Of a stretch of DNA of 64,000 bases, positions 1 through 64,000 are shown piece after piece (position 1 is the first letter of the stretch; every line of letters begins with the position of its first letter). The notes beneath the pieces were generated by a model. The model saw only the letters and a program-made list of their open reading frames with translations. It searched no databases and had not been told where the DNA came from. The stretch lies in NCBI RefSeq assembly GCF_012516395.1, contig NZ_CP051206.1, forward strand, positions 4,779,334 through 4,843,333, given 5' to 3'. Source of the DNA: Dolichospermum flos-aquae CCAP 1403/13F (GTDB lineage: Bacteria > Cyanobacteriota > Cyanobacteriia > Cyanobacteriales > Nostocaceae). The position numbers and the translations under genes are program-made.

Positions 1-373
1 GAAACTCCAGAACTTTAGCGTTATTAGCCGCAAGAGTGCGGTAATAGTCACCAAACGCTGGAGTTAGTAACACTGTTGCTGCTAATTGTCCCAATTCTCT
101 ACCCACCAGAGTTAATAATTCTGCTGAACCATTACCTGGCAAAATCCACTCAGTAGGTATTTGATGAAAATGACTCAGAGCAAGTCTCAATTCACCATAC
201 TCTGGGTCAGGATAATTCCTCAGATTGCCCAGTTGGGACACAATTGCAGCAATAACGCTGTTTGGTGGTCCCAACGGGCTGATACTGGCGGAAAAATCCA
301 CAATAGCATCAGGGGAACAGCCAGCCAGTGCTGCTGCCCAAGCTAAATTTCCCCCGTGTGCTTGTTGTGGCAT
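1..373 (-). CDS. Threonine-phosphate decarboxylase / class I-II aminotransferase (partial)
   Basis: N-terminal 124 residues of a PLP-dependent fold-type I enzyme; the rest lies beyond the left edge. It begins MPQQAHGGNLAWAA and continues with DFSASISPLGPP, NYPDPEY and LPGNGSAELL. The HGGN start and the 'N/S-x-NPLGPP'-like and 'GNGSAELL' blocks are typical of the CobC/HisC group, and the early HGGN favours L-threonine-O-3-phosphate decarboxylase, which supplies the aminopropanol arm of cobalamin. Histidinol-phosphate aminotransferase is the main alternative; the PLP lysine is not in the window. The ATG at 371-373 lies 26 bases after the HU stop on the same strand, so the two could share a transcript, although their functions are unrelated. 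Confidence 0.75.
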   Translation of the reverse strand, partial: MPQQAHGGNLAWAAALAGCSPDAIVDFSASISPLGPPNSVIAAIVSQLGNLRNYPDPEYGELRLALSHFHQIPTEWILPGNGSAELLTLVGRELGQLAATVLLTPAFGDYYRTLAANNAKVLEF

Positions 374-399
374 CAAAAATATCTTTCCTATAGAAGAAC

Positions 400-693
400 T
401 TACTCTTTTGGCTCTTTTGGGGGTGCTACTCTTTCTCTAAACAGTTTCCCAGCGGAGAAAGCGGGAACTCTGGTAGCGGGAATGTCCATTTTTTCGTTGG
501 TTTTGGGGTTGCGCCCTTCACGGGCTTTGCGTTCCCGTGATTCAAAAGAACCAAATCCTACCAATGTTACCTTATCACCGGAAGAAACCGCTTCCACAAT
601 GGTTTCGATGGCAGCACTCAAAACAGCATCAGCCTGTTTCTTGGTAACACTAGCCTTTTCTGCTACCGCATCAACTAATTCGCCCTTGTTCAT
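400..693 (-). CDS. hup: DNA-binding protein HU
   Basis: A 97-residue protein, close to the usual 90-94 of the HU/IHF family, with a short extra tail (APPKEPKE). The sequence shows MNKGELVDAVAEKA at the N-terminal helices, the VTLVGFGSF strand turn, the DNA-binding arm with GRNPKTNEKMDIPA, and the PAFSAGKLFRE C-terminal helix. HU is a homodimeric nucleoid protein that bends DNA non-specifically. In Anabaena, HU mutants fail to differentiate heterocysts (established knowledge). A good ribosome-binding site, TAGGAG, sits about 6 bases before the ATG, and a perfect hairpin lies in the leader. Confidence 0.97.
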   Translation of the reverse strand: MNKGELVDAVAEKASVTKKQADAVLSAAIETIVEAVSSGDKVTLVGFGSFESRERKAREGRNPKTNEKMDIPATRVPAFSAGKLFRERVAPPKEPKE

Positions 694-727
694 ATCAAAC
701 TCCTAAAGTTTTGCTAGAGATTATTTC

Positions 728-750
728 AAGATGCACCATGACTGCATCTT
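728..750 (-). promoter_or_regulatory. Perfect hairpin in the hup leader
   Basis: An 8-bp perfect stem (AAGATGCA / TGCATCTT) with a 7-base loop lies 35 bases upstream of the HU start codon, inside the presumed 5' leader. No U-run follows, so it does not look like a terminator. It could be a protein operator or an mRNA structure. The rest of the gap from 694 to 989 is AT-rich with no other recognised element. Confidence 0.35.
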
Positions 751-989
751 TACGTAAATTTCCGTTTGTAGAAATACAAAAATCGTTCCTTGAGAGTATT
801 TACACTCAAAATCGCTACAAATACGATTGACTCGACTTTTCAATGAATCATTCTAAAGCGTTGTCGCCCTAAGTGGATAGATGAAACTATTAATTTATAT
901 AGATTTCAGGATTTTTTTTGTTTTTTTACCTCTTTACTGTATTCAAAATACCCTATTTTTAGGAATGAATACTTAGTGGTCAGTGGTCA

Positions 990-1155
990 GTAGGGGCGAA
1001 GCATTTGGAAGATAAATTATCGGTCATTCCCAAAAATAGTTCTCCAAATAGACATCTCCGGTAATTAAATGTGCGTGGTTTGAAACCCTTGTAGAGACGT
1101 TCTATAGAACGTCTCTACATTCATTTTCACCAGAGGTCTAATGCTTCGCCCGTAG
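990..1155. repeat. 73-bp palindromic element, copy 1 (interrupted)
   Basis: Starts GTAGGGGCGAAGCATTTGGA and ends with the complementary GCTTCGCCCGTAG. It belongs to a 73-bp family seen eight more times in the window, and it sits in 7-bp TCAGTGG/TCAGTTG tandem repeats like most other copies. This copy is 166 bp because a 90-bp element plus a 3-bp duplication lies inside it; removing 93 bp gives exactly 73. Confidence 0.85.
1050..1139. mobile_element. 90-bp miniature element nested in the 73-bp repeat
   Basis: The interval begins AGACATCTCCGGTAATTAAA and ends CACCAGAGGTCT, imperfect inverted ends of about 20 bp. It is flanked by AAT on both sides (1047-1049 and 1140-1142), while intact copies of the 73-bp repeat have a single AAT here, so AAT is a target duplication. 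A perfect 28-bp palindrome (arms GTAGAGACGTTC, centre TATA) lies at 1091-1118. No coding capacity. The 3-bp duplication fits IS5-group transposition, but no parent element is in the window. Confidence 0.75.
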
Positions 1156-1174
1156 AGTGGTCAGTTGTCAGTTG

Positions 1175-1642
1175 TCAATTTTCCCCTGCTCCCTGCCCCC
1201 TGCTCTCTGCGTGTATTGATGACTTGATGACTTTGCCTCTGGCTTTAAGGACTCTGCGAAGTCGGTCAGCACTCAAGTAAACTTGTCGCTCAGATGCTAG
1301 TTTTTTGGCTAGTTGTTTAGAGTTGTAAGTTTGGGGTTCTTCAATTAGACAGTTTTCTAGATACTCTAAATCATTTTCTGAATAACGGGGTTTTCCTCCT
1401 CGCCCTGGAGCATCCCATAATCCTGCTAAACTCATCTTTTCCCAACGGTGTAAGGTCTGACGGACTGTAGAAACTGCCCAGTTTAAACCTTGAGCAATTT
1501 CCTCGTTTTTTAATCCCCTAGCGTTCAACAGTAGAACTTGAGCGCGATCTTTTGTTCGTTGAGGAGCGTCTTTAGACCTTCTTAACTCTTCTAGCGTTAA
1601 CTTTTCTTGATCAGTTAAAACAACTCTCAGTCGGCATCCCAT
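1175..1642 (-). pseudogene. IS630-type transposase N-terminal (HTH) remnant
   Basis: A 155-residue frame holding only the DNA-binding half of an IS630/Tc1-mariner-type transposase: a Lys/Arg-rich start, a helix-turn-helix around residues 35-70 (RAQVLLLNARGLKNEEIAQG), then the SLAGLWDAPGRGGKPRY linker and a second helical domain ending LRRVLKARGKV. The family normally continues with WKRTR and the DDE catalytic domain; both are absent. The last 12 or so residues (HAESRGQGAGEN) are translated from a CCCTGC-rich intergenic repeat, so the 3' half was lost and the frame now ends in repeat DNA. A free-standing HTH regulator is possible but less likely. Confidence 0.7.
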
Positions 1643-1901
1643 AGGACTGTTATTTTGATTAATGTATTTGGTATCTGACGTGGGTTTCCAGATGGATATT
1701 TTTAATTACAGTACATAGTAACAAATGATTTGTATGTATTATCAAAAATCTATTGGCTTCAGTGTAGCCCTATAACAGTTAAGTAAGTAGACGAAAATAA
1801 TTTCATGACTAAGTATTGTGACGCTATACAACAATACCTTTACCAAATTGAAAAAATCTTTAATTCGTAGGTTGGATTGATGTTAATTTTTGGTTGAAGC
1901 G

Positions 1902-1931
1902 AAAAAAAAGGTTTGGTCATATTACCAAACC
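1902..1931 (-). terminator. Rho-independent terminator, minus strand
   Basis: An 8-bp perfect stem GGTTTGGT/ACCAAACC with a 6-base loop (1910-1931) is followed on the minus strand by eight Ts (1909-1902). It is 366 bases beyond the stop of the second vWA gene and could be a back-up terminator for that operon. Confidence 0.6.
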
Positions 1932-1991
1932 TCCATAATTGCTGTGCTTAACAACGTACATAATTAATTTAGTGCTAATCTAGCCACATAG

Positions 1992-2034
1992 CATCTTCCT
2001 ATGGAATGTGTACAAATTCCTCTAAATGTGATAT
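1992..2034. repeat. 43-bp direct repeat, copy A
   Basis: CATCTTCCTAT followed by GTGTACAAATT and CTCTAAATGTGATAT; near-identical to the copy at 2189-2231 in the same orientation, about 197 bp apart. Confidence 0.75.
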
Positions 2035-2188
2035 ACCATGGCAACAACACATATTGACATCATAAATAGGAATTCATAAAATTTTACCAACTACTTTAAA
2101 TACAAAAAAGACCTGGGGTTAGCCAAGCCTTTATATATACCAGGTGTTTACCATATATAGCTACTTTAAACCTTATATTATTCTTATT

Positions 2189-2231
2189 CATCTTCCTATA
2201 AGGTGTGTACAAATTTCTCTAAATGTGATAT
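2189..2231. repeat. 43-bp direct repeat, copy B
   Basis: Second copy of the repeat at 1992-2034, differing at only a few positions. Function not evident. Confidence 0.75.
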
Positions 2232-2269
2232 TGCCGATGTCTATCTTGGTTTTTTACTAAAAATTTGAT

Positions 2270-2293
2270 AGGGTAGGTCAAAAGACCTACCCT
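2270..2293 (-). terminator. Hairpin after the vWA operon
   Basis: A perfect 10-bp stem AGGGTAGGTC/GACCTACCCT with a 4-base loop begins 4 bases beyond the stop of the second vWA gene. On the minus strand it is followed by ATCAAATTTTTAG, a weak U-rich tail. Probable transcription end for both vWA genes. Confidence 0.6.
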
Positions 2294-2297
2294 ACAG

Positions 2298-3578
2298 CTA
2301 TTCTTTCAAAACTGTCTTGGATGCCATTCTTGTCTTTTTGCGGTCAGCTTCCGATAGTTCTTCACCGGCTTGTAAGCGAGTTGCCGAAACTTGTAACACC
2401 GTGGCTGCACAGGTGTCACCGATTTGTAAGGCGGTATTAGCAGCAGTTTGTAACATTGTAACAGCACCAAGGCGATCGCCTAATTCTAATTTTGCCTCAG
2501 CCAATTGAGTTTGCCGATATTTAGCCAAAAGCAGAATCGAGTTTAGCACCTGGGAATTGAGAGCAGGTTCATAACTTTTCGTAAAATTAGCATATATTGG
2601 CACTAAGGGAGAAAGTAAACCCTGTTTATTCAGCGATGGGTCATCATAGCGAATTTGGATATGACCAATAACTTGTTTCCCTTCTGGCAATTGTCCCAGA
2701 TAAATATTCGCTAAAACTACCCGTTCGGTATCCTTCATCAAGTCCCCTAACCGCACCATTAAAGTCCCATTAGCATCGGTTTCTACTGGTAATTCAATGG
2801 TATCTGGCGCAACTTGGGCGACTGGTTTGAGTTCCGCGAGACGCACAACCGGCACTAAGGATAGAAGTAAATGGGCATTTGTTAATCCCACTGACTGCAC
2901 CCGTCGAAACAGCCGCGCAAATTGAGTTACAGCTTGTTCCGGGTTCTCGATATAAGCGAGAGTCCCACCCCCAGCATCAGCAATTTTTTCCAATAAATCT
3001 GGATTCCAGTCATCACCAAAACCCAGAGTGTTAATTGTCAGATTGAGTTTGGCGGCTTTTTGGGCAAGTTGCAAACACCGTTTATTGTCATTTGGTCCAA
3101 TTTGCCATTTCCAAATCTGTAAACCGTTATCCCCATGGCCATCTGTCAGTAAGAAGGCTTGGGAAACCGCGCCTTTTGTGCCTTTGAGTAGTTCTGTAAT
3201 GCCGAGAGATAAACCTTCGGCAATGACAGTACCACCACCAGCCTTCAGCTTGGCTTTGAGTTGGGTTTTGATGCTTTCAATATCTTGGACGATTTGGTTG
3301 GGGATAATGACCCCAGACGAGCCAGCAAAACCGATAACGGATATCCTGTCACCAGCTTTTAATTGATCCAATAATTGTTCAACTGCTTGAATGACGATAT
3401 TCATGGGTTCACCAGACATAGAACCACTTTGATCGAGAATCAAGCAGAGATTTAAGGGTAAATTTTGTTCAAGTTCAGAAGGCATAGCGGAAATGGAAAT
3501 TGAGAGTTGTCGTTGATTGCTTTGTTGGGCAGCATCAACGTTAGTATCATTTAGAGCCGATGTTAGTTGAACTTTCAT
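2298..3578 (-). CDS. von Willebrand factor A domain protein (second of pair)
   Basis: A 426-residue protein with no signal peptide or membrane segment. A vWA domain occupies roughly residues 40-225: the MIDAS motif DQSGS is at 50-54, GGTVIAEG supplies the conserved Thr, and AFLLTDG supplies the later Asp, so metal binding looks intact. The C-terminal half has a beta-rich region (LPVETDANGTLMVRLGDLMKD) and an alpha-helical tail ending SEADRKKTRMASKTVLKE. Its ATG overlaps the stop of the upstream paralogue (ATGA, 3575-3578), so translation is probably coupled. Cyanobacterial vWA proteins of this type have no settled function; a metal-dependent protein-binding scaffold is the safest description. 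Confidence 0.88.
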   Translation of the reverse strand: MKVQLTSALNDTNVDAAQQSNQRQLSISISAMPSELEQNLPLNLCLILDQSGSMSGEPMNIVIQAVEQLLDQLKAGDRISVIGFAGSSGVIIPNQIVQDIESIKTQLKAKLKAGGGTVIAEGLSLGITELLKGTKGAVSQAFLLTDGHGDNGLQIWKWQIGPNDNKRCLQLAQKAAKLNLTINTLGFGDDWNPDLLEKIADAGGGTLAYIENPEQAVTQFARLFRRVQSVGLTNAHLLLSLVPVVRLAELKPVAQVAPDTIELPVETDANGTLMVRLGDLMKDTERVVLANIYLGQLPEGKQVIGHIQIRYDDPSLNKQGLLSPLVPIYANFTKSYEPALNSQVLNSILLLAKYRQTQLAEAKLELGDRLGAVTMLQTAANTALQIGDTCAATVLQVSATRLQAGEELSEADRKKTRMASKTVLKE

Positions 3579-4831
3579 TGGGGGGAAGCATCTTGCAAAA
3601 CAGTTTTTGAGACAATTCTGGTTTTTTTGCGATCGCTTTCTGATAACTCTTCCCCAGCTTGTAGGCGGGTGGCGGAAACTTGCAATACCGTTGCCGCACT
3701 AGTATCACCCATTTGCAAAGCAGTTTTCGCCGCCGTTTGTAACATCGTCGCTGCACCAGCCCGATCACCCTGCTGTAATTTCGTTTCTGCTAACTGGGTT
3801 TGGCGATATTTGGCTAAAGCTAAAACCGACTGTTGTACCTGGGGATTTGGTGCTGGTTGGTATTCCCTGGTGACATGAGCATAAATCGGTAGATTGGGGG
3901 AGTGTAGCCCGATTTGGTTAGCGGCGGGGTCATCGTAGCGGACTTGCAGATTAGCGATCGCCTGTTTACCTTCTGGCAACTGTCCCACATAAATATTAAC
4001 TAAAACTACCCGTTCTCCGTCTTTCATTAAATCGCCCAATCTCACCACCAAGCGCCCATCGCTTTCGGGTTGTACTGGTAATTCAATGGTATCTGGGGAA
4101 ACTTGGGCAATGGGTTTGAGTTCTGCTAATCGGACATTAGGCATTAAGGATAATAATAGTTGAGCGTTAGTCAACCCCACTGTTTGCATTCGACTAAATA
4201 AGCGACCAAATTCCGATACAGCCTGATCTGGGTGCTGAATATAAGACAACGTACCCATACCAGCATCAGCGATTTTTTCTAAAACCTTATCATTCCAATT
4301 GTCACCAAATCCCAATGTATTTAGAGTCAAATTATAGTTGGCGGCTAATTGGGCAAATTTCAAACAGCGATCGTTATCACCATGTTCATTTTCCCCATCA
4401 GTCAGTAAAAATGCTTGGGAAACGGTATCATGTTTACCCTTGGCTAATTCCTCAATTCCCAACCGTAAACCCTCATCAATGGCAGTTCCCCCATCAGCGG
4501 TGAGTTGTTTAATTTGCTTTTTAATCTGTTGACGATCTGTAATTAACTGATTGGGGACTAAAACCTTGGCACGGTGGTCAAAAACAACTACACTGAGACG
4601 ATCTTCAGGAGTCAAACGATCTACTAACAAACAAGCGGCATTTTTCACCGTTTCTAGAGATTTTCCCATCATTGAACCGCTATGATCGAGAATTAAGCAT
4701 AAGTTCAAGGGTACAGTCCGATCTATAGTTTCACCACCAGCAGAAACGGAAACTACTAATTGACGTTGAGTGCTAGTTTGATTTGCATCTATACCAGCAT
4801 CATTGAGCGCTAGTTGTAAATTAATCTTCAT
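3575..4831 (-). CDS. von Willebrand factor A domain protein (first of pair)
   Basis: A 418-residue paralogue of the downstream gene, alike along the whole length. It has the MIDAS motif DHSGS at 50-54, GGTAIDEG, and FLLTDGENEHGDND. The shared tail LQVSATRLQAGEELSESDRK shows the genes arose by duplication of the complete gene. It is cytoplasmic by sequence. It leads a two-gene operon with the 4-base overlap described for its neighbour; the promoter should lie in 4832-5016. No MoxR ATPase or TerD-type gene, which often partner vWA proteins, is adjacent. Confidence 0.88.
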   Translation of the reverse strand: MKINLQLALNDAGIDANQTSTQRQLVVSVSAGGETIDRTVPLNLCLILDHSGSMMGKSLETVKNAACLLVDRLTPEDRLSVVVFDHRAKVLVPNQLITDRQQIKKQIKQLTADGGTAIDEGLRLGIEELAKGKHDTVSQAFLLTDGENEHGDNDRCLKFAQLAANYNLTLNTLGFGDNWNDKVLEKIADAGMGTLSYIQHPDQAVSEFGRLFSRMQTVGLTNAQLLLSLMPNVRLAELKPIAQVSPDTIELPVQPESDGRLVVRLGDLMKDGERVVLVNIYVGQLPEGKQAIANLQVRYDDPAANQIGLHSPNLPIYAHVTREYQPAPNPQVQQSVLALAKYRQTQLAETKLQQGDRAGAATMLQTAAKTALQMGDTSAATVLQVSATRLQAGEELSESDRKKTRIVSKTVLQDASPQ

Positions 4832-5016
4832 AATTTCAATTTCCTATCTAGTTTAGACAGATACAATTTTACAGATAACTTCAAACCGCATCCTCTATAC
4901 TACGGAAAATAAGTTAATTTAGGAGTCACAGGCTGAGAATCACTGGAATAAAAGCCTTAACTTTCCCTAAAACAGAGACTGAAATATGAACAAATAAACA
5001 TGAAAATTGATATAAT

Positions 5017-5478
5017 TTAATTATTCAAAAAGTAATTTTTCAGGGTTTCTGCTAAAGTAAAAGGAGATTCTTTAGGAAAGAAGTTTAATTTAATTCCTGT
5101 TTCTTCAGATGCTTTTAAACGAGCTTTTTCATAACAATCTGCAAATATTTCTATAAGTAGAGGTTGCAAACTAGGACTATCTTCTAATAATAATTCAATA
5201 CAAATACGTTGCTCTGTAATCGTACTGCGCCAGCTTTCACTACGTTTTTCAGGTTGATATTGCCATTTTAGTAAGTGCATTAATAGCACAATTAAACGGC
5301 TCTTTAACTCCCGTTTTTCACTTTTTCCCATGCTTTCAATTTCTTCTATCAGATTTGCTAAATCAATTTCTGCAAATTTCCCTGCTTTTAATTGTTTAGA
5401 TATTGTTTCTATCCACAGATAAAAATCTTGGTCGTAAAGATTATCATTGGTAATGACTGTTGGTTGATGTGTTGTCAT
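5017..5478 (-). CDS. DUF29 family protein
   Basis: A 153-residue protein with the DUF29 pattern: LYDQDFYLWIETISKQLKAG near the N-terminus, IDLANLIEEIESMGKSEKREL, LLMHLLKWQYQPEKRSESW, then TITEQR and a helical C-terminus ending in FPFTLAE-like sequence (SPFTLAETLKNYF). DUF29 proteins are abundant in cyanobacteria in many paralogues, and their role is unknown. A second, more divergent member is 490 bases away on the same strand (5966-6442). The 5' region has no strong ribosome-binding site. Confidence 0.85.
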   Translation of the reverse strand: MTTHQPTVITNDNLYDQDFYLWIETISKQLKAGKFAEIDLANLIEEIESMGKSEKRELKSRLIVLLMHLLKWQYQPEKRSESWRSTITEQRICIELLLEDSPSLQPLLIEIFADCYEKARLKASEETGIKLNFFPKESPFTLAETLKNYFLNN

Positions 5479-5614
5479 AATGATTTCTAATCTCCTGCAA
5501 TAATCCTATCAGTAAAGCATTTTATTGCTTCTTTTTGCTTCATAATTCACCTTGATGCTAAAAATATCATTCCCCGGCAGAACCAGGGAACGAGGATAAT
5601 AATGGTTTTTGTTG

Positions 5615-5851
5615 TTAGGAAATATTCGCCATATATTTAACTAAATCATCTATTTGCGAAAAATCTAATAATTCTTCGGCTAAATCTTCCAGTTGAGTTA
5701 ATCCCAAATTAGGAAGTTGCTGTTCTATTCTGGCTGGAATATTCCCAAAGCGGCGTTTTAACATACGGAGAATCAATTCTAGTGCTTCTCTTCTTTTGCC
5801 TTTTTGCTCACCTTTTTGCAGAATATCCTGATAAACCCAAGATTCTTCCAT
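5615..5851 (-). CDS. DUF4351 C-terminal fragment (Rpn/PD-(D/E)XK transposase family)
   Basis: A 78-residue frame beginning MEESWVYQDILQKGEQKGKR and continuing with LILRMLKRRFGNIP and LGLTQLEDLAEELLDFSQIDDL. This is the DUF4351 tail found at the C-terminus of cyanobacterial Rpn-type (YhgA-like) putative nucleases of around 250-300 residues. The N-terminal PD-(D/E)XK nuclease domain is missing, because a DUF29 gene lies upstream instead. It is most likely a remnant. Its AGGAGG-like sequence just before the ATG (GAGGACATT) means it could still be translated. Confidence 0.65.
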   Translation of the reverse strand: MEESWVYQDILQKGEQKGKRREALELILRMLKRRFGNIPARIEQQLPNLGLTQLEDLAEELLDFSQIDDLVKYMANIS

Positions 5852-5965
5852 AATGTCCTCCTGAAACAGTTAGTTATTTTTTTCCTTGAATCTGGTAATT
5901 GTTATTTACCAGATTCTTACATATATACTGATCCTTGGGTTGATGATTTAGAAAACAATTGGATA

Positions 5966-6442
5966 TCACCCCCCTAACTCCCCATAAAAATCTTCATCTA
6001 ACAACTGTTCTATAGTAAAAGGAAAATCAAGAGGATATTCTGTTTCATCTGGTTTTCTTACTCCTAATTTAGCATTTTTACTTTCTTTAATTGCCAATTT
6101 ACGAGCATCAGCATAAGCAATAAAAATAACCTCATGGAGATAATTTTTAAAAGAAGGATTTTCTTCCAAATCTTTTTTAACTCGAAAACGATGTTCAGTA
6201 ACAGAACTGTACCAACTTCCTTTCATCATTTCGGGAGCATCAGCTTGAACAGTTAATTTGAGTAAGTGAGCAATTAAGATAGTTAAATTACTCAAAAATG
6301 AGCGTTTTTCTGATTTCCCCATATCTTCTAATTCTAAAAGCAAATGTTCCCAATCAATATCATTAAAATCTTGTTGTTTGATTTGTTTAATGATAGTTTC
6401 TCGCCAAACATTAAAATCTCGTTCATAGAGTTGATTGTTCAT
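5966..6442 (-). CDS. DUF29 family protein
   Basis: A 158-residue DUF29 protein: LYERDFNVWRETIIKQIKQQ, IDWEHLLLELEDMGKSEKRS, LTILIAHLLKLTVQAD, then SWYSSVTEHRFRVKKDLEENPSF and a C-terminus with PLDFPFTIEQLLDEDFYGE. It shares the order of motifs with the gene at 5017-5478 but is clearly diverged, so the pair is not a fresh duplication. AGGAGG lies just before the start (ATCCTCCTGC on the plus strand). It is divergent from the pentapeptide gene, with 154 bases between the two starts. Confidence 0.85.
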   Translation of the reverse strand: MNNQLYERDFNVWRETIIKQIKQQDFNDIDWEHLLLELEDMGKSEKRSFLSNLTILIAHLLKLTVQADAPEMMKGSWYSSVTEHRFRVKKDLEENPSFKNYLHEVIFIAYADARKLAIKESKNAKLGVRKPDETEYPLDFPFTIEQLLDEDFYGELGG

Positions 6443-6596
6443 AATCCTCCTGCAAAAGTTAACTCTTATTTTAATTTAGTTTAAAAATATTTACCTGGAT
6501 TAAGAAAAGCCAAATTTAACCAAATTGTGCTAAAAATAGCAATAATGATCAAAATATGGCAATAAAATCTAATAGATAACTCTCGCTGACGCGATT

Positions 6597-8705
6597 ATGC
6601 CGCCAGACTATTCCGGTCAAAATCTCCGAGGACACTCTTTTAAAGGTCAAAAACTGACAGGAGCTAACTTTAGCAAAGCCGATATTAGAGGAGCAAATTT
6701 TACCAACGCCATTCTTAAGGGTGCTGATTTTACAGGTGCTAAGGCTGGACTACAGCGACGTTGGGTAATTGATTTGCTCATAGCTGCGTTGCTAATGTCA
6801 GCACTGCCAGGGTTTTTTTCATTCCCCATTGGTACATTAATACCATATATTTTTGATGGCAAAAACTCTCAAAATTTTATTATGGCAATCCTTTGCCTAG
6901 TTATAGTGACAGTTTTTTGTATTGTCACTATTCGCAAGGGTGTAATCGCCGGAGCCTTAGCCTTAGCCTTAACGACTGCCGTAGCTGTAGCCTGGAGTTT
7001 AGCTGTATTCATAGTCGGATACTTTGCCGAAGTCGTAACTGGAAATGGAGTCATGGGCTTCGTCGGAAGCTTCGTCGCGGGCTTCTCTGTCACCTTCGCC
7101 GGACGCTTCGCGGTAGCCGCAGCCGCAGCCGTAGCCGGAGCCATAGCCGCAGCCGTCGTTGCAGTCTTAGACGCAGCCGTAGCCGGAGCCATAGCCGCAG
7201 CCGTAGCCGGAGCCATAGCCGCAGCCGTCGTTGCAGTCTTATTCGGAGTCGGAGCCGTACCCGTAGCCCTATTTTTTGTAATTTTTAGTGGCTATATAGG
7301 CTGGCGTAGTTTTAAAGGAGATGAAAGAGATACTTGGATTCGTTCATCTGCCATTGCTTTTGCTGCTACAGGTGGTACAAGTTTTCGTGGTGCTGATTTA
7401 ACTGACGCTGATTTTACTGGTGCAACCCTGAAAAACACAGATTTCAGAAAAGCAAATCTAACGCGCACTCGTTTTTATGAAGCGAAAAAACTTGATTTTG
7501 CTAGACCAGGTAATACGATACTGAATAATCCCGCTGTTCTCAATTTGCTCATTACTCTCAATGGTAGGAATAAATCTTATTTTGGTGCTAATCTCAGAGG
7601 TGTAAACCTAATAGGTGCAGATTTGAAAGAGGCTAATTTTAAAAATGCTGATATTATTGAAGCCGCTTTTCAAGGAGCTAATTTAGAATGGGCAAATCTA
7701 AGTCTTACTCAAGCCATTGGTACTAATTTCACCAAAGCTCAAATGACAGGTGTTTGTGTGGAGGCATGGAATATTGAAAGTACAACTATATTAGATAATG
7801 TAGATTGTCGCTTTGTCTATCTTTTAGAATATTCTAAACCCGGAACAGATGACCGTGAACGCCGTCCTAGTAGTGGAGAATTTAAACCAGGAGAATTTAC
7901 AAAATTATTTGAAGAAGTTTTAAATACTGTTGATTTAATTTTCCAAAATGGTATTGACTGGAAAGCTTTTGTTGCAGCTTTCAAAAAAGTGCAAGTTGAA
8001 AATGGAGATACAGAATTAGCTATCCAGAGTATTGAAAATAAAGGTGATGGGGTAGTTGTCGTTAAAGTTGCTGTTCCTGATAATGCTGATAAAGAAAAGA
8101 TTCATAGCGATTTTACTCAAAATTATCAATTAGCATTAGCGGCAGTAGAAGAAAAATATAAAGCAGTTTTACAAGCTAAAGATGAGGAAATAAATTTTCA
8201 TCGTCAACAAAGTGGTAAAATACCAGAAATGATTATATCATTAGCTAATAAACCTATTAATGTTCAAATTGATAATAAAGTGGAGAATGAAAATATGACT
8301 AAGGATTCTAGCCGTAAAATTGAAATTGGTAATATTGGTGGAGATTTTAACGCCAGTGGACAAGCTTTGAATTTAGGTGAAATCAGTGGTACAGTCACAA
8401 ATACCATTAATGAATTACCGTCTGCACCTGAACCCGATAAACCAGGAATTAAAGAATTATTAACACAATTAAAAACAGCAATTGAAACTGATAGTAATTT
8501 AACAGCAAAAGAAAAAGAAAAGGCTTTAAAACAAGTTAAATCTTTAGCAGAAGCGGCTCAAAATCCTCAAGAAAAACAGGATTTAGCAGATACAGCAATT
8601 ACAATGTTAAAAGGAACAATTGCTCATTTACCAACTGCGGCAAAATTGGTTGAAGAATGCGGTAAATTATTGCCGATAATTTCTGGTTTTTTAGGTTTAA
8701 GTTAA
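6597..8705 (+). CDS. Pentapeptide-repeat membrane protein with helical C-terminal domain
   Basis: A 702-residue multidomain protein. Residues 8-48 are pentapeptide repeats (A(N/D)LRG/ADFTG type). Residues 56-235 are a hydrophobic, Ala/Val-rich block with perhaps six to eight membrane helices; its core AVAGAIAAAVVAV is repeated. Residues 260-300 and 330-385 hold more pentapeptide repeats. Residues 400-555 are soluble, with a helical stretch, and 560-595 carry the Gly/Asn-rich segment IGNIGGDFNASGQALNLGEI. The end is a helical domain with EKEKALKQVKSLAEAA and a hydrophobic tail LLPIISGFLGLS. Similar tails occur on other cyanobacterial multidomain proteins of unknown role. No catalytic motif was seen. 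The start ATG lacks a strong ribosome-binding site. Confidence 0.8.
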   Translation: MPPDYSGQNLRGHSFKGQKLTGANFSKADIRGANFTNAILKGADFTGAKAGLQRRWVIDLLIAALLMSALPGFFSFPIGTLIPYIFDGKNSQNFIMAILCLVIVTVFCIVTIRKGVIAGALALALTTAVAVAWSLAVFIVGYFAEVVTGNGVMGFVGSFVAGFSVTFAGRFAVAAAAAVAGAIAAAVVAVLDAAVAGAIAAAVAGAIAAAVVAVLFGVGAVPVALFFVIFSGYIGWRSFKGDERDTWIRSSAIAFAATGGTSFRGADLTDADFTGATLKNTDFRKANLTRTRFYEAKKLDFARPGNTILNNPAVLNLLITLNGRNKSYFGANLRGVNLIGADLKEANFKNADIIEAAFQGANLEWANLSLTQAIGTNFTKAQMTGVCVEAWNIESTTILDNVDCRFVYLLEYSKPGTDDRERRPSSGEFKPGEFTKLFEEVLNTVDLIFQNGIDWKAFVAAFKKVQVENGDTELAIQSIENKGDGVVVVKVAVPDNADKEKIHSDFTQNYQLALAAVEEKYKAVLQAKDEEINFHRQQSGKIPEMIISLANKPINVQIDNKVENENMTKDSSRKIEIGNIGGDFNASGQALNLGEISGTVTNTINELPSAPEPDKPGIKELLTQLKTAIETDSNLTAKEKEKALKQVKSLAEAAQNPQEKQDLADTAITMLKGTIAHLPTAAKLVEECGKLLPIISGFLGLS
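7113..7245. repeat. GC-rich internal coding repeat
   Basis: Inside the pentapeptide gene the DNA becomes a run of GCC-NNA hexamers (GCCGTA, GCCGGA, GCCATA, GCCGCA). A segment of about 39 bp starting at 7131 recurs at 7203, each ending GTCGTTGCAGTCTTA. It encodes the Ala-rich membrane segment and has base composition unlike its AT-rich surroundings. Confidence 0.8.
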
Positions 8706-8748
8706 AACGTATTTTCTAACCACCCTGTTCTGAAAATATCGTTAAAAT

Positions 8749-8794
8749 GGGAGGTAGAACCTCCCGGAAAGCATTCCCAGTCGGAGACTGGGAA
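8749..8794 (+). terminator. Two adjacent perfect hairpins after the pentapeptide gene
   Basis: GGGAGGT/ACCTCCC (8749-8765) is followed by TTCCCAGTC/GACTGGGAA (8774-8794). The second is a common cyanobacterial interspersed palindrome (a variant lies near 5570-5597). Neither has a T-run, so terminator function is only possible; they may simply be repeats. Confidence 0.4.
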
Positions 8795-8831
8795 CGAGGA
8801 ATAAATGGAGATTAATTAAGAGGTATGAATC

Positions 8832-9410
8832 ATGACTGCTGTAATTTTACAAATACCACAATCACTAAAATTCACAGATGATAAATTTGTGGAAATGGTC
8901 GCTGCTAATAAAGATTTACGTTTAGAATTATCGGCTCAAGGAGAATTAAGTATTATGTCACCAACAGGAGGAGAAACGGGAGATAGAAACCTAGAATTAG
9001 GTGGACAAGTTTGGTTTTGGAATCGCCAAAATGGGTTAGGAAAGGCTTTTGATTCTTCTACAGGTTTTAAATTACCTAATGGCGCTACCCGTTCCCCTGA
9101 TGTGTCTTGGATTAAGATGGAAAGATGGAATGCACTTACACCAGAACAAAGAAAAAGGTTTCTGCCTTTATGTCCTGATTTTGTGATTGAATTGGTTTCT
9201 GAAAGCGATGATTTAGCAGATACTCAAGCCAAAATGCGAGAATATATTGCCAATGGTTTGCGGTTAGGTTGGTTAATTAATCCGAAAAATAAGCAAGTAG
9301 AAATATATCGCCCAAATCAAGAAATAGAAGTTTTACAATCTCCTGCAAATTTATCTGGAGAAAATGTATTACCAGGATTTATTTTAGATTTGCAACCGAT
9401 TTTTTCATGA
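8832..9410 (+). CDS. Uma2 family (DUF820) restriction-endonuclease-fold protein
   Basis: A 192-residue Uma2/DUF820 protein with a predicted PD-(D/E)XK fold. The motifs are in the usual order: LELSAQGELSIMSPTGGETG, then FDSSTGFKLPNGATRSPDVSW, PDFVIELVSESDD, KMREYIANGLRLGWLINPKNKQVEIYR, and LPGFILDL. The family's acidic and lysine active-site candidates (D of SPDVSW, E of VIELVS, K of QAKMREY) are all present. Uma2 genes are among the most expanded in cyanobacteria; nuclease activity is predicted and its biological target is unknown. The gene stands alone, with a second member far away at 62855-63430. Confidence 0.9.
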   Translation: MTAVILQIPQSLKFTDDKFVEMVAANKDLRLELSAQGELSIMSPTGGETGDRNLELGGQVWFWNRQNGLGKAFDSSTGFKLPNGATRSPDVSWIKMERWNALTPEQRKRFLPLCPDFVIELVSESDDLADTQAKMREYIANGLRLGWLINPKNKQVEIYRPNQEIEVLQSPANLSGENVLPGFILDLQPIFS

Positions 9411-9624
9411 GACATATAGCGGTTATTGGTGGGATGCCATACAATTGAAGGCGCAGACCCTGCGCCCCTAGGTTCTGCTGTACTTGGCATAATTGGGACT
9501 CAAGACCCAAATATTTTAAAATTTAGCTTTTTTCACTATCAGGGAGAAATCCACACCCTAAATTGGGTGAGCATCGCGTTAGGATGTAATACATTAACGG
9601 CATAGTTTCAGGCGATTAGTTGCT

Positions 9625-10287
9625 ATGGATATTTCTCACCTCAAGGCTGTGCAAGCCCCCTATTCCGGCGATAGTTCCTACCGGACACCGCCGCCAGATT
9701 TACCGTCCCTACTATTGAAGGAGCGGATTGTGTATCTGGGTATGCCACTTGTTCCGTCTGTTACGGAATTAATCGTCGCTCAATTGCTGTATTTGCAGTC
9801 CGATGATCCCGAAAAACCAATTAAAATCTACATCAACTCTACAGGTACTTCTGGTTACAGTGGCGAACCTATCGGTTTTGAAACCGAAGCCTTCGCTATC
9901 TATGACACTATGAAATATATCAAGCCTCCTATCCACACCATTTGTATTGGTTCGGCTATGGGTATGGCTGCGATGATTCTTAGTGCTGGGACAAAAGGCT
10001 GTCGTGCTAGTTTGCCCAATTCTTCCATTATCCTGCATCAGCCGAAAAGCTACGCCCAAGGACAGGCGACGGATATTCAAATTCGCGCGAAGGAAGTTTT
10101 GGCAAATAAAGCTTCAATGCTGGAAATTCTAGCCCGGACGACTGAACAAGACATGACGAAAATTAGCAAGGACATGGATCGTCTTTTCTACATGACTCCC
10201 GACCAAGCTAAGGAGTATGGTTTGATTGACAGGGTTTTTAGGAAGGAAGAACTCGCTAATCTCCCACTCCCTGTAAGTGTGCTTTAA
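9625..10287 (+). CDS. clpR: ClpR, inactive ClpP paralogue
   Basis: A 220-residue ClpP-fold protein whose catalytic site is degenerate. The region matching GLAASMG in ClpP reads GSAMGMA (109-115), so the nucleophile Ser is Gly113. The Asp-containing MDRDF reads MDRLF (Leu187). The His is kept (H138 in ILHQP). An insertion GTSGYSGEPIGFETEA (74-89) sits where ClpP has the GG(M/S)VT loop. These are the marks of cyanobacterial/plastid ClpR, which forms a mixed ring with ClpP3 and works with ClpC in the essential protease of the cell (established in Synechococcus). The gene directly precedes clpP on the same strand, as in other cyanobacteria. Confidence 0.95.
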   Translation: MDISHLKAVQAPYSGDSSYRTPPPDLPSLLLKERIVYLGMPLVPSVTELIVAQLLYLQSDDPEKPIKIYINSTGTSGYSGEPIGFETEAFAIYDTMKYIKPPIHTICIGSAMGMAAMILSAGTKGCRASLPNSSIILHQPKSYAQGQATDIQIRAKEVLANKASMLEILARTTEQDMTKISKDMDRLFYMTPDQAKEYGLIDRVFRKEELANLPLPVSVL

Positions 10288-10299
10288 ATAGGTAATTGG

Positions 10300-10400
10300 T
10301 GATTGGTGATTGGTAATTGGTAAGAAGATATAGCTTCATCTGACCACTAACCACTGACCACTGACCACTAACCACTGACCACTGACAACTAACAACTGAC
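10300..10400. repeat. Short tandem repeats (7-bp family) between clpR and clpP
   Basis: Runs of GTAATTGGTGATTGG and then ACCACTGACCACTAACC-type 7-mers. Such STRR sequences are typical of heterocystous cyanobacteria. Similar tracts occur near 975, 1158, 25690, 52730, 55975, 57110, 57200 and 59490. Confidence 0.85.
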
Positions 10401-10423
10401 TAATTACAAACGGAGTACCGCAA

Positions 10424-11017
10424 ATGCCTATAGGCGTGCCTAAAGTTCCTTACCGGATGCCCGGTGGACAATATACAGATTGGATTAGCATTTATGACCG
10501 TCTTTATCGGGAAAGAATTATTTTCCTGGGAAGAGATGTGGATGACGAAATTGCTAACCAAATTATTGCTGTCATGCTGTATCTGGATTCCGATGATCCT
10601 GGGAAGGATATTTATTTATATATCAATTCCCCCGGTGGGATGGTGACATCTGGTTTGGCAATTTATGACACCATGCAACACATTAAGTCTGATGTGGTGA
10701 CAATCTGTGTCGGTTTGGCTGCTTCTATGGGATCTTTCCTGTTGGCTGCGGGGACAAAGGGTAAACGCATGGCCTTACCTCACTCCCGGATTATGATTCA
10801 CCAACCTTCTGGGGGAACTCGCGGACAAGCTTCTGATATCGAAATCGAAGCTAGAGAAATTCTGCGAATTCGGAGTCAGTTAAATCAAATTTATGCTGAT
10901 AATACTACTCAACCTTTAAGCAAGATTGAAAAAGACATGGATCGTGACTTTTTTATGTCTGCTCAAGAGGCTAAGGAATACGGTTTAATTGATCGTGTGA
11001 TTGAAGAACGTATTTAA
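10424..11017 (+). CDS. clpP: ATP-dependent Clp protease proteolytic subunit (ClpP3-type)
   Basis: A 197-residue ClpP with a complete catalytic triad: Ser101 in GLAASMG, His126 in MIHQP and Asp175 in MDRDF. The length is normal, with the N-terminal extension [15 protein letters not shown] before the conserved [15 protein letters not shown]. Located directly after clpR, it corresponds to the clpR-clpP3 operon of cyanobacteria, whose products form the mixed ClpP3/R core. The 136-base gap between them is filled by 7-bp tandem repeats, which is unusual for an operon gap. A GGAG-like site (ACGGAGTACCGCA) precedes the ATG. Confidence 0.95.
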
Positions 11018-11120
11018 TAGTGGAAAATAATTCAAAATTCAAGATGTAAAATTCAAAAGTATGAATTACTCATTTTGAATTTTTAGTTTTGAATTTTGAA
11101 TTTAAGTCAAGCGAAGCAAC

Positions 11121-11726
11121 ATGGATCTTGAAGATTATTACCGGATATTGGGTTTAAGGTCGGGAGTTTCTTTTGCTGATGTTAAAGCGTCCTATCGCCG
11201 ATTGGTACAGCAATATCATCCTGATATCAACCCAGATGATCTCAAAGCGAAAGATAAGTTTATTGCGGTGACTGAGGCTTATAAGTTTCTCCAAACGGTT
11301 TTACCACCGGAGGAAATTAAGCCTCGGACTAATGAGGTGAAAACTGATGTTTCTAGTGCTAGAGAAGTGCAAACTCAACCAGCAGCATCAAAAACAACGG
11401 TTATATCTCATCCACCCAATTTAGAGGATATAGAACAACGGTTAAAGTGGAAGACTTATGAGCAGTTACAGCGATTTTTACAGGAAAGACGTTTTCCCCA
11501 GGCGATCGCTCTAGCAGAGGCTTTAATGGCGCGTTTACCAGCAGATGCGGAGGTGCGTCAATGGTTAGCGATCGCTTATCAAATCTGGGGACGAGTGTTA
11601 ATTACGGAAAAACAACTCCCAAAAGCCAGAATTTATCTGAAAAAAGCCTTAAAAACTGACCCATACAATAAAGCTTTATGGAATGAAGTTCAGCAGGATT
11701 TTCAACGTTTGGAATTGAAACTTTAG
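11121..11726 (+). CDS. J-domain protein with C-terminal TPR-like region
   Basis: A 201-residue protein. Residues 5-60 form a J domain (DYYRILGL, YRRLVQQYHPDINPD with the HPD at 33-35, FIAVTEAYKFL). A linker of about 45 residues follows, and residues 115-195 look like TPR helices (AIALAEALMARLPADAEVRQ, ARIYLKKALKTDPYNKALWN). There is no Gly/Phe or zinc-finger domain, so it is a type III co-chaperone that would stimulate an Hsp70; the TPR part suggests client or partner binding. It follows clpP after 103 bases of AT-rich repeats; a link to proteolysis is possible but not shown. Confidence 0.9.
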   Translation: MDLEDYYRILGLRSGVSFADVKASYRRLVQQYHPDINPDDLKAKDKFIAVTEAYKFLQTVLPPEEIKPRTNEVKTDVSSAREVQTQPAASKTTVISHPPNLEDIEQRLKWKTYEQLQRFLQERRFPQAIALAEALMARLPADAEVRQWLAIAYQIWGRVLITEKQLPKARIYLKKALKTDPYNKALWNEVQQDFQRLELKL

Positions 11727-11801
11727 TAATGGGTAATGGGTGATTGGTAATTGATAGTTGGTAAGAGTTTATTATTGATTCATACTTTATTTTTGAATTG
11801 T

Positions 11802-13133
11802 TTATTTCTCTGCGTGGATGTAATCTACAAAGTAGAATTTAGGAATGAATGAAAATTTCAACCACGCAGAAACTCCTACTCCTAAAAGTGCGGTAATTAT
11901 TAATGGTAAACCTAGCTGTAACCGCCAATGATCAGGTAATAAAGCCACTCCAGATATAACAATTACAAAATATGCTAAAAGTCCTATTTGCAACCTTTCT
12001 AGATTTTTAACTGCGGTTCGACAACTACTACAATGCTGGGTATGTTGTTTATATCTATCGAGAACTTCAGCCCGATTTTCATTAATAGTTGTAGGTTCAC
12101 TACCATTAATTCCTATTTCTTGCCAAGGTAATTTACTTTGACAATATTTATCAAACCAATTGCGAAATTCAATTACTAATCTATCAGCATTTGTGGGTAA
12201 TTTATAAGCTGTTTTCCAACTTTGGGTTAATTGTTTTTGTTGTAAATAGTATTCTTGTTGTTGCAGAAAAATCATATCTCCATCTAATACTAGATGTCTC
12301 TCATTAATATGATTCCACCAACGGGGGATAATCCGATGTAGGGTTTTAGCAAAGTTGCGGGGAAATTGAGCAACAATTCTCGATTTACCAGGAGATACGG
12401 GAATACAATAAACAACTAAACCTAGTTTCTTTCCTGTATTACCAAGACTAATTGCATATTCTAATCTACAAGGTGGTTCAAATGTAATTGTCGTGGGTAA
12501 ACCTCTCGCAATATCTACTTCAATTAAATCAATGGTTGATTTAACTATGTTAATAGGTATAGGTTGAGCTTTTTCTCTATTACCTTGGACTCCATGATGA
12601 GCAAAAGGGACATGACTAGGATCTGCTACATTTTCTACTAATGTTTGCCAATCATATTCTAAATCTCGAATATAATTCGACCAAACAAATCCTTTTTCTG
12701 CGTCTATTTGGGGTGATAAAGGTAAAGGTGTATTTTCAGCTATTGCTGCTGTTTTTTGATCTGGCCACACCCAAAGTATTTCCTGTTGTTGACGCACTGG
12801 AAAGGAAATAACACAAAAATTATCTTGATTTTTAGCGATAATTTCTGGGTTTTCTGCTTGGTGAACGCGCTGACAAATACCATTTTCATTAAATTCCCAA
12901 CCGTGATAACTACACATTAAGTTACCTGTTTTATCTTCGATTCTACCTTCGCTTAATGGTGCGAGACGGTGGGGACATTGATCTAAAAATACTCGATAGG
13001 TTTCTGAGTTAGTAGGTTTCCAAACCACCAAGCGCATTCCCAGTAGCGTTAGAGGTGTTGGACGCTGGGGATTAATATCTTCGATTGGTATGAGAGGATA
13101 CCAGTTTTGAAAAAAATTGAATTCAGATTGCAT
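11802..13133 (-). CDS. PaO-type Rieske non-heme iron oxygenase, membrane anchored
   Basis: A 443-residue protein when started at the ATG at 13133; a TTG six codons further upstream is possible. The Rieske [2Fe-2S] cluster ligands are Cys53-x-His55 (DQCPHRLAPL) and Cys74-x2-His77 (MCSYHGWEF). The mononuclear iron motif is ENVADPSHVPFAHHG. A C-terminal CxxC (HCSSCRTAVKNL) and two hydrophobic helices near the end are hallmarks of the pheophorbide a oxygenase / Tic55 / PTC52 group. It probably hydroxylates a tetrapyrrole-like or other hydrophobic substrate at a membrane, but the substrate cannot be read from sequence. It is divergent from the ATPase gene at 13205. Confidence 0.9.
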   Translation of the reverse strand: MQSEFNFFQNWYPLIPIEDINPQRPTPLTLLGMRLVVWKPTNSETYRVFLDQCPHRLAPLSEGRIEDKTGNLMCSYHGWEFNENGICQRVHQAENPEIIAKNQDNFCVISFPVRQQQEILWVWPDQKTAAIAENTPLPLSPQIDAEKGFVWSNYIRDLEYDWQTLVENVADPSHVPFAHHGVQGNREKAQPIPINIVKSTIDLIEVDIARGLPTTITFEPPCRLEYAISLGNTGKKLGLVVYCIPVSPGKSRIVAQFPRNFAKTLHRIIPRWWNHINERHLVLDGDMIFLQQQEYYLQQKQLTQSWKTAYKLPTNADRLVIEFRNWFDKYCQSKLPWQEIGINGSEPTTINENRAEVLDRYKQHTQHCSSCRTAVKNLERLQIGLLAYFVIVISGVALLPDHWRLQLGLPLIITALLGVGVSAWLKFSFIPKFYFVDYIHAEK

Positions 13134-13204
13134 ATTGCTTCTAATGAACAAAACAAATACACCACTAATAGTATATTGACCCCATATCCAGAAATAAACT
13201 CACT

Positions 13205-14470
13205 ATGTCTCCCAATCCTTTTTTTCCTGGAAAACCAGTTCCCCCAGAAAGTTTCATAGGACGGACATCAGAAATTAACTATGCTTTTGACCAAATCCAT
13301 AACCGCAGCCATTTCGCCATTTGGGGTGGTCCAGGAATGGGTAAGTCTTCATTTTTGCAGAAATTGGCTTCTGAGGAAACATGGCAAGAATATGGATTAG
13401 ATCCATCTCAAGGTATCGCTGTCATCCTAGATTGTCAAAGTCTCACTCCCTTCACTTCTAGTGGTTTTTGGCGAGAAGCTTTAAATCTGCTGCACAATAA
13501 ATTAGTCGGTGAACCACAACTACAAGCTGAAATCAAGCCATTACTTGAAAAACTGGCGACAAATGATAGTCTGCGCCAAGCATTACGGAAATTGGGTAAA
13601 CAAGATAAGTTTTTAGTATTGTTGGTAGATAATTTTGATGCAGCATTGGTAACAAACGATCAGTACACGGAAACAGAAATGGAAACATTTTTAGCTCAGT
13701 GTCGTAGTTTGGCGGTTCATGCGGAAGAAAGTCAATATCTCTCCATGATTGTGGCTTCACTCCAACGCCTCAGTGAATTAGGTCCCAAATTTAACCCCAA
13801 TGCTTCTCCTTGGTACAATCACTATTTGTTTCAATCTCTGAAATTGTTTACTACTAAGGATTTAGTTCAACTATTAAATAGTATTAGACCACCCACACTA
13901 CGGGGTGCAATCATGAATATCATCGGTGGACATCCAATGTTAGTCCAAACTGCTGGGTTTTTCCTAGATAGAGAACTACAGCGTGGGAGTAATGCTGATA
14001 TTAACTCATTTGCTGAGAATTTTGAAAGAGATACTCAACAGATTTTTCAGACAATTTGGTATAGATGCAATCTCAAAGAACAAGAGTTGTTAATGCTGAT
14101 AGGTTTATTAGATATGGAAGATCATATAAAGGAAATAAAATTTAAATTAAGTGGCATTAGTCGCATTCTTACACAACATGAACGATCTTTAAGCAAGTTG
14201 GAAGAACAGGGTGTAATTACTTCCAGTTCTTCAGAAATCGGAAAGTTTTACGCCTTCACTTCATTACTTATGAAAAAATGGGTGATTCAGGAGATTTTGC
14301 AGACTCCAGAACAATCAATCAGAGGTAGAGAAAAAGAACTTATGAATCTGATTAGTCATAAACAAGTAGAGCAAGTTAAAAAAGTAGTTACTTGGTTAGG
14401 GGAAAATCCAGAAAAAGTAAAATCTTTCCTAGATTGGATTGCAAAGGTAGTACCAGTATTTCCTGGATAG
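13205..14470 (+). CDS. P-loop NTPase of the STAND/archaeal-ATPase-like group
   Basis: A 421-residue soluble protein. It starts NPFFPGKPVPPESFIGR, followed by Walker A GGPGMGKSS (41-49), Walker B FLVLLVDNFD (136-145) and GGHPMLVQ with the GHP motif at 242-244, typical of STAND and archaeal-type ATPases. A winged-helix-like segment follows (RILTQHERSLSKLEEQGVI). The C-terminus (residues 375-421) is a helical tail (VEQVKKVVTWLGENPEKVKS) with no recognised effector. The opening layout 'NPF/YxxGKPV...FxGR' is shared with the two larger ATPases downstream, 95 and about 3260 bases away, on the same strand. It probably acts as a signal-transducing NTPase with them. Confidence 0.8.
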   Translation: MSPNPFFPGKPVPPESFIGRTSEINYAFDQIHNRSHFAIWGGPGMGKSSFLQKLASEETWQEYGLDPSQGIAVILDCQSLTPFTSSGFWREALNLLHNKLVGEPQLQAEIKPLLEKLATNDSLRQALRKLGKQDKFLVLLVDNFDAALVTNDQYTETEMETFLAQCRSLAVHAEESQYLSMIVASLQRLSELGPKFNPNASPWYNHYLFQSLKLFTTKDLVQLLNSIRPPTLRGAIMNIIGGHPMLVQTAGFFLDRELQRGSNADINSFAENFERDTQQIFQTIWYRCNLKEQELLMLIGLLDMEDHIKEIKFKLSGISRILTQHERSLSKLEEQGVITSSSSEIGKFYAFTSLLMKKWVIQEILQTPEQSIRGREKELMNLISHKQVEQVKKVVTWLGENPEKVKSFLDWIAKVVPVFPG

Positions 14471-14565
14471 ACATTTGAATAGAGAAGTTTGTTTTAACTT
14501 CTCTACTAAGTTTATAGATAATGATTGATCTGAAATTAAATTTATAGATTGGGAGCAAATAAAAA

Positions 14566-17500
14566 ATGTCTAAATTCCATCCAAATCCTTACATAGTAGG
14601 TAAACCAATTGAAGATCCAGAAAGATTTTTTGGACGCGAAGATTTGTTTGGTACTATTAATGATAGTCTTCAAGGAAATGCACAAATAATTTTATTATAT
14701 GGTCAACGAAGGATTGGCAAATCATCTGTACTCAAACAAATTCCTAAAAAATTGAGTACAGATGAATTTGTTTTTGTTGATTTTGATTTTCTACCCACAG
14801 TAAAATTGTCTAATTCGGAAATTTTACATTCAATTGCAACTAAAATTAAAGATAAACTAGAAACAAACGATAAAATTTTAACCCATTTTGCGAAGAATGT
14901 AGAAACCAATCTTGAAAGTTTTTCTCGTTATTTTCTACCAGAAGTTTATAAACATTTAGGTACTAAAAAATTGGTTCTGCTGTGGGATGAATTTGATGTT
15001 TTGACTGAAAGAGATCCTGGATTAGATGAAGATAGTAGGAATTTTTGTGATTATATTATAAAGCTATTGGAAAAAAATAATAACTTATTTATTATCCCTG
15101 TCGTGGGAAGACACATCTCAAAATTGCCAAAATTAAGTTCTTTATTAGGGAAAGCACCAAATATAGAAATTGGTTTATTGGATAAAAATCATACTAAAGA
15201 ATTAATTGTTAAACCCGCTGAGAGATTTTCAATATATGAAGAAGAAGCAATAGAAGAAATTTTCAATTTATCCGCAGGACATCCTTTTGTTACCCAGTGT
15301 ATATGTTCTGCCATTTATAATCTAGCACGCGATCGCTATAATCAAAAAAATGTGCTTCCCCAGAGTATAAATGGTCATGATGTTGAAAGTATCGTAGATA
15401 AAGCAATTATATTAGCTGAAGCTGGTTTAGATGGGTCCTGGGGGGGATTAACTACTGAGCAGCAAGTTATTTTTGCAGCAGCAGCAGAGGCTCGAAATAT
15501 AGCTATTCAAGAAAATGAACCTCCCCAGCTAATGCTATTAAGAAGCCATGGAATAGCAACAGAATATTTGAAAAAAGCAGACGAACAATTACATAAATAT
15601 GGTTTTTTAGATAATAACAGGGTTAAGGTAGAATTTGTCCGTCGTTGGTTGGTGAAAAGTCATCAGCTAAAAGAGGAAATTAGCAATTTAGAGACAGTTA
15701 AACAAGAAAATGTTAATAAGCTCTTGTCAGTAGCAGATGATTTGCGAGAACATGATGATACACGGGCAGTGCAAACTTATGAACTGGCTTTAAAGCTTAA
15801 TCCTAATAACTTTAAAACTGTAACATCTTTGGCTGACGAATATTTAAAGATTGAAGAACTTAATAAAGCCTGTGAATATTACAAACAAGCCTATCAATTC
15901 TATTCTTTTATCGGAAATATAAATAAACAAGAGTCTGTTTTACAGCCTTTATTAACTGTAGCTGAAAAATACTCAAAGGCAGAAAATTTTGAGCAAGCCT
16001 TGGAAATTTACAGACTAGCTGACGAAATTGATAGAGAAAGTAGCAAAGATGGTTTTTTACAGACAATAGAAAATTATGTCCATAAATTGATAATGGCAGA
16101 AGAATTGATTAAAGCAACAGAACAATGTCAATCAGGGTTAGAAATTGATCCAAACAGAATATTTTTTAAACAAAGATTAAAAGAAATTGAAGCCCGTGAG
16201 TCTAACACTAATCTTAACGTTGCAGCTAAACCTTTAAATAAAAAACCTTCTACAATCATGCTCAAATGGCTCAATCGTAGTTCAATACTCAGAGCATCTC
16301 TAGGATTAGCTGGAATTGTAGTTATTGGTGCAGGGATTTCTCAAGTTTTCAGAACTTGTCCAACAGGTGAAAGAAAGGAATTAGGTGTTTTTTGTGTAGT
16401 AGATAATAGTAGAATTAGTCGAGGCGATCGCACTTTTTCCCCTGAAACTACTAATATCCCCCGTGACAAAGGTATTCAAGCCCTTAAAAAAGGTGATTAT
16501 CCACAAGCTGCTAATCTATTTAAACAAGCTATCAAAGCCAAACAAAATGACCCAGAAGTGCTTATTTATTATAATAATGCCCTAGCTCGTCAACAAGGTT
16601 CTCCGTTTACATTAGCAGTAGTTGTGCCGTTAGATAAAGACCAAGATGATAGAAATGATGCCCAAGAAATATTACGTGGGGTAGCCCAAGCACAAAACAA
16701 ATTTAATAGTAATAAGGGCTTAAACGGCAGATTACTAGAGATTGTGATTGCTAATGATAGCAACACAGAAAAGGCTAAAGAAGTAGCACAATCGCTTATC
16801 AAAGATTCTTCAATACTGGGAGTAATTGGTCATAATTCTAGTGATGATACCAAGGCTGCATTACCAGAATATGCAAAGGCAAAATTGGCGGTTATTTCGC
16901 CCACTAGCACTAGCATTTTACTAAATAATCCAGTTTTCTTTAGAGCAGTTTATTCTGATGAAAGTGCGGGAAAAACACTTGCTGAATACACTTATAAAAT
17001 TCTGAAATTGAAAAAAGCAGTAGTCTTTGGCAATCCCAATAGTCCATATAGTAACAGCATCAGAGAGGTATTCACAAATCAATTTGAAAAACTAGGCAGT
17101 GAGGTGGTTCATAAACCCCTAATTGATTTAACTGCTCCTACATTTGATGCAGAGAAAGAAGTTGCTAAAAGCGTCTATAGTAATAAAGCAGAAGCAGCAT
17201 TGTTGTTTCCAGATACACGAAGCACTAAGATTGCTCTCAAGATTGCTATAGAAACTACCAAAAGAAACGAAACACTCAAAAGCAAAAATCCACCAAGACC
17301 AGAATTAAAAATGTTAGCTGGAGATACTCTTTATAATAATGAAACCTTAACCAGCGGTGGGAAAAATGTAGAGGGTTTAATTATTGCAATACCCTGGTTT
17401 AGAGAAACACCACAAGCTCAATCTTTTGCCAAAAAAGCAGAGCAGCAGTGGGGAGGAGGTATTAGTTGGCGAACTGCGACCAGCTTTGATGCAACCCAGG

Positions 17501-17694
17501 CTTTGATTAAAGCCTTATCTAATAATCCATCTCGTAGTACAGTATTAGGAAGACTGGAAAATGTCAGTCTTTCCGCAAATGAAACTTCGGGCGATCCTCT
17601 CAAGTTTACACCAGAAAGGGAGCGTGAAGGTCAATCTATTCTTTTACAAATTAAAGGGGGTAAATTTATGCCAATTGATTCAGTAAAGCCATGA
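14566..17694 (+). CDS. Transmembrane receptor-like fusion: NTPase + TPR + TM + periplasmic ligand-binding domain
   Basis: 1042 residues in clear segments. Residues 1-370 are a STAND/archaeal-ATPase-like NTPase: Walker A GQRRIGKSS (46-54), Walker B LVLLWDEFD (136-144), GHP 238-240, and a winged-helix end. Residues 385-545 are TPR helices (AVQTYELALKLNPNN, ALEIYRLADEID). One membrane helix lies at about 577-595. Next comes a paired-Cys motif CPTGERKELGVFC (598-610), a short TPR-like unit (632-675), and a type I periplasmic binding domain (about 680-1035; LAVVVPLD, VIGHNSSDDT, AVISPTSTSILL, FRAVYSDESAGKTLAEY). The layout implies ligand sensing outside the cytoplasm and NTPase output inside. A transport role is unlikely because no permease is fused or adjacent. 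Confidence 0.85.
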   Translation: MSKFHPNPYIVGKPIEDPERFFGREDLFGTINDSLQGNAQIILLYGQRRIGKSSVLKQIPKKLSTDEFVFVDFDFLPTVKLSNSEILHSIATKIKDKLETNDKILTHFAKNVETNLESFSRYFLPEVYKHLGTKKLVLLWDEFDVLTERDPGLDEDSRNFCDYIIKLLEKNNNLFIIPVVGRHISKLPKLSSLLGKAPNIEIGLLDKNHTKELIVKPAERFSIYEEEAIEEIFNLSAGHPFVTQCICSAIYNLARDRYNQKNVLPQSINGHDVESIVDKAIILAEAGLDGSWGGLTTEQQVIFAAAAEARNIAIQENEPPQLMLLRSHGIATEYLKKADEQLHKYGFLDNNRVKVEFVRRWLVKSHQLKEEISNLETVKQENVNKLLSVADDLREHDDTRAVQTYELALKLNPNNFKTVTSLADEYLKIEELNKACEYYKQAYQFYSFIGNINKQESVLQPLLTVAEKYSKAENFEQALEIYRLADEIDRESSKDGFLQTIENYVHKLIMAEELIKATEQCQSGLEIDPNRIFFKQRLKEIEARESNTNLNVAAKPLNKKPSTIMLKWLNRSSILRASLGLAGIVVIGAGISQVFRTCPTGERKELGVFCVVDNSRISRGDRTFSPETTNIPRDKGIQALKKGDYPQAANLFKQAIKAKQNDPEVLIYYNNALARQQGSPFTLAVVVPLDKDQDDRNDAQEILRGVAQAQNKFNSNKGLNGRLLEIVIANDSNTEKAKEVAQSLIKDSSILGVIGHNSSDDTKAALPEYAKAKLAVISPTSTSILLNNPVFFRAVYSDESAGKTLAEYTYKILKLKKAVVFGNPNSPYSNSIREVFTNQFEKLGSEVVHKPLIDLTAPTFDAEKEVAKSVYSNKAEAALLFPDTRSTKIALKIAIETTKRNETLKSKNPPRPELKMLAGDTLYNNETLTSGGKNVEGLIIAIPWFRETPQAQSFAKKAEQQWGGGISWRTATSFDATQALIKALSNNPSRSTVLGRLENVSLSANETSGDPLKFTPEREREGQSILLQIKGGKFMPIDSVKP

Positions 17695-17737
17695 GTTTTG
17701 ACGATGAAATTAATACTTTTAGAGGTACTATGAAACT

Positions 17738-20443
17738 ATGATTAATTCTCCTAAGTTTAGACAGAATCCCTATATTATTGGTCGTCCCGTTAACCGTGAG
17801 TTGTTTTTTGGGAGAGAAAGCCTATTTTCGTCTATTCAAAATAATATTCAAGACAATCGAAATATCATCTTGTTACATGGTCAGCGACGCATTGGTAAAT
17901 CATCTGTCATGAAGAATATTCCTGATAAATGTAATGATTTGAATAAGTCTGTTTTTGTTGCATTTAATTTACAATCCTATAGTCAAGAATCCCTGAGTAC
18001 AATTTTAGCAGATTTAGCTAAGGAGATAGTTAGTGAGTTGGATGATAAAAATATTAAAGTCCCAGAAATTATAGAGTTAGAATCAGATTCTGAAATTTTT
18101 TCTAATGAATTTTTACCGCGAGTATATAAATTATTAGAAAACAAAAATAAGGAAAATTTAGTATTGCTACTTGATGAATTTGATGCTTTAATGAATGGTA
18201 ATAATTCAGGAAAGCAGGTTTGTGAATATTTATCTTCTCTTACTAAGAGTAATAAAAAATTATTTTTAATTTTAATTTTCCTAACAGAATCATTAGTAGA
18301 TAAAGAAAAGCAAAAAGAGGCATTTAAATTTAAAATAATTAAGATGTTTAAGCCTAGTTCAGAACTAGAAATTGTGCCATTGGATGAAGAAAGTACAAAA
18401 AAATTAATTATTAACCCAGCAAAAGATATCCTTGAATATGAAGAAGATGCGATCAAAGAAATTCTTGATCTATCAGCAGGACACCCTTACTTTACCCAAG
18501 CGATATGTTTTAGTATTTTTGGGAAAGCGCGAGAGGAGAATAAGTGGACAGTTAGTAGTGAAGATGTAAAACTCATTATTAACAAAGCAATTGAATTAGC
18601 TGAGGCTGGTTTAACATGGTTTTGGGAAGGATTTTCGATTTTAGAAAAAGTTGTGTTTGCAGCGATAGCAGAAGCGCAAGAAAATTCAAATGATTATGTT
18701 GAATTAATAAAAAAATATAGACCTGAAACAGAAAATAAATTAATTACAGAAACAACACAAAGTCTCAGAAATAATGGGTTTTTAGATGAAATAAAAGAGA
18801 AAGTCAAAATAGAATTTGTCCGGCTCTGGATCATACAACGTCACCCACTCAGCGAAGAAATTCATGAGTTAGATAAAATTGAGCAAAAAAAAAGTCCTAG
18901 TAATAGTAATATAATTCCAGATTCAAACACTGTTGAGAGCGATTCTACACTTGAGAGTGATATTAATTTACATCAATCAAGTGAAGTTAATATTCCAGAT
19001 ATTCGTGCAAAATCCAATTTGATTATTTTAACTGCAATAGCATCTGTTGTTTTTATTATTTCTAGTATTATAGTAGCTAGTATTTCTCGCGGATCTAAAG
19101 ACTGCGAACCAGGTAAACGAAAGGAATTAGGTGTTTTTTGTGTAGGAGACAATAGTATAATTAATAGTAGAATTAGTCGAGGCGATCGCACTTTATTCCC
19201 TGAGATTAATAATATCTTTCGTGATAAAGGCATTCAAGCCTTCCAACAAGGTAATTATCCAGAAGCAACTACATTATTTCAACAAGCTGTAAAAGCTAAT
19301 CGTTATGATCCAGAAGTGCTAATTTATTATAATAATTCCCTGGCTCGTCAACAAGGTTCTCCGCTTACATTAGCAGTGGTTGTACCATTGGATAAAAGCA
19401 CGATTACTGATACTGCTAAAGAAATATTACGTGGAGTAGCCCAAACACAAAACCAATTTAATAAAAATAAAGGCTTAAACGGCAGATTACTAGAAATTGT
19501 GATTGCTAATGACAGCAATACAGAAAAAGCCAAAGAAGTAGCACAAGAACTCATCAAAGATTCTTCAATACTGGGAGTCATTGGACATATTTCTAGTGAT
19601 GCTACTAAGATGGCATTACCAGAATATGAAAAAGCCAAATTAGCAGTTATTTCCCCTACTAGCACTAGCATTTTATTGAACAATCCAGTTTTCTTCAGAG
19701 CAGTTTCTTCTGATGAAAGTGCCGGTAAAAAACTTGCTGAATATACTTATAAAAGTCTGAAATTAAAAAAAGCAGTAATTTTTGCTAACCCAACTAACTC
19801 ATATAGTAATAGTATCAGAGAGATATTTACAAATCAATTTGAGAAACTAGGGGGTGAGGTGGTTCATAAACCCCTAATTGATGTAACTACCCCTACATTT
19901 GATGCAGAGAAAGAAGTTGCTAAAAGTGTCTATGGTGATAAAGCAGAAGCAGCGTTGTTGTTTCCAGATACACAAAGCACTGAGATTGCTCTCAATGTTG
20001 CGAAAGAAATTACCAAAATAAACGAAACACTTAGAACTCAAAATCCACCAAGACGAGAATTAAAAATGTTAGGTGGAGATAATCTTTATCAGGGTGAAAT
20101 CTTAAACAGTGGAGGGAAAAATGTAGAGGGTTTAATCATTGCAGTACCCTGGTTTAGAGAAACATCACAAGCTCAATTTTTTGCCAAAAAATCAGATAAG
20201 CAGTGGGGAGGAGCTATTAGTTGGCGAACTGCAACTAGCTTTGATGCAACTTGGGCTTTGATTAAAGCTTTATCTAATAATCCATCTCGTAGTACAGTAT
20301 TAGAAGGATTGGCAAATGTCAGTCTTTCCCCAAATGAAACATCAGGCTATCCACTCCAGTTTACACCAGAAAGGGAGCGAAACGGTCAATCTATTCTTTT
20401 ACAAATTAAGGGGCGTAAATTTACTATAATTCCCAATAATTAA
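17738..20443 (+). CDS. Paralogous NTPase + TM + periplasmic ligand-binding fusion (no TPR)
   Basis: 901 residues, a paralogue of the preceding gene, 43 bases downstream. The NTPase (1-375) has Walker A GQRRIGKSS (48-56), Walker B LVLLLDEFD (141-149) and GHP at 248-250. A Ser/Asn-rich linker (385-425) replaces the TPR region. The membrane helix is at about 427-448 and the paired-Cys motif CEPGKRKELGVFC at 456-468. A type I periplasmic binding domain fills 540-895, much more similar to its neighbour than the NTPase part is. The uneven similarity suggests duplication followed by exchange or stronger constraint on the sensor half. The reading frame is intact. Confidence 0.85.
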   Translation: MINSPKFRQNPYIIGRPVNRELFFGRESLFSSIQNNIQDNRNIILLHGQRRIGKSSVMKNIPDKCNDLNKSVFVAFNLQSYSQESLSTILADLAKEIVSELDDKNIKVPEIIELESDSEIFSNEFLPRVYKLLENKNKENLVLLLDEFDALMNGNNSGKQVCEYLSSLTKSNKKLFLILIFLTESLVDKEKQKEAFKFKIIKMFKPSSELEIVPLDEESTKKLIINPAKDILEYEEDAIKEILDLSAGHPYFTQAICFSIFGKAREENKWTVSSEDVKLIINKAIELAEAGLTWFWEGFSILEKVVFAAIAEAQENSNDYVELIKKYRPETENKLITETTQSLRNNGFLDEIKEKVKIEFVRLWIIQRHPLSEEIHELDKIEQKKSPSNSNIIPDSNTVESDSTLESDINLHQSSEVNIPDIRAKSNLIILTAIASVVFIISSIIVASISRGSKDCEPGKRKELGVFCVGDNSIINSRISRGDRTLFPEINNIFRDKGIQAFQQGNYPEATTLFQQAVKANRYDPEVLIYYNNSLARQQGSPLTLAVVVPLDKSTITDTAKEILRGVAQTQNQFNKNKGLNGRLLEIVIANDSNTEKAKEVAQELIKDSSILGVIGHISSDATKMALPEYEKAKLAVISPTSTSILLNNPVFFRAVSSDESAGKKLAEYTYKSLKLKKAVIFANPTNSYSNSIREIFTNQFEKLGGEVVHKPLIDVTTPTFDAEKEVAKSVYGDKAEAALLFPDTQSTEIALNVAKEITKINETLRTQNPPRRELKMLGGDNLYQGEILNSGGKNVEGLIIAVPWFRETSQAQFFAKKSDKQWGGAISWRTATSFDATWALIKALSNNPSRSTVLEGLANVSLSPNETSGYPLQFTPERERNGQSILLQIKGRKFTIIPNN

Positions 20444-20466
20444 ATTAGGTTGTATACAAAAATTAT

Positions 20467-20724
20467 ATGTCCCAATCTATCGCTGTCACCGTTAAGTTAT
20501 TTGCTGTTTATCAAGAAGCTTTTGATGTGTCCGAACTAGTGTTAGATTTTCCTGATGGTACACCAGTTCAAGCGGTGTGCGATCGCCTAATTTCCGAACA
20601 CCCAAAATTAAGCAAATGGCGAGAAATAACCCGCTTTGGCGTGAATTTACAATTTGTTGCACCAGATACTATTCTCCAAAATGGTGATGAGGTGGTTTTA
20701 ATTCCCCCAGTCAATGGTGGTTAA
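20467..20724 (+). CDS. MoaD/ThiS-family ubiquitin-like sulfur carrier
   Basis: An 85-residue beta-grasp protein ending in the required Gly-Gly (PPVNGG). It has VKLFAVYQEAF at the start, LDFPDGTPVQAVCDRL and LQNGDEVVLIPPVNGG. This is the pattern of the small subunit of molybdopterin synthase (MoaD), where the C-terminal Gly is thiocarboxylated and donates sulfur. No MoaE or MoeB gene is next to it. It begins 23 bases after the receptor-like gene and could be co-transcribed, but a functional link is not implied. Other MoaD-like carriers are the alternative. Confidence 0.85.
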   Translation: MSQSIAVTVKLFAVYQEAFDVSELVLDFPDGTPVQAVCDRLISEHPKLSKWREITRFGVNLQFVAPDTILQNGDEVVLIPPVNGG

Positions 20725-20761
20725 TGAGGATATATTCAAAGCCATTAAAAAGAAATTAAAG

Positions 20762-21169
20762 ATGATTAAGTTAATTTTTACAACAATTTTCATAGTTTTC
20801 CTCACAGCTTGTACTACTATTGCCTTATCTCCAACACCGGAATTAGTGCAAAAAGCGATCGCCCTGCAACTAGAACAAACCCAACAGCAACTTAACCAAC
20901 AGCTAGATCTAAACTTCCAAAAGTTTAATATTCAGCGCATATCTATTACTCAACAACAACCCCTCACCATTGAAAATTTACCAGCTTATCGAGTACAGGG
21001 AAATTACGACTTTACCGTAAAACTACCAAAACGCAGTTTTAAACAACTTGAAAAACCCTTTGAAGTCTACCTACAAATTCAAAAAGAAGGGAAAAGTTGG
21101 CGGTTATTAATACCAGAAAAAAACCGTCAAGATCCTCAATCAAAATGGCAGAGTTACTTAATTCTTTAA
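20762..21169 (+). CDS. Small lipoprotein, unknown function
   Basis: 135 residues from the ATG at 20762. That start gives a proper lipoprotein signal: MIKLIFTTIFIVFLTAC with the lipobox FLTAC (Cys17). An earlier in-frame start at 20714 overlaps moaD and would bury the signal, so it was not chosen. The mature part is Gln-rich at first (QLEQTQQQLNQQLDLNFQKF) and then beta-rich (YRVQGNYDFTVKLPKRSFKQ, FEVYLQIQKEGKSWRLLIPE). No family recognised; it resembles small conserved cyanobacterial lipoproteins facing the periplasm. Confidence 0.7.
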   Translation: MIKLIFTTIFIVFLTACTTIALSPTPELVQKAIALQLEQTQQQLNQQLDLNFQKFNIQRISITQQQPLTIENLPAYRVQGNYDFTVKLPKRSFKQLEKPFEVYLQIQKEGKSWRLLIPEKNRQDPQSKWQSYLIL

Positions 21170-21774
21170 TGGAACGAGTTACAATTATGATAGTTATCTT
21201 ATCAAAAAGATAAAATAATTTTATAACTTGACATAACTTATCTGTACCAAAATAAATGTACATAGCTGATATAATTAAAATCCTAACCTCATCAAAAATC
21301 GGCGTTGCTGATAGCCTGCGTGGCGATAGCCATATTGAGGTATGAGAGGGTGTTTGAAAAGTTATGGTTGATGTATCAAATATTTTTTACCCCACCCTAA
21401 CCCTCCCCTTGTAAAGGGGAGGGAACTGGATTTTTATTGTTTCCCCCCTTTACAAGGGGGGACTAAGGGGGGTAGCAATGTGATGAAAATTACGGAATAC
21501 CACTTTTCAAACATCCTCTGAAACTAAAAACTCAAAATCTAAAACTTTGCGTCTTTGCTCCTTTGCGACTTTGCGCGAAACAAAATCCATACCGCCATTA
21601 TGCAACGCCCAAAAATATATCAATCTCAGATTCAACCTGTGATATATGCTGGTTTAAGGTTAGACTCTAAATATATAGGAAAAAAATACTTCTTTCCTTA
21701 ATTATTGTAAAATTCACTTAACAAACAAAGATTCAGTTTGAACAAGTGTCATCTAATACAAAGGAGAAATAAAA
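21170..21774. other. Gene-free gap with a miniature element
   Basis: It holds a palindrome-rich segment (GATAGCCTGCGTGGCGATAGCC, around 21310), the 173-bp element at 21346-21518, and a CTTTGCG-type simple repeat near 21545. The last 100 bases should contain the promoter of the gene at 21775. No credible gene. Confidence 0.6.
21346..21518. mobile_element. ~170-bp MITE with TNA target duplication, copy 1
   Basis: Ends GAGGGTGTTTGAAAAGT and ACTTTTCAAACATCCTC form 17-bp inverted repeats with one mismatch. The flanks are TGA on both sides (21343-21345, 21519-21521). The centre holds CCCTCCCC/GGGGAGGG and CCCCTT/AAGGGG palindromes. No coding capacity. A near-identical copy with its own flanking duplication (TAA) is at 30751-30919. 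The 3-bp TNA duplication matches the IS1031 group of the IS5 family. Confidence 0.85.
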
Positions 21775-22080
21775 ATGACAGAAAATAATCAGGATAATAT
21801 CAGTAATACTGAAGAAACTTCTCAAGGAACAATCATAGTTGCTGGAATGCGTCCCATTACCACCGGGACATTACAAGTAGTTGATACCTTCAACTCTATG
21901 GGAATTCGTCCCATAGGTGCAAACACATTCCAAGTAGTTGATAGTATTAACTTGTCTGGTATTCGTCCCATTGGTTCTAGTGCCTTGGTAGTTTCTGACA
22001 ACTATTCTGTCTTCGGAAATCGGCCAATAGCGCCAAATACCTTCGATGACTCCGAACTTTTGATGGGTTTTCTAGACTAA
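21775..22080 (+). CDS. Small protein with four 19-residue repeats
   Basis: 101 residues, preceded by a strong ribosome-binding site (AAAGGAGAAATAAAA). After an acidic/polar leader of about 20 residues, the motif (G)xRPI occurs at 26, 45, 64 and 83, exactly every 19 residues, in units like GIRPIGANTFQVVDSINLS. It ends with an acidic tail DDSELLMGFLD. There is no Cys, no signal peptide and no membrane segment. The regular period suggests a stacked beta-solenoid-like or modular binding protein. Not recognised as a named family; a peptide-precursor role was considered, but no maturation gene is nearby. Confidence 0.8.
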   Translation: MTENNQDNISNTEETSQGTIIVAGMRPITTGTLQVVDTFNSMGIRPIGANTFQVVDSINLSGIRPIGSSALVVSDNYSVFGNRPIAPNTFDDSELLMGFLD

Positions 22081-22151
22081 TTACATTTCCAATATTTTCA
22101 TCATATCAAATTCAACCTGGTTTTATGAATAAACTAGGTTGTTTTATTAGA

Positions 22152-22197
<46 letters not shown>

Positions 22198-22356
22198 AGA
22201 AGAATTAGAAGGAGATAAGAATAGTCTCAAATCTGGGAAAATGATAGCTAAATGAATAGTTTCAAAGTTTATTCCTTGCACATTATTCACATTTTATCCT
22301 TCTCAATTCATTGATTTATTTATCAAGGTTTTAGGTTTATTAAGCAAACCATAATT

Positions 22357-22848
22357 ATGGCAAAACATCCAATTTTATCAACATCTTTAAACTTTCACGA
22401 AGATTATCCATGTCCAGTATGTCACGTGGGTAAAATTTCGCAAATGTTGATGATGGAAACTATGTGTTGTGATTTTTGTAATGAAATATTTACAGTTAAC
22501 TTAGAATTACAACAAGTTAAAATGCCTTCTAGAGAACCACCTTTAGTTTGGAATTGGAATGGATTAAGGTGGACCCAAGCACGATTAGGAAATGTGGAAT
22601 TAGGTTGGGGTTATGGTTTGTCCGCAATTGCTTTTATTATTTTACCGACTACCTTAATAGGAATTACAGCCTATTATTTTCCTCCTCATTCTCATGTTCC
22701 GCTTTCATGGATTCCATTTATTTGGACTGTGCTAACTTTTTTATCACACTTAGGAATTATTGTGTGGATTTTTATTGAAGTTTATCAGCTTCCCATTATC
22801 GCATATTTGCGAGCTATTACCCGTTGGCAAAATAGACTAGTTAGGTAG
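22357..22848 (+). CDS. Zinc-ribbon membrane protein
   Basis: 163 residues. The N-terminal part has two Cys pairs, CPVC (residue 19 onward) and CDFC about 20 residues later after MMETMC, which form a likely zinc ribbon. A Trp-rich linker follows (PPLVWNWNGLRWTQ), then two hydrophobic helices (LSAIAFIILPTTLIGITAYYF and IPFIWTVLTFLSHLGIIVWIF). The C-terminus is basic (RAITRWQNRLVR). Conserved unknown cyanobacterial type; a membrane-bound metal- or nucleic-acid-related role is only a guess. Confidence 0.8.
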   Translation: MAKHPILSTSLNFHEDYPCPVCHVGKISQMLMMETMCCDFCNEIFTVNLELQQVKMPSREPPLVWNWNGLRWTQARLGNVELGWGYGLSAIAFIILPTTLIGITAYYFPPHSHVPLSWIPFIWTVLTFLSHLGIIVWIFIEVYQLPIIAYLRAITRWQNRLVR

Positions 22849-22865
22849 AAAAGTTCTGACTCCTA

Positions 22866-24122
22866 TTAATTTTTAATTCCGCCCTGCGGTACTAGCAAAA
22901 TCCCCTCATCATCTGCTAATAAATTGTGTGCTGCTTCCAACATAGATGGCATTATTTCTTGCAAATCTTCCCGATTATTTAAGTAAGTTTTTAAAGCTGA
23001 CATTGGGTCAATACTGCTACTCGCGCTTAATTCAGGAATGCGGGGTTTTGCTAACTGACTCACTAATTCAGCTTGTATAGTGTAAGTGTGCGCGACACTT
23101 AAAGCTTGGTGAAGAGAAGAGTTATCAATTAAATCCAATTGTTCTGATTTCAATTTGTAAATTAATCGCACCACATTATCTTGAATATCATATTTAGCAA
23201 TTCCTTTTAATAATACTTTTTGTGGATCATCCTGCTTAGATAAATCTATCTCAATAGTCCGAAAAGTTCGCACAGGTAAAGGACAAAATTCCCAATCTGC
23301 TTTCCCTTTTTCCAAATCTATCATTACATAACCTTTGTCTTCCTTCTCTTCACTAAAATCTACCCGTTCAATACTTCCAGGATAAATTACCGGTGGGTCA
23401 TTGGATTTATTTAAATTTTGGTGTTTGTGAACATGACCTAAAGCCACATAATCAAAACATGGTCGGGTTAACAAAGATAAAGGTAAAGTAAAACCTTTCC
23501 CGACGGCTAATAAACGTTCTGCACCTAAAGTGGCATTATCAGCCATTAAATGAGCTAAAAGTACAGTGGGTAAATCTGGGTCAAGACGGCGAATTTCTCC
23601 TTCGATAACTACCTCTAAACGGTCTGTCAGCAGTTGATTCACTTCAGCTAAAGAAGAACCTTGAGTTTCTTGACGAGTCATCAAAGTTGAACGAGTTAAC
23701 CAAGGAAGAGTAATGATTTGCACATCTCCGCTGCGGGTAGAAATGCGATGAGTTGTTAAAGTATCACCAACCACAAACCCTGGTACTCCCAAAGTCCGAT
23801 AAATATTTAAACTCGCACCTCCCAAACCCTGGGAATGTTGGTCATGATTTCCCACTAATAATACTGTGGGGATATCTGCATCTACTAGTCGGCGAAATTG
23901 ATTAGCAAAGGCTTCTTGAACATAGGGTGCAGGTGTGGCATTGGGGAAAGCATCACCACCAAATAAAACTAAATCTACATGATTGGCGATCGCTCGGTCA
24001 ATACACAAAGATAATGTTTTCACAAAATCCTCCAGTCGTGTGTTTAAACCTGTGGCTGGATTAACGCGCCCGTGGCAAAAACCGCTACCAATATGAATAT
24101 CTGAAAGATGGAGAATTTTCAT
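22866..24122 (-). CDS. sbcD: SbcD-like DNA double-strand-break nuclease
   Basis: A 418-residue calcineurin-like metallophosphoesterase of the Mre11/SbcD family. The metal motifs are in order: LHLSDIH (D8, H10), LVLFGGDAF (D57), LLVGNHDQH (N92, H93), VLLAHLM, and ALGHVHKHQ. The C-terminal capping region follows (TFRTIEIDLSKQDDPQKVLL). It would be the nuclease subunit of an SbcCD complex that trims DNA ends and hairpins, a relevant activity in a genome so rich in palindromes. The ATPase partner SbcC is not adjacent, so the pair is split as in other cyanobacteria. It ends without an obvious terminator. Confidence 0.9.
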   Translation of the reverse strand: MKILHLSDIHIGSGFCHGRVNPATGLNTRLEDFVKTLSLCIDRAIANHVDLVLFGGDAFPNATPAPYVQEAFANQFRRLVDADIPTVLLVGNHDQHSQGLGGASLNIYRTLGVPGFVVGDTLTTHRISTRSGDVQIITLPWLTRSTLMTRQETQGSSLAEVNQLLTDRLEVVIEGEIRRLDPDLPTVLLAHLMADNATLGAERLLAVGKGFTLPLSLLTRPCFDYVALGHVHKHQNLNKSNDPPVIYPGSIERVDFSEEKEDKGYVMIDLEKGKADWEFCPLPVRTFRTIEIDLSKQDDPQKVLLKGIAKYDIQDNVVRLIYKLKSEQLDLIDNSSLHQALSVAHTYTIQAELVSQLAKPRIPELSASSSIDPMSALKTYLNNREDLQEIMPSMLEAAHNLLADDEGILLVPQGGIKN

Positions 24123-24144
24123 AGTTTATTGGTTGTAGGGGTTC

Positions 24145-24177
24145 AGATCCCCGACTTCTTAAAGAAGTCGGGGATCT
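24145..24177. repeat. REP-like 33-bp palindrome, 3' side of the RAYT gene
   Basis: AGATCCCCGACTTCTT and its complement around a one-base centre, nearly perfect. It overlaps the stop codon of the transposase gene (24176-24178). Same family as 24796, 31410, 50688 and 62642. Confidence 0.9.
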
Positions 24178-24751
24178 ATTCTAAATCTAGTAGCAGTTTT
24201 TTGAAGTCACTGCTATGAGGTAAGTTATGATCCGCTAAAAATTGCTGATAAACTGATTCTTCCTCAATCTGCATTTTGATATACTCTATCTTGGGTATTG
24301 TTCCTTTTCTTAATCCAGCATATTCTAAATAACTGGAAAACTCCCATTCTTCGGGTTGCTTCACCAGTGATGCTTTCACAGGATTGAGATGAATATACTG
24401 AGAGAGGTTAACAAGATAGTCAGTTTGTGAAATATGAATACTTTGAAACCTTCCCTGAAATAATACTCCAGAACGGTTAAAACGTTTATTAATTGCTTTT
24501 GTGTAAGAAAGTGAGAGAGATTTCATAGCATCAGAAAGGGTTTCATCTCTCAGATAGACTAGAAGATGATAATGATTAGGCATTAAACAGTATGCAATAA
24601 TATCTACTGAGTTTTTAATTAGATGTTCTCTGATCAGTCGAAGAAAATAAATATAGTTTTCACGTTCAAAGAAAATTATTTGGCGATTGTTTCCGCGATT
24701 ATAAACATGATAAAAGTTGCCAGTTTGGAGTGGAATCCTTCTTTGTCCCAT
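24176..24751 (-). CDS. REP-associated tyrosine transposase (RAYT), HUH family
   Basis: 191 residues of the Y1 transposase (TnpA-REP) group. It has NFYHVYNRGNNRQIIFFERE, the HUH motif MPNHYHLL (H60-x-H62), SLSLSYTKAINKRFNRSGVL and LFQGRF. The Tyr-bearing block is LSQYIHLNPVKASLV (Tyr119 the likely nucleophile). RAYTs cut and move REP palindromes as single strands (established for E. coli). The gene lies exactly between two inverted palindromes at 24145 and 24796, forming an apparent REPtron. Other palindromes of the same family are scattered through the window. Confidence 0.92.
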   Translation of the reverse strand: MGQRRIPLQTGNFYHVYNRGNNRQIIFFERENYIYFLRLIREHLIKNSVDIIAYCLMPNHYHLLVYLRDETLSDAMKSLSLSYTKAINKRFNRSGVLFQGRFQSIHISQTDYLVNLSQYIHLNPVKASLVKQPEEWEFSSYLEYAGLRKGTIPKIEYIKMQIEEESVYQQFLADHNLPHSSDFKKLLLDLE

Positions 24752-24795
24752 AATTGGATGTTTATTCGCATTATTTCAGAGAGTTCAGAAATTTC

Positions 24796-24828
24796 AGATC
24801 CCTGACTTCTTTAAGAAGTCAGGGATCT
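24796..24828. repeat. REP-like 33-bp palindrome, 5' side of the RAYT gene
   Basis: AGATCCCTGACTTCTT with its complement. It differs from the other copies by a compensated change (C to T on one arm, G to A on the other), so pairing is kept. Confidence 0.9.
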
Positions 24829-24834
24829 AAGAGA

Positions 24835-25539
24835 TTAAATATGAATACCACACTCAGTTTTTTCGCTTCCTCTCCAACGTCCAGCGCGTTCGTCTTCACC
24901 TTCACCTACTTTAGTGGTAATGGGTTCGTCACCAATGCTAGGATAACCTTCGTCATGGAGAGGATTGTAAATTACTTTATGTTCAGCTACATAAGCCCAG
25001 CTTTGTTTACGAGTCCAATTAGCTAGAGGGTTGATTTTTAATCTGCCTTTACCATCTAATTCTAATACTGGCATGGTAGCACGAGTAACGGCCTGATCAC
25101 GACGGCGACCTGTAATCCAAGCTACAGTATTGAGTTCATCTAAGCCCCGTAAAAGTGGTTCGATTTTGGTAATGTCGTGGAATTTAGCAATATCTGTATC
25201 CCAGAGGGCTGCACCGAATTTAGCAGCAAAGGCTTCACGGCTATCCACGTCTGGTGTTTTATAAGTTTGTAAATCTAGGTTATAGATTTCTTTGACTTTA
25301 CCAACCAATTCTAAGGTTTGAGGGAAATGATAAAGGGTATCCAGGAAAATTACAGGAACGGGATGCTGAAGTACGCTATAGAAAATATGTGTCAAGATAA
25401 TATCATCTACGTTGAAGGCGCTAGTTTGTACCAGTCCTGTGGGGATATTCTGCACAGACCAGGCTAAGATCTCTGTAGGACTTGCGGTTTCAAATTGCTG
25501 ATTTAGTGATGCTAAGTCAAAGGCGGTAGAAGTTGTCAT
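24835..25539 (-). CDS. cysH: Phosphoadenylylsulfate (PAPS) reductase
   Basis: 234 residues. The PP-loop-type fold shows in FNVDDIILTHIF, PVIFLDTLYHFPQTLELV, WITGRRRDQAVTR and KINPLANWTRKQSW. The C-terminal catalytic cysteine is in KTECGIHI (Cys230). The absence of the two extra CC pairs of APS reductases places it with the thioredoxin-dependent PAPS reductases, which reduce activated sulfate to sulfite. The stop codon lies just before the 5'-side REP palindrome. It begins cleanly at ATG 25539 with a divergent gap before psb32. Confidence 0.93.
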   Translation of the reverse strand: MTTSTAFDLASLNQQFETASPTEILAWSVQNIPTGLVQTSAFNVDDIILTHIFYSVLQHPVPVIFLDTLYHFPQTLELVGKVKEIYNLDLQTYKTPDVDSREAFAAKFGAALWDTDIAKFHDITKIEPLLRGLDELNTVAWITGRRRDQAVTRATMPVLELDGKGRLKINPLANWTRKQSWAYVAEHKVIYNPLHDEGYPSIGDEPITTKVGEGEDERAGRWRGSEKTECGIHI

Positions 25540-25771
25540 GATCTTTCTCTAAAACAAAGATTTTTTTATTTTTATTAAATTTAATTTTACCTTAATAAAG
25601 TCACATATCCCCCCGATGATTGAGGAAATAGGGCAGAGCGTAGGTTGCAGGGGAGGAGGGGAGGCTAGAAAAAGATATTTCCAACCAACAACTGACAACT
25701 GACAACTAACAACTGACAACTAACCTAATTATGTAGTATTTTGATTGCAAGTCTGTTTAAGGATTCATCCC

Positions 25772-26515
25772 ATGCAACAGTTACTCAAGCAATTATTTAG
25801 TAACTCAAAATACCTTGTCCGTCTCATTTTTCCTGTATTGGTAATGATGATGGCGAGTTCACTGTTTATTTTACCTGCTGCTGCTACTGGTGTATACCAA
25901 ATACCCAGTTTAACGGCAGATACTTGGATTTTAGATCAAGGTGATGTGATTAGCCGATTGAATGAAGGTCAGATTAGTAAGACTTTCCAGGATTTAGCTC
26001 AGGAAACTGGTAACGAAGCCAGAATTGTCACTATTCACCGCCTCGACTATGGGGAAACACCGGAAAGTTTTGCCAAGGGACTATTTAGTAAATGGTTTCC
26101 AACAGCAGCAGAACAGGCTAATCAGGTGTTATTACTTGTTGATACTGTTACTAATGGAACTGCTTTAATTAGTGGAGATCAGGTTAAGTCTCTGTTAACT
26201 GATTCTATCGTCCAAAGTCTGGCTGAAGAAACATTGGGTACAGCATTACGTAGTGGTAATAAATACAACCAGGGATTTTTGGATGTGAGCGATCGCTTGG
26301 TGGCTGTTTTATCCGGTAAACCAGATCCCGGTCCGCCAGAGATCAAGGAAACAGTCCAAGTAGAAGGAACTTTTACCAAAGCTGAAGAAACAGATCAAGG
26401 TAATGCTACTGCTTGGGTTGTCGGGCTGTTAATTGCGGCCACTGTCATCCCAATGGCTACATACTACATTTACTTAGTGTTTCAAAAACCACCCTCTCAG
26501 GAATCTGAGGAATAG
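25772..26515 (+). CDS. psb32: TPM-domain protein, Psb32 type
   Basis: 247 residues from the ATG at 25772; a TTG nine codons upstream was rejected because it would lengthen the leader before the signal peptide. A signal peptide (LIFPVLVMMMASSLFILPAAA) is followed by a TPM domain (TWILDQGDVISRLNEGQISK, GNEARIVTIHRLDYGETP, NQVLLLVDTVTNGTALISGD). A C-terminal membrane helix (VVGLLIAATVIPMATYYIYL) completes it. This matches Psb32, a thylakoid lumen protein implicated in photosystem II repair (established in Synechocystis). Confidence 0.85.
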   Translation: MQQLLKQLFSNSKYLVRLIFPVLVMMMASSLFILPAAATGVYQIPSLTADTWILDQGDVISRLNEGQISKTFQDLAQETGNEARIVTIHRLDYGETPESFAKGLFSKWFPTAAEQANQVLLLVDTVTNGTALISGDQVKSLLTDSIVQSLAEETLGTALRSGNKYNQGFLDVSDRLVAVLSGKPDPGPPEIKETVQVEGTFTKAEETDQGNATAWVVGLLIAATVIPMATYYIYLVFQKPPSQESEE

Positions 26516-26576
26516 GGAATAGGGAATAGGGAATTGGTTATTTTTTTCTTTCCAATTCCTGACTCCTATTTTTTAT

Positions 26577-29500
26577 TTAAAACACTGTTTCTTCAGGAAT
26601 AATTATTTTCTGTATTTTCAGAATTTTCTGACTCCAAAGTTCTAACATTGCGGCTAATTTATCTTTAGCTACTGGTTTACTTAAATAGTCGTCCATACCA
26701 GCATCTAAACAAATTTTTTGGTCTTCTTTCATGGCATTAGCAGTAATAGCAATTACTACAGGTTGTTGATGTTTAGGAAAGGAACTTACTGGACGACGAC
26801 GAATTTCTTTTGTGGCTGCCAAACCATCGAGAATTGGCATTTGACAATCCATGAAAATCAAGTCATAGGGAATTTTATCTAATAATTCTAATACTTCTTG
26901 ACCATTGGCTACGGCATCTGCTTGATATCCTAGATTTTGAAGTTGCTTGAGAAAGACTTTTTGATTAACTAGATTATCTTCTGCTAACAGCAACTTTAAT
27001 TTGGATGTATTCTTGTTACTTATTGCTGGCAACTCTTCATTGATAGCAATCTGAGAATTATTTATTTTCGATTGAGAACCTACTATATTCATAATAGTAT
27101 CAAGCAGTCGAGTAGGCTTAACCGGCTTGACTAAATAACTGATAAATCCTATATCTAATGCCTTTTTTATTTCATCTCTTTGATTAGTAGAAGTTAGCAT
27201 AATTAAAGGGACATTAGCAATAGCTGGATTTTTCCTAATTTGTATTGCTAGAGTCAACCCATCTATCTCAGGCATTTGCATATCAATTATGGCAATATCA
27301 TAGGGCATCTGCTGTGTTGCGGCTGTTTCTAAAGCTGCAAGTCCGGCAATAGCAGAATCAACTTCATCTATGTGCATTCCCCAACTGATAGCTTGGTGGT
27401 GGAGAATTTCTCGATTGATAGTATTGTTATCTACTACTAACAACCGTCGCTGACTAAGAATTTGATAATCTTGATTTTGAGAAACAGACTCTGGCTGTTT
27501 AGTAAAAGATAAATTAAACCAAAATTTAGAACCTTTACCAATTTCACTGTTGAGGCCAATTTTTCCACCCATTAAAGTTACCAATTGTTGGCAAATGGCT
27601 AGTCCTAAACCCGTACCGCCATATTTACGGGTAATAGAAGCATCAACTTGTGTAAAGGGTTGGAAAAGGTTATTTTTATCTTCAGTGGTAATGCCAATAC
27701 CTGTGTCTATGATGGCAAATTGAATGGTAGCTGTATCATCGGTTTCTGAAATTAATTCTAGTTGAATAATTACTTCTCCTTGGCTGGTGAACTTGATCCC
27801 ATTACCCATCAAATTCATGATAACTTGTCGCAGACGACTAGCATCTCCTTGGATATAAATTGGGACATTGGCAGGAATTAATGCTGCTATTTCTAGTCCT
27901 TTATCATGAGCTTGGGGTGCTAACAGTTCTATAACTTCTTGAATGCAGGTAGATAGGTTAAAATCTAGGGTTTCTAGCATCATTTTCCCGGCTTCAAGTT
28001 TGGATAAATCCAAAATTTCGTTAATCAAGGATAAGAGAGCATCACCACTAGTCCGCACTGTTTCCAAAAAATCTTGTTGCTCTGGATTAAGGGGAGTTTC
28101 TAATAGTAAGCTGGTCATGCCCAAAACGCCGTTCATTGGGGTACGGATTTCATGACTCATATTGGCCAAAAAACTACTTTTGGCTTGTAATGCTGATTCG
28201 GCTTCCTGTCGAGCTATTTCTAGTTCTTGACGGTGAATAATTTCTGATTCTAATAGTTTAGCTTGGACTAAGGCAATACCGATTTGATCAGCAAGCGATC
28301 GCAAGAATTCTCTTTCCCAAGTATTCCAATGACGGGGTTGAGTACATTGATGAGCAATCAACAGTCCCCAAAATTCATCTTCGAGAAAAATAGGAATCAC
28401 AAGGTTGGCTTTGATGTGAAATCTTTCCAGTAATTGTCGGTGACAAAGTTGGATATTGGCTTTTTCTATATCATCAATACTGGTAATCCATTGTTGAGCA
28501 TATTTATGAGCGTGTTTTTCTACAAAACAAGGGTCAAAAATCTGCTCTCCTATGACAACAGGGATACCGGGAATCAATGCTTCTTTACGTGCAGTTAAAT
28601 TGCCATTTTCTTCTAACTCTAAGATGAGGACACGATCAGCTTTTAGCAGCTTTTTAACTTCGGTAACGCTAGTTTGGAGGATGTCGTCAATTTGTAAAGA
28701 GTCGCGGATTTTTAGGGTGATATCGGCTAATAATTGTGATCGCAAATTTTGCTGCTTTAGTTCTTCTTCTATTTGTTTTCGCTTAATAAATTGACCTATT
28801 TGGTCGCCAATAGACATCATCCCTTTCAGTAGATCTGCATTTTCTAGCTGCATATTTTTACTAAAGAAAACCATGACCCCAATGTTTGTATTACCACCAC
28901 GAATAGGAAAACCAAAAGCTGTTTTCAATCCTATTTGAGTAGCAATATCTGTTCGCAGAAAATTCTGATCATTACAAATATCAGTTAGCCAAATAGGTTG
29001 AAATTTAGATAAAATTCGGCCAGGGAGACCAATTCCTGGAGCAAAAGTAATTTTTCTAGTAATTTCTTCAAACTGTTTAAATTCTGAACCTGATTCATAC
29101 CAAATATCTAAACAACGCAGAATATTTTCTGATTTATCCATAACCCAAATTTCGCCCCAATCCCATGCCAATGTTTGACAAATTCCTTTTAAGGTGCGAT
29201 GGGTGGTATTCTGAATATTTATAGCTCCTGCTAAGGCATTAGTTACCGCATATTGGAAACTGAGATATTGTTCATTTTGTTTGCGCTCAGTAATATCTAT
29301 CCCTGTACTAACAATGTATTCTATTTGGTTTTGACTATCCAGCATAATAGTATTTGACCAATCAATTAATCGTTGTCTTCCATCTCTTGTTATCCAATAA
29401 GTTTCTGATTCTCTTGGTCTTTTATCTAATTTTATTTGCTCAAAAATAGCTTGAATTGATGGCTGATCTTTCTCGGTTAAAAATAGCTGCCAAAAACATC

Positions 29501-30011
29501 GCCCTAAAACTTCTCCACAGGTGTAACCAGTATTTTGTTCGCAAGCTCGATTGAAGCGGACAATTTGCCCTTTATCATCGAGAACCATCACTAAAACGCT
29601 GGCTGTATCCAGAACACTAGAAATGAAATTACGTTCTGTTTTTAGAGATTCCTCTACCCATTTGCGGGCAATGATTTCTCGATAAATAAGGTAGTAAACC
29701 ATCGCCATAATTATGACACACAAACTGATAGCAATCTCCAATCCAAGGAGCATACTATATGTAGTATTAGTTAATTTTATTGATTGTTGCTGAAGAATTT
29801 CTTGGTCTTTTTGATTAAATTCATTGATTCTTTCATATTGTGCTAATGTCTGTTTTTGCTGATTATTTATATTGACAATTTCTTGAATATTTTGATAGGA
29901 AAATATCCCAATTATCACTAAAATTGATGATGTTAAGCCAAACCAGCCGCCTATTTTCACAAAAAATTGTTTGTTAGCGTTCTTTTGTTTTTGATGTTTA
30001 GTAGTTACCAA
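26577..30011 (-). CDS. Hybrid sensor histidine kinase (N-terminal GAF domain cut off by an insertion)
   Basis: 1144 residues from a TTG start: two membrane helices (about 20-40 and 88-110), PAS (about 130-250, [20 protein letters not shown]), two GAF domains (about 265-415 and 430-590), then a HisKA dimerisation domain with the phosphorylated His in [12 protein letters not shown] (near residue 619). HATPase_c follows ([20 protein letters not shown]), and two receiver domains ([18 protein letters not shown]). Just upstream the frame continues [11 protein letters not shown] without a stop up to the edge of a 124-bp element. It is in the same frame as the GAF gene beyond it, so this is the larger part of a former 1311-residue protein. 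Whether it is still translated from the TTG is unclear. Confidence 0.9.
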
Positions 30012-30041
30012 TAGTAAGTTATCTAAATTGCGTCGTAGTTC

Positions 30042-30165
30042 AGGGCAAACGCACCTAAATTCTGTAATCCATGCCCAGCAAGGGTTTCAACCTTTAGTTA
30101 CAAAAATTAACAATCGTCAAAACCTTTGTCCAGTAAGCATTCTAAAAATAAGATGCGCTTGCCCT
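30042..30165. mobile_element. 124-bp MITE with 12-bp target duplication, copy 1
   Basis: Ends AGGGCAAACGCACCT and AGATGCGCTTGCCCT are imperfect inverted repeats. The 12-mer GCGTCGTAGTTC flanks it on both sides (30030-30041, 30166-30177). A 123-bp copy in the opposite orientation is at 63791-63913. Long duplications of 9-12 bp are typical of the IS4 family; no parent with these ends is seen here. Confidence 0.9.
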
Positions 30166-30648
30166 GCGTCGTAGTTCTAGCTGTTTCATGACTTGGCAAC
30201 CCAGTATTTTCAAAGCCTCTAGTTGTTCAGCCGTGAGTTCCCTTGGCACATTATCAATCACGCACAACGTTCCTAAACCATAACCCTCAGCATCAATTAG
30301 AGGTACACCTGCATAAAATCGAATATTAGGCTCGGATGTGACTAAGGGATTGGTAGCAAATCTGTCGTCAAGAGTGGCATCAGGAACAATGAAAACATCT
30401 TTTTGGCAAATGGCGTGAGTACAAAAAGCAATATCACGAGGTGTTTCTAATGCCTCTAAACCGACTTTAGACTTAAACCATTGCCGGTTTGTGTCAATCA
30501 AACTTACTAAAGCTATGGGAGTTCCACAAATATAAGCTGCTAAACGAGTTAAATCATCAAAAGCAGCTTCCGGTGCAGTATCCAGAATCTTGTACTGTAA
30601 TAGTGCCTCTATTCTGGCGGTTTCATCATGAGGTGATAATTCTTTCAT
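30142..30648 (-). CDS. GAF-domain protein: separated N-terminal part of the hybrid kinase
   Basis: 168 residues: a complete GAF domain ([60 protein letters not shown]), then [20 protein letters not shown] and [12 protein letters not shown]. The final RASASYF and the stop come from the inserted 124-bp element. In related kinases the 'QLELRR' helix leads into the next domain. Removing the element and one duplicated 12-mer fuses this frame to the kinase at 26577-30011. It may still make a free GAF protein, but it is best read as half of a broken gene. Confidence 0.88.
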
Positions 30649-30750
30649 GTTGTAATTTTATTACTTATTAAAAAGATTTTCTAGTTTTAATAATTTTTTT
30701 GAAAAAAGTGCAGAAATGTATTATTTTTTTCTTTTTTGAAGCATAAGTAA

Positions 30751-30919
30751 GAGGGTGTTTGAAAAGTTATGGTTGATGTATCAAATATTTTTTACCCCAC
30801 CCTAACCCTCCCCTTGTAAAGGGGAGGGAACTGGATTTTTATTGTTTCCCCCCTTTACAAGGGGAAAGGGGGGTAGCAATGTGATGAAAATTACGGAATA
30901 CCACTTTTCAAACATCCTC
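30751..30919. mobile_element. ~170-bp MITE with TNA target duplication, copy 2
   Basis: Same element as 21346-21518, with TAA duplicated on both sides (30748-30750, 30920-30922). It differs from copy 1 mainly by a few bases in the GGGG-rich centre, so one copy is a recent insertion. Confidence 0.85.
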
Positions 30920-30962
30920 TAAGTGGGAATTAGTAACTAATTCCCCGTCTTTGCTATTGTAT

Positions 30963-31358
30963 CTAATCTTGAATGTATTCTTTTCCTGACACTAAAGCCA
31001 TTTCAGCCCGCACAAATTCTCTACCTAAATAAGCTGCATGGTCTAAGAAGGTTACAAGACAATCTGGAGTTTCTTCAAAAATCTTAATACACAGTTCTTT
31101 GGCTGTACGGCCACTAAATACGGTAGTGTGAGTTCTTTCCACTTTACCGCGAACTGGAATCACCTGACCTGTTTCGGGATCTACTGCTAAACCACGTTCA
31201 TTAATGACATTAGTGAAGTGCTTTGCATAAATTAACCTTTCATTTTGATCTATGTAGATAATAAAATAGCCCTTGGGGTCAAGATCAATATAACGCTGAG
31301 AAAGTTTATGATCAATTGCTGTCAAATCTTCAAGTAGTAAATCCTTATGCATTATCAA
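30963..31358 (-). CDS. DUF4346 domain protein
   Basis: 131 residues with the DUF4346 pattern: HKLSQRYIDLDPKGYFIIYI, DQNERLIYAKHFTNVINERG, LAVDPETGQVIPVRGKV and TAKELCIKIFEETPDCLVTF. The domain is found in cyanobacteria alone or fused to dihydropteroate-synthase-like and related proteins. Its function is not established. It begins within a short AT-rich leader and is followed by a MITE. No membrane segment or signal. Confidence 0.85.
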   Translation of the reverse strand: MIMHKDLLLEDLTAIDHKLSQRYIDLDPKGYFIIYIDQNERLIYAKHFTNVINERGLAVDPETGQVIPVRGKVERTHTTVFSGRTAKELCIKIFEETPDCLVTFLDHAAYLGREFVRAEMALVSGKEYIQD

Positions 31359-31409
31359 AAGTAAATTTATAGAAACAGTATTTTTAGATTACATCAATAT
31401 GCAATATTC

Positions 31410-31463
31410 AGATCCCCGACTTCTTTGAGCAGTCGGGGATCTATTTAGAAGTCGGGGATCTAT
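31410..31463. repeat. REP-like palindrome plus half copy
   Basis: AGATCCCCGACTTCTTT followed by AGTCGGGGATCT, then an extra AGAAGTCGGGGATCT half. Same family as the palindromes flanking the RAYT gene at 24176. Half-sites also occur at 45161 and 45213. Confidence 0.85.
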
Positions 31464-31467
31464 TTCC

Positions 31468-32409
31468 TTATTTAAAAGGTAACTCTGCATTAATAGCATC
31501 CATTTCTTTTTGTTCCATTTGATTTACTTCCCGAACCCAAGGCAAAATAATTTGTCCTAAACGGTTGTTGTAAAAGCGGTGAAGGCTGTAATTAGCAGTA
31601 GCAGGGAATCCCCGACGTTTTTTATGTTTACCACCTGCTCCTGGGTCAAAATTTTGGATACCATGAGCGATCGCCCATTCAATTGGTGCATAATAACAAG
31701 CATCAAAATGTAAGCAATCTATGTCTTGAAAACTCCCCCAATAGCGTCCATATAGTTTGTCTTCTTTGAATAAACAAAAGGACATCCCCACAGGTTGACG
31801 TGGATCTTGCTCATTATAAGCGGCAAAAAATACGACTCGATGCCGATAATTATGGTGCAACTGTTCAAAAAAGTTCTTGGTTAAATACTTACTTCCCCAC
31901 CAACCAAACTTATCGCAAGTATCAGCATAGAAATCATACATTAACGGAAACAGAGAATTAGGAATTTCCTCACCCGTTAATGCTTGCAATTTTAAACCAG
32001 CCTTTTCTACAGCTTTGCGTTCCCGTTTAATATTGCGTCTTTGATTGGCATTAAATCCAGTCAAGTAATCATCAAAAGTTTGAAAATTAGCATTTTCCCA
32101 AACATAATTATGATGTAGCCAAGTTGTAAACCCCTGGCGTTCTAAAATTGGTCGCCATTGGGGATCAACATAAAGAAAATGACAGCCAGAAATCCGATGT
32201 TTCACACAAAAACTATCAATTTCATGGAGGATTACCGCCGTAATTTCTTCCTCATCTTCTCCCGCAGCTATTAAAAACCGATAGCCTTCAGCCGGGGTAA
32301 ATGGTGTCATTCCTAGCAGTTTTGGATAATACTCTATTCCTAAACGGGAAGCTAATTCTGCCCACTGCTGATCAAAAACAAATTCGCCCTGGCTATGTCC
32401 TTTTAAATA
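31468..32409 (-). pseudogene. FemAB/GNAT-like acetyltransferase (DUF482), 3' part
   Basis: The larger, C-terminal part of a gene split by IS4-type insertion. It contains LYLKGHSQGEFVFDQQWAEL, FNANQRRNIKRERKAVEKAG, FYADTCDKFGWWGSKYLTKN, SFCLFKEDKLYGRYWGS and FDPGAGGKHKKRRGFPA. These are the landmarks of the DUF482 'peptidoglycan biosynthesis protein' branch of the GNAT fold. Joined to 34211-34448 after removal of the insertion and one 10-bp duplication, it gives an uninterrupted 389-residue protein, the normal length for the family. Translation could now start only at a TTG inside the insertion end. Confidence 0.9.
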
Positions 32410-34210
32410 CAATACCCGTGAATGAAATTAATAGCCTACAAATAATTACTAATATTAATTCTGCAAATATTAAGGCATAAAAATAACTTCAGTTTAGTCT
32501 AAACTCCAGGCAAAATGTATCTAAAATTATATGATCATGAGATTTTTCTTGAATTTATAAATCATCAATCTTGTCAATTATTTGAAATCAAATTTAAAAA
32601 ATCATAAATGTGTCATTTTTTTCGTCGAGAATTTTTATTCCTGCTCCAAAATGAGTAGCCTGATAGTATATATTGACAAAATATGAAAGAATATTTAAGC
32701 TTTATAAGAGTTTATTTCAAGTCATCCTTGACAGTTTTGTATGGGAATTCAAAAAGAACATCATCAGATGCTTACTCAGTTTACGACAGAATATGATCTG
32801 CAACCAATTGCAAAACATTTATCAACTATTATCAAAGAATCTTTGGCGAGTGTTTCATCAAGTAAATGTCGTCAAGGAACGATTCTAGTACCAACGTTTG
32901 TCATTTGGTTTGTAATTCTCTCCACTATCCGTCGTGATTTAAGTTATTTAGGAATAATGGATTGGATGATATCAGGATTGAGGTGGTTATCCTGTTGTCT
33001 ACCAAAACAACTTATTTCTGAAGGTGCTATGAGTCATGCCAGAGTTCGTATAGGATTAACAGTTTTTCAACTAATATTTAAAAAACTCACTTCTAGTTTG
33101 ACAACATTGAAATATGACTTTCATAAATGGACTACAGTAATATTTGATGGTTCCACAGGTACGACACCTGATACTGAAAGTAATCGTGATAAATTTGGGA
33201 AGTCTAAATGTGGTCGAGGAGAAAGTGCTTTTCCCATGCTGAGAATAGTCACATTAATATCAGCATCAACACGCCTGATCCTAGATTTTACCTATGGTTC
33301 GAGCCAAGGTAAAGGAACTGGTGAAAGGACTTTAATGACTAAATTACTGGCACAATTTAACCAGAAAAACTTATTATTTTTATTAGATGCTGGTTTATAT
33401 TCCTTTGCAACTATTTTTAGTATTCGTACAAAAGAATGCGACTTTTTACTTAGGGTAGCTTCTAATGTTAAACTACCTGTTATCTCTGATTCTCGTTTGC
33501 CAGATGGATACATGGCTAGATATCCAGATGGAAGTTATTTATCAGAAATTAATGGCAAAATTCTCAATTTAGAAAAATCTACAGAATCGCATAAACAATG
33601 GAATCAGGAAAGTATCATTGTCCGAGTTATTGAATATCAAATTCCTGGTTTTCTCCCTCGTCGTTTAGTTACTAGTATTATTGACCCTAATATTTCTGCC
33701 AAAGAATTAATTATTCACTATCATTGCAGATGGGAGGTGGAAATTAGTTTCTGTGAAATAAAAACACATCAATGTGCTACGCTCAAAGGACAAATGCCCA
33801 CTATTTTTCGGAGCAAAACATCTGAATTAGTCGAACAAGAACTTTATGCTATGTTAATTGCTTATAATCTACTCCGCGATTTAATTTACCAATCTGCTAA
33901 CGAATATAATAAAAATCCTTTACTCCTTAGTTTTCTTGAATCTTTGCAACTAGTTATAGATTTAGTACAACTCATCAGCCATTCATCCTTAAAATTACGA
34001 GAAATTCAACATCAATATTTATTATCATTAATTTCCCAGTCTGAAATTGATCGCCCCCGACGAAAACGTATTAATCCCCGTGTTGTCAAAATTAAAATGT
34101 CCAAATTCAAGCGCAAAAACTCTTCCCATAAATCTGAAATCAGAGATATAGAAAAAGACTTGAAAATCCTTCCCCCACAAGCAGTTTGACAATTTCATTC
34201 ACGGGTATTG
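32410..34210 (+). mobile_element. Complete IS4-family insertion sequence
   Basis: 1801 bp with perfect 20-bp terminal inverted repeats CAATACCCGTGAATGAAATT (32410-32429; complement at 34191-34210). The 10-bp target duplication CTTTTAAATA is at 32400-32409 and 34211-34220. One transposase gene fills 32741-34189. The left 310 bases are AT-rich and noncoding. Confidence 0.95.
32741..34189 (+). CDS. IS4-family transposase
   Basis: 482 residues, full length for the family. Catalytic Asp136 is in TVIFDGST, Asp216 in LLFLLDAGLYS, and Glu334 in the IS4 signature Y-x2-R-x3-E-x6-K (Y327, R330, E334, K341; HYHCRWEVEISFCEIK). The N-terminal domain (QFTTEYDLQPIAKHLSTI) is of the IS4 type. Ends, duplication and frame are all intact, so the element could be active. 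It lies in the opposite orientation to the interrupted gene. Confidence 0.95.
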   Translation: MGIQKEHHQMLTQFTTEYDLQPIAKHLSTIIKESLASVSSSKCRQGTILVPTFVIWFVILSTIRRDLSYLGIMDWMISGLRWLSCCLPKQLISEGAMSHARVRIGLTVFQLIFKKLTSSLTTLKYDFHKWTTVIFDGSTGTTPDTESNRDKFGKSKCGRGESAFPMLRIVTLISASTRLILDFTYGSSQGKGTGERTLMTKLLAQFNQKNLLFLLDAGLYSFATIFSIRTKECDFLLRVASNVKLPVISDSRLPDGYMARYPDGSYLSEINGKILNLEKSTESHKQWNQESIIVRVIEYQIPGFLPRRLVTSIIDPNISAKELIIHYHCRWEVEISFCEIKTHQCATLKGQMPTIFRSKTSELVEQELYAMLIAYNLLRDLIYQSANEYNKNPLLLSFLESLQLVIDLVQLISHSSLKLREIQHQYLLSLISQSEIDRPRRKRINPRVVKIKMSKFKRKNSSHKSEIRDIEKDLKILPPQAV

Positions 34211-34448
34211 CTTTTAAATATAAAGGAGCAGCCGCAATTAAAGTTTTATCTCGCCACAAAATCAAGTGATTTGGCAACCAACCTGTATTGGCTGTAACAC
34301 TTTGGGATATTTCCAAATTGTGCAACCAATCCCATTCTAAAAAAGGCGTTTTTAACGGCATTGCTAAAGCATCCCAGTCTGCTTGGGGAACATCGGCGAT
34401 TGTGTGCGTCCAAACAAGAGAATAATGGGGTTTGTGTTCTTTGATCAT
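34211..34448 (-). pseudogene. FemAB/GNAT-like acetyltransferase, 5' part
   Basis: The N-terminal 79 codons of the interrupted gene, starting at ATG 34448: MIKEHKPHYSLVWTHTIADV, then WDALAMPLKTPFLEWDWLHN and LILWRDKTLIAAAPLYLK. The last residues LYLK repeat at the start of the 3' part because of the target duplication. An upstream in-frame start at 34466 exists but is less likely. See 31468-32409 for the restored protein. Confidence 0.9.
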
Positions 34449-34499
34449 TGTGTAGTTTCCCAACAATTTTATATTTTGAATTTACGCCTGAATCCTGAC

Positions 34500-35186
34500 T
34501 TATGACTCCTGAATTATCCTATAGTGTAAAAACACTTCTTGCTCTATTGTGGATACTTCTAATAATTGTAACTTAGGAGCAAGATCAGCTAAAAATCCTG
34601 TCCCCTCCACAGGTGAAGGGGCAATACTACCACCTAAAATTAATGGACAAATAGTGAGCCAGATTTCATCAATTAAATCAGATTCTAGGAAAGATGCCAC
34701 TAATTGTCCTCCTCCCAAAATAGCCAGACGGGTAATTTGTAACCGTGCTAAATATTTTAAAGCAGCCAAAATGTCAATTTCTTTGGCAGCAGTTTCAAAG
34801 ACTAAAACTTGCTCAAACTCTGATCTTTCTTGCCAAAAATAAGCCCCTAGAGAAGTTGTGAGTAACCACCGTCTCACCGGTTGTTGAAAAAATTTAATGT
34901 CCGGATTCAGATTGCCTGAACGGGAAATCACTATATTAACTGGCTGGGGATGCTTGTCTGCTTTTTTTCTTTGTTGCAAGAGTATTGTCTCTGTGATGGT
35001 CATTGTTGTAATGTAGGCACGAAGAGTACCAGCACCAAATAAAATGGCATCAGATGCAGCAATTTGTTTCTCCAGGTGTATTTTATCAACCAATGAGCCA
35101 AACCGCGCAGGCGATCGCCTAAAATCTGCTATTTTACCATCAACACTCATGGCTAAAACTACTGTGGTATGAGGACGATTTTGCAT
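34500..35186 (-). CDS. RibD C-terminal-like reductase
   Basis: 228 residues, matching the dihydrofolate-reductase-like domain of RibD: TTVVLAMSVDGKIADFRRSP at the start, SDAILFGAGTLRAY, NIVISRSGNLNP, LAILGGGQLVASFLESDLID and IWLTICPLILGG. RibD's reductase half makes the ribitylamino pyrimidine in riboflavin synthesis, and free-standing copies such as this lack the deaminase domain. It could be the pathway reductase or a related NADPH enzyme. It ends 52 bases before the interrupted acetyltransferase gene on the same strand. Confidence 0.85.
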   Translation of the reverse strand: MQNRPHTTVVLAMSVDGKIADFRRSPARFGSLVDKIHLEKQIAASDAILFGAGTLRAYITTMTITETILLQQRKKADKHPQPVNIVISRSGNLNPDIKFFQQPVRRWLLTTSLGAYFWQERSEFEQVLVFETAAKEIDILAALKYLARLQITRLAILGGGQLVASFLESDLIDEIWLTICPLILGGSIAPSPVEGTGFLADLAPKLQLLEVSTIEQEVFLHYRIIQES

Positions 35187-35336
35187 GATTGGGTTGCTTT
35201 GATATTTTTTATGAGGGGATAGATTATTGAAAAATCTATAGCTACAAGATAATTTTGAATAATTTTACACCATTAATATGAATATGCAACAGCAGTCACT
35301 ATTTAATCTACATTTTATAAAATTTAGTATATGGAA

Positions 35337-35458
35337 CAATACCTTGTCCAAATCGAGAAAAGTCTTGATTTGTAGGTTGGGTTGAAGGATGAAACCCAAC
35401 ATGAGCGTCGGGTTGCGCTGTCGCTTAACCCAACCTACGAAAAATGAACAAGGTATTG
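35337..35458. repeat. 122-bp inverted-repeat element
   Basis: Ends CAATACCTTGT/ACAAGGTATTG (perfect 11 bp), with an inner pair GTAGGTTGGGTT / AACCCAACCTAC. A degenerate left part is at about 1834-1880 and an isolated inner segment at about 38469. No clear target duplication. The rest of the gap 35187-35655 is AT-rich without visible genes. Confidence 0.7.
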
Positions 35459-35655
35459 ATAGAAGATTGATAAATTTATGTTCCAGTCATTAGTGAGATA
35501 TTTTTTAAATTTCCAATTCTTACCTGTTCTCTCCTTTCTAACTTGGAAATTTAAATTAATAGTAAACTCATCATCAATTAATAAAATGTCTCCCTTGACT
35601 AGTGTAATTTCATATCTTTATTATTGTAGTTTGAAGATGCGAAGTGAGACAAACA

Positions 35656-37548
35656 ATGGCTAAATCTCGTCAATCGTCATTTCGACAAATCTTAGTAACA
35701 AGAATACTGCTAGTATTTATCCCAGTTTTATTAGTAGGAGAAATGGTTGCCTTGAATAAAGCTCGTTCTAGTTTGTTAAATACTGCCCAACAAAATTTAA
35801 CAGAAAGTGCAGTTAATAAAGGAGAAAAAATTACTGATGATATTGCCGCTTTACGCTCCAATTTAATTACAGCTAGTCAAACTAAAGTAATTCAATCAGG
35901 TTCACCTTTCCAAACTGAACAATTTCTTAAACAACTAAAAAAACAACTACCAACCCAAACTGATTGTCTCCAATTAACCCGCATTAAAAAAGGTGAGATA
36001 ATTGCCAGTAGTTGTGGTGTTCAAGAAATTATGCCATCAGGCTTATCTCTTACCAGCAATGACGTTGATATTCAATTTATATTACCATCCCAATCGGGAA
36101 AAACTGGTAAAAGAGACAAACAAAATCAACTACAATTATTTTTATCAATTCCTGTTTCTAATCAACGTGGTAATTTAGCCTACCGATTAAGCATGAAAAC
36201 CACATTATATCAACAAAATCCCAATCATCCAGGCTCATTAACGGGTTTTTTGGTAGTCATTGCTGAAGACGGTAGAGTTTTAGCTCATCCATTACCAGAA
36301 AGAATCGGTACTAATATTAAAGATTATACCGATGTAGACAGAATCCAAGCTATAGTTAAAAATGCCTTGAGTGGAAGTAATAATTCCAGTAATTTATCCT
36401 TTATAGAAGGACAAGAACTGGTTGCAGGTTTTACAGCTACTACTAAACCTATCACTACAAAACCATCACAAAGATGGATTGTCCTAGCAGTTACAAGTGT
36501 AGAAAATGCCCTATTTGGTTTAGAAGAAATTAAACTAATTCTCATTGTTTTAACAGTTGGTTTAATTGGTGCAAGTTTATTGGCATCATTTTATTTAGTT
36601 CCTTATTTAGCAGGTCCAGTAGAAGAACTCCGCGACTATGCTATTAATCTTCATAGTCACCACGCAGCACAACCCATTCCCCGCAACTTCAAAATTCGAG
36701 AATTTAACCAACTAGCTCAAGCATTAGATCAAATGGTAGAAAGACTCAAAGATTGGGCTGAAGAATTAGAAATTGCTTGGAAAGAAGCTAAATCAGCCAA
36801 TCAAGTGAAAAGTCAATTTCTAGCCACAACTTCTCACGAATTAAGAAATCCACTGAATATTATTATTAACTGTGTGCGGTTAGTGCGTGATGATTTATGT
36901 GATAGTAGAGAAGAAGAATTAGAGTTTCTTAAAAAAGCCGACGATACAGCAATTCATTTATTAGGAATAATTAATGATTTGCTAGATATTTCTAAAATAG
37001 AAGCTGGTAAACTTTCTGTAATTACAGTACCGCTAGATTTACGACAATTATTATTAGAGGTAATTAATTTACAATCAGTTAATATCCAATATAAAGGACT
37101 ACAATTAATTTGTGATATAGGTGATAAGCCTATTCCTATAAAGTCTGATTCCATTAAACTCAAACAAGTGTTAATTAATATTATTGGTAATGCTACTAAA
37201 TTCACTGATGAAGGTAGTATTCAAATTACCATGAGTATTAATCGTCATCAGCAGTATGTTTTAGTTTCTATTAAAGATACAGGAATTGGTATTGATCCAG
37301 GAGAACAAGGTAAACTATTTCGTCCCTTTGTGATGGTTGACGGGACAACTACGCGCAAGTTTGAAGGAACTGGATTGGGTTTAGCAATTTCTCGGAATTT
37401 AATTGAACTCATGGGTGGTAAAATCACTTTAGAGAGTTTGGGGTTAAATCAAGGAACAACAGTAATTATTAAATTACCTTTGATTGATATGGCTTTATTA
37501 CCTAATCCAGAAAAAAAAGATGTGGTCATAAATGGAGTTAGGAGTTAA
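35656..37548 (+). CDS. Membrane sensor histidine kinase
   Basis: 630 residues from the ATG at 35656; a GTG four codons earlier is possible. A membrane helix (ILVTRILLVFIPVLLVGEMV) opens an extracytoplasmic sensor region of about 260 residues (Cache-like; GFLVVIAEDGRVLAHPLPER). A second helix follows (LILIVLTVGLIGASLLASFY), then HAMP, HisKA with the phospho-His in TTSHELRNPLN, and HATPase_c ([24 protein letters not shown]). There is no receiver domain and no adjacent response regulator, so its partner is unknown. The metal-related lipoprotein follows 57 bases later and might be its target or ligand-handling partner. Confidence 0.92.
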   Translation: MAKSRQSSFRQILVTRILLVFIPVLLVGEMVALNKARSSLLNTAQQNLTESAVNKGEKITDDIAALRSNLITASQTKVIQSGSPFQTEQFLKQLKKQLPTQTDCLQLTRIKKGEIIASSCGVQEIMPSGLSLTSNDVDIQFILPSQSGKTGKRDKQNQLQLFLSIPVSNQRGNLAYRLSMKTTLYQQNPNHPGSLTGFLVVIAEDGRVLAHPLPERIGTNIKDYTDVDRIQAIVKNALSGSNNSSNLSFIEGQELVAGFTATTKPITTKPSQRWIVLAVTSVENALFGLEEIKLILIVLTVGLIGASLLASFYLVPYLAGPVEELRDYAINLHSHHAAQPIPRNFKIREFNQLAQALDQMVERLKDWAEELEIAWKEAKSANQVKSQFLATTSHELRNPLNIIINCVRLVRDDLCDSREEELEFLKKADDTAIHLLGIINDLLDISKIEAGKLSVITVPLDLRQLLLEVINLQSVNIQYKGLQLICDIGDKPIPIKSDSIKLKQVLINIIGNATKFTDEGSIQITMSINRHQQYVLVSIKDTGIGIDPGEQGKLFRPFVMVDGTTTRKFEGTGLGLAISRNLIELMGGKITLESLGLNQGTTVIIKLPLIDMALLPNPEKKDVVINGVRS

Positions 37549-37605
37549 TTCTGGCTCTGAGAAATGTTCCGCAAACAATAAATTTCAAATTACCACCCTC
37601 CTAAA

Positions 37606-38463
37606 ATGAAGCGATTTTTTGCAAGTATTTTTGTAGTTACAACTTTACTATTAGCTCCTGGTTGTTCATCAAATACTAAATCTAATGAAACACAAGTTTT
37701 ACCTAGTATAATGACGAATCATGATGGACATTCCATGGAACATATGAATCATGAAAATAATTCACAAATAACTACCAAAGTTAAATTAACTGCTCCGAAA
37801 AGTTTATCACCAAATCAACCAATTAACTTAGTTATTGATATTCAAGACTCTACGGGAAAACCTGTGAATAAGTTTGACATTTTCCAAGAAAAAATCATGC
37901 ACTTAATTGTTGTGAGAGATGATTTACAATTTTTTGATCATATTCATCCCGAATATAAAGAAAATGGTCGCTTTGAAGTAACTGCAAATTTTCCAGAGTC
38001 AGGAAATTATACACTTTTCAGTGATTATAAACCTGCTGGAAATCAGGAAAATGTCTCATTAATGAATATTACAATTCCTGGTACAGTTCCATTACCAAAA
38101 AATTTAGAAAAGTTCACCAAAACTAAAACTATCTCAGATACTAAAGTCAATCTGAATATTTCTGCACCAAAAATCAAAGTCGGTCAAGACATTAACTTAA
38201 CTTTTGACTTAAAAGACAACAAAAATCAACCAATTCAAGATTTACAACCTTATTTGGGAGAAAAAGGACATTTAGTAATTATTAAAAGTTCATCTCCCCT
38301 GACTTCATCTGATTATATCCATGCACACGCAATCAAAAATACTCCAGATGGAAAAATCGAATTTCATACAAAATTCCCCAAACCAGGAACATATAAAATG
38401 TGGATGCAATTTAATCGCAATGGACAAATCAAAACCGCAGATTTTTGGGTAAATGTAGAATAG
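37606..38463 (+). CDS. Periplasmic lipoprotein with His/Met-rich segment and tandem beta domains
   Basis: 285 residues. A lipoprotein signal (MKRFFASIFVVTTLLLAPGC, Cys20) precedes a metal-binding-like segment HDGHSMEHMNHENN (residues 39-52). Two similar beta-sandwich units follow, with MHLIVVRDDLQFFDHIHPEY in the first and GHLVIIKSSSPLTSSDYIHA in the second; both read like the FixH/YtkA-type fold with conserved H-x-H pairs. Proteins of this form accompany copper handling systems in other bacteria. A periplasmic copper-related role is inferred from the His/Met content only. Confidence 0.7.
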   Translation: MKRFFASIFVVTTLLLAPGCSSNTKSNETQVLPSIMTNHDGHSMEHMNHENNSQITTKVKLTAPKSLSPNQPINLVIDIQDSTGKPVNKFDIFQEKIMHLIVVRDDLQFFDHIHPEYKENGRFEVTANFPESGNYTLFSDYKPAGNQENVSLMNITIPGTVPLPKNLEKFTKTKTISDTKVNLNISAPKIKVGQDINLTFDLKDNKNQPIQDLQPYLGEKGHLVIIKSSSPLTSSDYIHAHAIKNTPDGKIEFHTKFPKPGTYKMWMQFNRNGQIKTADFWVNVE

Positions 38464-38521
38464 AAAATCGTAGGTTGGGTTAAGCGACAGCCAGGGAATT
38501 AATTCCCAGTCTCATAACAAA

Positions 38522-38539
38522 AGTCGGCTCAAGCCGACT
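38522..38539. repeat. 18-bp REP-like palindrome, 5' of second HUH transposase
   Basis: AGTCGGCTCAAGCCGACT, perfect 8-bp arms with a two-base centre, preceded by AATTCCCAGTCTCATAACAA. The same unit recurs at 39218 and 39308. Confidence 0.85.
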
Positions 38540-38695
38540 ATATTTGTATGATGTTTCCCCAAAATTTTATCTTTAGTCAGCTTTAGCTTACTTTTGCTAT
38601 TAGCCTTAGAATTCATTCTGAGGCGGACTATATTTTTCTGTATTTATGGGAATATTAAATATGAGAATATTTAGAATCATAAATAAGGTGTATTT

Positions 38696-39166
38696 ATGGC
38701 TTTGTGGAGACTTTATTATCATCTGGTTTGGGCAACAAAAGAGCGTCAGCCACTAATTACCAGGGAACGGGAAGGGAAACTTTACGGTTACATTATTAGC
38801 AAAGCTGATGAACTTGGTACTATTATTCATGCTATTGACGGCATAGAAAATCATATTCATTTAGTGGCTTCTATTCCGCCAAAGATTTCCATTTCTGATT
38901 TTGTGCAAAAAATTAAAGGCAGTAGCACCCATTATATTAATCATTTATCTCCTGGAGAAGATACCTTTGGTTGGCAAAGAGGATATGGGGTTTTTTCACT
39001 GGGGAGAAAACAATTGGAACAAGCGGTTATTTATGTGAGAAATCAAAAGGAGCATCATTCAAATGGCACAACAATTGCATCTTTGGAAGAACATAATCAA
39101 GATGATGATGCTCCCACAAAATTTTATCTTTCGCAACCGCCTGAGAATGAATTTTCAGTCTCATAA
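38696..39166 (+). CDS. IS200-type Y1 (HUH) transposase
   Basis: 156 residues. It shows LYYHLVWATKERQPLI, the HUH motif IENHIHLV (H53-x-H55), FVQKIKGSSTHYINH, and the Tyr helix LEQAVIYVRNQKEHH (Tyr113). The C-terminal tail is acidic (EEHNQDDDAPTKFYLSQPPE). It is more like the stand-alone cyanobacterial IS200-like or RAYT-related proteins than the TnpA of IS605, and no TnpB is nearby. It is flanked by copies of its own 18-bp palindrome, one before and two after, so it probably moves or maintains that family. Confidence 0.9.
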   Translation: MALWRLYYHLVWATKERQPLITREREGKLYGYIISKADELGTIIHAIDGIENHIHLVASIPPKISISDFVQKIKGSSTHYINHLSPGEDTFGWQRGYGVFSLGRKQLEQAVIYVRNQKEHHSNGTTIASLEEHNQDDDAPTKFYLSQPPENEFSVS

Positions 39167-39217
39167 TGAAAGTCTCATAATGAAAGCCAGGGAATGAATT
39201 CCCAGTCTCATAACAAA

Positions 39218-39235
39218 AGTCGGCTCAAGCCGACT
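39218..39235. repeat. 18-bp REP-like palindrome, copy 2
   Basis: AGTCGGCTCAAGCCGACT after GAATTCCCAGTCTCATAACA, identical to the copy 5' of the transposase gene. Confidence 0.85.
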
Positions 39236-39307
39236 TTTGTTATGATGCTTTCCCAAAATTTCATCTTTCGCAACCGCCAGGGAATGAATTCCCAGTCTCA
39301 TAACAAA

Positions 39308-39325
39308 AGTCGGCTCAAGCCGACT
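39308..39325. repeat. 18-bp REP-like palindrome, copy 3
   Basis: Third identical palindrome, 90 bp after copy 2, with the same preceding sequence. Confidence 0.85.
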
Positions 39326-39378
39326 GTATTTTTATGATATTTCCCCAAAATTTATCCTTAGTCAGCTTTAGCTTACTT

Positions 39379-39600
39379 TTGCTATTAGCCATGGCTTCGC
39401 CACGCAGGCTATCAGAATTCATTCTGAAGCGGACTTTTTGCTATTAGCCATGGCTTCGCCACGCAGGCTATCAGAATTCATTCTGAAGCGGACTTTTTGC
39501 TATTAGCCATGGCTTCGCCACGCAGGCTATCAGAATTCATTCTCAGGCGCTATTATCCATGGCTTCGCCACGCAGGCTATCAGAATTAATTCTCAGGCGG
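39379..39600. repeat. 59-bp tandem repeat array
   Basis: Three complete units of 59 bp starting at 39379, 39438 and 39497, plus a degenerate fourth. Each contains CCATGGCTTCGCCACGCAGG and CTATCAGAATTCATTCTGA. The GGCTTCGCCACGCAGGCTATC core is also found singly at about 21310, 52890 and 55650. This fills most of the gap 39167-39643. Confidence 0.9.
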
Positions 39601-39643
39601 AATCAGACACATTTTACGTTGGGTTTCGTTCCTCAATCAAAAA

Positions 39644-41335
39644 TTAAAAAGGTGGTAATTCCTTCAGAATCGTGAAGCGAATATGGTTAATAGCTAAGTC
39701 ACCCAGGGAAACCTCTTCTTTCGTTAAGCGAATTCCATCCCTGGTTAAGGTTTCAAAAGTGATACCTTTACCAATTTCGATATGATACCAGCATAAGCCC
39801 ATAAAGAATCGTGTAGGATATGGTCCACCTTCTTCCAGATCATCAGGATTAGATTCCATTGGCAACCAACCAATTCCCGGAATATAAAACTCTAACCAAA
39901 CATGATTAAAATCGGGTTGGAGGGGAATTCCCTGATGTTCGGCATAAACTGGACATTTATATCTACCAACGGTGCGGCAAGGAATACCATTCAGGCGACA
40001 AAGTGCCAGTAATACACCTACATATTCGCCACATGAACCAGTACCCCGATCTAAAGCTATATCGGGTGAATCAATGTGAGGTTTAATAGCATAAGACAAT
40101 TGATCATAAACGTAGTTGCGGATACTGTACATTTTCCGTAACAGATTAGTTTCTGTACCAACGGCTGTGCGGGCTGCACGGATAACAATATCGGTATCCA
40201 TTGCTAGGTCGTCATCATCTACCAGATAGCGGGTTTTTAATTCTGGTGACAGTTCTGGAACATCTTCGACATCTTTAGGGGTGATGCGATGTTTAATGCC
40301 GCGTACTTCTACTAATGCCTTCCAGCCAAATATGTGACGTTCACCGGGGGCAAGGGTATCAAATTTAAAAACGGCTACTCTTTGTCCGTCAATGATTTCT
40401 TCTCTGAATGGTAAACCAATGGGTTCAACTTGTTGGACTTTTTGCCGTTGGGTTTCTGAGGGTAGGGCTATGCGCCATTCTATATCGGCTAAATAAATTT
40501 CATCAAGGGGGGAAATTTCTTCAACATAAGACATTTCTATCAGATAGCCATTAGAGAGGGCGTAGCGTTTATCCTCTTGGTAATGATATTGTAGAGAATG
40601 AATAAATGTGCGATCGCGGTAGGTTAATTCAAAACAAGGGTCAGCATTGGGATTATCCCGAATATAAGGTTCTTCGCTGGAGTATGCCACATAAATACGA
40701 TCTTTGCCTGTGTCATCCTGCCCCTGAACTGCGATACCTGTAGGAGAATCAAAAGCCGTGAGAACACTGAAACGCACTTCTCCAGTTGCCCTATCCATAG
40801 AGTAAACTGTTTGTTCCGTGCGATCGCATACCCATAAAGTTTCTTTACTAACTGCCAAGTTTTGGATACCGACACCAGGGGCATAAAATCTGGTGATTTC
40901 CTTGCGGGTATCCCGGTTAAAAATCAAAATATAGCCAAGTCTTTGGCAACTAACATAAACGGTAGATTCCCAAACGGCAACACCATCAGCGGGATAGGGT
41001 AAAGTTACAAAATGCTCTAAACCTAAAGATGCCAATTTACATAAATAGACACTATTATCACGAGTCACCCAAAGATCATCTTCCCACACAGCTAAACCGG
41101 TAACTTCTTTAAATTCGCGGACTTGGTGGGGATTGATAATTTTGCTGTTATCGGTAAGAGGGTCAATTTCTAATAAATGACCTTTAACCGTATCAATAGC
41201 AATAAGTCTATCCTTGATAAAAGCAATACCGTACAAGGTAGCAGCAGTAACTGGTCTGATTATTTTTTGCCCAAACATCTGGTTCACCGTCAAACTGGGT
41301 ACTGGAAAACTTATATCATTAAGCATATTAGTCAT
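39644..41335 (-). CDS. Transglutaminase-like protein with beta-propeller N-terminus
   Basis: 563 residues. The first 240 or so contain repeats like those of a beta-propeller (GIAFIKDRLIAIDTVKGHLL, GLAVWEDDLWVTRDNSVYLC, TLWVCDRTEQTVYSMDRATG). A middle beta domain follows, then the transglutaminase core. The triad is readable: Cys435 in GTGSCGEYVGVL, His478 in FNHVWLEF and Asp498 in ESNPDD. No signal peptide. Many bacterial members act as cysteine proteases or amidases rather than cross-linkers, and the substrate is unknown. Confidence 0.88.
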   Translation of the reverse strand: MTNMLNDISFPVPSLTVNQMFGQKIIRPVTAATLYGIAFIKDRLIAIDTVKGHLLEIDPLTDNSKIINPHQVREFKEVTGLAVWEDDLWVTRDNSVYLCKLASLGLEHFVTLPYPADGVAVWESTVYVSCQRLGYILIFNRDTRKEITRFYAPGVGIQNLAVSKETLWVCDRTEQTVYSMDRATGEVRFSVLTAFDSPTGIAVQGQDDTGKDRIYVAYSSEEPYIRDNPNADPCFELTYRDRTFIHSLQYHYQEDKRYALSNGYLIEMSYVEEISPLDEIYLADIEWRIALPSETQRQKVQQVEPIGLPFREEIIDGQRVAVFKFDTLAPGERHIFGWKALVEVRGIKHRITPKDVEDVPELSPELKTRYLVDDDDLAMDTDIVIRAARTAVGTETNLLRKMYSIRNYVYDQLSYAIKPHIDSPDIALDRGTGSCGEYVGVLLALCRLNGIPCRTVGRYKCPVYAEHQGIPLQPDFNHVWLEFYIPGIGWLPMESNPDDLEEGGPYPTRFFMGLCWYHIEIGKGITFETLTRDGIRLTKEEVSLGDLAINHIRFTILKELPPF

Positions 41336-41398
41336 AAATTATTATTTATTAGGGAACAGGGAACAGGGAAGAGAAATATTTTTTTGCAACTGACAACT

Positions 41399-41471
41399 GT
41401 ACGGGCGAAGCATTTGCAGAACTATTTTTGGCAATGACGGATAATTTATCTTCCAAATGCTTCGCCCCTAC
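41399..41471. repeat. 73-bp palindromic element, copy 2
   Basis: Opens GTACGGGCGAAGCATTTGCA and closes TTCGCCCCTAC. The centre is ACTATTTTTGGCAATGACGG. Flanked by ACAACT-type tandem repeats. Confidence 0.9.
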
Positions 41472-41479
41472 TAACAACT

Positions 41480-41552
41480 GTACGGGCGAAGCATTTGCAG
41501 AACTATTTTTGGCAATGACGGATGATTTATCTTCCAAATGCTTCGCCCCTAC
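41480..41552. repeat. 73-bp palindromic element, copy 3
   Basis: Tandem to copy 2 after an 8-base spacer TAACAACT, same orientation; shares the GCATTTGCA variant, so one duplicated from the other. Confidence 0.9.
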
Positions 41553-41638
41553 TAACAACTGACAATTGACCAATTCCACATTTTCGGACACCACTAAATT
41601 ATGATCGAATTTTGTAACCATTTCCTGTAACTTACACG

Positions 41639-44509
41639 ATGTCTGCTCATTCTTTACCTGAATCTACCAACCTTTGGCATGGTTTAGAAGTTGATAAAGC
41701 CTTAGAAATGCTTGATAGTGACGCAAACAGCGGCTTAACCTCCCCAGAAGTTGAACAGCGTCGCCAAAAATATGGACTTAATGAACTCGAAGAACAGGTC
41801 GGTCGTGGCCCTTGGCAAATTCTGCTAGATCAGTTTACCAATATCATGTTATTGATGCTGATTGCCGTTGCCCTCATTTCTGGTTTTTTGGATTTACTGG
41901 CTTTGACTGGGGGGACATTAAAACCCGGTGAAGTGCCATTTAAAGACACCATTGCCATTATGGCCATCGTTATCCTCAATGGTATTTTGGGCTATGTGCA
42001 AGAAAGCCGGGCTGAAAAAGCTCTAGCAGCCTTGAAAAAACTATCTTCTCCCTCAGTCCGAATCCTCCGTGATGGTAAACTGGCGGATATAGCAGCGAAG
42101 GAGCTAGTTCCAGGGGATGTGATGCTGCTGGAAGCTGGGGTGCAAATAGCTGCTGATGGTCGCTTAATAGAACAGTCTAATTTGCAAGTGCGAGAATCGG
42201 CTCTCACAGGTGAAGCCGAAGCTGTCAATAAGCAAGCCATTCTCACATTACCAGAAGATGCACCCTTAGGCGATCGCCTCAATTCAGTTTTTCAAGGTAC
42301 GGAAGTTGTCCAAGGTCGGGCTAAGGTACTGGTAACTCACACCGGAATGCGAACAGAACTAGGCAAAATTGCCGCTATGTTGCAGTCTGTGGACGGTGAA
42401 CCTACGCCTTTACAGCAACGCATGACCCAATTGGGTAACGTTCTCGTTACTGGTTCTTTAATTCTTGTAGCCATAGTAGTTGGTGGTGGACTTATTCATG
42501 ATCTAACTAAAGGAATAGGTTGGAAGAATTTACAAGAACTGGTGGAAGTTTCTTTAAGTATGGCGGTGGCGGTAGTTCCTGAAGGTTTACCTGCGGTAAT
42601 TACTGTTACCCTGGCTTTGGGAACTCAGCGCATGGTTAAGCATAATGCCTTAATTCGCAAACTCCCAGCGGTAGAAACTCTTGGTTCTGTAACTACTATT
42701 TGTTCTGATAAAACCGGAACTCTAACTCAAAATAAAATGGTGGTACAGTCGGTGTACACCAATAATTCTCCCTTTCGCGTCACTGGAGAAGGTTATACTC
42801 CCATTGGCGATTTTCAGTTAAATGGTGAAAAAGCCAATTTAGATGAATGTCCAGAAATTTCTGCTTTGCTTGTTTCCTGTGCGGTTTGTAATGATGCTGT
42901 TCTGCAACAACAACAAGGAGAATGGGCAATTTTGGGCGACCCGACAGAAGGGGCTTTAGTGACTTTGGCAGGAAAAGCCGGAATTGAACAAGACCAATGG
43001 AGTAGTAAATTACCTCGTGTCTCCGAATTTCCCTTTTCCTCGGAACGGAAGCGCATGAGTGTGATTTGTCAACTAGAAGCTGTAGCTACTGGTGATACTT
43101 CTTTAACCGCCATTGACCCAGCCATTGCTGGTTTTGTGGAATCTGAACAATATCTGATGTTTACCAAGGGTTCACCAGAATTAACTTTGGAAAGGTGTAC
43201 AAAAATCCATTTAGGTAATCACTCGATTCCTATTAGTGACGAACACCGCAGCCAAATTTTGGTAGCTAATGACCAAATGGCGGGTAAAGGTTTACGGGTC
43301 TTAGGTTTTGCTTATAAACCTTTAGCTGAAGTTCCCCCAGATGGTTCTCATGATACATCTGAGGTAGATTTGGTTTGGTTGGGGTTGGTGGGAATGCTAG
43401 ACGCGCCTCGTCCAGAAGTGAGGGCGGCTGTGCAAGAATGTCGCAAGGCGGGAATCCGTCCGATTATGATTACTGGCGACCATCAATTAACTGCTCAAGC
43501 GATCGCTACTGATTTGGGAATTGCCCAAGCAGGTGATAGAGTCCTCACTGGTAAGGAATTACAACTTCTCAGTGACCAAGAATTAGAGGAACAGGTTGAC
43601 CTAGTGAGTATTTACGCTAGAGTCTCCCCTGAGCATAAATTAAGAATTGTCCAAGCCTTGCAACGTCGCGGGCGATTTGTGGCGATGACAGGGGATGGGG
43701 TGAATGATGCTCCCGCCCTCAAACAAGCCGATATAGGCATTGCTATGGGCATCACAGGTACAGATGTGAGCAAAGAAGCCAGCGATATGATCCTCCTAGA
43801 TGACAACTTCGCCACCATAGTTGCTGCCACGAAGGAAGGTAGAGTTGTTTATACCAATATTCGCCGCTTTATTAAATACATTTTGGGTAGTAATATTGGG
43901 GAAGTTCTCACCATTGCGGCTGCGCCATTGTTGGGATTAGGAGGTGTTCCTTTGAGTCCTTTGCAAATTCTCTGGATGAATTTGGTAACAGACGGTTTAC
44001 CAGCTTTAGCATTAGCTGTAGAACCCCCTGAACCTGATGTGATGGAACGTCCCCCCTTTAGTCCCCGTGAAAGTATTTTTGCTAGGGGTTTAGGTTCTTA
44101 CATGATTCGCATTGGGATTGTCTTCGCTGTGATTACAATTATCCTCATGGAATGGGCTTACCATCATTCTCATGCAGCCGGGTATCAAGGAGATGTGGAT
44201 ACTTGGAAGACAATGGTATTTACTTCATTGTGTCTAGCACAAATGGGTCATGCGATCGCCATTCGTTCTAATAATAGACTTACTATCGAAATGAATCCTT
44301 TTTCTAATCCCTTTGTCTTGGGGTCAGTCATTGTCACCACGATCTTGCAATTGATGTTAATTTATGTTCCACCCCTGCAAAGTTTCTTTGGTACTCATCC
44401 ACTCAGTTTAGAAGAATTAGCAATTTGTATCGGTTTTAGTGCTTTAATGTTTGTCTGGATTGAAGGTGAGAAGATATTCTTTCGCTTGATGGGCAAAAAA
44501 AGTGTTTAA
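41639..44509 (+). CDS. Calcium-transporting P-type ATPase (PacL type)
   Basis: 956 residues with the complete P2-type plan: N-terminal actuator region with LTGEAEAV, membrane helices, the PEGLP motif ([12 protein letters not shown]), phosphorylation site [11 protein letters not shown] (Asp357), nucleotide site KGSPE, and hinge [20 protein letters not shown]. Ten membrane helices are plausible. This matches bacterial Ca2+-ATPases such as cyanobacterial PacL, which export calcium. The ion is assigned by family; Mg2+ or Mn2+ variants exist. Two 73-bp repeats lie directly upstream, so its promoter is close to the start or within repeat DNA. Confidence 0.93.
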
Positions 44510-44690
44510 TTGGTAAATTGTCAGAATCAGGATTTACAGGATTTCATTTCATTATCTTTGTATTTTTTATCCTGATTCTGATATTTATTACCAATTAGTC
44601 ATCAATATGTATCTAAAAATCAACTTCGACGAGATAAGAAAACCCTTTGGGTGCAGGGACAATTCTAGTATTAATTAGGAGATAGCTATC

Positions 44691-45125
44691 ATGGGTGAAT
44701 CCAAACGGAGAAAACAGCAAGATCCCAATTACGGGAAAGTTAAAAATCCTGTCAGAAATCTTATGAAAGTTTTTTGCCCGTTTTTTGAGGATTACGATAA
44801 TTTATCTCATCTCGATGGTGATAGTATATCGTTGATGATCGCTAAGGAAGGGTACAAAGAAACGGGTTTGAAAGGCATAATTGTCACAGGATATCTCGCT
44901 GAACATTTATTAAAAGACTATCCTCCTGAATCTGAATTAGTCAAAGCTTTCAAACAACATGGAAATATTTATGTTACTTCCACATTAGCCCTAGCGTATT
45001 TGGAAAATGATATAAACAAAGAGGAAAATCTTAGGAATTTTGATACATACGACCCATTAAATGACTTTATATGTATGAAAAGCGATTCTAAAAAATACCA
45101 AGTAAGTTTGGTAACAGGATCTTAA
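44691..45125 (+). CDS. Hypothetical protein, 'MGESKRRK' type
   Basis: 144 residues with a good ribosome-binding site (TTAGGAGATAGCTATC). It begins MGESKRRKQQDPNYGK, an opening used by several unrelated-looking cyanobacterial proteins. The rest has no recognised domain: a helical and hydrophobic segment (GIIVTGYLAEHLLKDYPPES) and a region ending KYQVSLVTGS. The gene lies between the calcium ATPase and recF on the same strand. Function unknown. Confidence 0.75.
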   Translation: MGESKRRKQQDPNYGKVKNPVRNLMKVFCPFFEDYDNLSHLDGDSISLMIAKEGYKETGLKGIIVTGYLAEHLLKDYPPESELVKAFKQHGNIYVTSTLALAYLENDINKEENLRNFDTYDPLNDFICMKSDSKKYQVSLVTGS

Positions 45126-45240
45126 AAAAATTTTCTCATCTCCCGAAAAATTCCCAAAATATCCCCGACTTCTGAAAATAATTTTCTCATCTCAAGAATA
45201 ACTTATTATAAAAGTCGGGGATTTTGAATCTTCAGCCATT

Positions 45241-46356
45241 ATGTACTTAAAAACTCTACACCTCAAACAATTTCGGAATTACCAAAACCAAAAAGTTGAA
45301 TTTACCGCTGCTAAAACAATTTTGGTAGGTAATAATGCTCAAGGAAAATCGAACTTGTTAGAGGCTGTGGAGTTATTGGCAACATTGCGATCGCACCGCA
45401 TGGCACGCGATCGTGATTTAATTAAAGAAGGTGAATCTACAGCCCAAATTTATGCCACTCTAGACCGGATTCATAGCCATAGTGATTTAACTCTCACCCT
45501 CCGTCGTCATTCTCGTCGCAGCGTGGCTATAAATGGCGTTACAGTCCCCAAACAAATGGATTTTCTGGGGGTTCTCAATGCGGTGGAGTTTTCTAGCTTG
45601 GATTTAGAATTGGTGCGTGGTAGTCCTGAAATTCGTCGCAACTGGCTAGATACGCTTTTAATTCAATTAGAACCAGTTTATGCTCACATTTTGCACCAAT
45701 ATCACCAAGTTTTACGCCAACGCAATGCTTTTTTAAAACGTTATCTAAATACACCAGAAAAATCTCTACAATCAGAATTAGCTATCTGGAATGCACAATT
45801 AGTAACTGCGGGGACAAGGGTAATCATCAGAAGAGATAGAGCTATTAAAAGATTATCTCCTATCGCTTCTGCCTGGCACGCTAGTATTAGTGGAGCATCT
45901 GAAATTCTGCAAATAAATTATGCTGCTAATATTCCCTTAGAAAAAACTTCTCCTCAAGAATTACAAGGGGCTTTTTTTGCTAAACTACAACAAAGAGCCG
46001 TTGCAGAATTACATCGAGGGATAACTTTAGTTGGACCCCACCGCGATGAAGTAGAATTAATTATTAATCAAACTCCCGCTCGTCAATATGGTTCTCAAGG
46101 TCAGCAAAGAACATTAGTTTTAGCTTTAAAATTAGCAGAATTACAATTAATTGAAGAAGTAATTAATGAACCACCATTACTATTATTAGATGATGTTTTA
46201 GCCGAATTAGATCCATCTCGCCAAAATCAATTACTTGATGCTATTCAAGACCGATTTCAAACCTTAATTACTACCACTCATTTGAGCGCTTTTGATGTTC
46301 AATGGTTGAAATCTTCCCAGGTTTTATATGTAAATGCAGGGAAAATAGATAATTGA
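45241..46356 (+). CDS. recF: DNA replication and repair protein RecF
   Basis: 371 residues, the usual length. An ABC/SMC-like ATPase: Walker A GNNAQGKS (30-37) with TLHLKQFRNYQ before it, RDRDLIKEG, signature-like YGSQGQQRTLVLALKLAELQ, and Walker B PLLLLDDVLAELDPSRQNQL. RecF helps load RecA at gaps through RecFOR. Single gene, not next to dnaN or gyrB as in many other bacteria. A half copy of the REP palindrome lies 20 bases before the ATG. Confidence 0.95.
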   Translation: MYLKTLHLKQFRNYQNQKVEFTAAKTILVGNNAQGKSNLLEAVELLATLRSHRMARDRDLIKEGESTAQIYATLDRIHSHSDLTLTLRRHSRRSVAINGVTVPKQMDFLGVLNAVEFSSLDLELVRGSPEIRRNWLDTLLIQLEPVYAHILHQYHQVLRQRNAFLKRYLNTPEKSLQSELAIWNAQLVTAGTRVIIRRDRAIKRLSPIASAWHASISGASEILQINYAANIPLEKTSPQELQGAFFAKLQQRAVAELHRGITLVGPHRDEVELIINQTPARQYGSQGQQRTLVLALKLAELQLIEEVINEPPLLLLDDVLAELDPSRQNQLLDAIQDRFQTLITTTHLSAFDVQWLKSSQVLYVNAGKIDN

Positions 46357-46398
46357 CAATTGGGTAATCTTCTTCTTCCTTCTGATTAACTGACAACT

Positions 46399-46471
46399 GT
46401 ACGGGCGAAGCATTTGGAGAACTATTTTTGGCAATGACCGATAATTTATCTTCCAAATGCTTCGCCCCTAC
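46399..46471. repeat. 73-bp palindromic element, copy 4
   Basis: Canonical GTACGGGCGAAGCATTTGGA to TTCGCCCCTAC between recF and mgtC-like genes, flanked by TGACAACT and TAACAACT. Confidence 0.9.
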
Positions 46472-46477
46472 TAACAA

Positions 46478-46933
46478 CTAAAACTTTTCCAGTCTTTTAA
46501 AAATGTGTAGAATAATTACAGTTAAAATAGCACCCATTAATCCTAATTGCCATAAACCACACCCAGCAGCAATTCCCAAAGCCGCAGCTACCCAAATCGC
46601 AGCGGCAGAAGTCAAACCATGAATTTCCGGTGATTTTGATGTTTGGGAAGATTCACGTAAAATTTCCCCAGCGCCTAAAAACCCCACTCCAGCAGCAATA
46701 CCTTGAACTACACGACTAAGGGAATCAGCACTAAGTTGTGTACCACCTGTTTGGATAGTGATGAGAGTAAATACGGCTGAACCCAAACTTACTAACATAT
46801 GGGTTCTTAAACCTGCCGGTTTATTTTTTAGTTGTCGTTCTAAGCCAATTATAGCCCCAATAAACAAGGCGAAACACATACGAAGACCGGTGTTTAGCCA
46901 GTCACTACTGGCAATATAATAAGGATTGATCAA
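46478..46933 (-). CDS. MgtC/SapB family membrane protein
   Basis: 151 residues: MCFALFIGAIIGLERQLKNK, PAGLRTHMLVSLGSAVFTLI, GIAAGVGFLGAGEILRESS and GLTSAAAIWVAAALGIAAGC. Four or so hydrophobic helices, which is normal for the MgtC/SapB domain. No C-terminal ACT domain, so it is the short form. MgtC proteins are linked to magnesium limitation and to control of ATP synthase in other bacteria, but the short cyanobacterial forms are not characterised. It stands alone, convergent with recF. Confidence 0.9.
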   Translation of the reverse strand: MINPYYIASSDWLNTGLRMCFALFIGAIIGLERQLKNKPAGLRTHMLVSLGSAVFTLITIQTGGTQLSADSLSRVVQGIAAGVGFLGAGEILRESSQTSKSPEIHGLTSAAAIWVAAALGIAAGCGLWQLGLMGAILTVIILHIFKRLEKF

Positions 46934-47039
46934 TTTTTTTCGGTGGTAAATAATTTAATAAATGAAATCGGGGCATTGTTCGGACTAATTGGTAATATAG
47001 TAACAAAAAGTATGTAATAAATATTATTTAATAAATTGA

Positions 47040-49343
47040 GTGGATAAACTCTATTGGCTTGACCAAATTAAACTACAAGACCGCGCTAAAGTTGGCGTGC
47101 AGGCGTTCGATTTAAGCAAAATCAAACAACAGGGTTATCCTGTTCTTCCTGGTTTTGTGGTAGAGGCAGATGTTTTACGGCAATTCCTGGAAACTCTCAA
47201 CAGTTCAGAGTCGTTAATCGCTGATTTACCCCATTCTTCGCTACATTTAGATGTACATAATTGGCGACAACTGCAACAGGTAGCCGGACGCTTACGTCAG
47301 GAAATTATCTCAGCGACTGTGCCACCTCATTGGGTGAGGACAATTTTTCAAGCTGCGCGACAATGGCAAAGAAGCAGTTTAATTTTGCGTCCCAGTTTGG
47401 CAATATCAAATAACCAAGAAATGAAAAATGTATCTGGGTTATTAGAACCAGTATTTTGCCCTTGTGAAGAAGAGGAAATAGGTGAAGCTTTAAAACAGCT
47501 TTGGAGTCAGTTATTCCGGGCGAGAAGTTTACTATATTGGCATAGTGCGGGGATTAGTTTGCCCAGCATTAATTTAGGGGTGTTAGTGCAACCAGTTGAC
47601 AATGCGATCGCTTCTGGTGTAATCAATACTAAATCATCGGCATGGGATATTGAAGCTACTTGGGGTTTAGGACTAGCAATTACCAACGGTGAAGTATTAC
47701 CAGATGTTTACTACATAGAACCAAAAACCGGCGCAGTCGTAGAAAGACAATTGGGTAATAAAATGTTGGCGTATCGTCTTCATCATGGTAATGCTTTTAC
47801 AGATGAACAACTGCAACCAACATTAGATACTAATTTTTTATTAGCTTATATTTTAGAAGAATCCCAACAACAAGAATATGCTTTGCCAGAAGAATTTTTG
47901 CAAGAATTAATTACTGTCAGCAATCAAATAGTCAGTGAATTAGGGGCAACTTTAACTATGAAATGGACAGTTGCCAAAGAATCTTTAGCCACAAAACTCT
48001 ATATTACAGAAGTCACTGTTCCCCAATCTGTAAATAAGAGTGTGCAATTTATTCAAGGCATTGGGGCAGCCAGAGGGAGAATTATTGCTAATGCCCATAT
48101 TTTTAGTTCATCACAAAAAGCAATCCAAGTTCCTCAAGGTGTAATTCTCATCGCCCCAGTGATTACTCCTGATTGTTTGCCCTTACTACAAGGAGTTGCG
48201 GGGATTATTACAGAACAAGGGGGATTAACTAGCCACGGGGCGATTTTAGCCAGGGAGTTGGGTATTCCTGCGGTGGTGAGTGCCACAGGTGCAACCACTC
48301 TTTTACAAGCAGGTGAAAAGTTATTATTAGATGGTAATAAGGGTGAAATATATCGTTTCACAGAAGATGAAGAAAACTTTCCTAGTGAGGAGATAGAAGA
48401 ATTAATCAAAGAGGAAAAAATTGTCAATTATCAGCCGATAAATTTACCAATAATTGCCACTAAGTTACTCGTAAATTTGAGTCAAGGACGATTAATTGAA
48501 CAAGTGAAATGTTTACCTGTAGATGGGTTAGGATTATTACGTTCAGAATTGATGATGTTAAATATTCTGGAGGGAGAACATCCTCAAGAATGGTTAATAG
48601 CCGGAAGAAAAGCGGAATTATTAGAGTTATTATCTGAGCAGATTAAGCAATTTGCTCGCGCTTTTTCACCCAGACCTATCTTTTATCGCTCTTTAGATTA
48701 CCTACCCCATGATTTATTATTATCACAGTCATCAATTCTTGGTGACAGGGGTGTTTTCAGCTATATGCAAAATCCGGCGGTTTTTGAATTGGAATTGCAA
48801 GCTTTAGCGATAGTTCAATCGTCTGGTTATAGAAATATTAATTTGCTATTACCTTTTGTCCGCAGTGTTGAAGAATTTATATTTTGTCGTCAAAAAGTTG
48901 AACAATTTGGGTTAACACAAATATCCCAGTTTCAATTATGGATCATGGCAGAAGTCCCTAGTATTTTATTTCTATTACCTGAATATATTAAAGTTGGTGT
49001 GGCAGGTATTTCTATTGGCACAAATGATTTAACTCAATTACTATTAGGAATAGATAGGGAACAGGGAAAATTAGGGAGAATATTTGATGAAAGTCATCCA
49101 GCAGTAATGGGGGCAATATCTCAATTAATTAAAATGTCTCAAGCTGGAGGTATTCCCTGTTCTATTTGTGGTCAAGCCCCGGTGCTTTATCCAGAAATGA
49201 TTGATAAATTAATAGAATGGGGGATTAGTTCTATTTCTGTAGAACCGGAAGCGGTGGAAAGGACTTATCAAGCGATTTCTCGTGCTGAACAAAGATTAAT
49301 TTTAGCAGCAGCACGACGACAACTTAGCAACTTAAAAAATTAA
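47040..49343 (+). CDS. Phosphoenolpyruvate synthase / pyruvate phosphate dikinase-like protein
   Basis: 767 residues from a GTG start. The N-terminal ATP-grasp part is divergent (KVGVQAFDLSKIKQQGYPVL, LILRPSLAISNNQE, ATWGLGLAITNGEVLPD). The swivelling domain carries the phosphohistidine in GGLTSHGAILARELGIPAVV. The C-terminal TIM barrel has LLRSELMML, RSLDYLPHDLLL, AGISIGTNDLTQLLLGIDRE and CSICGQAP. The His and the Cys/GTNDLTQ motifs of the PEP-binding site are intact. It probably interconverts PEP and pyruvate or a related substrate, but the divergent ATP-binding part means the exact reaction is open. The stop overlaps the convergent next gene by 4 bases. Confidence 0.85.
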   Translation: MDKLYWLDQIKLQDRAKVGVQAFDLSKIKQQGYPVLPGFVVEADVLRQFLETLNSSESLIADLPHSSLHLDVHNWRQLQQVAGRLRQEIISATVPPHWVRTIFQAARQWQRSSLILRPSLAISNNQEMKNVSGLLEPVFCPCEEEEIGEALKQLWSQLFRARSLLYWHSAGISLPSINLGVLVQPVDNAIASGVINTKSSAWDIEATWGLGLAITNGEVLPDVYYIEPKTGAVVERQLGNKMLAYRLHHGNAFTDEQLQPTLDTNFLLAYILEESQQQEYALPEEFLQELITVSNQIVSELGATLTMKWTVAKESLATKLYITEVTVPQSVNKSVQFIQGIGAARGRIIANAHIFSSSQKAIQVPQGVILIAPVITPDCLPLLQGVAGIITEQGGLTSHGAILARELGIPAVVSATGATTLLQAGEKLLLDGNKGEIYRFTEDEENFPSEEIEELIKEEKIVNYQPINLPIIATKLLVNLSQGRLIEQVKCLPVDGLGLLRSELMMLNILEGEHPQEWLIAGRKAELLELLSEQIKQFARAFSPRPIFYRSLDYLPHDLLLSQSSILGDRGVFSYMQNPAVFELELQALAIVQSSGYRNINLLLPFVRSVEEFIFCRQKVEQFGLTQISQFQLWIMAEVPSILFLLPEYIKVGVAGISIGTNDLTQLLLGIDREQGKLGRIFDESHPAVMGAISQLIKMSQAGGIPCSICGQAPVLYPEMIDKLIEWGISSISVEPEAVERTYQAISRAEQRLILAAARRQLSNLKN

Positions 49344-50515
49344 TATCGGCAAATAGCCGCTACTTTAACTCCACTAGGCATTGCTTCTGGTTCAAGAGTA
49401 TAAACTTTACCACCATTTAAGATGGTGTGAATTACCGCAAAATCTAACATATCTTCATCATCTGGTGCTGGTTCTGGATGTAATTCAACTGTAGCAGTTG
49501 GTAAATCAAATTTACCCCATATATGTTGTTTTAGAGGCACAAACAAAGTATCAACTCTTTGATAATATGCAGCCGGAATAATTGCTTTGATATCATTGGC
49601 AATTTTGTTACTTTCTTCCCCAGATAGTTGCACATAAACAGCCATTATCTCTTCATATTCCTTTTGAAATAAAGGGTTAACAATTTCCCAAGCTGCATGA
49701 TTTAATTCTTGCATTTTGAGGATTTCTGCATTGCCAGTAATCCCTGTTTCTGCTAAATATGGATAAGTATTAGCTTGTCGGTAAATTGGTAATAAATATT
49801 CTACTCCTGCTAATATTAAAGGTGCTTTTTCACCTCGCAATTTTTTATGTAATGCACTATCAACAACATAACAAAATTGCAAAATATCTTCTTCATGTTT
49901 CTCCCGATCTGGATTACCTTGTCCATGGACAGAACCAGGGTGTTGAGCCGCAGAAGTTGCACCTCTAGCGATACCAATTCTATGCTGTACGCCTTTTTGG
50001 AATTCATCTTCTAAGAGAGTTTCATCCAAACTATGAGGCATATTTTCTACTTCTACTTCATTAATTTGGTAGCGCGTGCCTGAGTAAAGTTTGACATTCT
50101 TTTGACTTAAAGCCAAAATGTAGAATTTTCCATCATTATTAATCAGATTTAATAAGGGTTTGATATGAAAATTCTTACCAACAACCACTAATTGGGGAAA
50201 AGAAATTGGTAAACAATAGTAACGAAATAGATTGGGGGAAATAAAAATTACTAATCCCTGATTTTGAATTTCCCAAAAATCAGTGTTGTCTAATTCCATC
50301 GCTGGTTTGAGCAAATTTACAGTCTCAGCATGACGTAATCCTGTTTCATCTAAGCGGTTTTCAGCTTCTCGAATTAAATTTTTAAACCGAATCGGATTTT
50401 GTCGCGTATCTCCTCCTAGTTTTTCCATAGGTAGATACAGAGAAACGCATGGATACTCAGGATTTTGGACTAAATTTTTAAGTTCATCAAGAGAAAATAT
50501 AGTCATAGATTTCAT
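49340..50515 (-). CDS. baeRF-type (bacterial archaeo-eukaryotic release-factor-like) protein
   Basis: 391 residues; the ATG at 50506 is an alternative start with a better spaced GGGAT site. It begins FSLDELKNLVQNPEYPCVSL, followed by a VSLYLPM strand, FKNLIREAENRL, LVIFISPNLFRYYCLP and FYILALSQKNVKLYSGTRYQ. Then comes ALHKKLRGEKAPLILAGVEY, a typical release-factor-like domain order, and the tail DFAVIHTILNGGKVYTLE resembles the L7Ae-like end of the family. baeRFs are proposed to act on stalled or hibernating ribosomes; the function is unproven here. It overlaps the PEP-synthase-like gene tail to tail. Confidence 0.75.
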   Translation of the reverse strand: MKSMTIFSLDELKNLVQNPEYPCVSLYLPMEKLGGDTRQNPIRFKNLIREAENRLDETGLRHAETVNLLKPAMELDNTDFWEIQNQGLVIFISPNLFRYYCLPISFPQLVVVGKNFHIKPLLNLINNDGKFYILALSQKNVKLYSGTRYQINEVEVENMPHSLDETLLEDEFQKGVQHRIGIARGATSAAQHPGSVHGQGNPDREKHEEDILQFCYVVDSALHKKLRGEKAPLILAGVEYLLPIYRQANTYPYLAETGITGNAEILKMQELNHAAWEIVNPLFQKEYEEIMAVYVQLSGEESNKIANDIKAIIPAAYYQRVDTLFVPLKQHIWGKFDLPTATVELHPEPAPDDEDMLDFAVIHTILNGGKVYTLEPEAMPSGVKVAAICRY

Positions 50516-50687
50516 CCCTGTCGAGGATAATTACAGAATCTAGATTCCATTCAACTCTTGATGTGGAAATTCTGCATCTTGCTTTTGACAAGAAATTAAC
50601 TGCTTTCTATTCCTTTTTATAGATATATAGCAATTCGTATTTGATTTGTGATAGCGTAGCGTGCCGTAGATATACATTGCCAGAGTC

Positions 50688-50720
50688 AGATCCCCGACTT
50701 CTCGAAGAAGTCGGGGATCT
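50688..50720. repeat. REP-like 33-bp palindrome
   Basis: AGATCCCCGACTTCTCGAAG and complement; perfect pairing around CG. Same family as 24145 and 62642. Confidence 0.9.
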
Positions 50721-50756
50721 GATATTCAAGTGGGTTATAAATGGGTGTAGAAAGGA

Positions 50757-51293
50757 TTATTGCGGTTTGAGAATACTGGGAATTGTAGCGAGGATGCGTG
50801 TGACAATTTCTTCTGGTGTTTCGGTCGCGCTCATAGTAATATGTAAGTCAGCTTGGGAGTACATTGGTTGACGTTGTTCCCAAAGCGATGTCAATTTACT
50901 TTCGATATCGGCATCTTGTAAAAGTGGTCTGGTATTGTCTTCCGCTAACCGCTGTAAGATTATTCCTATTGGTGCATCTAACCAAATTATCAACCCATGA
51001 TGGAGATAACTCCAATTCTGTTGCTGCATGGGAACACCCCCACCCGTAGATATAATCAACTTAGTATAAGCACAAACTTGAGCTAAAACATCACTCTCTA
51101 ATTGCCGAAACTCCGCTTCACCATTTTCGGCAAATATTTCATTAATAGATTTACCTGCGGCTTTGATTATGACTTCATCTGTATCTACAAATCTATAACC
51201 AATTTCTGCGGCTAATAACTTTCCTACCGTTGTTTTCCCAACTCCCATCATGCCAATTAAATAGAGGTTGACTCCTTTTAATATATCAATCAT
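50757..51293 (-). CDS. aroK: Shikimate kinase
   Basis: 178 residues. P-loop GMMGVGKT (14-21), shikimate-binding DTDEVIIKAAGKSINEIF, FRQLESDVLAQV, STGGGVPM and the lid segment RPLLQDADIES. It phosphorylates shikimate in aromatic amino-acid synthesis. The Walker-B-like and lid residues are complete. Single gene, 46 bases downstream of the DUF1049 gene on the same strand. A REP palindrome lies about 36 bases beyond its stop. Confidence 0.95.
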   Translation of the reverse strand: MIDILKGVNLYLIGMMGVGKTTVGKLLAAEIGYRFVDTDEVIIKAAGKSINEIFAENGEAEFRQLESDVLAQVCAYTKLIISTGGGVPMQQQNWSYLHHGLIIWLDAPIGIILQRLAEDNTRPLLQDADIESKLTSLWEQRQPMYSQADLHITMSATETPEEIVTRILATIPSILKPQ

Positions 51294-51339
51294 CAGTATT
51301 TTTCTCCTGTAAAATTATTAATTATTATTAAAGCTTAAA

Positions 51340-51957
51340 TTAGCGTTTTTGTGGTTTATTTTCGTTGTCATCCTCAAAATCATCATCTTCAAAAAAATCC
51401 CAGTCATCATCATCTGTAACTTGAGTTTTGCCTGATTCTTGGTAAGGAGGAATAATTACCCGATAATCAGCATCATAAACAGATTCAGTTTTACCCACAG
51501 CAGTGTTTTTCGGTGATTGGGAACTATAGGAATAAACGGAACTATTGCGGGAATTAGAACTTTGTTGACTTGGGGAAGTTTCTGTTACTGGTTCTGAATC
51601 TTCTCTATCATCCCAATCATCTTGATTGCGATTTGTGTCCCAATCGTCAAATTCATCATCAACTTGATTAACGGTTGGTGGAGTATTTTGTCTAACACGG
51701 GGTGGAGTGGGAATTGATTTGGGTAGAGGTTGTGGTGCTTGTAAATTTAAATCAGTCGCAAATTTTAACGATCTAGTAATTATTAAAGATGTGAAAATAC
51801 CAGCAGTGATACTTAATAAAATCCACAATGCTAATGGTAATGCTTGAGTTCGCATCCCCAAAAACATTAATGGAAGTGAGGGCGACAAATTTTGAACTAA
51901 TATTATTATTAGTCCCAGCATTGCCGTCACCAAGATAATTAAGCGAATTACAGCCAT
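51340..51957 (-). CDS. LapA/DUF1049-type membrane protein with acidic tail
   Basis: 205 residues from the ATG at 51957. A farther upstream in-frame start (52038) adds a Cys-rich stretch with no conservation signal and was rejected. Two close membrane helices (MAVIRLIILVTAMLGLIIIL and LPLALWILLSITAGIFTSLI) form the LapA/DUF1049 hairpin. A long cytoplasmic, low-complexity tail follows (DDEFDDWDTNRNQDDWDDRE and SPKNTAVGKTESVYDADYRV), ending DDDDWDFFEDDDFEDDNEN. The Asp/Trp-rich tail is unusually long. LapA-type proteins affect membrane assembly in other bacteria; no role is shown here. Confidence 0.8.
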   Translation of the reverse strand: MAVIRLIILVTAMLGLIIILVQNLSPSLPLMFLGMRTQALPLALWILLSITAGIFTSLIITRSLKFATDLNLQAPQPLPKSIPTPPRVRQNTPPTVNQVDDEFDDWDTNRNQDDWDDREDSEPVTETSPSQQSSNSRNSSVYSYSSQSPKNTAVGKTESVYDADYRVIIPPYQESGKTQVTDDDDWDFFEDDDFEDDNENKPQKR

Positions 51958-52103
51958 AAAAAATTCAAAATTGCAGCAGGATTCTAAGAATACACCAGGA
52001 AAAAACAGATGAATATAGCTGTTGCCACAAAAGAGCAAAATAGAATTAAGAATTAAGAATTAAAAATTTAGTTTTTTAATTTTTAATTGTTAATTTTTAA
52101 TTC

Positions 52104-52724
52104 CTATAAATGACCTTGCCATCGCTGAATTGGTATACAGTCAATATCTAATTGATCCAGAGCGCGAGCTACAACAAAATCAACTAAATCCTCAATGGTT
52201 TGTGGGTTGTGATACCAAGCAGGAATAGCGGGGACTATTCTCACTCCAGTTTCCGCTAAGGTAGTTAAGTTCCGCAGGTGAATTAAACTAAAAGGGGTTT
52301 CTCTGGGGACAATTACCAGTTTACGTCCTTCTTTAATTTGGACATCTGCGGCTCGTTCTAGTAAGTCGGAACTTAGCCCCCCAGCAAGTTTTGCGACTGT
52401 ACTCATACTACAAGGGATAATGATCATCCCCAACGTGCGGAAAGAACCACTGGCAATACCCGCACCAACATCACTCCAAGGATGACAGCGGAGTTTACCT
52501 TGTTCGGGAACTCCGGCTTGTTCTCGCCAAAATTGCTCTTGTTTTTCTGGTTCTCCTGGCATTCGGATTTCCTGTTCTGCCTGCCAAACTGTGTAAGTAG
52601 ATTTAGATGCCACCAGTTCAATTTGATATTCTGCGGCTAAGAGGAATTTAAGAGCGCGAACGGCGTAAATTAGACCAGATGCACCTGTTACGCCCAAGAT
52701 TAAAGGTTTTGTGTTATTAGTCAT
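52104..52724 (-). CDS. ubiX: UbiX-like flavin prenyltransferase
   Basis: 206 residues: GVTGASGLIYAVRALKFLLA (flavin-binding start at residue 11), VASKSTYTVWQAE, GAGIASGSFRTLGMIIIPCSMSTVAKLAGGLSSDLL-type conserved core, and TPFSLIHLRNLTTLAETGVR. UbiX makes the prenylated FMN cofactor used by UbiD-type decarboxylases. No ubiD is adjacent. The gene begins just after the 7-bp repeat tract that follows the RNB gene on the same strand. Confidence 0.92.
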   Translation of the reverse strand: MTNNTKPLILGVTGASGLIYAVRALKFLLAAEYQIELVASKSTYTVWQAEQEIRMPGEPEKQEQFWREQAGVPEQGKLRCHPWSDVGAGIASGSFRTLGMIIIPCSMSTVAKLAGGLSSDLLERAADVQIKEGRKLVIVPRETPFSLIHLRNLTTLAETGVRIVPAIPAWYHNPQTIEDLVDFVVARALDQLDIDCIPIQRWQGHL

Positions 52725-52853
52725 TTGTCAGTGGTCAGTGGTCAGTTGTTATTAGTCAGTTGTTAGTGGTCAGTGGTCAGTGGTCAGTGGTCAGTGGTTA
52801 ATATTTAAGAGCAACTAACAAAGGACAACTGACAAAGGACAACTGACCACTGA
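52725..52853. repeat. 7-bp tandem repeats between ubiX and the RNB gene
   Basis: TCAGTGG and TCAGTTG units, about 15 in two blocks (TTGTCAGTGGTCAGTGGTC; AACTGACAAAGGACAACTGA). No gene or promoter visible. Confidence 0.85.
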
Positions 52854-55223
52854 CTATTCTTGATCATAAGGTTCTCTGTCAAAAGATATGGCTTTGCCAC
52901 GCAAGCTATCGCTTTGATTTTGTGGATAAATGTCTCCTGTTTCCTCATTGCCAGTATTCTCGCTCATGGCCTTAGGTAAACCATCAGCACCAACTGTCAC
53001 TAAATCAATTTGTTGACGGTAGTAATCAACACTTTTGACTTGTACCATACAGCTATCGCCCAATCGGTAGGAAGCCCGATTTTTTCGCCCAAATAACGCT
53101 TGTTGTCTGGCACGATATTCATACCAATCGTCTTTGAGGGAACTGACGTGAACCAGTCCTTCTATTCGTAAGGTATTAGCGAGATTACCTTCTGTGGGCG
53201 ATTCTACTGGGACTTCAATTTCCACAAAGAAGCCGTAGGATTGAACACCAGTAATTACTCCTGGAAATACTTCGCCAATGCGTTGTTTCATTAAGGAGGC
53301 TTTTTGGAGTCCGGCTAAATCAGCTTCAGCTTCTTGGACTTCTTTTTCTCGGTCATTAATTTGGACAATGACTCTGGTTAAGTCGCTTTGCAGTTCTTGT
53401 TGGAGTTCTGGGGGGAGAACGTTCCAATTGATTTCTTCGTGACAATTGGAATGGCGCAGGTTTATCCGATCTTTGACGCGGGTATTCCGGCGATCGCGCC
53501 CATGCTCTAGTAAGTTATGATACACCCGTTGCAAGAGGATATCTGGATAACGACGTAAGGGGGCAGTTATGTGGACATATTGGGATAAAGCTAGTCCAAA
53601 GTGAGAACTTTTGGTAATGCTATATAAAGAAGGCTTGAGAGTGTCTTGTAATAAATAGGTGAGAACTTGTTCTGATGGGGAATCGGCAAAAGCTCCCGTC
53701 AAGTGTTGATAATCTAGAGGTTGGATTTCTAATTCTGGATCAAGTCCTAATTCCACACCTAAATTAACGGCTAGTTTGAGCATTTCCTGAACATCTTCGG
53801 GATCAGGTGTGCCTTGAACTCGCCATAAACTGGGAACTCCCAAGGCGCTGAGATGATCAGCCATGAGTTGATTAACTAATATTACCAATTCGGTAATGAG
53901 CGATCGCCCAGGTAAGTCATTAACCACCACCGATCCCATTGCTCCTTCGTCATAGTAAGGGTTGTGGCTGGGTGGGAGATTTAACCGTAAGCTGCCCCGC
54001 TGTAGACGTACCTGCTTAATAGCAGTAGCCAAAGTCTGTAAATCTGGTAATTTCTCTTGGACTTCGACTGCCACTTTGCTGCTTTCACCGGCAAGAATAG
54101 CTGCTGTCTCTACTTGACTAACAGCTACATCTACATTAATGACACTAGGTTGAATTTCCCATTCCTCCACTTCTCCTGATTGGGGGTTAATGGTGATGAT
54201 AAAAGAGAGAGCCAAGCGATCGCTACCAGGGACTAAAGAACACCGTTGTATCACCACTGCTGGCAACATTGGCAGTAGTAATTCTCCCAAATACACTGAC
54301 TTACCCCGCTTGAGAGCTTCCCTGTCTAGAGCCTCATCGGGTTGGATATAGTGGGAAACATCTGTAATGTGAAATAATAATCGCCAATTATCATCAGTAG
54401 TTTTTTCTACACTGAAGGCATTTTCAACTACAGATTCATCACTGTTGACACTCTTAATGGTGAAGGTAAAAACCTCACGTAAATCGAGACGATTTTTCAG
54501 GTCTGCTTTCAGGAGTCTCTTGGGTAACTTTGCCGCTGCATCGAGGATAGAATCAGGAAAAGTTCGGGATAAATCATGTTTACAAGTTACCAAATCTATA
54601 TCCGCTGCGGCTTCAGCATCACTACCCAAAATTTGCACTACTCGACCCAATGGGGGATATTGTGCGAGGGGATAGCGAAGAATTTCTACATGAGCTAAGT
54701 GATCAATTGCTTCTTCCAACTTCATGCTGTTGAGTTGTAGTTTCAGTTCAAACAGCAATCTGTCATCCAAAGGGACAGCCCGAAACCCTTCCTCCACCTG
54801 CTTAATTCTGGCGAGTAAGGTGTGATTAGACCGCTCCATAATCAACTTCACCTCACCTTCCGGCGATCGCCTGCGACTGCCTTCCTTGAGGACTCTTACC
54901 AAAACGCGATCGCCATTCCAGGCATTGCTCAAATGACTTTCACGGATGTAAATATCCTCTGAGCCTTCGCTATCTTGAATCGCAAAGCAAAAGCCCTTAC
55001 TAGAACAACGGAGTTTAGCCTCAATCAAGCCTTCTTCGGTAACGCGGCGATATTTCCCCCGTTCCTTCACCAAAAGCCCGATTTTTTCCAACACATCCAA
55101 AGTAATTTGGAGTTTTTCTAGACTTTCTTCATCCTCACAACCCAGTTTTTTTTCTAGGACTTTACGAGCCACTAATTTATCATCTGTAAAATTGGCAAGA
55201 AGTGTAGCGATTGAAAATTCCAT
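52854..55223 (-). CDS. RNase II/R (RNB) family protein with atypical active site, Zam-like
   Basis: 789 residues. A helical N-terminus (MEFSIATLLANFTDDKLVAR), cold-shock-like domains, an RNB domain, and an S1 domain (VFPGVITGVQSYGFFVEIEV). The RNB core is recognisable by DVSHYIQPDEALDREALKRG, LPMLPAVV and YVHITAPLRRYPDILLQRV. The segment matching the TIDPxDAxDFDDAxSVE magnesium site of RNase R reads TIKSVNSDESVVENAFSVE; Asp-to-Lys and DD-to-EN changes remove the main metal ligands. Divergent cyanobacterial RNB proteins of the Zam (acetazolamide resistance) type are candidates. The last 40 residues include SDSLRGKAIS, encoded by a genome repeat. Confidence 0.85.
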   Translation of the reverse strand: MEFSIATLLANFTDDKLVARKVLEKKLGCEDEESLEKLQITLDVLEKIGLLVKERGKYRRVTEEGLIEAKLRCSSKGFCFAIQDSEGSEDIYIRESHLSNAWNGDRVLVRVLKEGSRRRSPEGEVKLIMERSNHTLLARIKQVEEGFRAVPLDDRLLFELKLQLNSMKLEEAIDHLAHVEILRYPLAQYPPLGRVVQILGSDAEAAADIDLVTCKHDLSRTFPDSILDAAAKLPKRLLKADLKNRLDLREVFTFTIKSVNSDESVVENAFSVEKTTDDNWRLLFHITDVSHYIQPDEALDREALKRGKSVYLGELLLPMLPAVVIQRCSLVPGSDRLALSFIITINPQSGEVEEWEIQPSVINVDVAVSQVETAAILAGESSKVAVEVQEKLPDLQTLATAIKQVRLQRGSLRLNLPPSHNPYYDEGAMGSVVVNDLPGRSLITELVILVNQLMADHLSALGVPSLWRVQGTPDPEDVQEMLKLAVNLGVELGLDPELEIQPLDYQHLTGAFADSPSEQVLTYLLQDTLKPSLYSITKSSHFGLALSQYVHITAPLRRYPDILLQRVYHNLLEHGRDRRNTRVKDRINLRHSNCHEEINWNVLPPELQQELQSDLTRVIVQINDREKEVQEAEADLAGLQKASLMKQRIGEVFPGVITGVQSYGFFVEIEVPVESPTEGNLANTLRIEGLVHVSSLKDDWYEYRARQQALFGRKNRASYRLGDSCMVQVKSVDYYRQQIDLVTVGADGLPKAMSENTGNEETGDIYPQNQSDSLRGKAISFDREPYDQE

Positions 55224-55996
55224 GCAGTGAACCGACCTTTGGTCAAAACATCATTTGTTGTCGAATCTGGCTCTTTACTGTATTCCCTCGCGGTTTACAG
55301 ACACTTGCTTACGAATTTCGCCTTTGCGTAGTGTTTCGTAGAAAAGGCAAGTCCGCTCATCGCGCAGCGTGGCGTTAGCCATAGTCATTGTCAGATGAAG
55401 CCCCTGCGTTGACTTCTCACTGCACGACAATCTCAGCGTTTGCTTGCGTGACCCTTGACTTGATCTAAACAATCTTGACCATGCACTCCTGATACCTAAT
55501 AATTAAACACTACGTAATTTAGATAATGAGTTAGTGAGAGACTTGGTTTGGAGAACTCTCTATCTCACCCACAACCCACAAACTACAAACTGGTTTAACT
55601 ACAGGTGTTTGATAGTTTAGATGTAAGGCAATTCCACGACATCAATATCTGATAGCATAGCGTGGTGTTGGCCATGTCTTCACTAGAAGAAACCGCTGAA
55701 AAACCCAATTCTCCCTTATGTAGAATCGGTAACAATCAGGTAAGCAGTAAAACACAGGCAACGAAGGCAAACCTTATCTTTATTATTGTAGATTTAGAGC
55801 GCACTTCTTTAAAAATACTTCTAGATATCTAATTGGTTAATTAGTATAGCATTTAAAGATAGACGACAATTTGTGATCAACAACTGTTAGTATCAGGACA
55901 TATTTAACGTCGTAAGTGCTTAGTTCTCAGTAAGACTTTATATTGAAATATAGGGTTTTGTCTAGGGGATGGTCAGTGGTCAGTTGTCAGTTGTCA
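55224..55996. other. Gene-free gap upstream of the RNB gene
   Basis: No credible coding frame; a 65-codon minus-strand frame at 55275-55472 is made of repeat-like sequence. The gap holds two more GATAGC-type/AGCGTGGC repeat cores (about 55358 and 55650). The promoter of the RNB gene should be within the first 150 bases. No tRNA or known RNA gene was recognised. Confidence 0.55.
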
Positions 55997-56069
55997 GTAG
56001 GGGCGAAGCATTTGGAAGATAAATTATCGGTCATTACCAAAAATAGTTCTCCAAATGCTTCGCCCGTAC
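55997..56069. repeat. 73-bp palindromic element, copy 5
   Basis: First of three same-orientation copies set 88 bp apart, joined by TCAGTTGTCAGTTGTC-type spacers. Opens GTAGGGGCGAAGCATTTGGA, closes GCTTCGCCCGTAC. Confidence 0.9.
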
Positions 56070-56084
56070 AGTTGTCAGTTGTCA

Positions 56085-56157
56085 GTAGGGGCGAAGCATT
56101 TGGAAGATAAATTATCGATCATTGCCAAAAATAGTTCTCCAAATGCTTCGCCCGTAC
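56085..56157. repeat. 73-bp palindromic element, copy 6
   Basis: Second of three tandem copies; has the variant ATCGATCATTG in the centre. Confidence 0.9.
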
Positions 56158-56172
56158 AGTTGTCAGTTGTCA

Positions 56173-56245
56173 GTAGGGGCGAAGCATTTGGAAGATAAAT
56201 TATCGGTCATTGCCAAAAATAGTTCTCCAAATGCTTCGCCCGTAC
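56173..56245. repeat. 73-bp palindromic element, copy 7
   Basis: Third tandem copy; followed by TCAGTTGTCAGTGG repeats up to 56280. Confidence 0.9.
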
Positions 56246-56322
56246 AGTTGTCAGTTGTCAGTGGTCAGTTGTCAGTTGTGCGCTGACTAGCAATTTATGT
56301 TATTAGGAAAATTTAGATAAAA

Positions 56323-57039
56323 ATGGTTGAAAGTATGATGTTGGCACAATTCCAGAATTTGTACCCCAACGGCAGTATTATCTCAGAATTAATAGAAATT
56401 TTTCAGGGGAAATATATCGTCCGTGTCAGTATACAACTCGAAGGTATCACCAGGGCAACGGCGATCGCAGGAGCAGAAACAGTAGAAGCAGCAGAAGACC
56501 AGGCTAGAAACAGAGCTTTAACGGTTTTGGGGATCAAAAATACACCGGGGGAAGTCACAAAATCTGTCTCCCCATTAGTTACCACTCCACAAATAAAACC
56601 CACTTTCCAGGAATCAAAACCTGTTCCCCCTGTTAACAATACACAGATATATACACCACCGCTACCAGAAGAAGAAATTGATCCCAAATTTTCAGAACCA
56701 GAAATATTTTCTCATCAAGAACCAGAATATCCACCTTTATCAGAAGTCCCTCCTAGTAATGTCACACCATTTACACCTCGCAGTTATACCTCTTATGAGG
56801 ATACTGGTGTCCAGTCAGTCGTCGGTAAAAAGAAAAGACATAATGAACCAGTAAATTTATCTGATGTCATTGCCCAAACAGACGTAGAAATCGAGCGATT
56901 AGGCTGGACACCAGAACAAGGTAAAGATTATCTGGTCAAAACCTACAGTAAACGAGGACGTTCTCTGCTGAGTGAAGAAGAATTACGAAATTTTCTCACT
57001 TACCTCAAATCTCAACCAGATCCAATTGCGGGATTTTAG
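56323..57039 (+). CDS. Conserved hypothetical, possible Rad52-like/dsRBD-like N-terminus
   Basis: 238 residues. The first 75 (LYPNGSIISELIEIFQGKYI, RVSIQLEGITRATAIAGAET, VEAAEDQARNRALTVLGI) resemble the N-terminal domain of Rad52/Rad22-type recombination mediators, with ATG/AxxAET-like and DQARxRAL motifs. A Pro-rich spacer (about 80-160) and a C-terminal helical domain (LSDVIAQTDVEIERLGWTPE, TYSKRGRSLLSEEELRNFL) follow. The C-terminal block is conserved in cyanobacterial recombination-linked proteins, but the assignment is a resemblance judged by eye. It stands between repeat arrays. Confidence 0.6.
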   Translation: MVESMMLAQFQNLYPNGSIISELIEIFQGKYIVRVSIQLEGITRATAIAGAETVEAAEDQARNRALTVLGIKNTPGEVTKSVSPLVTTPQIKPTFQESKPVPPVNNTQIYTPPLPEEEIDPKFSEPEIFSHQEPEYPPLSEVPPSNVTPFTPRSYTSYEDTGVQSVVGKKKRHNEPVNLSDVIAQTDVEIERLGWTPEQGKDYLVKTYSKRGRSLLSEEELRNFLTYLKSQPDPIAGF

Positions 57040-57040
57040 A

Positions 57041-57083
<43 letters not shown>

Positions 57084-57127
57084 GAAGAAAGAAGAAAGAA
57101 GAATTTTCTCATTGACAACTGACAACT

Positions 57128-57200
57128 GTACGGGCGAAGCATTTGGATAACTATTTTTGGCAATGATCGATAATTTATCTTCCAAATGCTTCGCCCCTAC
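57128..57200. repeat. 73-bp palindromic element, copy 8
   Basis: GTACGGGCGAAGCATTTGGA to TTCGCCCCTAC, between TGACAACT repeats; the central variant is ATAACTATTTTTGGCAATG. Further TGACAACT repeats continue to about 57255. Confidence 0.9.
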
Positions 57201-57259
57201 TGACAACTGACAACTGACAACTGACAACTAACCACTGACAACTGACAACTAACCAATAA

Positions 57260-57865
57260 CTAAACTATAGGTACAGGACGACTACCGGCGGCATGACGGT
57301 CAATTACTTGGTCAATCAAGCCATATTCCTTGGCTTCGGCGGGAGACATAAAGAAATCACGTTCGGTATCTTCAGAAATCCGCTCAAATGGTTGACCAGT
57401 ATGATCAGCGAGAAATTCGTTTAGCCGCTGCTTGTGATACAAAATTTCGCGGGCTTGAATTGCAATATCAGTTGCTTGTCCTTGAGCGCCACCGAGGGGT
57501 TGATGAATCATAATCCGTGAATGGGGTAAACTCATCCTTTTACCCTTTGTACCCGCGCTGAGGAGAAAAGCTCCCATACTGGCCGCCAATCCAGTACAAA
57601 TTGTACAGACATCAGGGCGAATATGCTTCATGGTGTCAAAAATACCCATTCCCGCTGTTACAGAACCACCAGGAGAATTAATGTACATATATATGTCCTT
57701 CTCCGCGTCCTCAGAATCTAAAAACAGCAGTTGGGCAACAATCAAGTTAGCCAGATTGCTATCAACCTGTTCTCCCAAAAAAATAATCCGCTCACGCAAC
57801 AGCCGTGAATAGATATCAAAGGCGCGTTCGCCTCGGCCGGATTGTTCAATAACGATAGGAATCAT
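57260..57865 (-). CDS. clpP: ATP-dependent Clp protease proteolytic subunit (ClpP2-type)
   Basis: 201 residues with a complete triad: Ser96 in GLAASMG, His121 in MIHQP and Asp170 in TERDFF. The N-terminus [20 protein letters not shown] is the short form, like E. coli ClpP and the clpP2 that pairs with ClpX in cyanobacteria. Unlike clpP2-clpX operons elsewhere, no clpX is seen within the window next to it. It is the third Clp core gene here; the paralogous clpR-clpP pair is at 9625-11017. The start lies before a 420-base gap. Confidence 0.93.
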
Positions 57866-58287
57866 TTAGTGTGTTTTAGCTATTTTTCATTTATTCTATC
57901 GGTGACAACGGCTAATTGTGTTGAAATTGCCAATTAAGATTAGGACAAGCCGGGTGAAGAGAGCAGATAGAAGCTCATGTAAAGAAATATATTTGACGCA
58001 AATATCAGTATTATTACGGTTCTTGCTAATTGAGTGACTGGAGTAAAACAATGAGATATCCCCAGGGATTTAAAAATAAATTTGGATTTTCAGGACACTT
58101 TTTGGAAAAAACAAACGTCCACGTTGTCAGGTGCATATAAAGAGAGAACTGAATCACATTTTTTCACAGATTTCTGAGCTATTCTCAAACTATATTCACC
58201 AAATCCGATAAACCAATAACACAAAGTGTATTGAGAATAACAAGTTCCTATGGAAGTCTCATCCATATAAATAAAGAGAGGGATATT
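57866..58287. other. Divergent intergenic region
   Basis: AT-rich, with no repeat or frame of note. It must hold the minus-strand clpP promoter and the promoter of the small gene at 58288. Confidence 0.5.
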
Positions 58288-58443
58288 ATGCTAGAAAAAC
58301 TTATACAAGCGGCCTTTATTACATTTTTATTGCAACTCATCGCCGTATTGAGTAAAACTACTCCAATACATCCCAAGGCAGCCTCACCTCTTGCGGAAAT
58401 GTCGGGTCCTGTAATTAGTTCGACTTTCCAGGTTTCGGAGTAA
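58288..58443 (+). CDS. Small membrane-associated protein, unknown
   Basis: 51 residues from the ATG at 58288, preceded by AAAGAGAGGGATATT. An upstream TTG at 58231 was not used. The protein is MLEKLIQAAFITFLLQLIAV followed by LSKTTPIHPKAASPLAEMSG, with one N-terminal hydrophobic helix of about 18 residues and a short polar tail. It could be a secreted or membrane-anchored small protein. No family recognised. It lies upstream of, and convergent with, the iron-uptake genes. Confidence 0.6.
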   Translation: MLEKLIQAAFITFLLQLIAVLSKTTPIHPKAASPLAEMSGPVISSTFQVSE

Positions 58444-58522
58444 AATGCAGCCTAGACGGAACAGGGAACAGGTAAAAATTTTAATCTTTTCCCTGATTAC
58501 CAATCTTTTCAATCTTTTATTT

Positions 58523-59482
58523 TTAATTCCGCCCTGGGGTAGTAGTCATGACTTTATTTTTGCTATTCTGATTATCTCCACCTGTGATACTGCGGAAATA
58601 TAGCCCACCAATACTGATGAGAAATATTAAATATCCCACGGCTTGAACAATATAGATTTTGTCTCTATAACCAAATAAGGACTTGAGAATGATACCTGGG
58701 AACTGTTCGTCAGATAAGATTTTTTCAGCATTCCAAACCATTGGACCTAAGATACAAGAGTGAATTCTGGTAAAGTGTTCATAATAGAAACAAAGATTTT
58801 CTGAAGAACGACTACTCAAAGCTAGATTAGCTGTGGCTTCATCAAAATGTTGTAAACCGGAAACTACTAAACCAGAAACAATTAATATTAATAAAACGCC
58901 CATAACTTGAAAGAATTGGCGAATATTAATTTTCACACCCCATTTAAATAATAAAACGCCAATTACTGACGCTGTGGCTAAACCACCAAGTGCGCCTAAA
59001 GTCGGTAATAAACCTTGTTGAAAATTAGCTGCAACGAAGAGAACAGTTTCAAATCCTTCGCGGACAATGGCGACTAGAATTAAACTAAAAACTCCCCAAG
59101 CTGCATTGGAATTTTTGCCTATTGCGTCGGTAACTGCTCCCTCAACTTGTGCTTTCATAAATCTGGCTTGTTTTGTCATCCAGATTAACATCCAACTCAG
59201 CATGACTATTGCTAAAACACTAAATACACCTTCCAATGTTGGCTCAACAACAGAGGTATATTGAGGATTAATAGATCCTAAGAATTTAATGATCCCCGTA
59301 AATAAAATACCGATTAAGCCACTGACAATAATACCAACAATTACGCCAGCATAAACCCAAGGGTTGAGTCGAGATTGTTGGGCTTTTTTTAATAATGCGA
59401 GAACAATACCCACAACTAAAGCGGCTTCGACACCTTCTCGCAGGGTAATTACAAAAGTGGGTAGAGCGGTACTAAAATTCAT
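58523..59482 (-). CDS. FTR1/EfeU family iron permease
   Basis: 319 residues with about seven membrane helices. Both family motifs are complete: REGVE (15-19) in the first helix and REGFE (141-145) in the fourth, the glutamates that carry Fe3+ in Ftr1/EfeU. The C-terminus has an extra segment (FPGIILKSLFGYRDKIYIVQ) and a last helix. It is the last gene of a minus-strand group with a multicopper oxidase, an HhH lipoprotein and a ferritin-like protein. In yeast a copper oxidase and Ftr1 act together to import iron. The same division of labour is likely here. Confidence 0.92.
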   Translation of the reverse strand: MNFSTALPTFVITLREGVEAALVVGIVLALLKKAQQSRLNPWVYAGVIVGIIVSGLIGILFTGIIKFLGSINPQYTSVVEPTLEGVFSVLAIVMLSWMLIWMTKQARFMKAQVEGAVTDAIGKNSNAAWGVFSLILVAIVREGFETVLFVAANFQQGLLPTLGALGGLATASVIGVLLFKWGVKINIRQFFQVMGVLLILIVSGLVVSGLQHFDEATANLALSSRSSENLCFYYEHFTRIHSCILGPMVWNAEKILSDEQFPGIILKSLFGYRDKIYIVQAVGYLIFLISIGGLYFRSITGGDNQNSKNKVMTTTPGRN

Positions 59483-59515
59483 TTTTATTAGTTAGTTGTC
59501 AGTGGTCAGTGGTCA

Positions 59516-59588
59516 GTAGGGGCGAAGCATTTGGAAGATAAATTATCGGTCATTGCCAAAAATAGTTCTCCAAATGCTTCGCCCGTAC
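59516..59588. repeat. 73-bp palindromic element, copy 9
   Basis: GTAGGGGCGAAGCATTTGGA to GCTTCGCCCGTAC between the ferritin-like and permease genes, so it lies inside the presumed iron operon. Confidence 0.9.
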
Positions 59589-59644
59589 AGTGGTCAGTTG
59601 TAGATTTTATTTCTCCTGACTTCTGACTCCTGACTCCTGCTTTT

Positions 59645-60079
59645 TTAGCTGAAATCGCGTAACATTTTCTTGAGTTCGAGATTGTGCATCTCTTCTTGTC
59701 CGATCATACCACGGCTGAATTCTTCTAAATAAATACTGGCATTGTTGACAACTGCTAGAAGACTTTTGTACATATCTAAAGCTTTCTTTTCATGGGATAA
59801 ACTTTCTTGCAAAATATCCTTAACGTTATGTTTGAAAGTTTCTTCCATTGGGGCGATTCTCAAAGTAGGATGTCCTTCTAAGCCTGTGAGAATTTCTCCC
59901 ACTTGTTGAGCATGAAGTAAGGATTCTGTGGCTTGCGCTTTGAAGAATGCCACAATAGGTATACGATTTGGACCTGTTACCATTAAGGAATAATGGGTGT
60001 AGCGAACTACCCCTGCTAGTTCAAATTCCATAATGGAGTTGAGAATATCAATTGTTTTTTGGTGGTCGAGTTCTTGCAT
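59645..60079 (-). CDS. Ferritin-like / bacterioferritin-type protein
   Basis: 144 residues of a four-helix bundle: DILNSIMEFELAGVVRYTHY, FFKAQATESLLHAQQVGEIL, LSHEKKALDMYKSLLAVVNN and GMIGQEEMHNLELKKMLRDF. The E-x6-Y and ExxH pairs needed for a di-iron centre are visible, and a Met haem ligand may or may not exist. Its size is close to bacterioferritin/DUF455-like mini-ferritins. Iron storage or ferroxidase activity fits its place between the permease and the HhH lipoprotein. Confidence 0.85.
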   Translation of the reverse strand: MQELDHQKTIDILNSIMEFELAGVVRYTHYSLMVTGPNRIPIVAFFKAQATESLLHAQQVGEILTGLEGHPTLRIAPMEETFKHNVKDILQESLSHEKKALDMYKSLLAVVNNASIYLEEFSRGMIGQEEMHNLELKKMLRDFS

Positions 60080-60259
60080 TAGTTGTTAAGTTGAGCAAAA
60101 TTACATCAGGAGAGTATTTAGCTACCAATTATTAGTGAGCAGTTATACTTTTTTTAAGGTTTGAAAACCCAAACTATTCTCACTCTTAGTTTTTAACTAT
60201 TTGCTCTCTTGTCTACTATTTTAAACTTCTTTTTCTGTACTTCCAATGGTGTGAAAATA

Positions 60260-61288
60260 CTAACTTTGTGCTTTAGTGCTGGTTTTTTCTCGCACTTTTT
60301 GGGTATTTTCCTCGATGGTTTTCACTAGCTTGGTAACATCTTCTGGAGTGCTAACTGCTTGCGCTGGGGGGATAGCAGTAGGCCAAACTTTCACTAGTTC
60401 TCCAAAAGCTGTATCTATGGCTTTGTGTGCTTGAGGATGTTCTTGGGTCATTTGGCTAGAAATACTTTTATATAGCTCCTGAGAATAGACGACAAAACCA
60501 CGAGAATCTTGATATTCAATGGGGGCAGTAATTTTGCCATTCGCAATTGCTGCACCATATTCTGAGTTGGCTGCGTCTAGTAAACTGGTGATTACTTGCA
60601 GAACAAATTCGGGTTTACTGCGTTGTTCGGCTGGTAAAATTGCGATCGCACTATCAACGGCTTGCACAGAAGTGGTAAAGTTAGTTTTTATTTTGGCATC
60701 CTTGGGATTAGATTTCACTAAATCAGTTAAACTGACTAAGTTGCTTTTAAATTCTTTAACTTTACGTTCATCTAATTGTTCTTCAATATCAATATAAATC
60801 TCCTCAACTGGATGTCCAATATGGGGTTGAGCTTGTTTGGGTTGATTTTGATCTAGTAGTTCTTTGGCTACTAAAAGATGTCCTTTCATTAACCCCAATT
60901 TGGTCATGTAGTCAATATCTTTAGCTTCACCTGTAAGTACCACTTCCTCAACTGTCACCATGTCTTTAATTTGGTCAAACTGTGGTTGAGTAATCACTTT
61001 TTTACTGACTAAATCCGTTGGATTAGCGTAGGGACGATTAGCTTGGATTTTGTTGGATAAAGCCGGAATTCCTAATGTAGCTTCTAATTTATCTAATTGG
61101 GATAAAATTGCATTATTGATATTAATTTTAGCTTTACCACTATGACCGCTATGGGTGCTAGTTTCTGTTACTTGGGCTGTATTTGGTGTTGATTGAATAT
61201 CTGCTTTTGGTGTGTCGCTGGTACAAGAACTTAGAGAAATCATGGCACAAGCAGCGATAGATAAGAATAAATAACGGAATTTGATCAT
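60260..61288 (-). CDS. Lipoprotein with helix-hairpin-helix and helical domains
   Basis: 342 residues. A lipoprotein signal (FLSIAACAMISLSSC, Cys22) and a His-containing linker (THSGHSGKA). A helix-hairpin-helix domain follows (residues 53-112; KININNAILSQLDKLEATLG, GIPALSNKIQANRPYANPTD, DLVSKKVITQPQFDQI). The rest is all-helical (MKGHLLVAKELLDQNQPKQA, HIGHPVEEIYIDIEEQLDER) and may bind metal through GHPVEEIY and ExxH-like residues, somewhat like EfeO. It lies in the iron gene group. The HhH part is similar to ComEA-type domains and need not bind DNA outside the cytoplasm. Confidence 0.8.
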   Translation of the reverse strand: MIKFRYLFLSIAACAMISLSSCTSDTPKADIQSTPNTAQVTETSTHSGHSGKAKININNAILSQLDKLEATLGIPALSNKIQANRPYANPTDLVSKKVITQPQFDQIKDMVTVEEVVLTGEAKDIDYMTKLGLMKGHLLVAKELLDQNQPKQAQPHIGHPVEEIYIDIEEQLDERKVKEFKSNLVSLTDLVKSNPKDAKIKTNFTTSVQAVDSAIAILPAEQRSKPEFVLQVITSLLDAANSEYGAAIANGKITAPIEYQDSRGFVVYSQELYKSISSQMTQEHPQAHKAIDTAFGELVKVWPTAIPPAQAVSTPEDVTKLVKTIEENTQKVREKTSTKAQS

Positions 61289-61498
61289 TTTTGCTCCTGA
61301 TAAAGTGTCAATGTTGGTAATTTAAGGATTTAGCAGTAGATAAATTTGCAAATATTTCGGTTTAGATATAATTATGATTTATCATAAATACAAATATTTA
61401 TCAACTATTTTTCTAAAACATAAGTATAAATTAAGTAGGTAAATTTCAGATATTGCTAAATTTGGGTTTTACTAAGTTGCTAATCTTTCTGAGTTTTG

Positions 61499-62524
61499 TC
61501 AGGATTTATTGACCGGTTTTTGGGAATCTTTTTCCGCGATTACTTCAAACTGTCCCATACACCCACTTTCAGCGATTGCATCTTGGTGAGGATGAAACAT
61601 ATATTTTCCTGGATAGCGAAAAGCAAACTCTAAAATGTGCCTTTCTGCGACACCCATTGTTAAAACATCGGTTTTTTCACTGGGAGTCATTGTCATACCG
61701 AAACGATAAACATTGAAGAAGTTAGCGTGAAGGTGAAATGTCACAGCGGGATCAAATTCAATAATATTCAAAACATAGACCCGAATCAACTGATTTTGAT
61801 AAATCTGAATGGGATGGTGCATATAATGATGCGGCATACCATTAAAAGCATAATATTCATTGCGATTATCATCATTTATGTCATACCCAGACATGATTAA
61901 AACAATTTCATCAGCAGGAGGACGGGGTTTAGGAGGGTCAATAATAAACATCCCATATAAACCTTTAGCAATATGACGAGTAACCGGAGCAATGTGACAA
62001 TGATACAAATGAACGCCATAGGGTTCGGCATCAAATTCGTATATAGTCGCTTTACCATTACCCACAGGTTTTATTCCATCCATTTCAGCGGGATGAACTC
62101 CGTGAAAATGCAGAGAATGGGAATGTCCAGCATTGTTGAGAAAAAGTATTCTTATTCTTTCCCCTTCTTTAGCCCGGAGTGTTGGTCCAGGAATCCGCCC
62201 ATTTAAATCCCAAATGTTGTAGGAGACAGCACTATTAAGCTGAATGGTGGAAGTACCAGCAGTTAGCTGAAATTCGCGGACTGTACGCCCATTTTCCTGC
62301 TTAACTGTCCCATAATCAAACTCTCGTAACACCTGCATGGGGTTAGTAGCACCATTAGATGCTGCCATTTCCATTGGTGGGATTCTGACACTGGCATGAT
62401 TTTTGACATTCAATATCTGCCAAATTGCTCCCGCACCAATGACTCCAGCGCCGGATAATCCCAGTTGTAGCAATTGGCGACGACTCCAAATTTTATCTTT
62501 ACTGAAAGTAAAGTTGTCAGACAT
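61499..62524 (-). CDS. Two-domain multicopper oxidase, Tat-exported
   Basis: 341 residues from the ATG at 62524; an earlier start (62572) would add 16 residues in front of the signal. A Tat signal with SRRQLLQLG (14-22) is followed by cupredoxin domains. The copper motifs are clear: SHSLHFHGVHPAEMDG, VHLYHCHIAPVTRH, VTFHLHANFF and GKYMFHPHQDAIAESGCMG. The short, two-domain size resembles two-domain laccases or nitrite-reductase-like enzymes. In this context a ferroxidase for the FTR1 permease is the likely role. It is the first gene of the iron group. Confidence 0.9.
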   Translation of the reverse strand: MSDNFTFSKDKIWSRRQLLQLGLSGAGVIGAGAIWQILNVKNHASVRIPPMEMAASNGATNPMQVLREFDYGTVKQENGRTVREFQLTAGTSTIQLNSAVSYNIWDLNGRIPGPTLRAKEGERIRILFLNNAGHSHSLHFHGVHPAEMDGIKPVGNGKATIYEFDAEPYGVHLYHCHIAPVTRHIAKGLYGMFIIDPPKPRPPADEIVLIMSGYDINDDNRNEYYAFNGMPHHYMHHPIQIYQNQLIRVYVLNIIEFDPAVTFHLHANFFNVYRFGMTMTPSEKTDVLTMGVAERHILEFAFRYPGKYMFHPHQDAIAESGCMGQFEVIAEKDSQKPVNKS

Positions 62525-62641
62525 GAGACTAATAGGAATATGGGTATGTAGGAAATTGCAAATTATTTGCAATTAACTTTAGGTATCCTATCCAACTTAG
62601 GAATTATTGTCAATAAATTGGAAAAATAATTTTTAGGACTA

Positions 62642-62674
62642 AGATCCCCGACTTCTCTAAGAAGTCGGGGATCT
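62642..62674. repeat. REP-like 33-bp palindrome
   Basis: AGATCCCCGACTTCTCTAAG and complement, same family as the RAYT-flanking copies, about 40 bp upstream of nothing recognisable in 62675-62817. Confidence 0.9.
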
Positions 62675-62817
62675 TGCTATAGTTGGACAGAGAACAGATG
62701 ATGCTTGCAGGCTAGTAAATGAAATAAGGTGCTAAGATCGCTCAGGTAAGTAATAAATTAGACTCAACTCCATTTACTTTAACTATAGCGGTTATTGGTT
62801 GAATGAAATACAGTTAT

Positions 62818-62860
62818 AATATCCTGTAAATCCTTAAATCCTGGATATCCTGATTTAGAC
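62818..62860 (-). repeat. 43-bp inverted repeat, left, overlapping the Uma2 stop
   Basis: Its complement reads GTCTAAATCAGGATATCCAG and onward to TTACAGGATATT. It matches 63478-63520 at 38 of 43 positions in the opposite orientation and contains the TAA stop of the Uma2 gene. Confidence 0.85.
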
Positions 62861-63430
62861 AAGAGGTAGCATCTGGGAAACTACAATTTCTAAATCAGGA
62901 AAATCTAAAGGAGATATGTTTTGATGTTCTGTGATAATTTCTTGATTTTGATAACCTTCTGTTGTGGGATTTCTAAATACAATTAATTCGCGTTTCACTA
63001 CATCTAATACCCAATAATCCTTAATTCCTGCTTGAGAATAAGCTTTAGCTTTGATTTCTGTATCTAGTTTTAAACTACTATCTGCAACTTCGATAATTAA
63101 ATAAATTTCTGTTGGGGTAGGATGATGATCTGCATAGTCTAGCGGATCTATTTTCACTACAGCAATATCTGGTTCTGGTTCAGACCTTTCATTTAATTTT
63201 ACAGGGTCTTGAATAGCTATGCAAGCTTTATGACCAATTCTATTTTCCAACAACTTATATGTTCTTCCTACTGCTGAACGGTGGGCTGTTCCTTTAGCAA
63301 TCATCCAGATTATTTTCCCCTCTAATAATTCTACCCGTTCACTTGGTTCAAATATTCCTGCTTCAGCCATTCTGTGGTATTCATCAACAGTCCACAGCCG
63401 CAATTGTAAGGGAGATTCTGTGGTTTGCAT
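62855..63430 (-). CDS. Uma2 family (DUF820) protein
   Basis: 191 residues: LRLWTVDEYHRMAEAGIFEP, SERVELLEGKIIWMIAKGTA, KACIAIQDPVKLNERSEPEP, DIAVVKIDPLDYADHHPTPT and YLIIEVADSSLKLDTEIKAK, AYSQAGIKDYWVLDVVKREL. This is a full Uma2 domain with the PD-(D/E)XK-like residues (D of EPDIAVV, E and D of IEVADSS, K of EIKAKAY). It is placed between two 43-bp inverted repeats, and its stop codon lies inside one of them. The other Uma2 gene in the window (8832-9410) has no such repeats. Confidence 0.9.
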   Translation of the reverse strand: MQTTESPLQLRLWTVDEYHRMAEAGIFEPSERVELLEGKIIWMIAKGTAHRSAVGRTYKLLENRIGHKACIAIQDPVKLNERSEPEPDIAVVKIDPLDYADHHPTPTEIYLIIEVADSSLKLDTEIKAKAYSQAGIKDYWVLDVVKRELIVFRNPTTEGYQNQEIITEHQNISPLDFPDLEIVVSQMLPLV

Positions 63431-63477
63431 AGTTAATTAAGGTGAATATTTATTCACTATTATATGATATTTTATTT

Positions 63478-63520
63478 GTCAGAATCAGGATGTCCAGGAT
63501 TAAAGGATTTACAGGATTTT
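63478..63520 (+). repeat. 43-bp inverted repeat, right, upstream of Uma2
   Basis: GTCAGAATCAGGATGTCCAG and onward to TTTACAGGATTTT. Inverted partner of 62818-62860. A third, partial copy (TCAGAATCAGGATTTACAGG) is at about 44521. Confidence 0.85.
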
Positions 63521-63580
63521 TTATGAAATACTTTAATTCACCCTTGAAGAATAAGCCTTGGCTTTAATTTACTAGCATAT

Positions 63581-63787
63581 TCAGTTAAAATAATCATAAA
63601 AACTACTTTGATCAAAATCTTCTAAATAACCATAGTCTGATGATCTGTAGTCATCTGATTTTTGCATATCTTTACTATAGTACATATCATCATATTCTTC
63701 TTGATAAGAATCATCATAGTCATCATTATTATTTAAATCCTCTACCGAATAATTATCTTCATAATCATCACTAACTTGAGTGTTATG
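63581..63787 (-). pseudogene. Acidic Asp/Tyr-rich C-terminal fragment
   Basis: A minus-strand frame of about 68 codons, ending TGA at 63581-63583, reads VSDDYEDNYSVEDLNNNDDY, DDSYQEEYDDMYYSKDMQKS and DYGYLEDFDQSSFYDYFN. It has no good start: the frame runs into a stop three codons inside the edge of the 123-bp element. It looks like the tail of a gene whose 5' part was separated by that insertion or lost, though no matching 5' part is seen beyond it. Codon use is consistent with coding DNA. Confidence 0.45.
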
Positions 63788-63790
63788 TCA

Positions 63791-63913
63791 GGGCAAGCGC
63801 ATCTTATTTTTAGAATGCTTACTGGACAAAGGTTTTGACGATTGTTAATTTTTGTAACTAAAGGTTGAAACCCTTGCTGGGCATGGATTACAGAATTTAG
63901 GTGCGTTTGCCCT
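63791..63913. mobile_element. 123-bp MITE, copy 2 (inverted)
   Basis: Reverse-complement copy of the element at 30042-30165, starting AGGGCAAGCGCATCT and ending GGTGCGTTTGCCCT. No duplication was seen at its ends. The remaining 87 bases of the window hold nothing recognised. Confidence 0.85.
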
Positions 63914-64000
63914 GGCGTAGCATTACTTGTGACAGCAGCTTAGTGATTAGACGTAAGTAGCAAATATTTTGTTTCTATGGAAATCCAGTAGCTATTTATT

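Follow-up and report, generated by a model that had tools for sequence, protein, structure and literature searches.

What is encoded by three consecutive same-strand P-loop NTPase genes of Dolichospermum flos-aquae CCAP 1403/13F, two of whose products also carry a membrane helix and a ligand-binding domain? The genes lie in a 64,000-nucleotide stretch of DNA (hereafter the window) that was analysed as a whole. This arrangement, noted in a preliminary description of the locus, was confirmed, and the one-protein receptor anatomy proposed there is supported: the NTPase, the membrane helix (hydropathy), the Cys pair and the binding domain (Peripla_BP_6) were all found. We name the soluble protein P and the two receptors R1 and R2 by gene order. 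We give an even chance to the reading that P, R1 and R2 build one heteromeric STAND-type transmembrane receptor complex, in which the receptors would share a ligand and assemble with each other, and P would act as the output arm.

Features of the P-R1-R2 locus, in window coordinates
Feature	Position	Strand	Basis
P, soluble STAND-type NTPase partner, 421 aa	13205..14470	+	motif reading, Pfam
R1, first receptor, 1042 aa (NTPase-winged helix-TPR-TM-Cys pair-TPR-like-binding domain)	14566..17694	+	
R1 cytoplasmic NTPase and winged helix, aa 1-385	14566..15720	+	Walker A 46-54, Walker B 138-144
R1 cytoplasmic TPR/linker region	15721..16284	+	Pfam TPR matches, aa 384-490
R1 membrane helix, aa 574-594	16285..16347	+	hydropathy
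R1 C-x11-C just outside the membrane, C598 and C610	16357..16395	+	kept in relatives
R1 periplasmic type I binding domain	16606..17691	+	Peripla_BP_6, 4.2e-25
R2, second receptor, 901 aa (plan of R1 minus the cytoplasmic TPRs)	17738..20443	+	AlphaFold2 model
R2 cytoplasmic NTPase and winged helix, aa 1-395	17738..18922	+	Pfam, AlphaFold2 model
R2 membrane helix, aa 428-449	19019..19084	+	hydropathy; low confidence in AlphaFold2 model
R2 C-x11-C, C456 and C468	19103..19141	+	
R2 periplasmic type I binding domain	19364..20440	+	

STAND NTPases (NLR, CED-4, archaeal ATPase_2) are mostly soluble proteins with an N-terminal effector, and a GxP motif after the NTPase core marks the class, whose members oligomerise in dependence on nucleotide and lack an arginine finger. 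The Walker A and B motifs, the GxP motif and an NTPase plus winged-helix fold of the NLR/CED-4/archaeal STAND type place the proteins of this locus in the class. P runs from Walker A (aa 41-49) through Walker B (aa 139-145), GxP (aa 241-244) and a winged-helix region to a tail. When fixed patterns were searched in defined stretches, with cut genes kept in the set, Walker A, Walker B and GxP were detected in 68, 66 and 55 of 72 P proteins, and Walker A, a DE-type Walker B and GxP in 103, 85 and 91 of 107 R proteins. Furthermore, the NTPases of a natural R-P fusion among the homologues match STAND and ORC folds, and its P half has a predicted fold like CED-4/NLR. The fusion model has a pTM of 0.51 and was not usable for a direct R-P interface; Foldseek results in which double AAA+ proteins (Rix7, p97) were mixed in at rmsd > 30 were discarded. 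The rows of A2 were 28 second and 14 first receptors, and those of A3 were 7 fusions and 12 P proteins. NTPase matches start at residue 15-23 in all three window proteins, and Pfam, NCBIfam and PADLOC recognised no N-terminal effector domain of the Avs kind in P, R1 or R2 (for R1, among the 25 of 28 Pfam families listed), no EAD or effector domain in the unit and no output domain in P; Pfam gave no kinase match in any of the three. The mechanism proposed earlier, hydrolysis in place of a kinase, is better put as a predicted STAND nucleotide switch that assembles a complex. Two resemblances were noted by eye in other loci: the N-terminus of L056 looks caspase-like, a family absent among the 25 of 50 listed, and a suspected TIR-like C-terminus of L097_5156 was dropped, with no Pfam match and no useful PDB match.

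The periplasmic domain of the receptors has the type I binding-protein fold, and its closest folds and sequences are the amino-acid binding proteins of ABC importers. This would suit a role in solute uptake, with the binding domains feeding a transporter that the NTPases energise or regulate, but we consider such a role very improbable. The domain is neither free nor lipid-anchored like a solute-binding protein, which is encoded together with a permease and an ABC ATPase, but fused behind an NTPase and a membrane helix, and it is common to kinases and a CHAT protein as well. A scan of ten further window proteins gave no match to an ABC permease family, nor is one conspicuous in the recurrent neighbour families of the loci, and the STAND/ORC folds of the fusion NTPases also speak against transport. 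Kinase fusions made up 18 of the 50 module-bearing ORFs examined, a count biased because the 40 genome stretches behind it were mostly picked for long frames.

Matches to the receptor module occur in 120 of 148 genomes of the order (E <= 1e-10, membrane helix not required). In a sample of the same size, P was found in 11 of 148 genomes (E <= 1e-10) and R in 10 of 148 (E <= 1e-30); all 10 R genomes are among the 11 with P, and the eleventh holds only a 71-aa P piece. P-R pairing is near-obligate: R comes immediately after P in 69 of 77 loci and is fused to it in 3, which bears out the earlier view of the genes as a unit that stays together elsewhere. The scan behind these 77 loci needed one of two peptide patterns, so distant P relatives would be missed. 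R-P fusions were seen at seven named loci and one contig edge, also at L087/L089, and in L110 a single 1508-aa protein has the order R-R-TM-binding domain. The neighbour families found most often, at 14 and 13 loci (MetF- and TrpS-like by eye), suggest a settled chromosomal place in those loci; another family, kinase-like, was seen at 9. No conserved effector gene adjoins the unit among the loci, and a conserved effector neighbour was rejected for want of a recurrent family of that type. Promoter and terminator motifs in the scan were no more numerous than in shuffles.

These surroundings bear on the alternative that the unit is a conflict receptor for defence or self-recognition, in which the binding domains would sense an extracellular cue of competitors, of phage lysis or of dying neighbours and trigger cell death or dormancy. 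In most of the 77 record titles the genus is one that we take, without a count, to be filamentous, and R1 and R2 show weak similarity to the PADLOC candidate PDC-S01 along roughly 80 of 412 positions, both of which would suit this alternative. STAND, CHAT and EAD parts are also typical of conflict systems in the portions of the literature covered (PMC7159879, PMC10907252). Nevertheless, we judge it unlikely, given that P, R1 and R2 are free of recognised effector domains, that the recurrent neighbour families include no effector candidate, that the unit has no plasmid match, and that the recurrent flanking families speak for a settled place in their loci. A plasmid-borne unit was rejected for want of a plasmid match, and a known defence system because PADLOC matches were only partial.

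The two receptors had been suggested to respond to different ligands. We compared them in loci with exactly two R-binding-domain genes, drawn from a pool of the 77 named loci, the window and L042 (29 loci for quick trees with SH-aLRT only, 28 for identities). On the NTPase tree the R1/R2 labels need 4 changes (shuffle mean 19.7, 0/500 as low), and on the binding-domain tree they need 15 (10-14/500 as low). Within loci, the median R1-R2 identity is 44.5 for the NTPase and 65.7 for the binding domain, with the step located at the membrane, and the binding domain is the more identical part in 25 of 28 loci; between species, same-position pairs have identities of 49.5 and 52.7, respectively. The two NTPases diverged long ago in most lineages, and the sensors tend to be homogenised within loci, partially, since the binding-domain tree keeps some R1/R2 clustering. 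The suggestion of different ligands is therefore not supported.

Alternatively, R1 and R2 may be separate homomers with different inputs, their sensor likeness reflecting recent duplication or partial conversion. The differing TPR content of R1 and R2 in the window and the residual label clustering of the sensors are consistent with this, as are L112, L128 and L132, where identity is greater between the NTPase halves than between the sensor halves. R1 and R2 are unseparated on the NTPase tree in these three loci and L129, and their binding domains are 46-54% identical in L112, L120, L122 and L128. We rate separate homomers as decidedly unlikely, because the NTPases form position-specific groups in most lineages, same-locus sensors tend to cluster, and the second receptor can persist after sensor loss. 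Among tandem receptors in which one has no sensor or a cut sensor, the affected one stands second in 5 cases and first in 0, with R-P fusions left out and close relatives among the 5; adding three tandems that start with a sensorless R-P fusion makes it 5/8.

Which protein carries the signal onward is a separate matter. Walker B of the window P reads DN instead of the DD of most relatives, which may make P a weak hydrolase. A P-tail profile (A4) gave 12 matches in 8 genomes, all 12 in P genes or P pieces and none in other proteins, and recruitment of an effector via the tail was rejected on this basis. The N-terminal 240 aa of a P variant in L088/L134 have no Pfam match. Some R proteins (L092, L127, L145) end in a C-terminal kinase beside an ordinary P, so the output may sit on R rather than P. 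Together with the altered Walker B, the missing output domain and the P-restricted tail, these kinases are what one would expect if P regulated the R NTPases as a brake, nucleotide exchanger or assembly chaperone and the signal left via R or effectors encoded elsewhere. We think this improbable in view of a parallel group, the AAA_35 receptors. A recognisable N-terminal domain is present in 20 of 21 intact soluble AAA_35 partners (8 CHAT, 10 HTH-like of which 7 are weak matches only, 1 EAD4 in L054, 1 PNP_UDP_1), which favours the soluble partner as output and agrees with the earlier proposal for the small NTPase. For this set, 20 of the AAA_35 matches listed were examined and four were already listed (two in L039, with L052/L054); G268:C223, G298, G319 and the partial G155 are outside it. 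It is plausible, at somewhat less than even chance, that bacteria have built membrane-spanning NLR-like receptors at least twice, with an outside flytrap driving a membrane STAND and a dedicated soluble STAND (output carrier or recruiter) together, the window representing the R1/R2 heteromeric form.

In the heteromeric complex that we favour, R1 and R2 would each cross the inner membrane once with the N-terminus inside. Their similar Venus-flytrap domains, with the fold of amino-acid binding proteins, would share one small ligand, held probably between R1 and R2 acting as a pair, with R1 as the possible main binder and R2 as a co-receptor with a dispensable sensor. Flytrap closure may be transmitted through the Cys-capped helices, whereupon both cytoplasmic NTPases would change nucleotide state and co-assemble with soluble P, a putative NLR/CED-4-like relay.

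The literature searched, with limited terms, gave no description of a STAND-TM-periplasmic-binding receptor with a paired STAND, and within it the label 'undescribed' stands for the paired system. It does not extend to the widespread receptor module, nor to binding-domain fusions with Ser/Thr kinases and caspase-like proteases, which are already published. In the source portions covered, antiviral Avs are mostly soluble STAND proteins with an N-terminal effector, and STAND proteins that use lectin sensors, one of them predicted to be periplasmic, are also described (PMC10907252). Avs sense phage proteins and protect from phage. In contrast to STAND NTPases such as Avs, the sensor here lies in the periplasm, beyond a membrane helix; no effector domain was seen, and a second STAND serves as a dedicated partner. 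Ser/Thr kinases of Nostoc sp. 7120 with an ANF_receptor/periplasmic-binding domain (PMC1262709) share this kind of binding domain, whereas in the present receptors a STAND NTPase, paired with a soluble NTPase, forms the cytoplasmic part. Caspase homologues of cyanobacteria that carry ANF_receptor or Peripla_BP_6, the latter counted 8 times in an accessory-domain table (PMC3501461, PMC8283722), likewise feed a cytoplasmic signalling domain from a periplasmic-binding domain, but their effector is a same-chain protease, not a paired NTPase. The conflict systems of Kaur et al. 2020 include STAND parts, effector-associated domains and one TM-periplasmic-binding variant, which is part of a two-gene caspase/EACC1 system common in actinobacteria and scattered in proteobacteria; a paired STAND receptor was not found in the portion covered (PMC7159879). 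Animal Venus-flytrap receptors (mGluR) have seven helices and no STAND part, and the analogy is one of layout, with only the fold shared.

STAND switches are known chiefly as soluble sensors of intracellular things, as in the apoptosome, the inflammasome, the plant resistosome and Avs. If our reading is true, a STAND switch coupled directly to a ligand-binding domain in the periplasm, and provided with its own soluble STAND partner, would reveal how signals from outside the cell reach such switches. The unit would then parallel sensor/helper NLR pairs, but with an extracellular ligand, and would serve as a compact bacterial model of such pairing. The AAA_35 cousins make the idea testable, since a CHAT or HTH-like domain is frequent in their partner and gives a ready read-out.

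The receptor reading of the preliminary description is upheld: the opening motif shared by the soluble STAND-type NTPase gene P and the receptor genes R1 and R2, and the membrane helix (TM), the C-x11-C motif, and the C-terminal periplasmic binding domain of the two receptors, were all found by ORF, Pfam, and motif checks. The three genes lie in a 5.2 Mb genome. The closest named records for P come from Dolichospermum sp. LEGE 00240 (90% identity) and UHCC 0259 (89%), and its Walker B motif carries DN, versus DD in most relatives.

Coordinates of the genes described in the window and in retrieved loci (L)
Feature	Position (strand)	Length	Description
P	window 13205..14470 (+)	421 aa	AAA_22/AAA_16; same strand as R1 and R2; 95-base gap to R1
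R1	window 14566..17694 (+)	1042 aa	ATPase_2 and Peripla_BP_6; same strand as P and R2; 43-base gap to R2
R2	window 17738..20443 (+)	901 aa	ATPase_2 and Peripla_BP_6; same strand as P and R1; last of three consecutive ORFs
Repeat ORF	window 21775-22080	101 aa	by eye, about four repeats built on an RPI motif; nothing matched in Pfam
Y1_Tnp protein	window 24176-24751 (-)		Y1_Tnp (IS200-like) transposase domain; possibly a domesticated repeat-associated type
Second receptor, genome G058	L037 9755-12115 (+)		binding domain apparently shortened internally (by eye), NTPase intact
Flanking gene	L133 7318-8331		example of the MetF-/TrpS-like families (by eye)
Flanking gene	L167 6793-7827		example of the MetF-/TrpS-like families (by eye)
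AAA_35 partner	L178 4031-6136 (+)		soluble, N-terminal PNP_UDP_1 nucleosidase-type domain
PNP_UDP_1 gene	L179 5009-6010 (-)		separate gene adjoining an AAA_35 receptor
nSTAND1 protein	L056 213-7202 (-)	2330 aa	nSTAND1 and WD40 repeats between an N-terminus that looks caspase-like by eye and a C-terminal periplasmic-binding domain
CHAT protein	L058 9006-11654 (+)		CHAT and the same binding domain in a single chain, separated by a hydrophobic stretch (by eye)
Gene trio, source genome	L006 (G000:C1:3295893-3299924) 234-3680		consecutive genes: NB-ARC-like NTPase, TM-Cys-pair-binding domain, Ser/Thr kinase

P and the receptor genes with an R1/R2-type NTPase (R) are one unit. Among 148 genomes sampled from the order, P is present in 11 (E <= 1e-10) and the R2 NTPase in 10 (E <= 1e-30), every one of them among those 11; the sole P genome without an R2-NTPase match (G128) holds only a 71-aa piece of P. 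A P profile run against one genome per species (84,980 species) returned 111 relatives, the best 80 of which gave 77 loci, all cyanobacterial by title. R directly follows P on the same strand in 69 of these loci (median gap 53 bases), which upholds the proposed grouping of the genes, and P is fused to R in three. In the other five, P lies at a contig end (L126), is N-extended (L134), is split with R further along (L137), is in fragments (L162), or is an orphan (L146). No effector family recurred among the neighbors in the 77 loci; 14 loci share one flanking family and 13 another (MetF-like and TrpS-like by eye), and a kinase-like family is seen in nine.

A hydropathy helix is found in all 69 receptors of the R1/R2 kind from these loci, with a mean of 3.6 K/R per 20 residues ahead of it and 2.4 past it, which fits an N-in, C-out topology. 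The Cys pair is present in 58 of the 69 (x11 spacing in 46), and the binding core is cysteine-free in 58, so the two residues probably form a disulfide hairpin where the chain leaves the membrane. Where the membrane sensor is replaced, R may carry a Ser/Thr kinase (L092, L127, L145), another P-loop domain that is KAP/ATPase_2-like (L148, L168, L172; weaker in L090), inserted GAF domains (L093), or just a membrane segment (L116, L135), or it may stop without Pfam domains other than TPRs (L130, L133, L153). The P-R core is thus stable and the C-terminal part exchangeable. Contact between the parts is supported by R-P single chains (L104, L110, L149, L150, L151, L158, L170; also L087, L089, and, at a contig edge, L118) and by a 1508-aa R-R-TM-binding domain chain (L110).

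First and second receptors were compared in trees of 29 two-receptor loci and by identity in 28. The NTPase tree separates them with four label changes, whereas 500 shuffles averaged 19.7 and none got down to that number; it groups 25 second-gene rows (SH-aLRT 99), with L112, L128, L129, and L132 unsplit. The binding-domain tree needs 15 changes, matched by only 10-14 of 500 shuffles, so some label signal is left. Median identities inside loci are 44.5% for the NTPase, 27.5% for the membrane segment, 67.8% for the outer linker, and 65.7% for the binding domain, the last being closer than the NTPase in 25 of 28 loci (just 46-54% in L112, L120, L122, and L128). Across species, same-position pairs (n=300) give 49.5% for the NTPase and 52.7% for the binding domain, so the latter is not merely slow-evolving. 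DNA identity between R1 and R2 of the window is 0.43-0.68 as far as the helix and 0.75-0.93 past it. The simplest reading of these sequences would be that the outer halves are repeatedly gene-converted, so that two different NTPases keep one ligand. Two ligands for the two receptors, as suggested earlier, are disfavored, since the sensors tend to be homogenized inside loci and the NTPases do not. Tandem receptor pairs from the 77 loci comprise 27 binding-binding, four binding-TM-only, and one binding-truncated, with three unscorable (contig ends or fragment); the reverse order, with a sensorless first receptor, is absent save for three tandems starting with a sensorless R-P fusion. The second receptor of genome G111 stops after the membrane segment (by eye).

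An independent parallel to P-R, again a membrane receptor with a soluble NTPase partner, is formed by AAA_35-TM-binding-domain receptors, which were sought in 388 genomes (20 retrieved and five from before, 25 examined). In 20 of the 25, the receptor is directly preceded, in the same orientation, by an intact soluble AAA_35 protein, including one with an intervening 207-aa ORF and one with a 726-base gap; the partner is partial in two, adjacent on the opposite strand in one (L054), and absent beside two (L065, L179). The N-termini of the 21 intact partners are CHAT (8), HTH-like (10; three clearly over the Pfam cut-off, seven weak), PNP_UDP_1 (1), EAD4 (1), or without assignment (1). In contrast to these output-type domains, P bears none by Pfam, and its tail was common to no other protein found when a profile of the tail was run against eight genomes. 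By analogy, mainly because the AAA_35 arrangement recurs and its soluble protein bears domains of an output type, P may be the output arm.

With the parts, pairing, fusions, evolutionary pattern, and folds of homologs established computationally, a P-R1-R2 receptor complex is the best explanation, in which ligand binding would close the periplasmic domain, closure would be coupled across the membrane, the receptor NTPases would co-assemble with P, and P would relay the signal. Going by fold only, the ligand may be amino-acid-like.

The part of R1 that starts at the TM and runs to the C-terminus is matched in 120 of the 148 genomes (E <= 1e-10), with many matches beginning in the outer linker, beyond the helix. 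The 50 module-bearing ORFs examined, window included, comprise 18 kinase fusions, 10 R fusions, and 22 others: five AAA_35 fusions, one CHAT, one nSTAND1-WD40, one TPR protein, and 14 (367-574 aa) that match neither kinase nor R and were mostly compared with those two only. Judged by these matches, the sensor is a plug-in common to several protein types. Earlier papers already describe Nostoc 7120 proteins that join a kinase to ANF_receptor (PMC1262709), caspase homologs carrying ANF_receptor or Peripla_BP_6 (PMC3501461, PMC8283722), and a TM-binding-domain variant within a caspase/EACC1 system that is prevalent in actinobacteria (PMC7159879). The gene trio of the source genome (L006) looks like a receptor divided among three genes.
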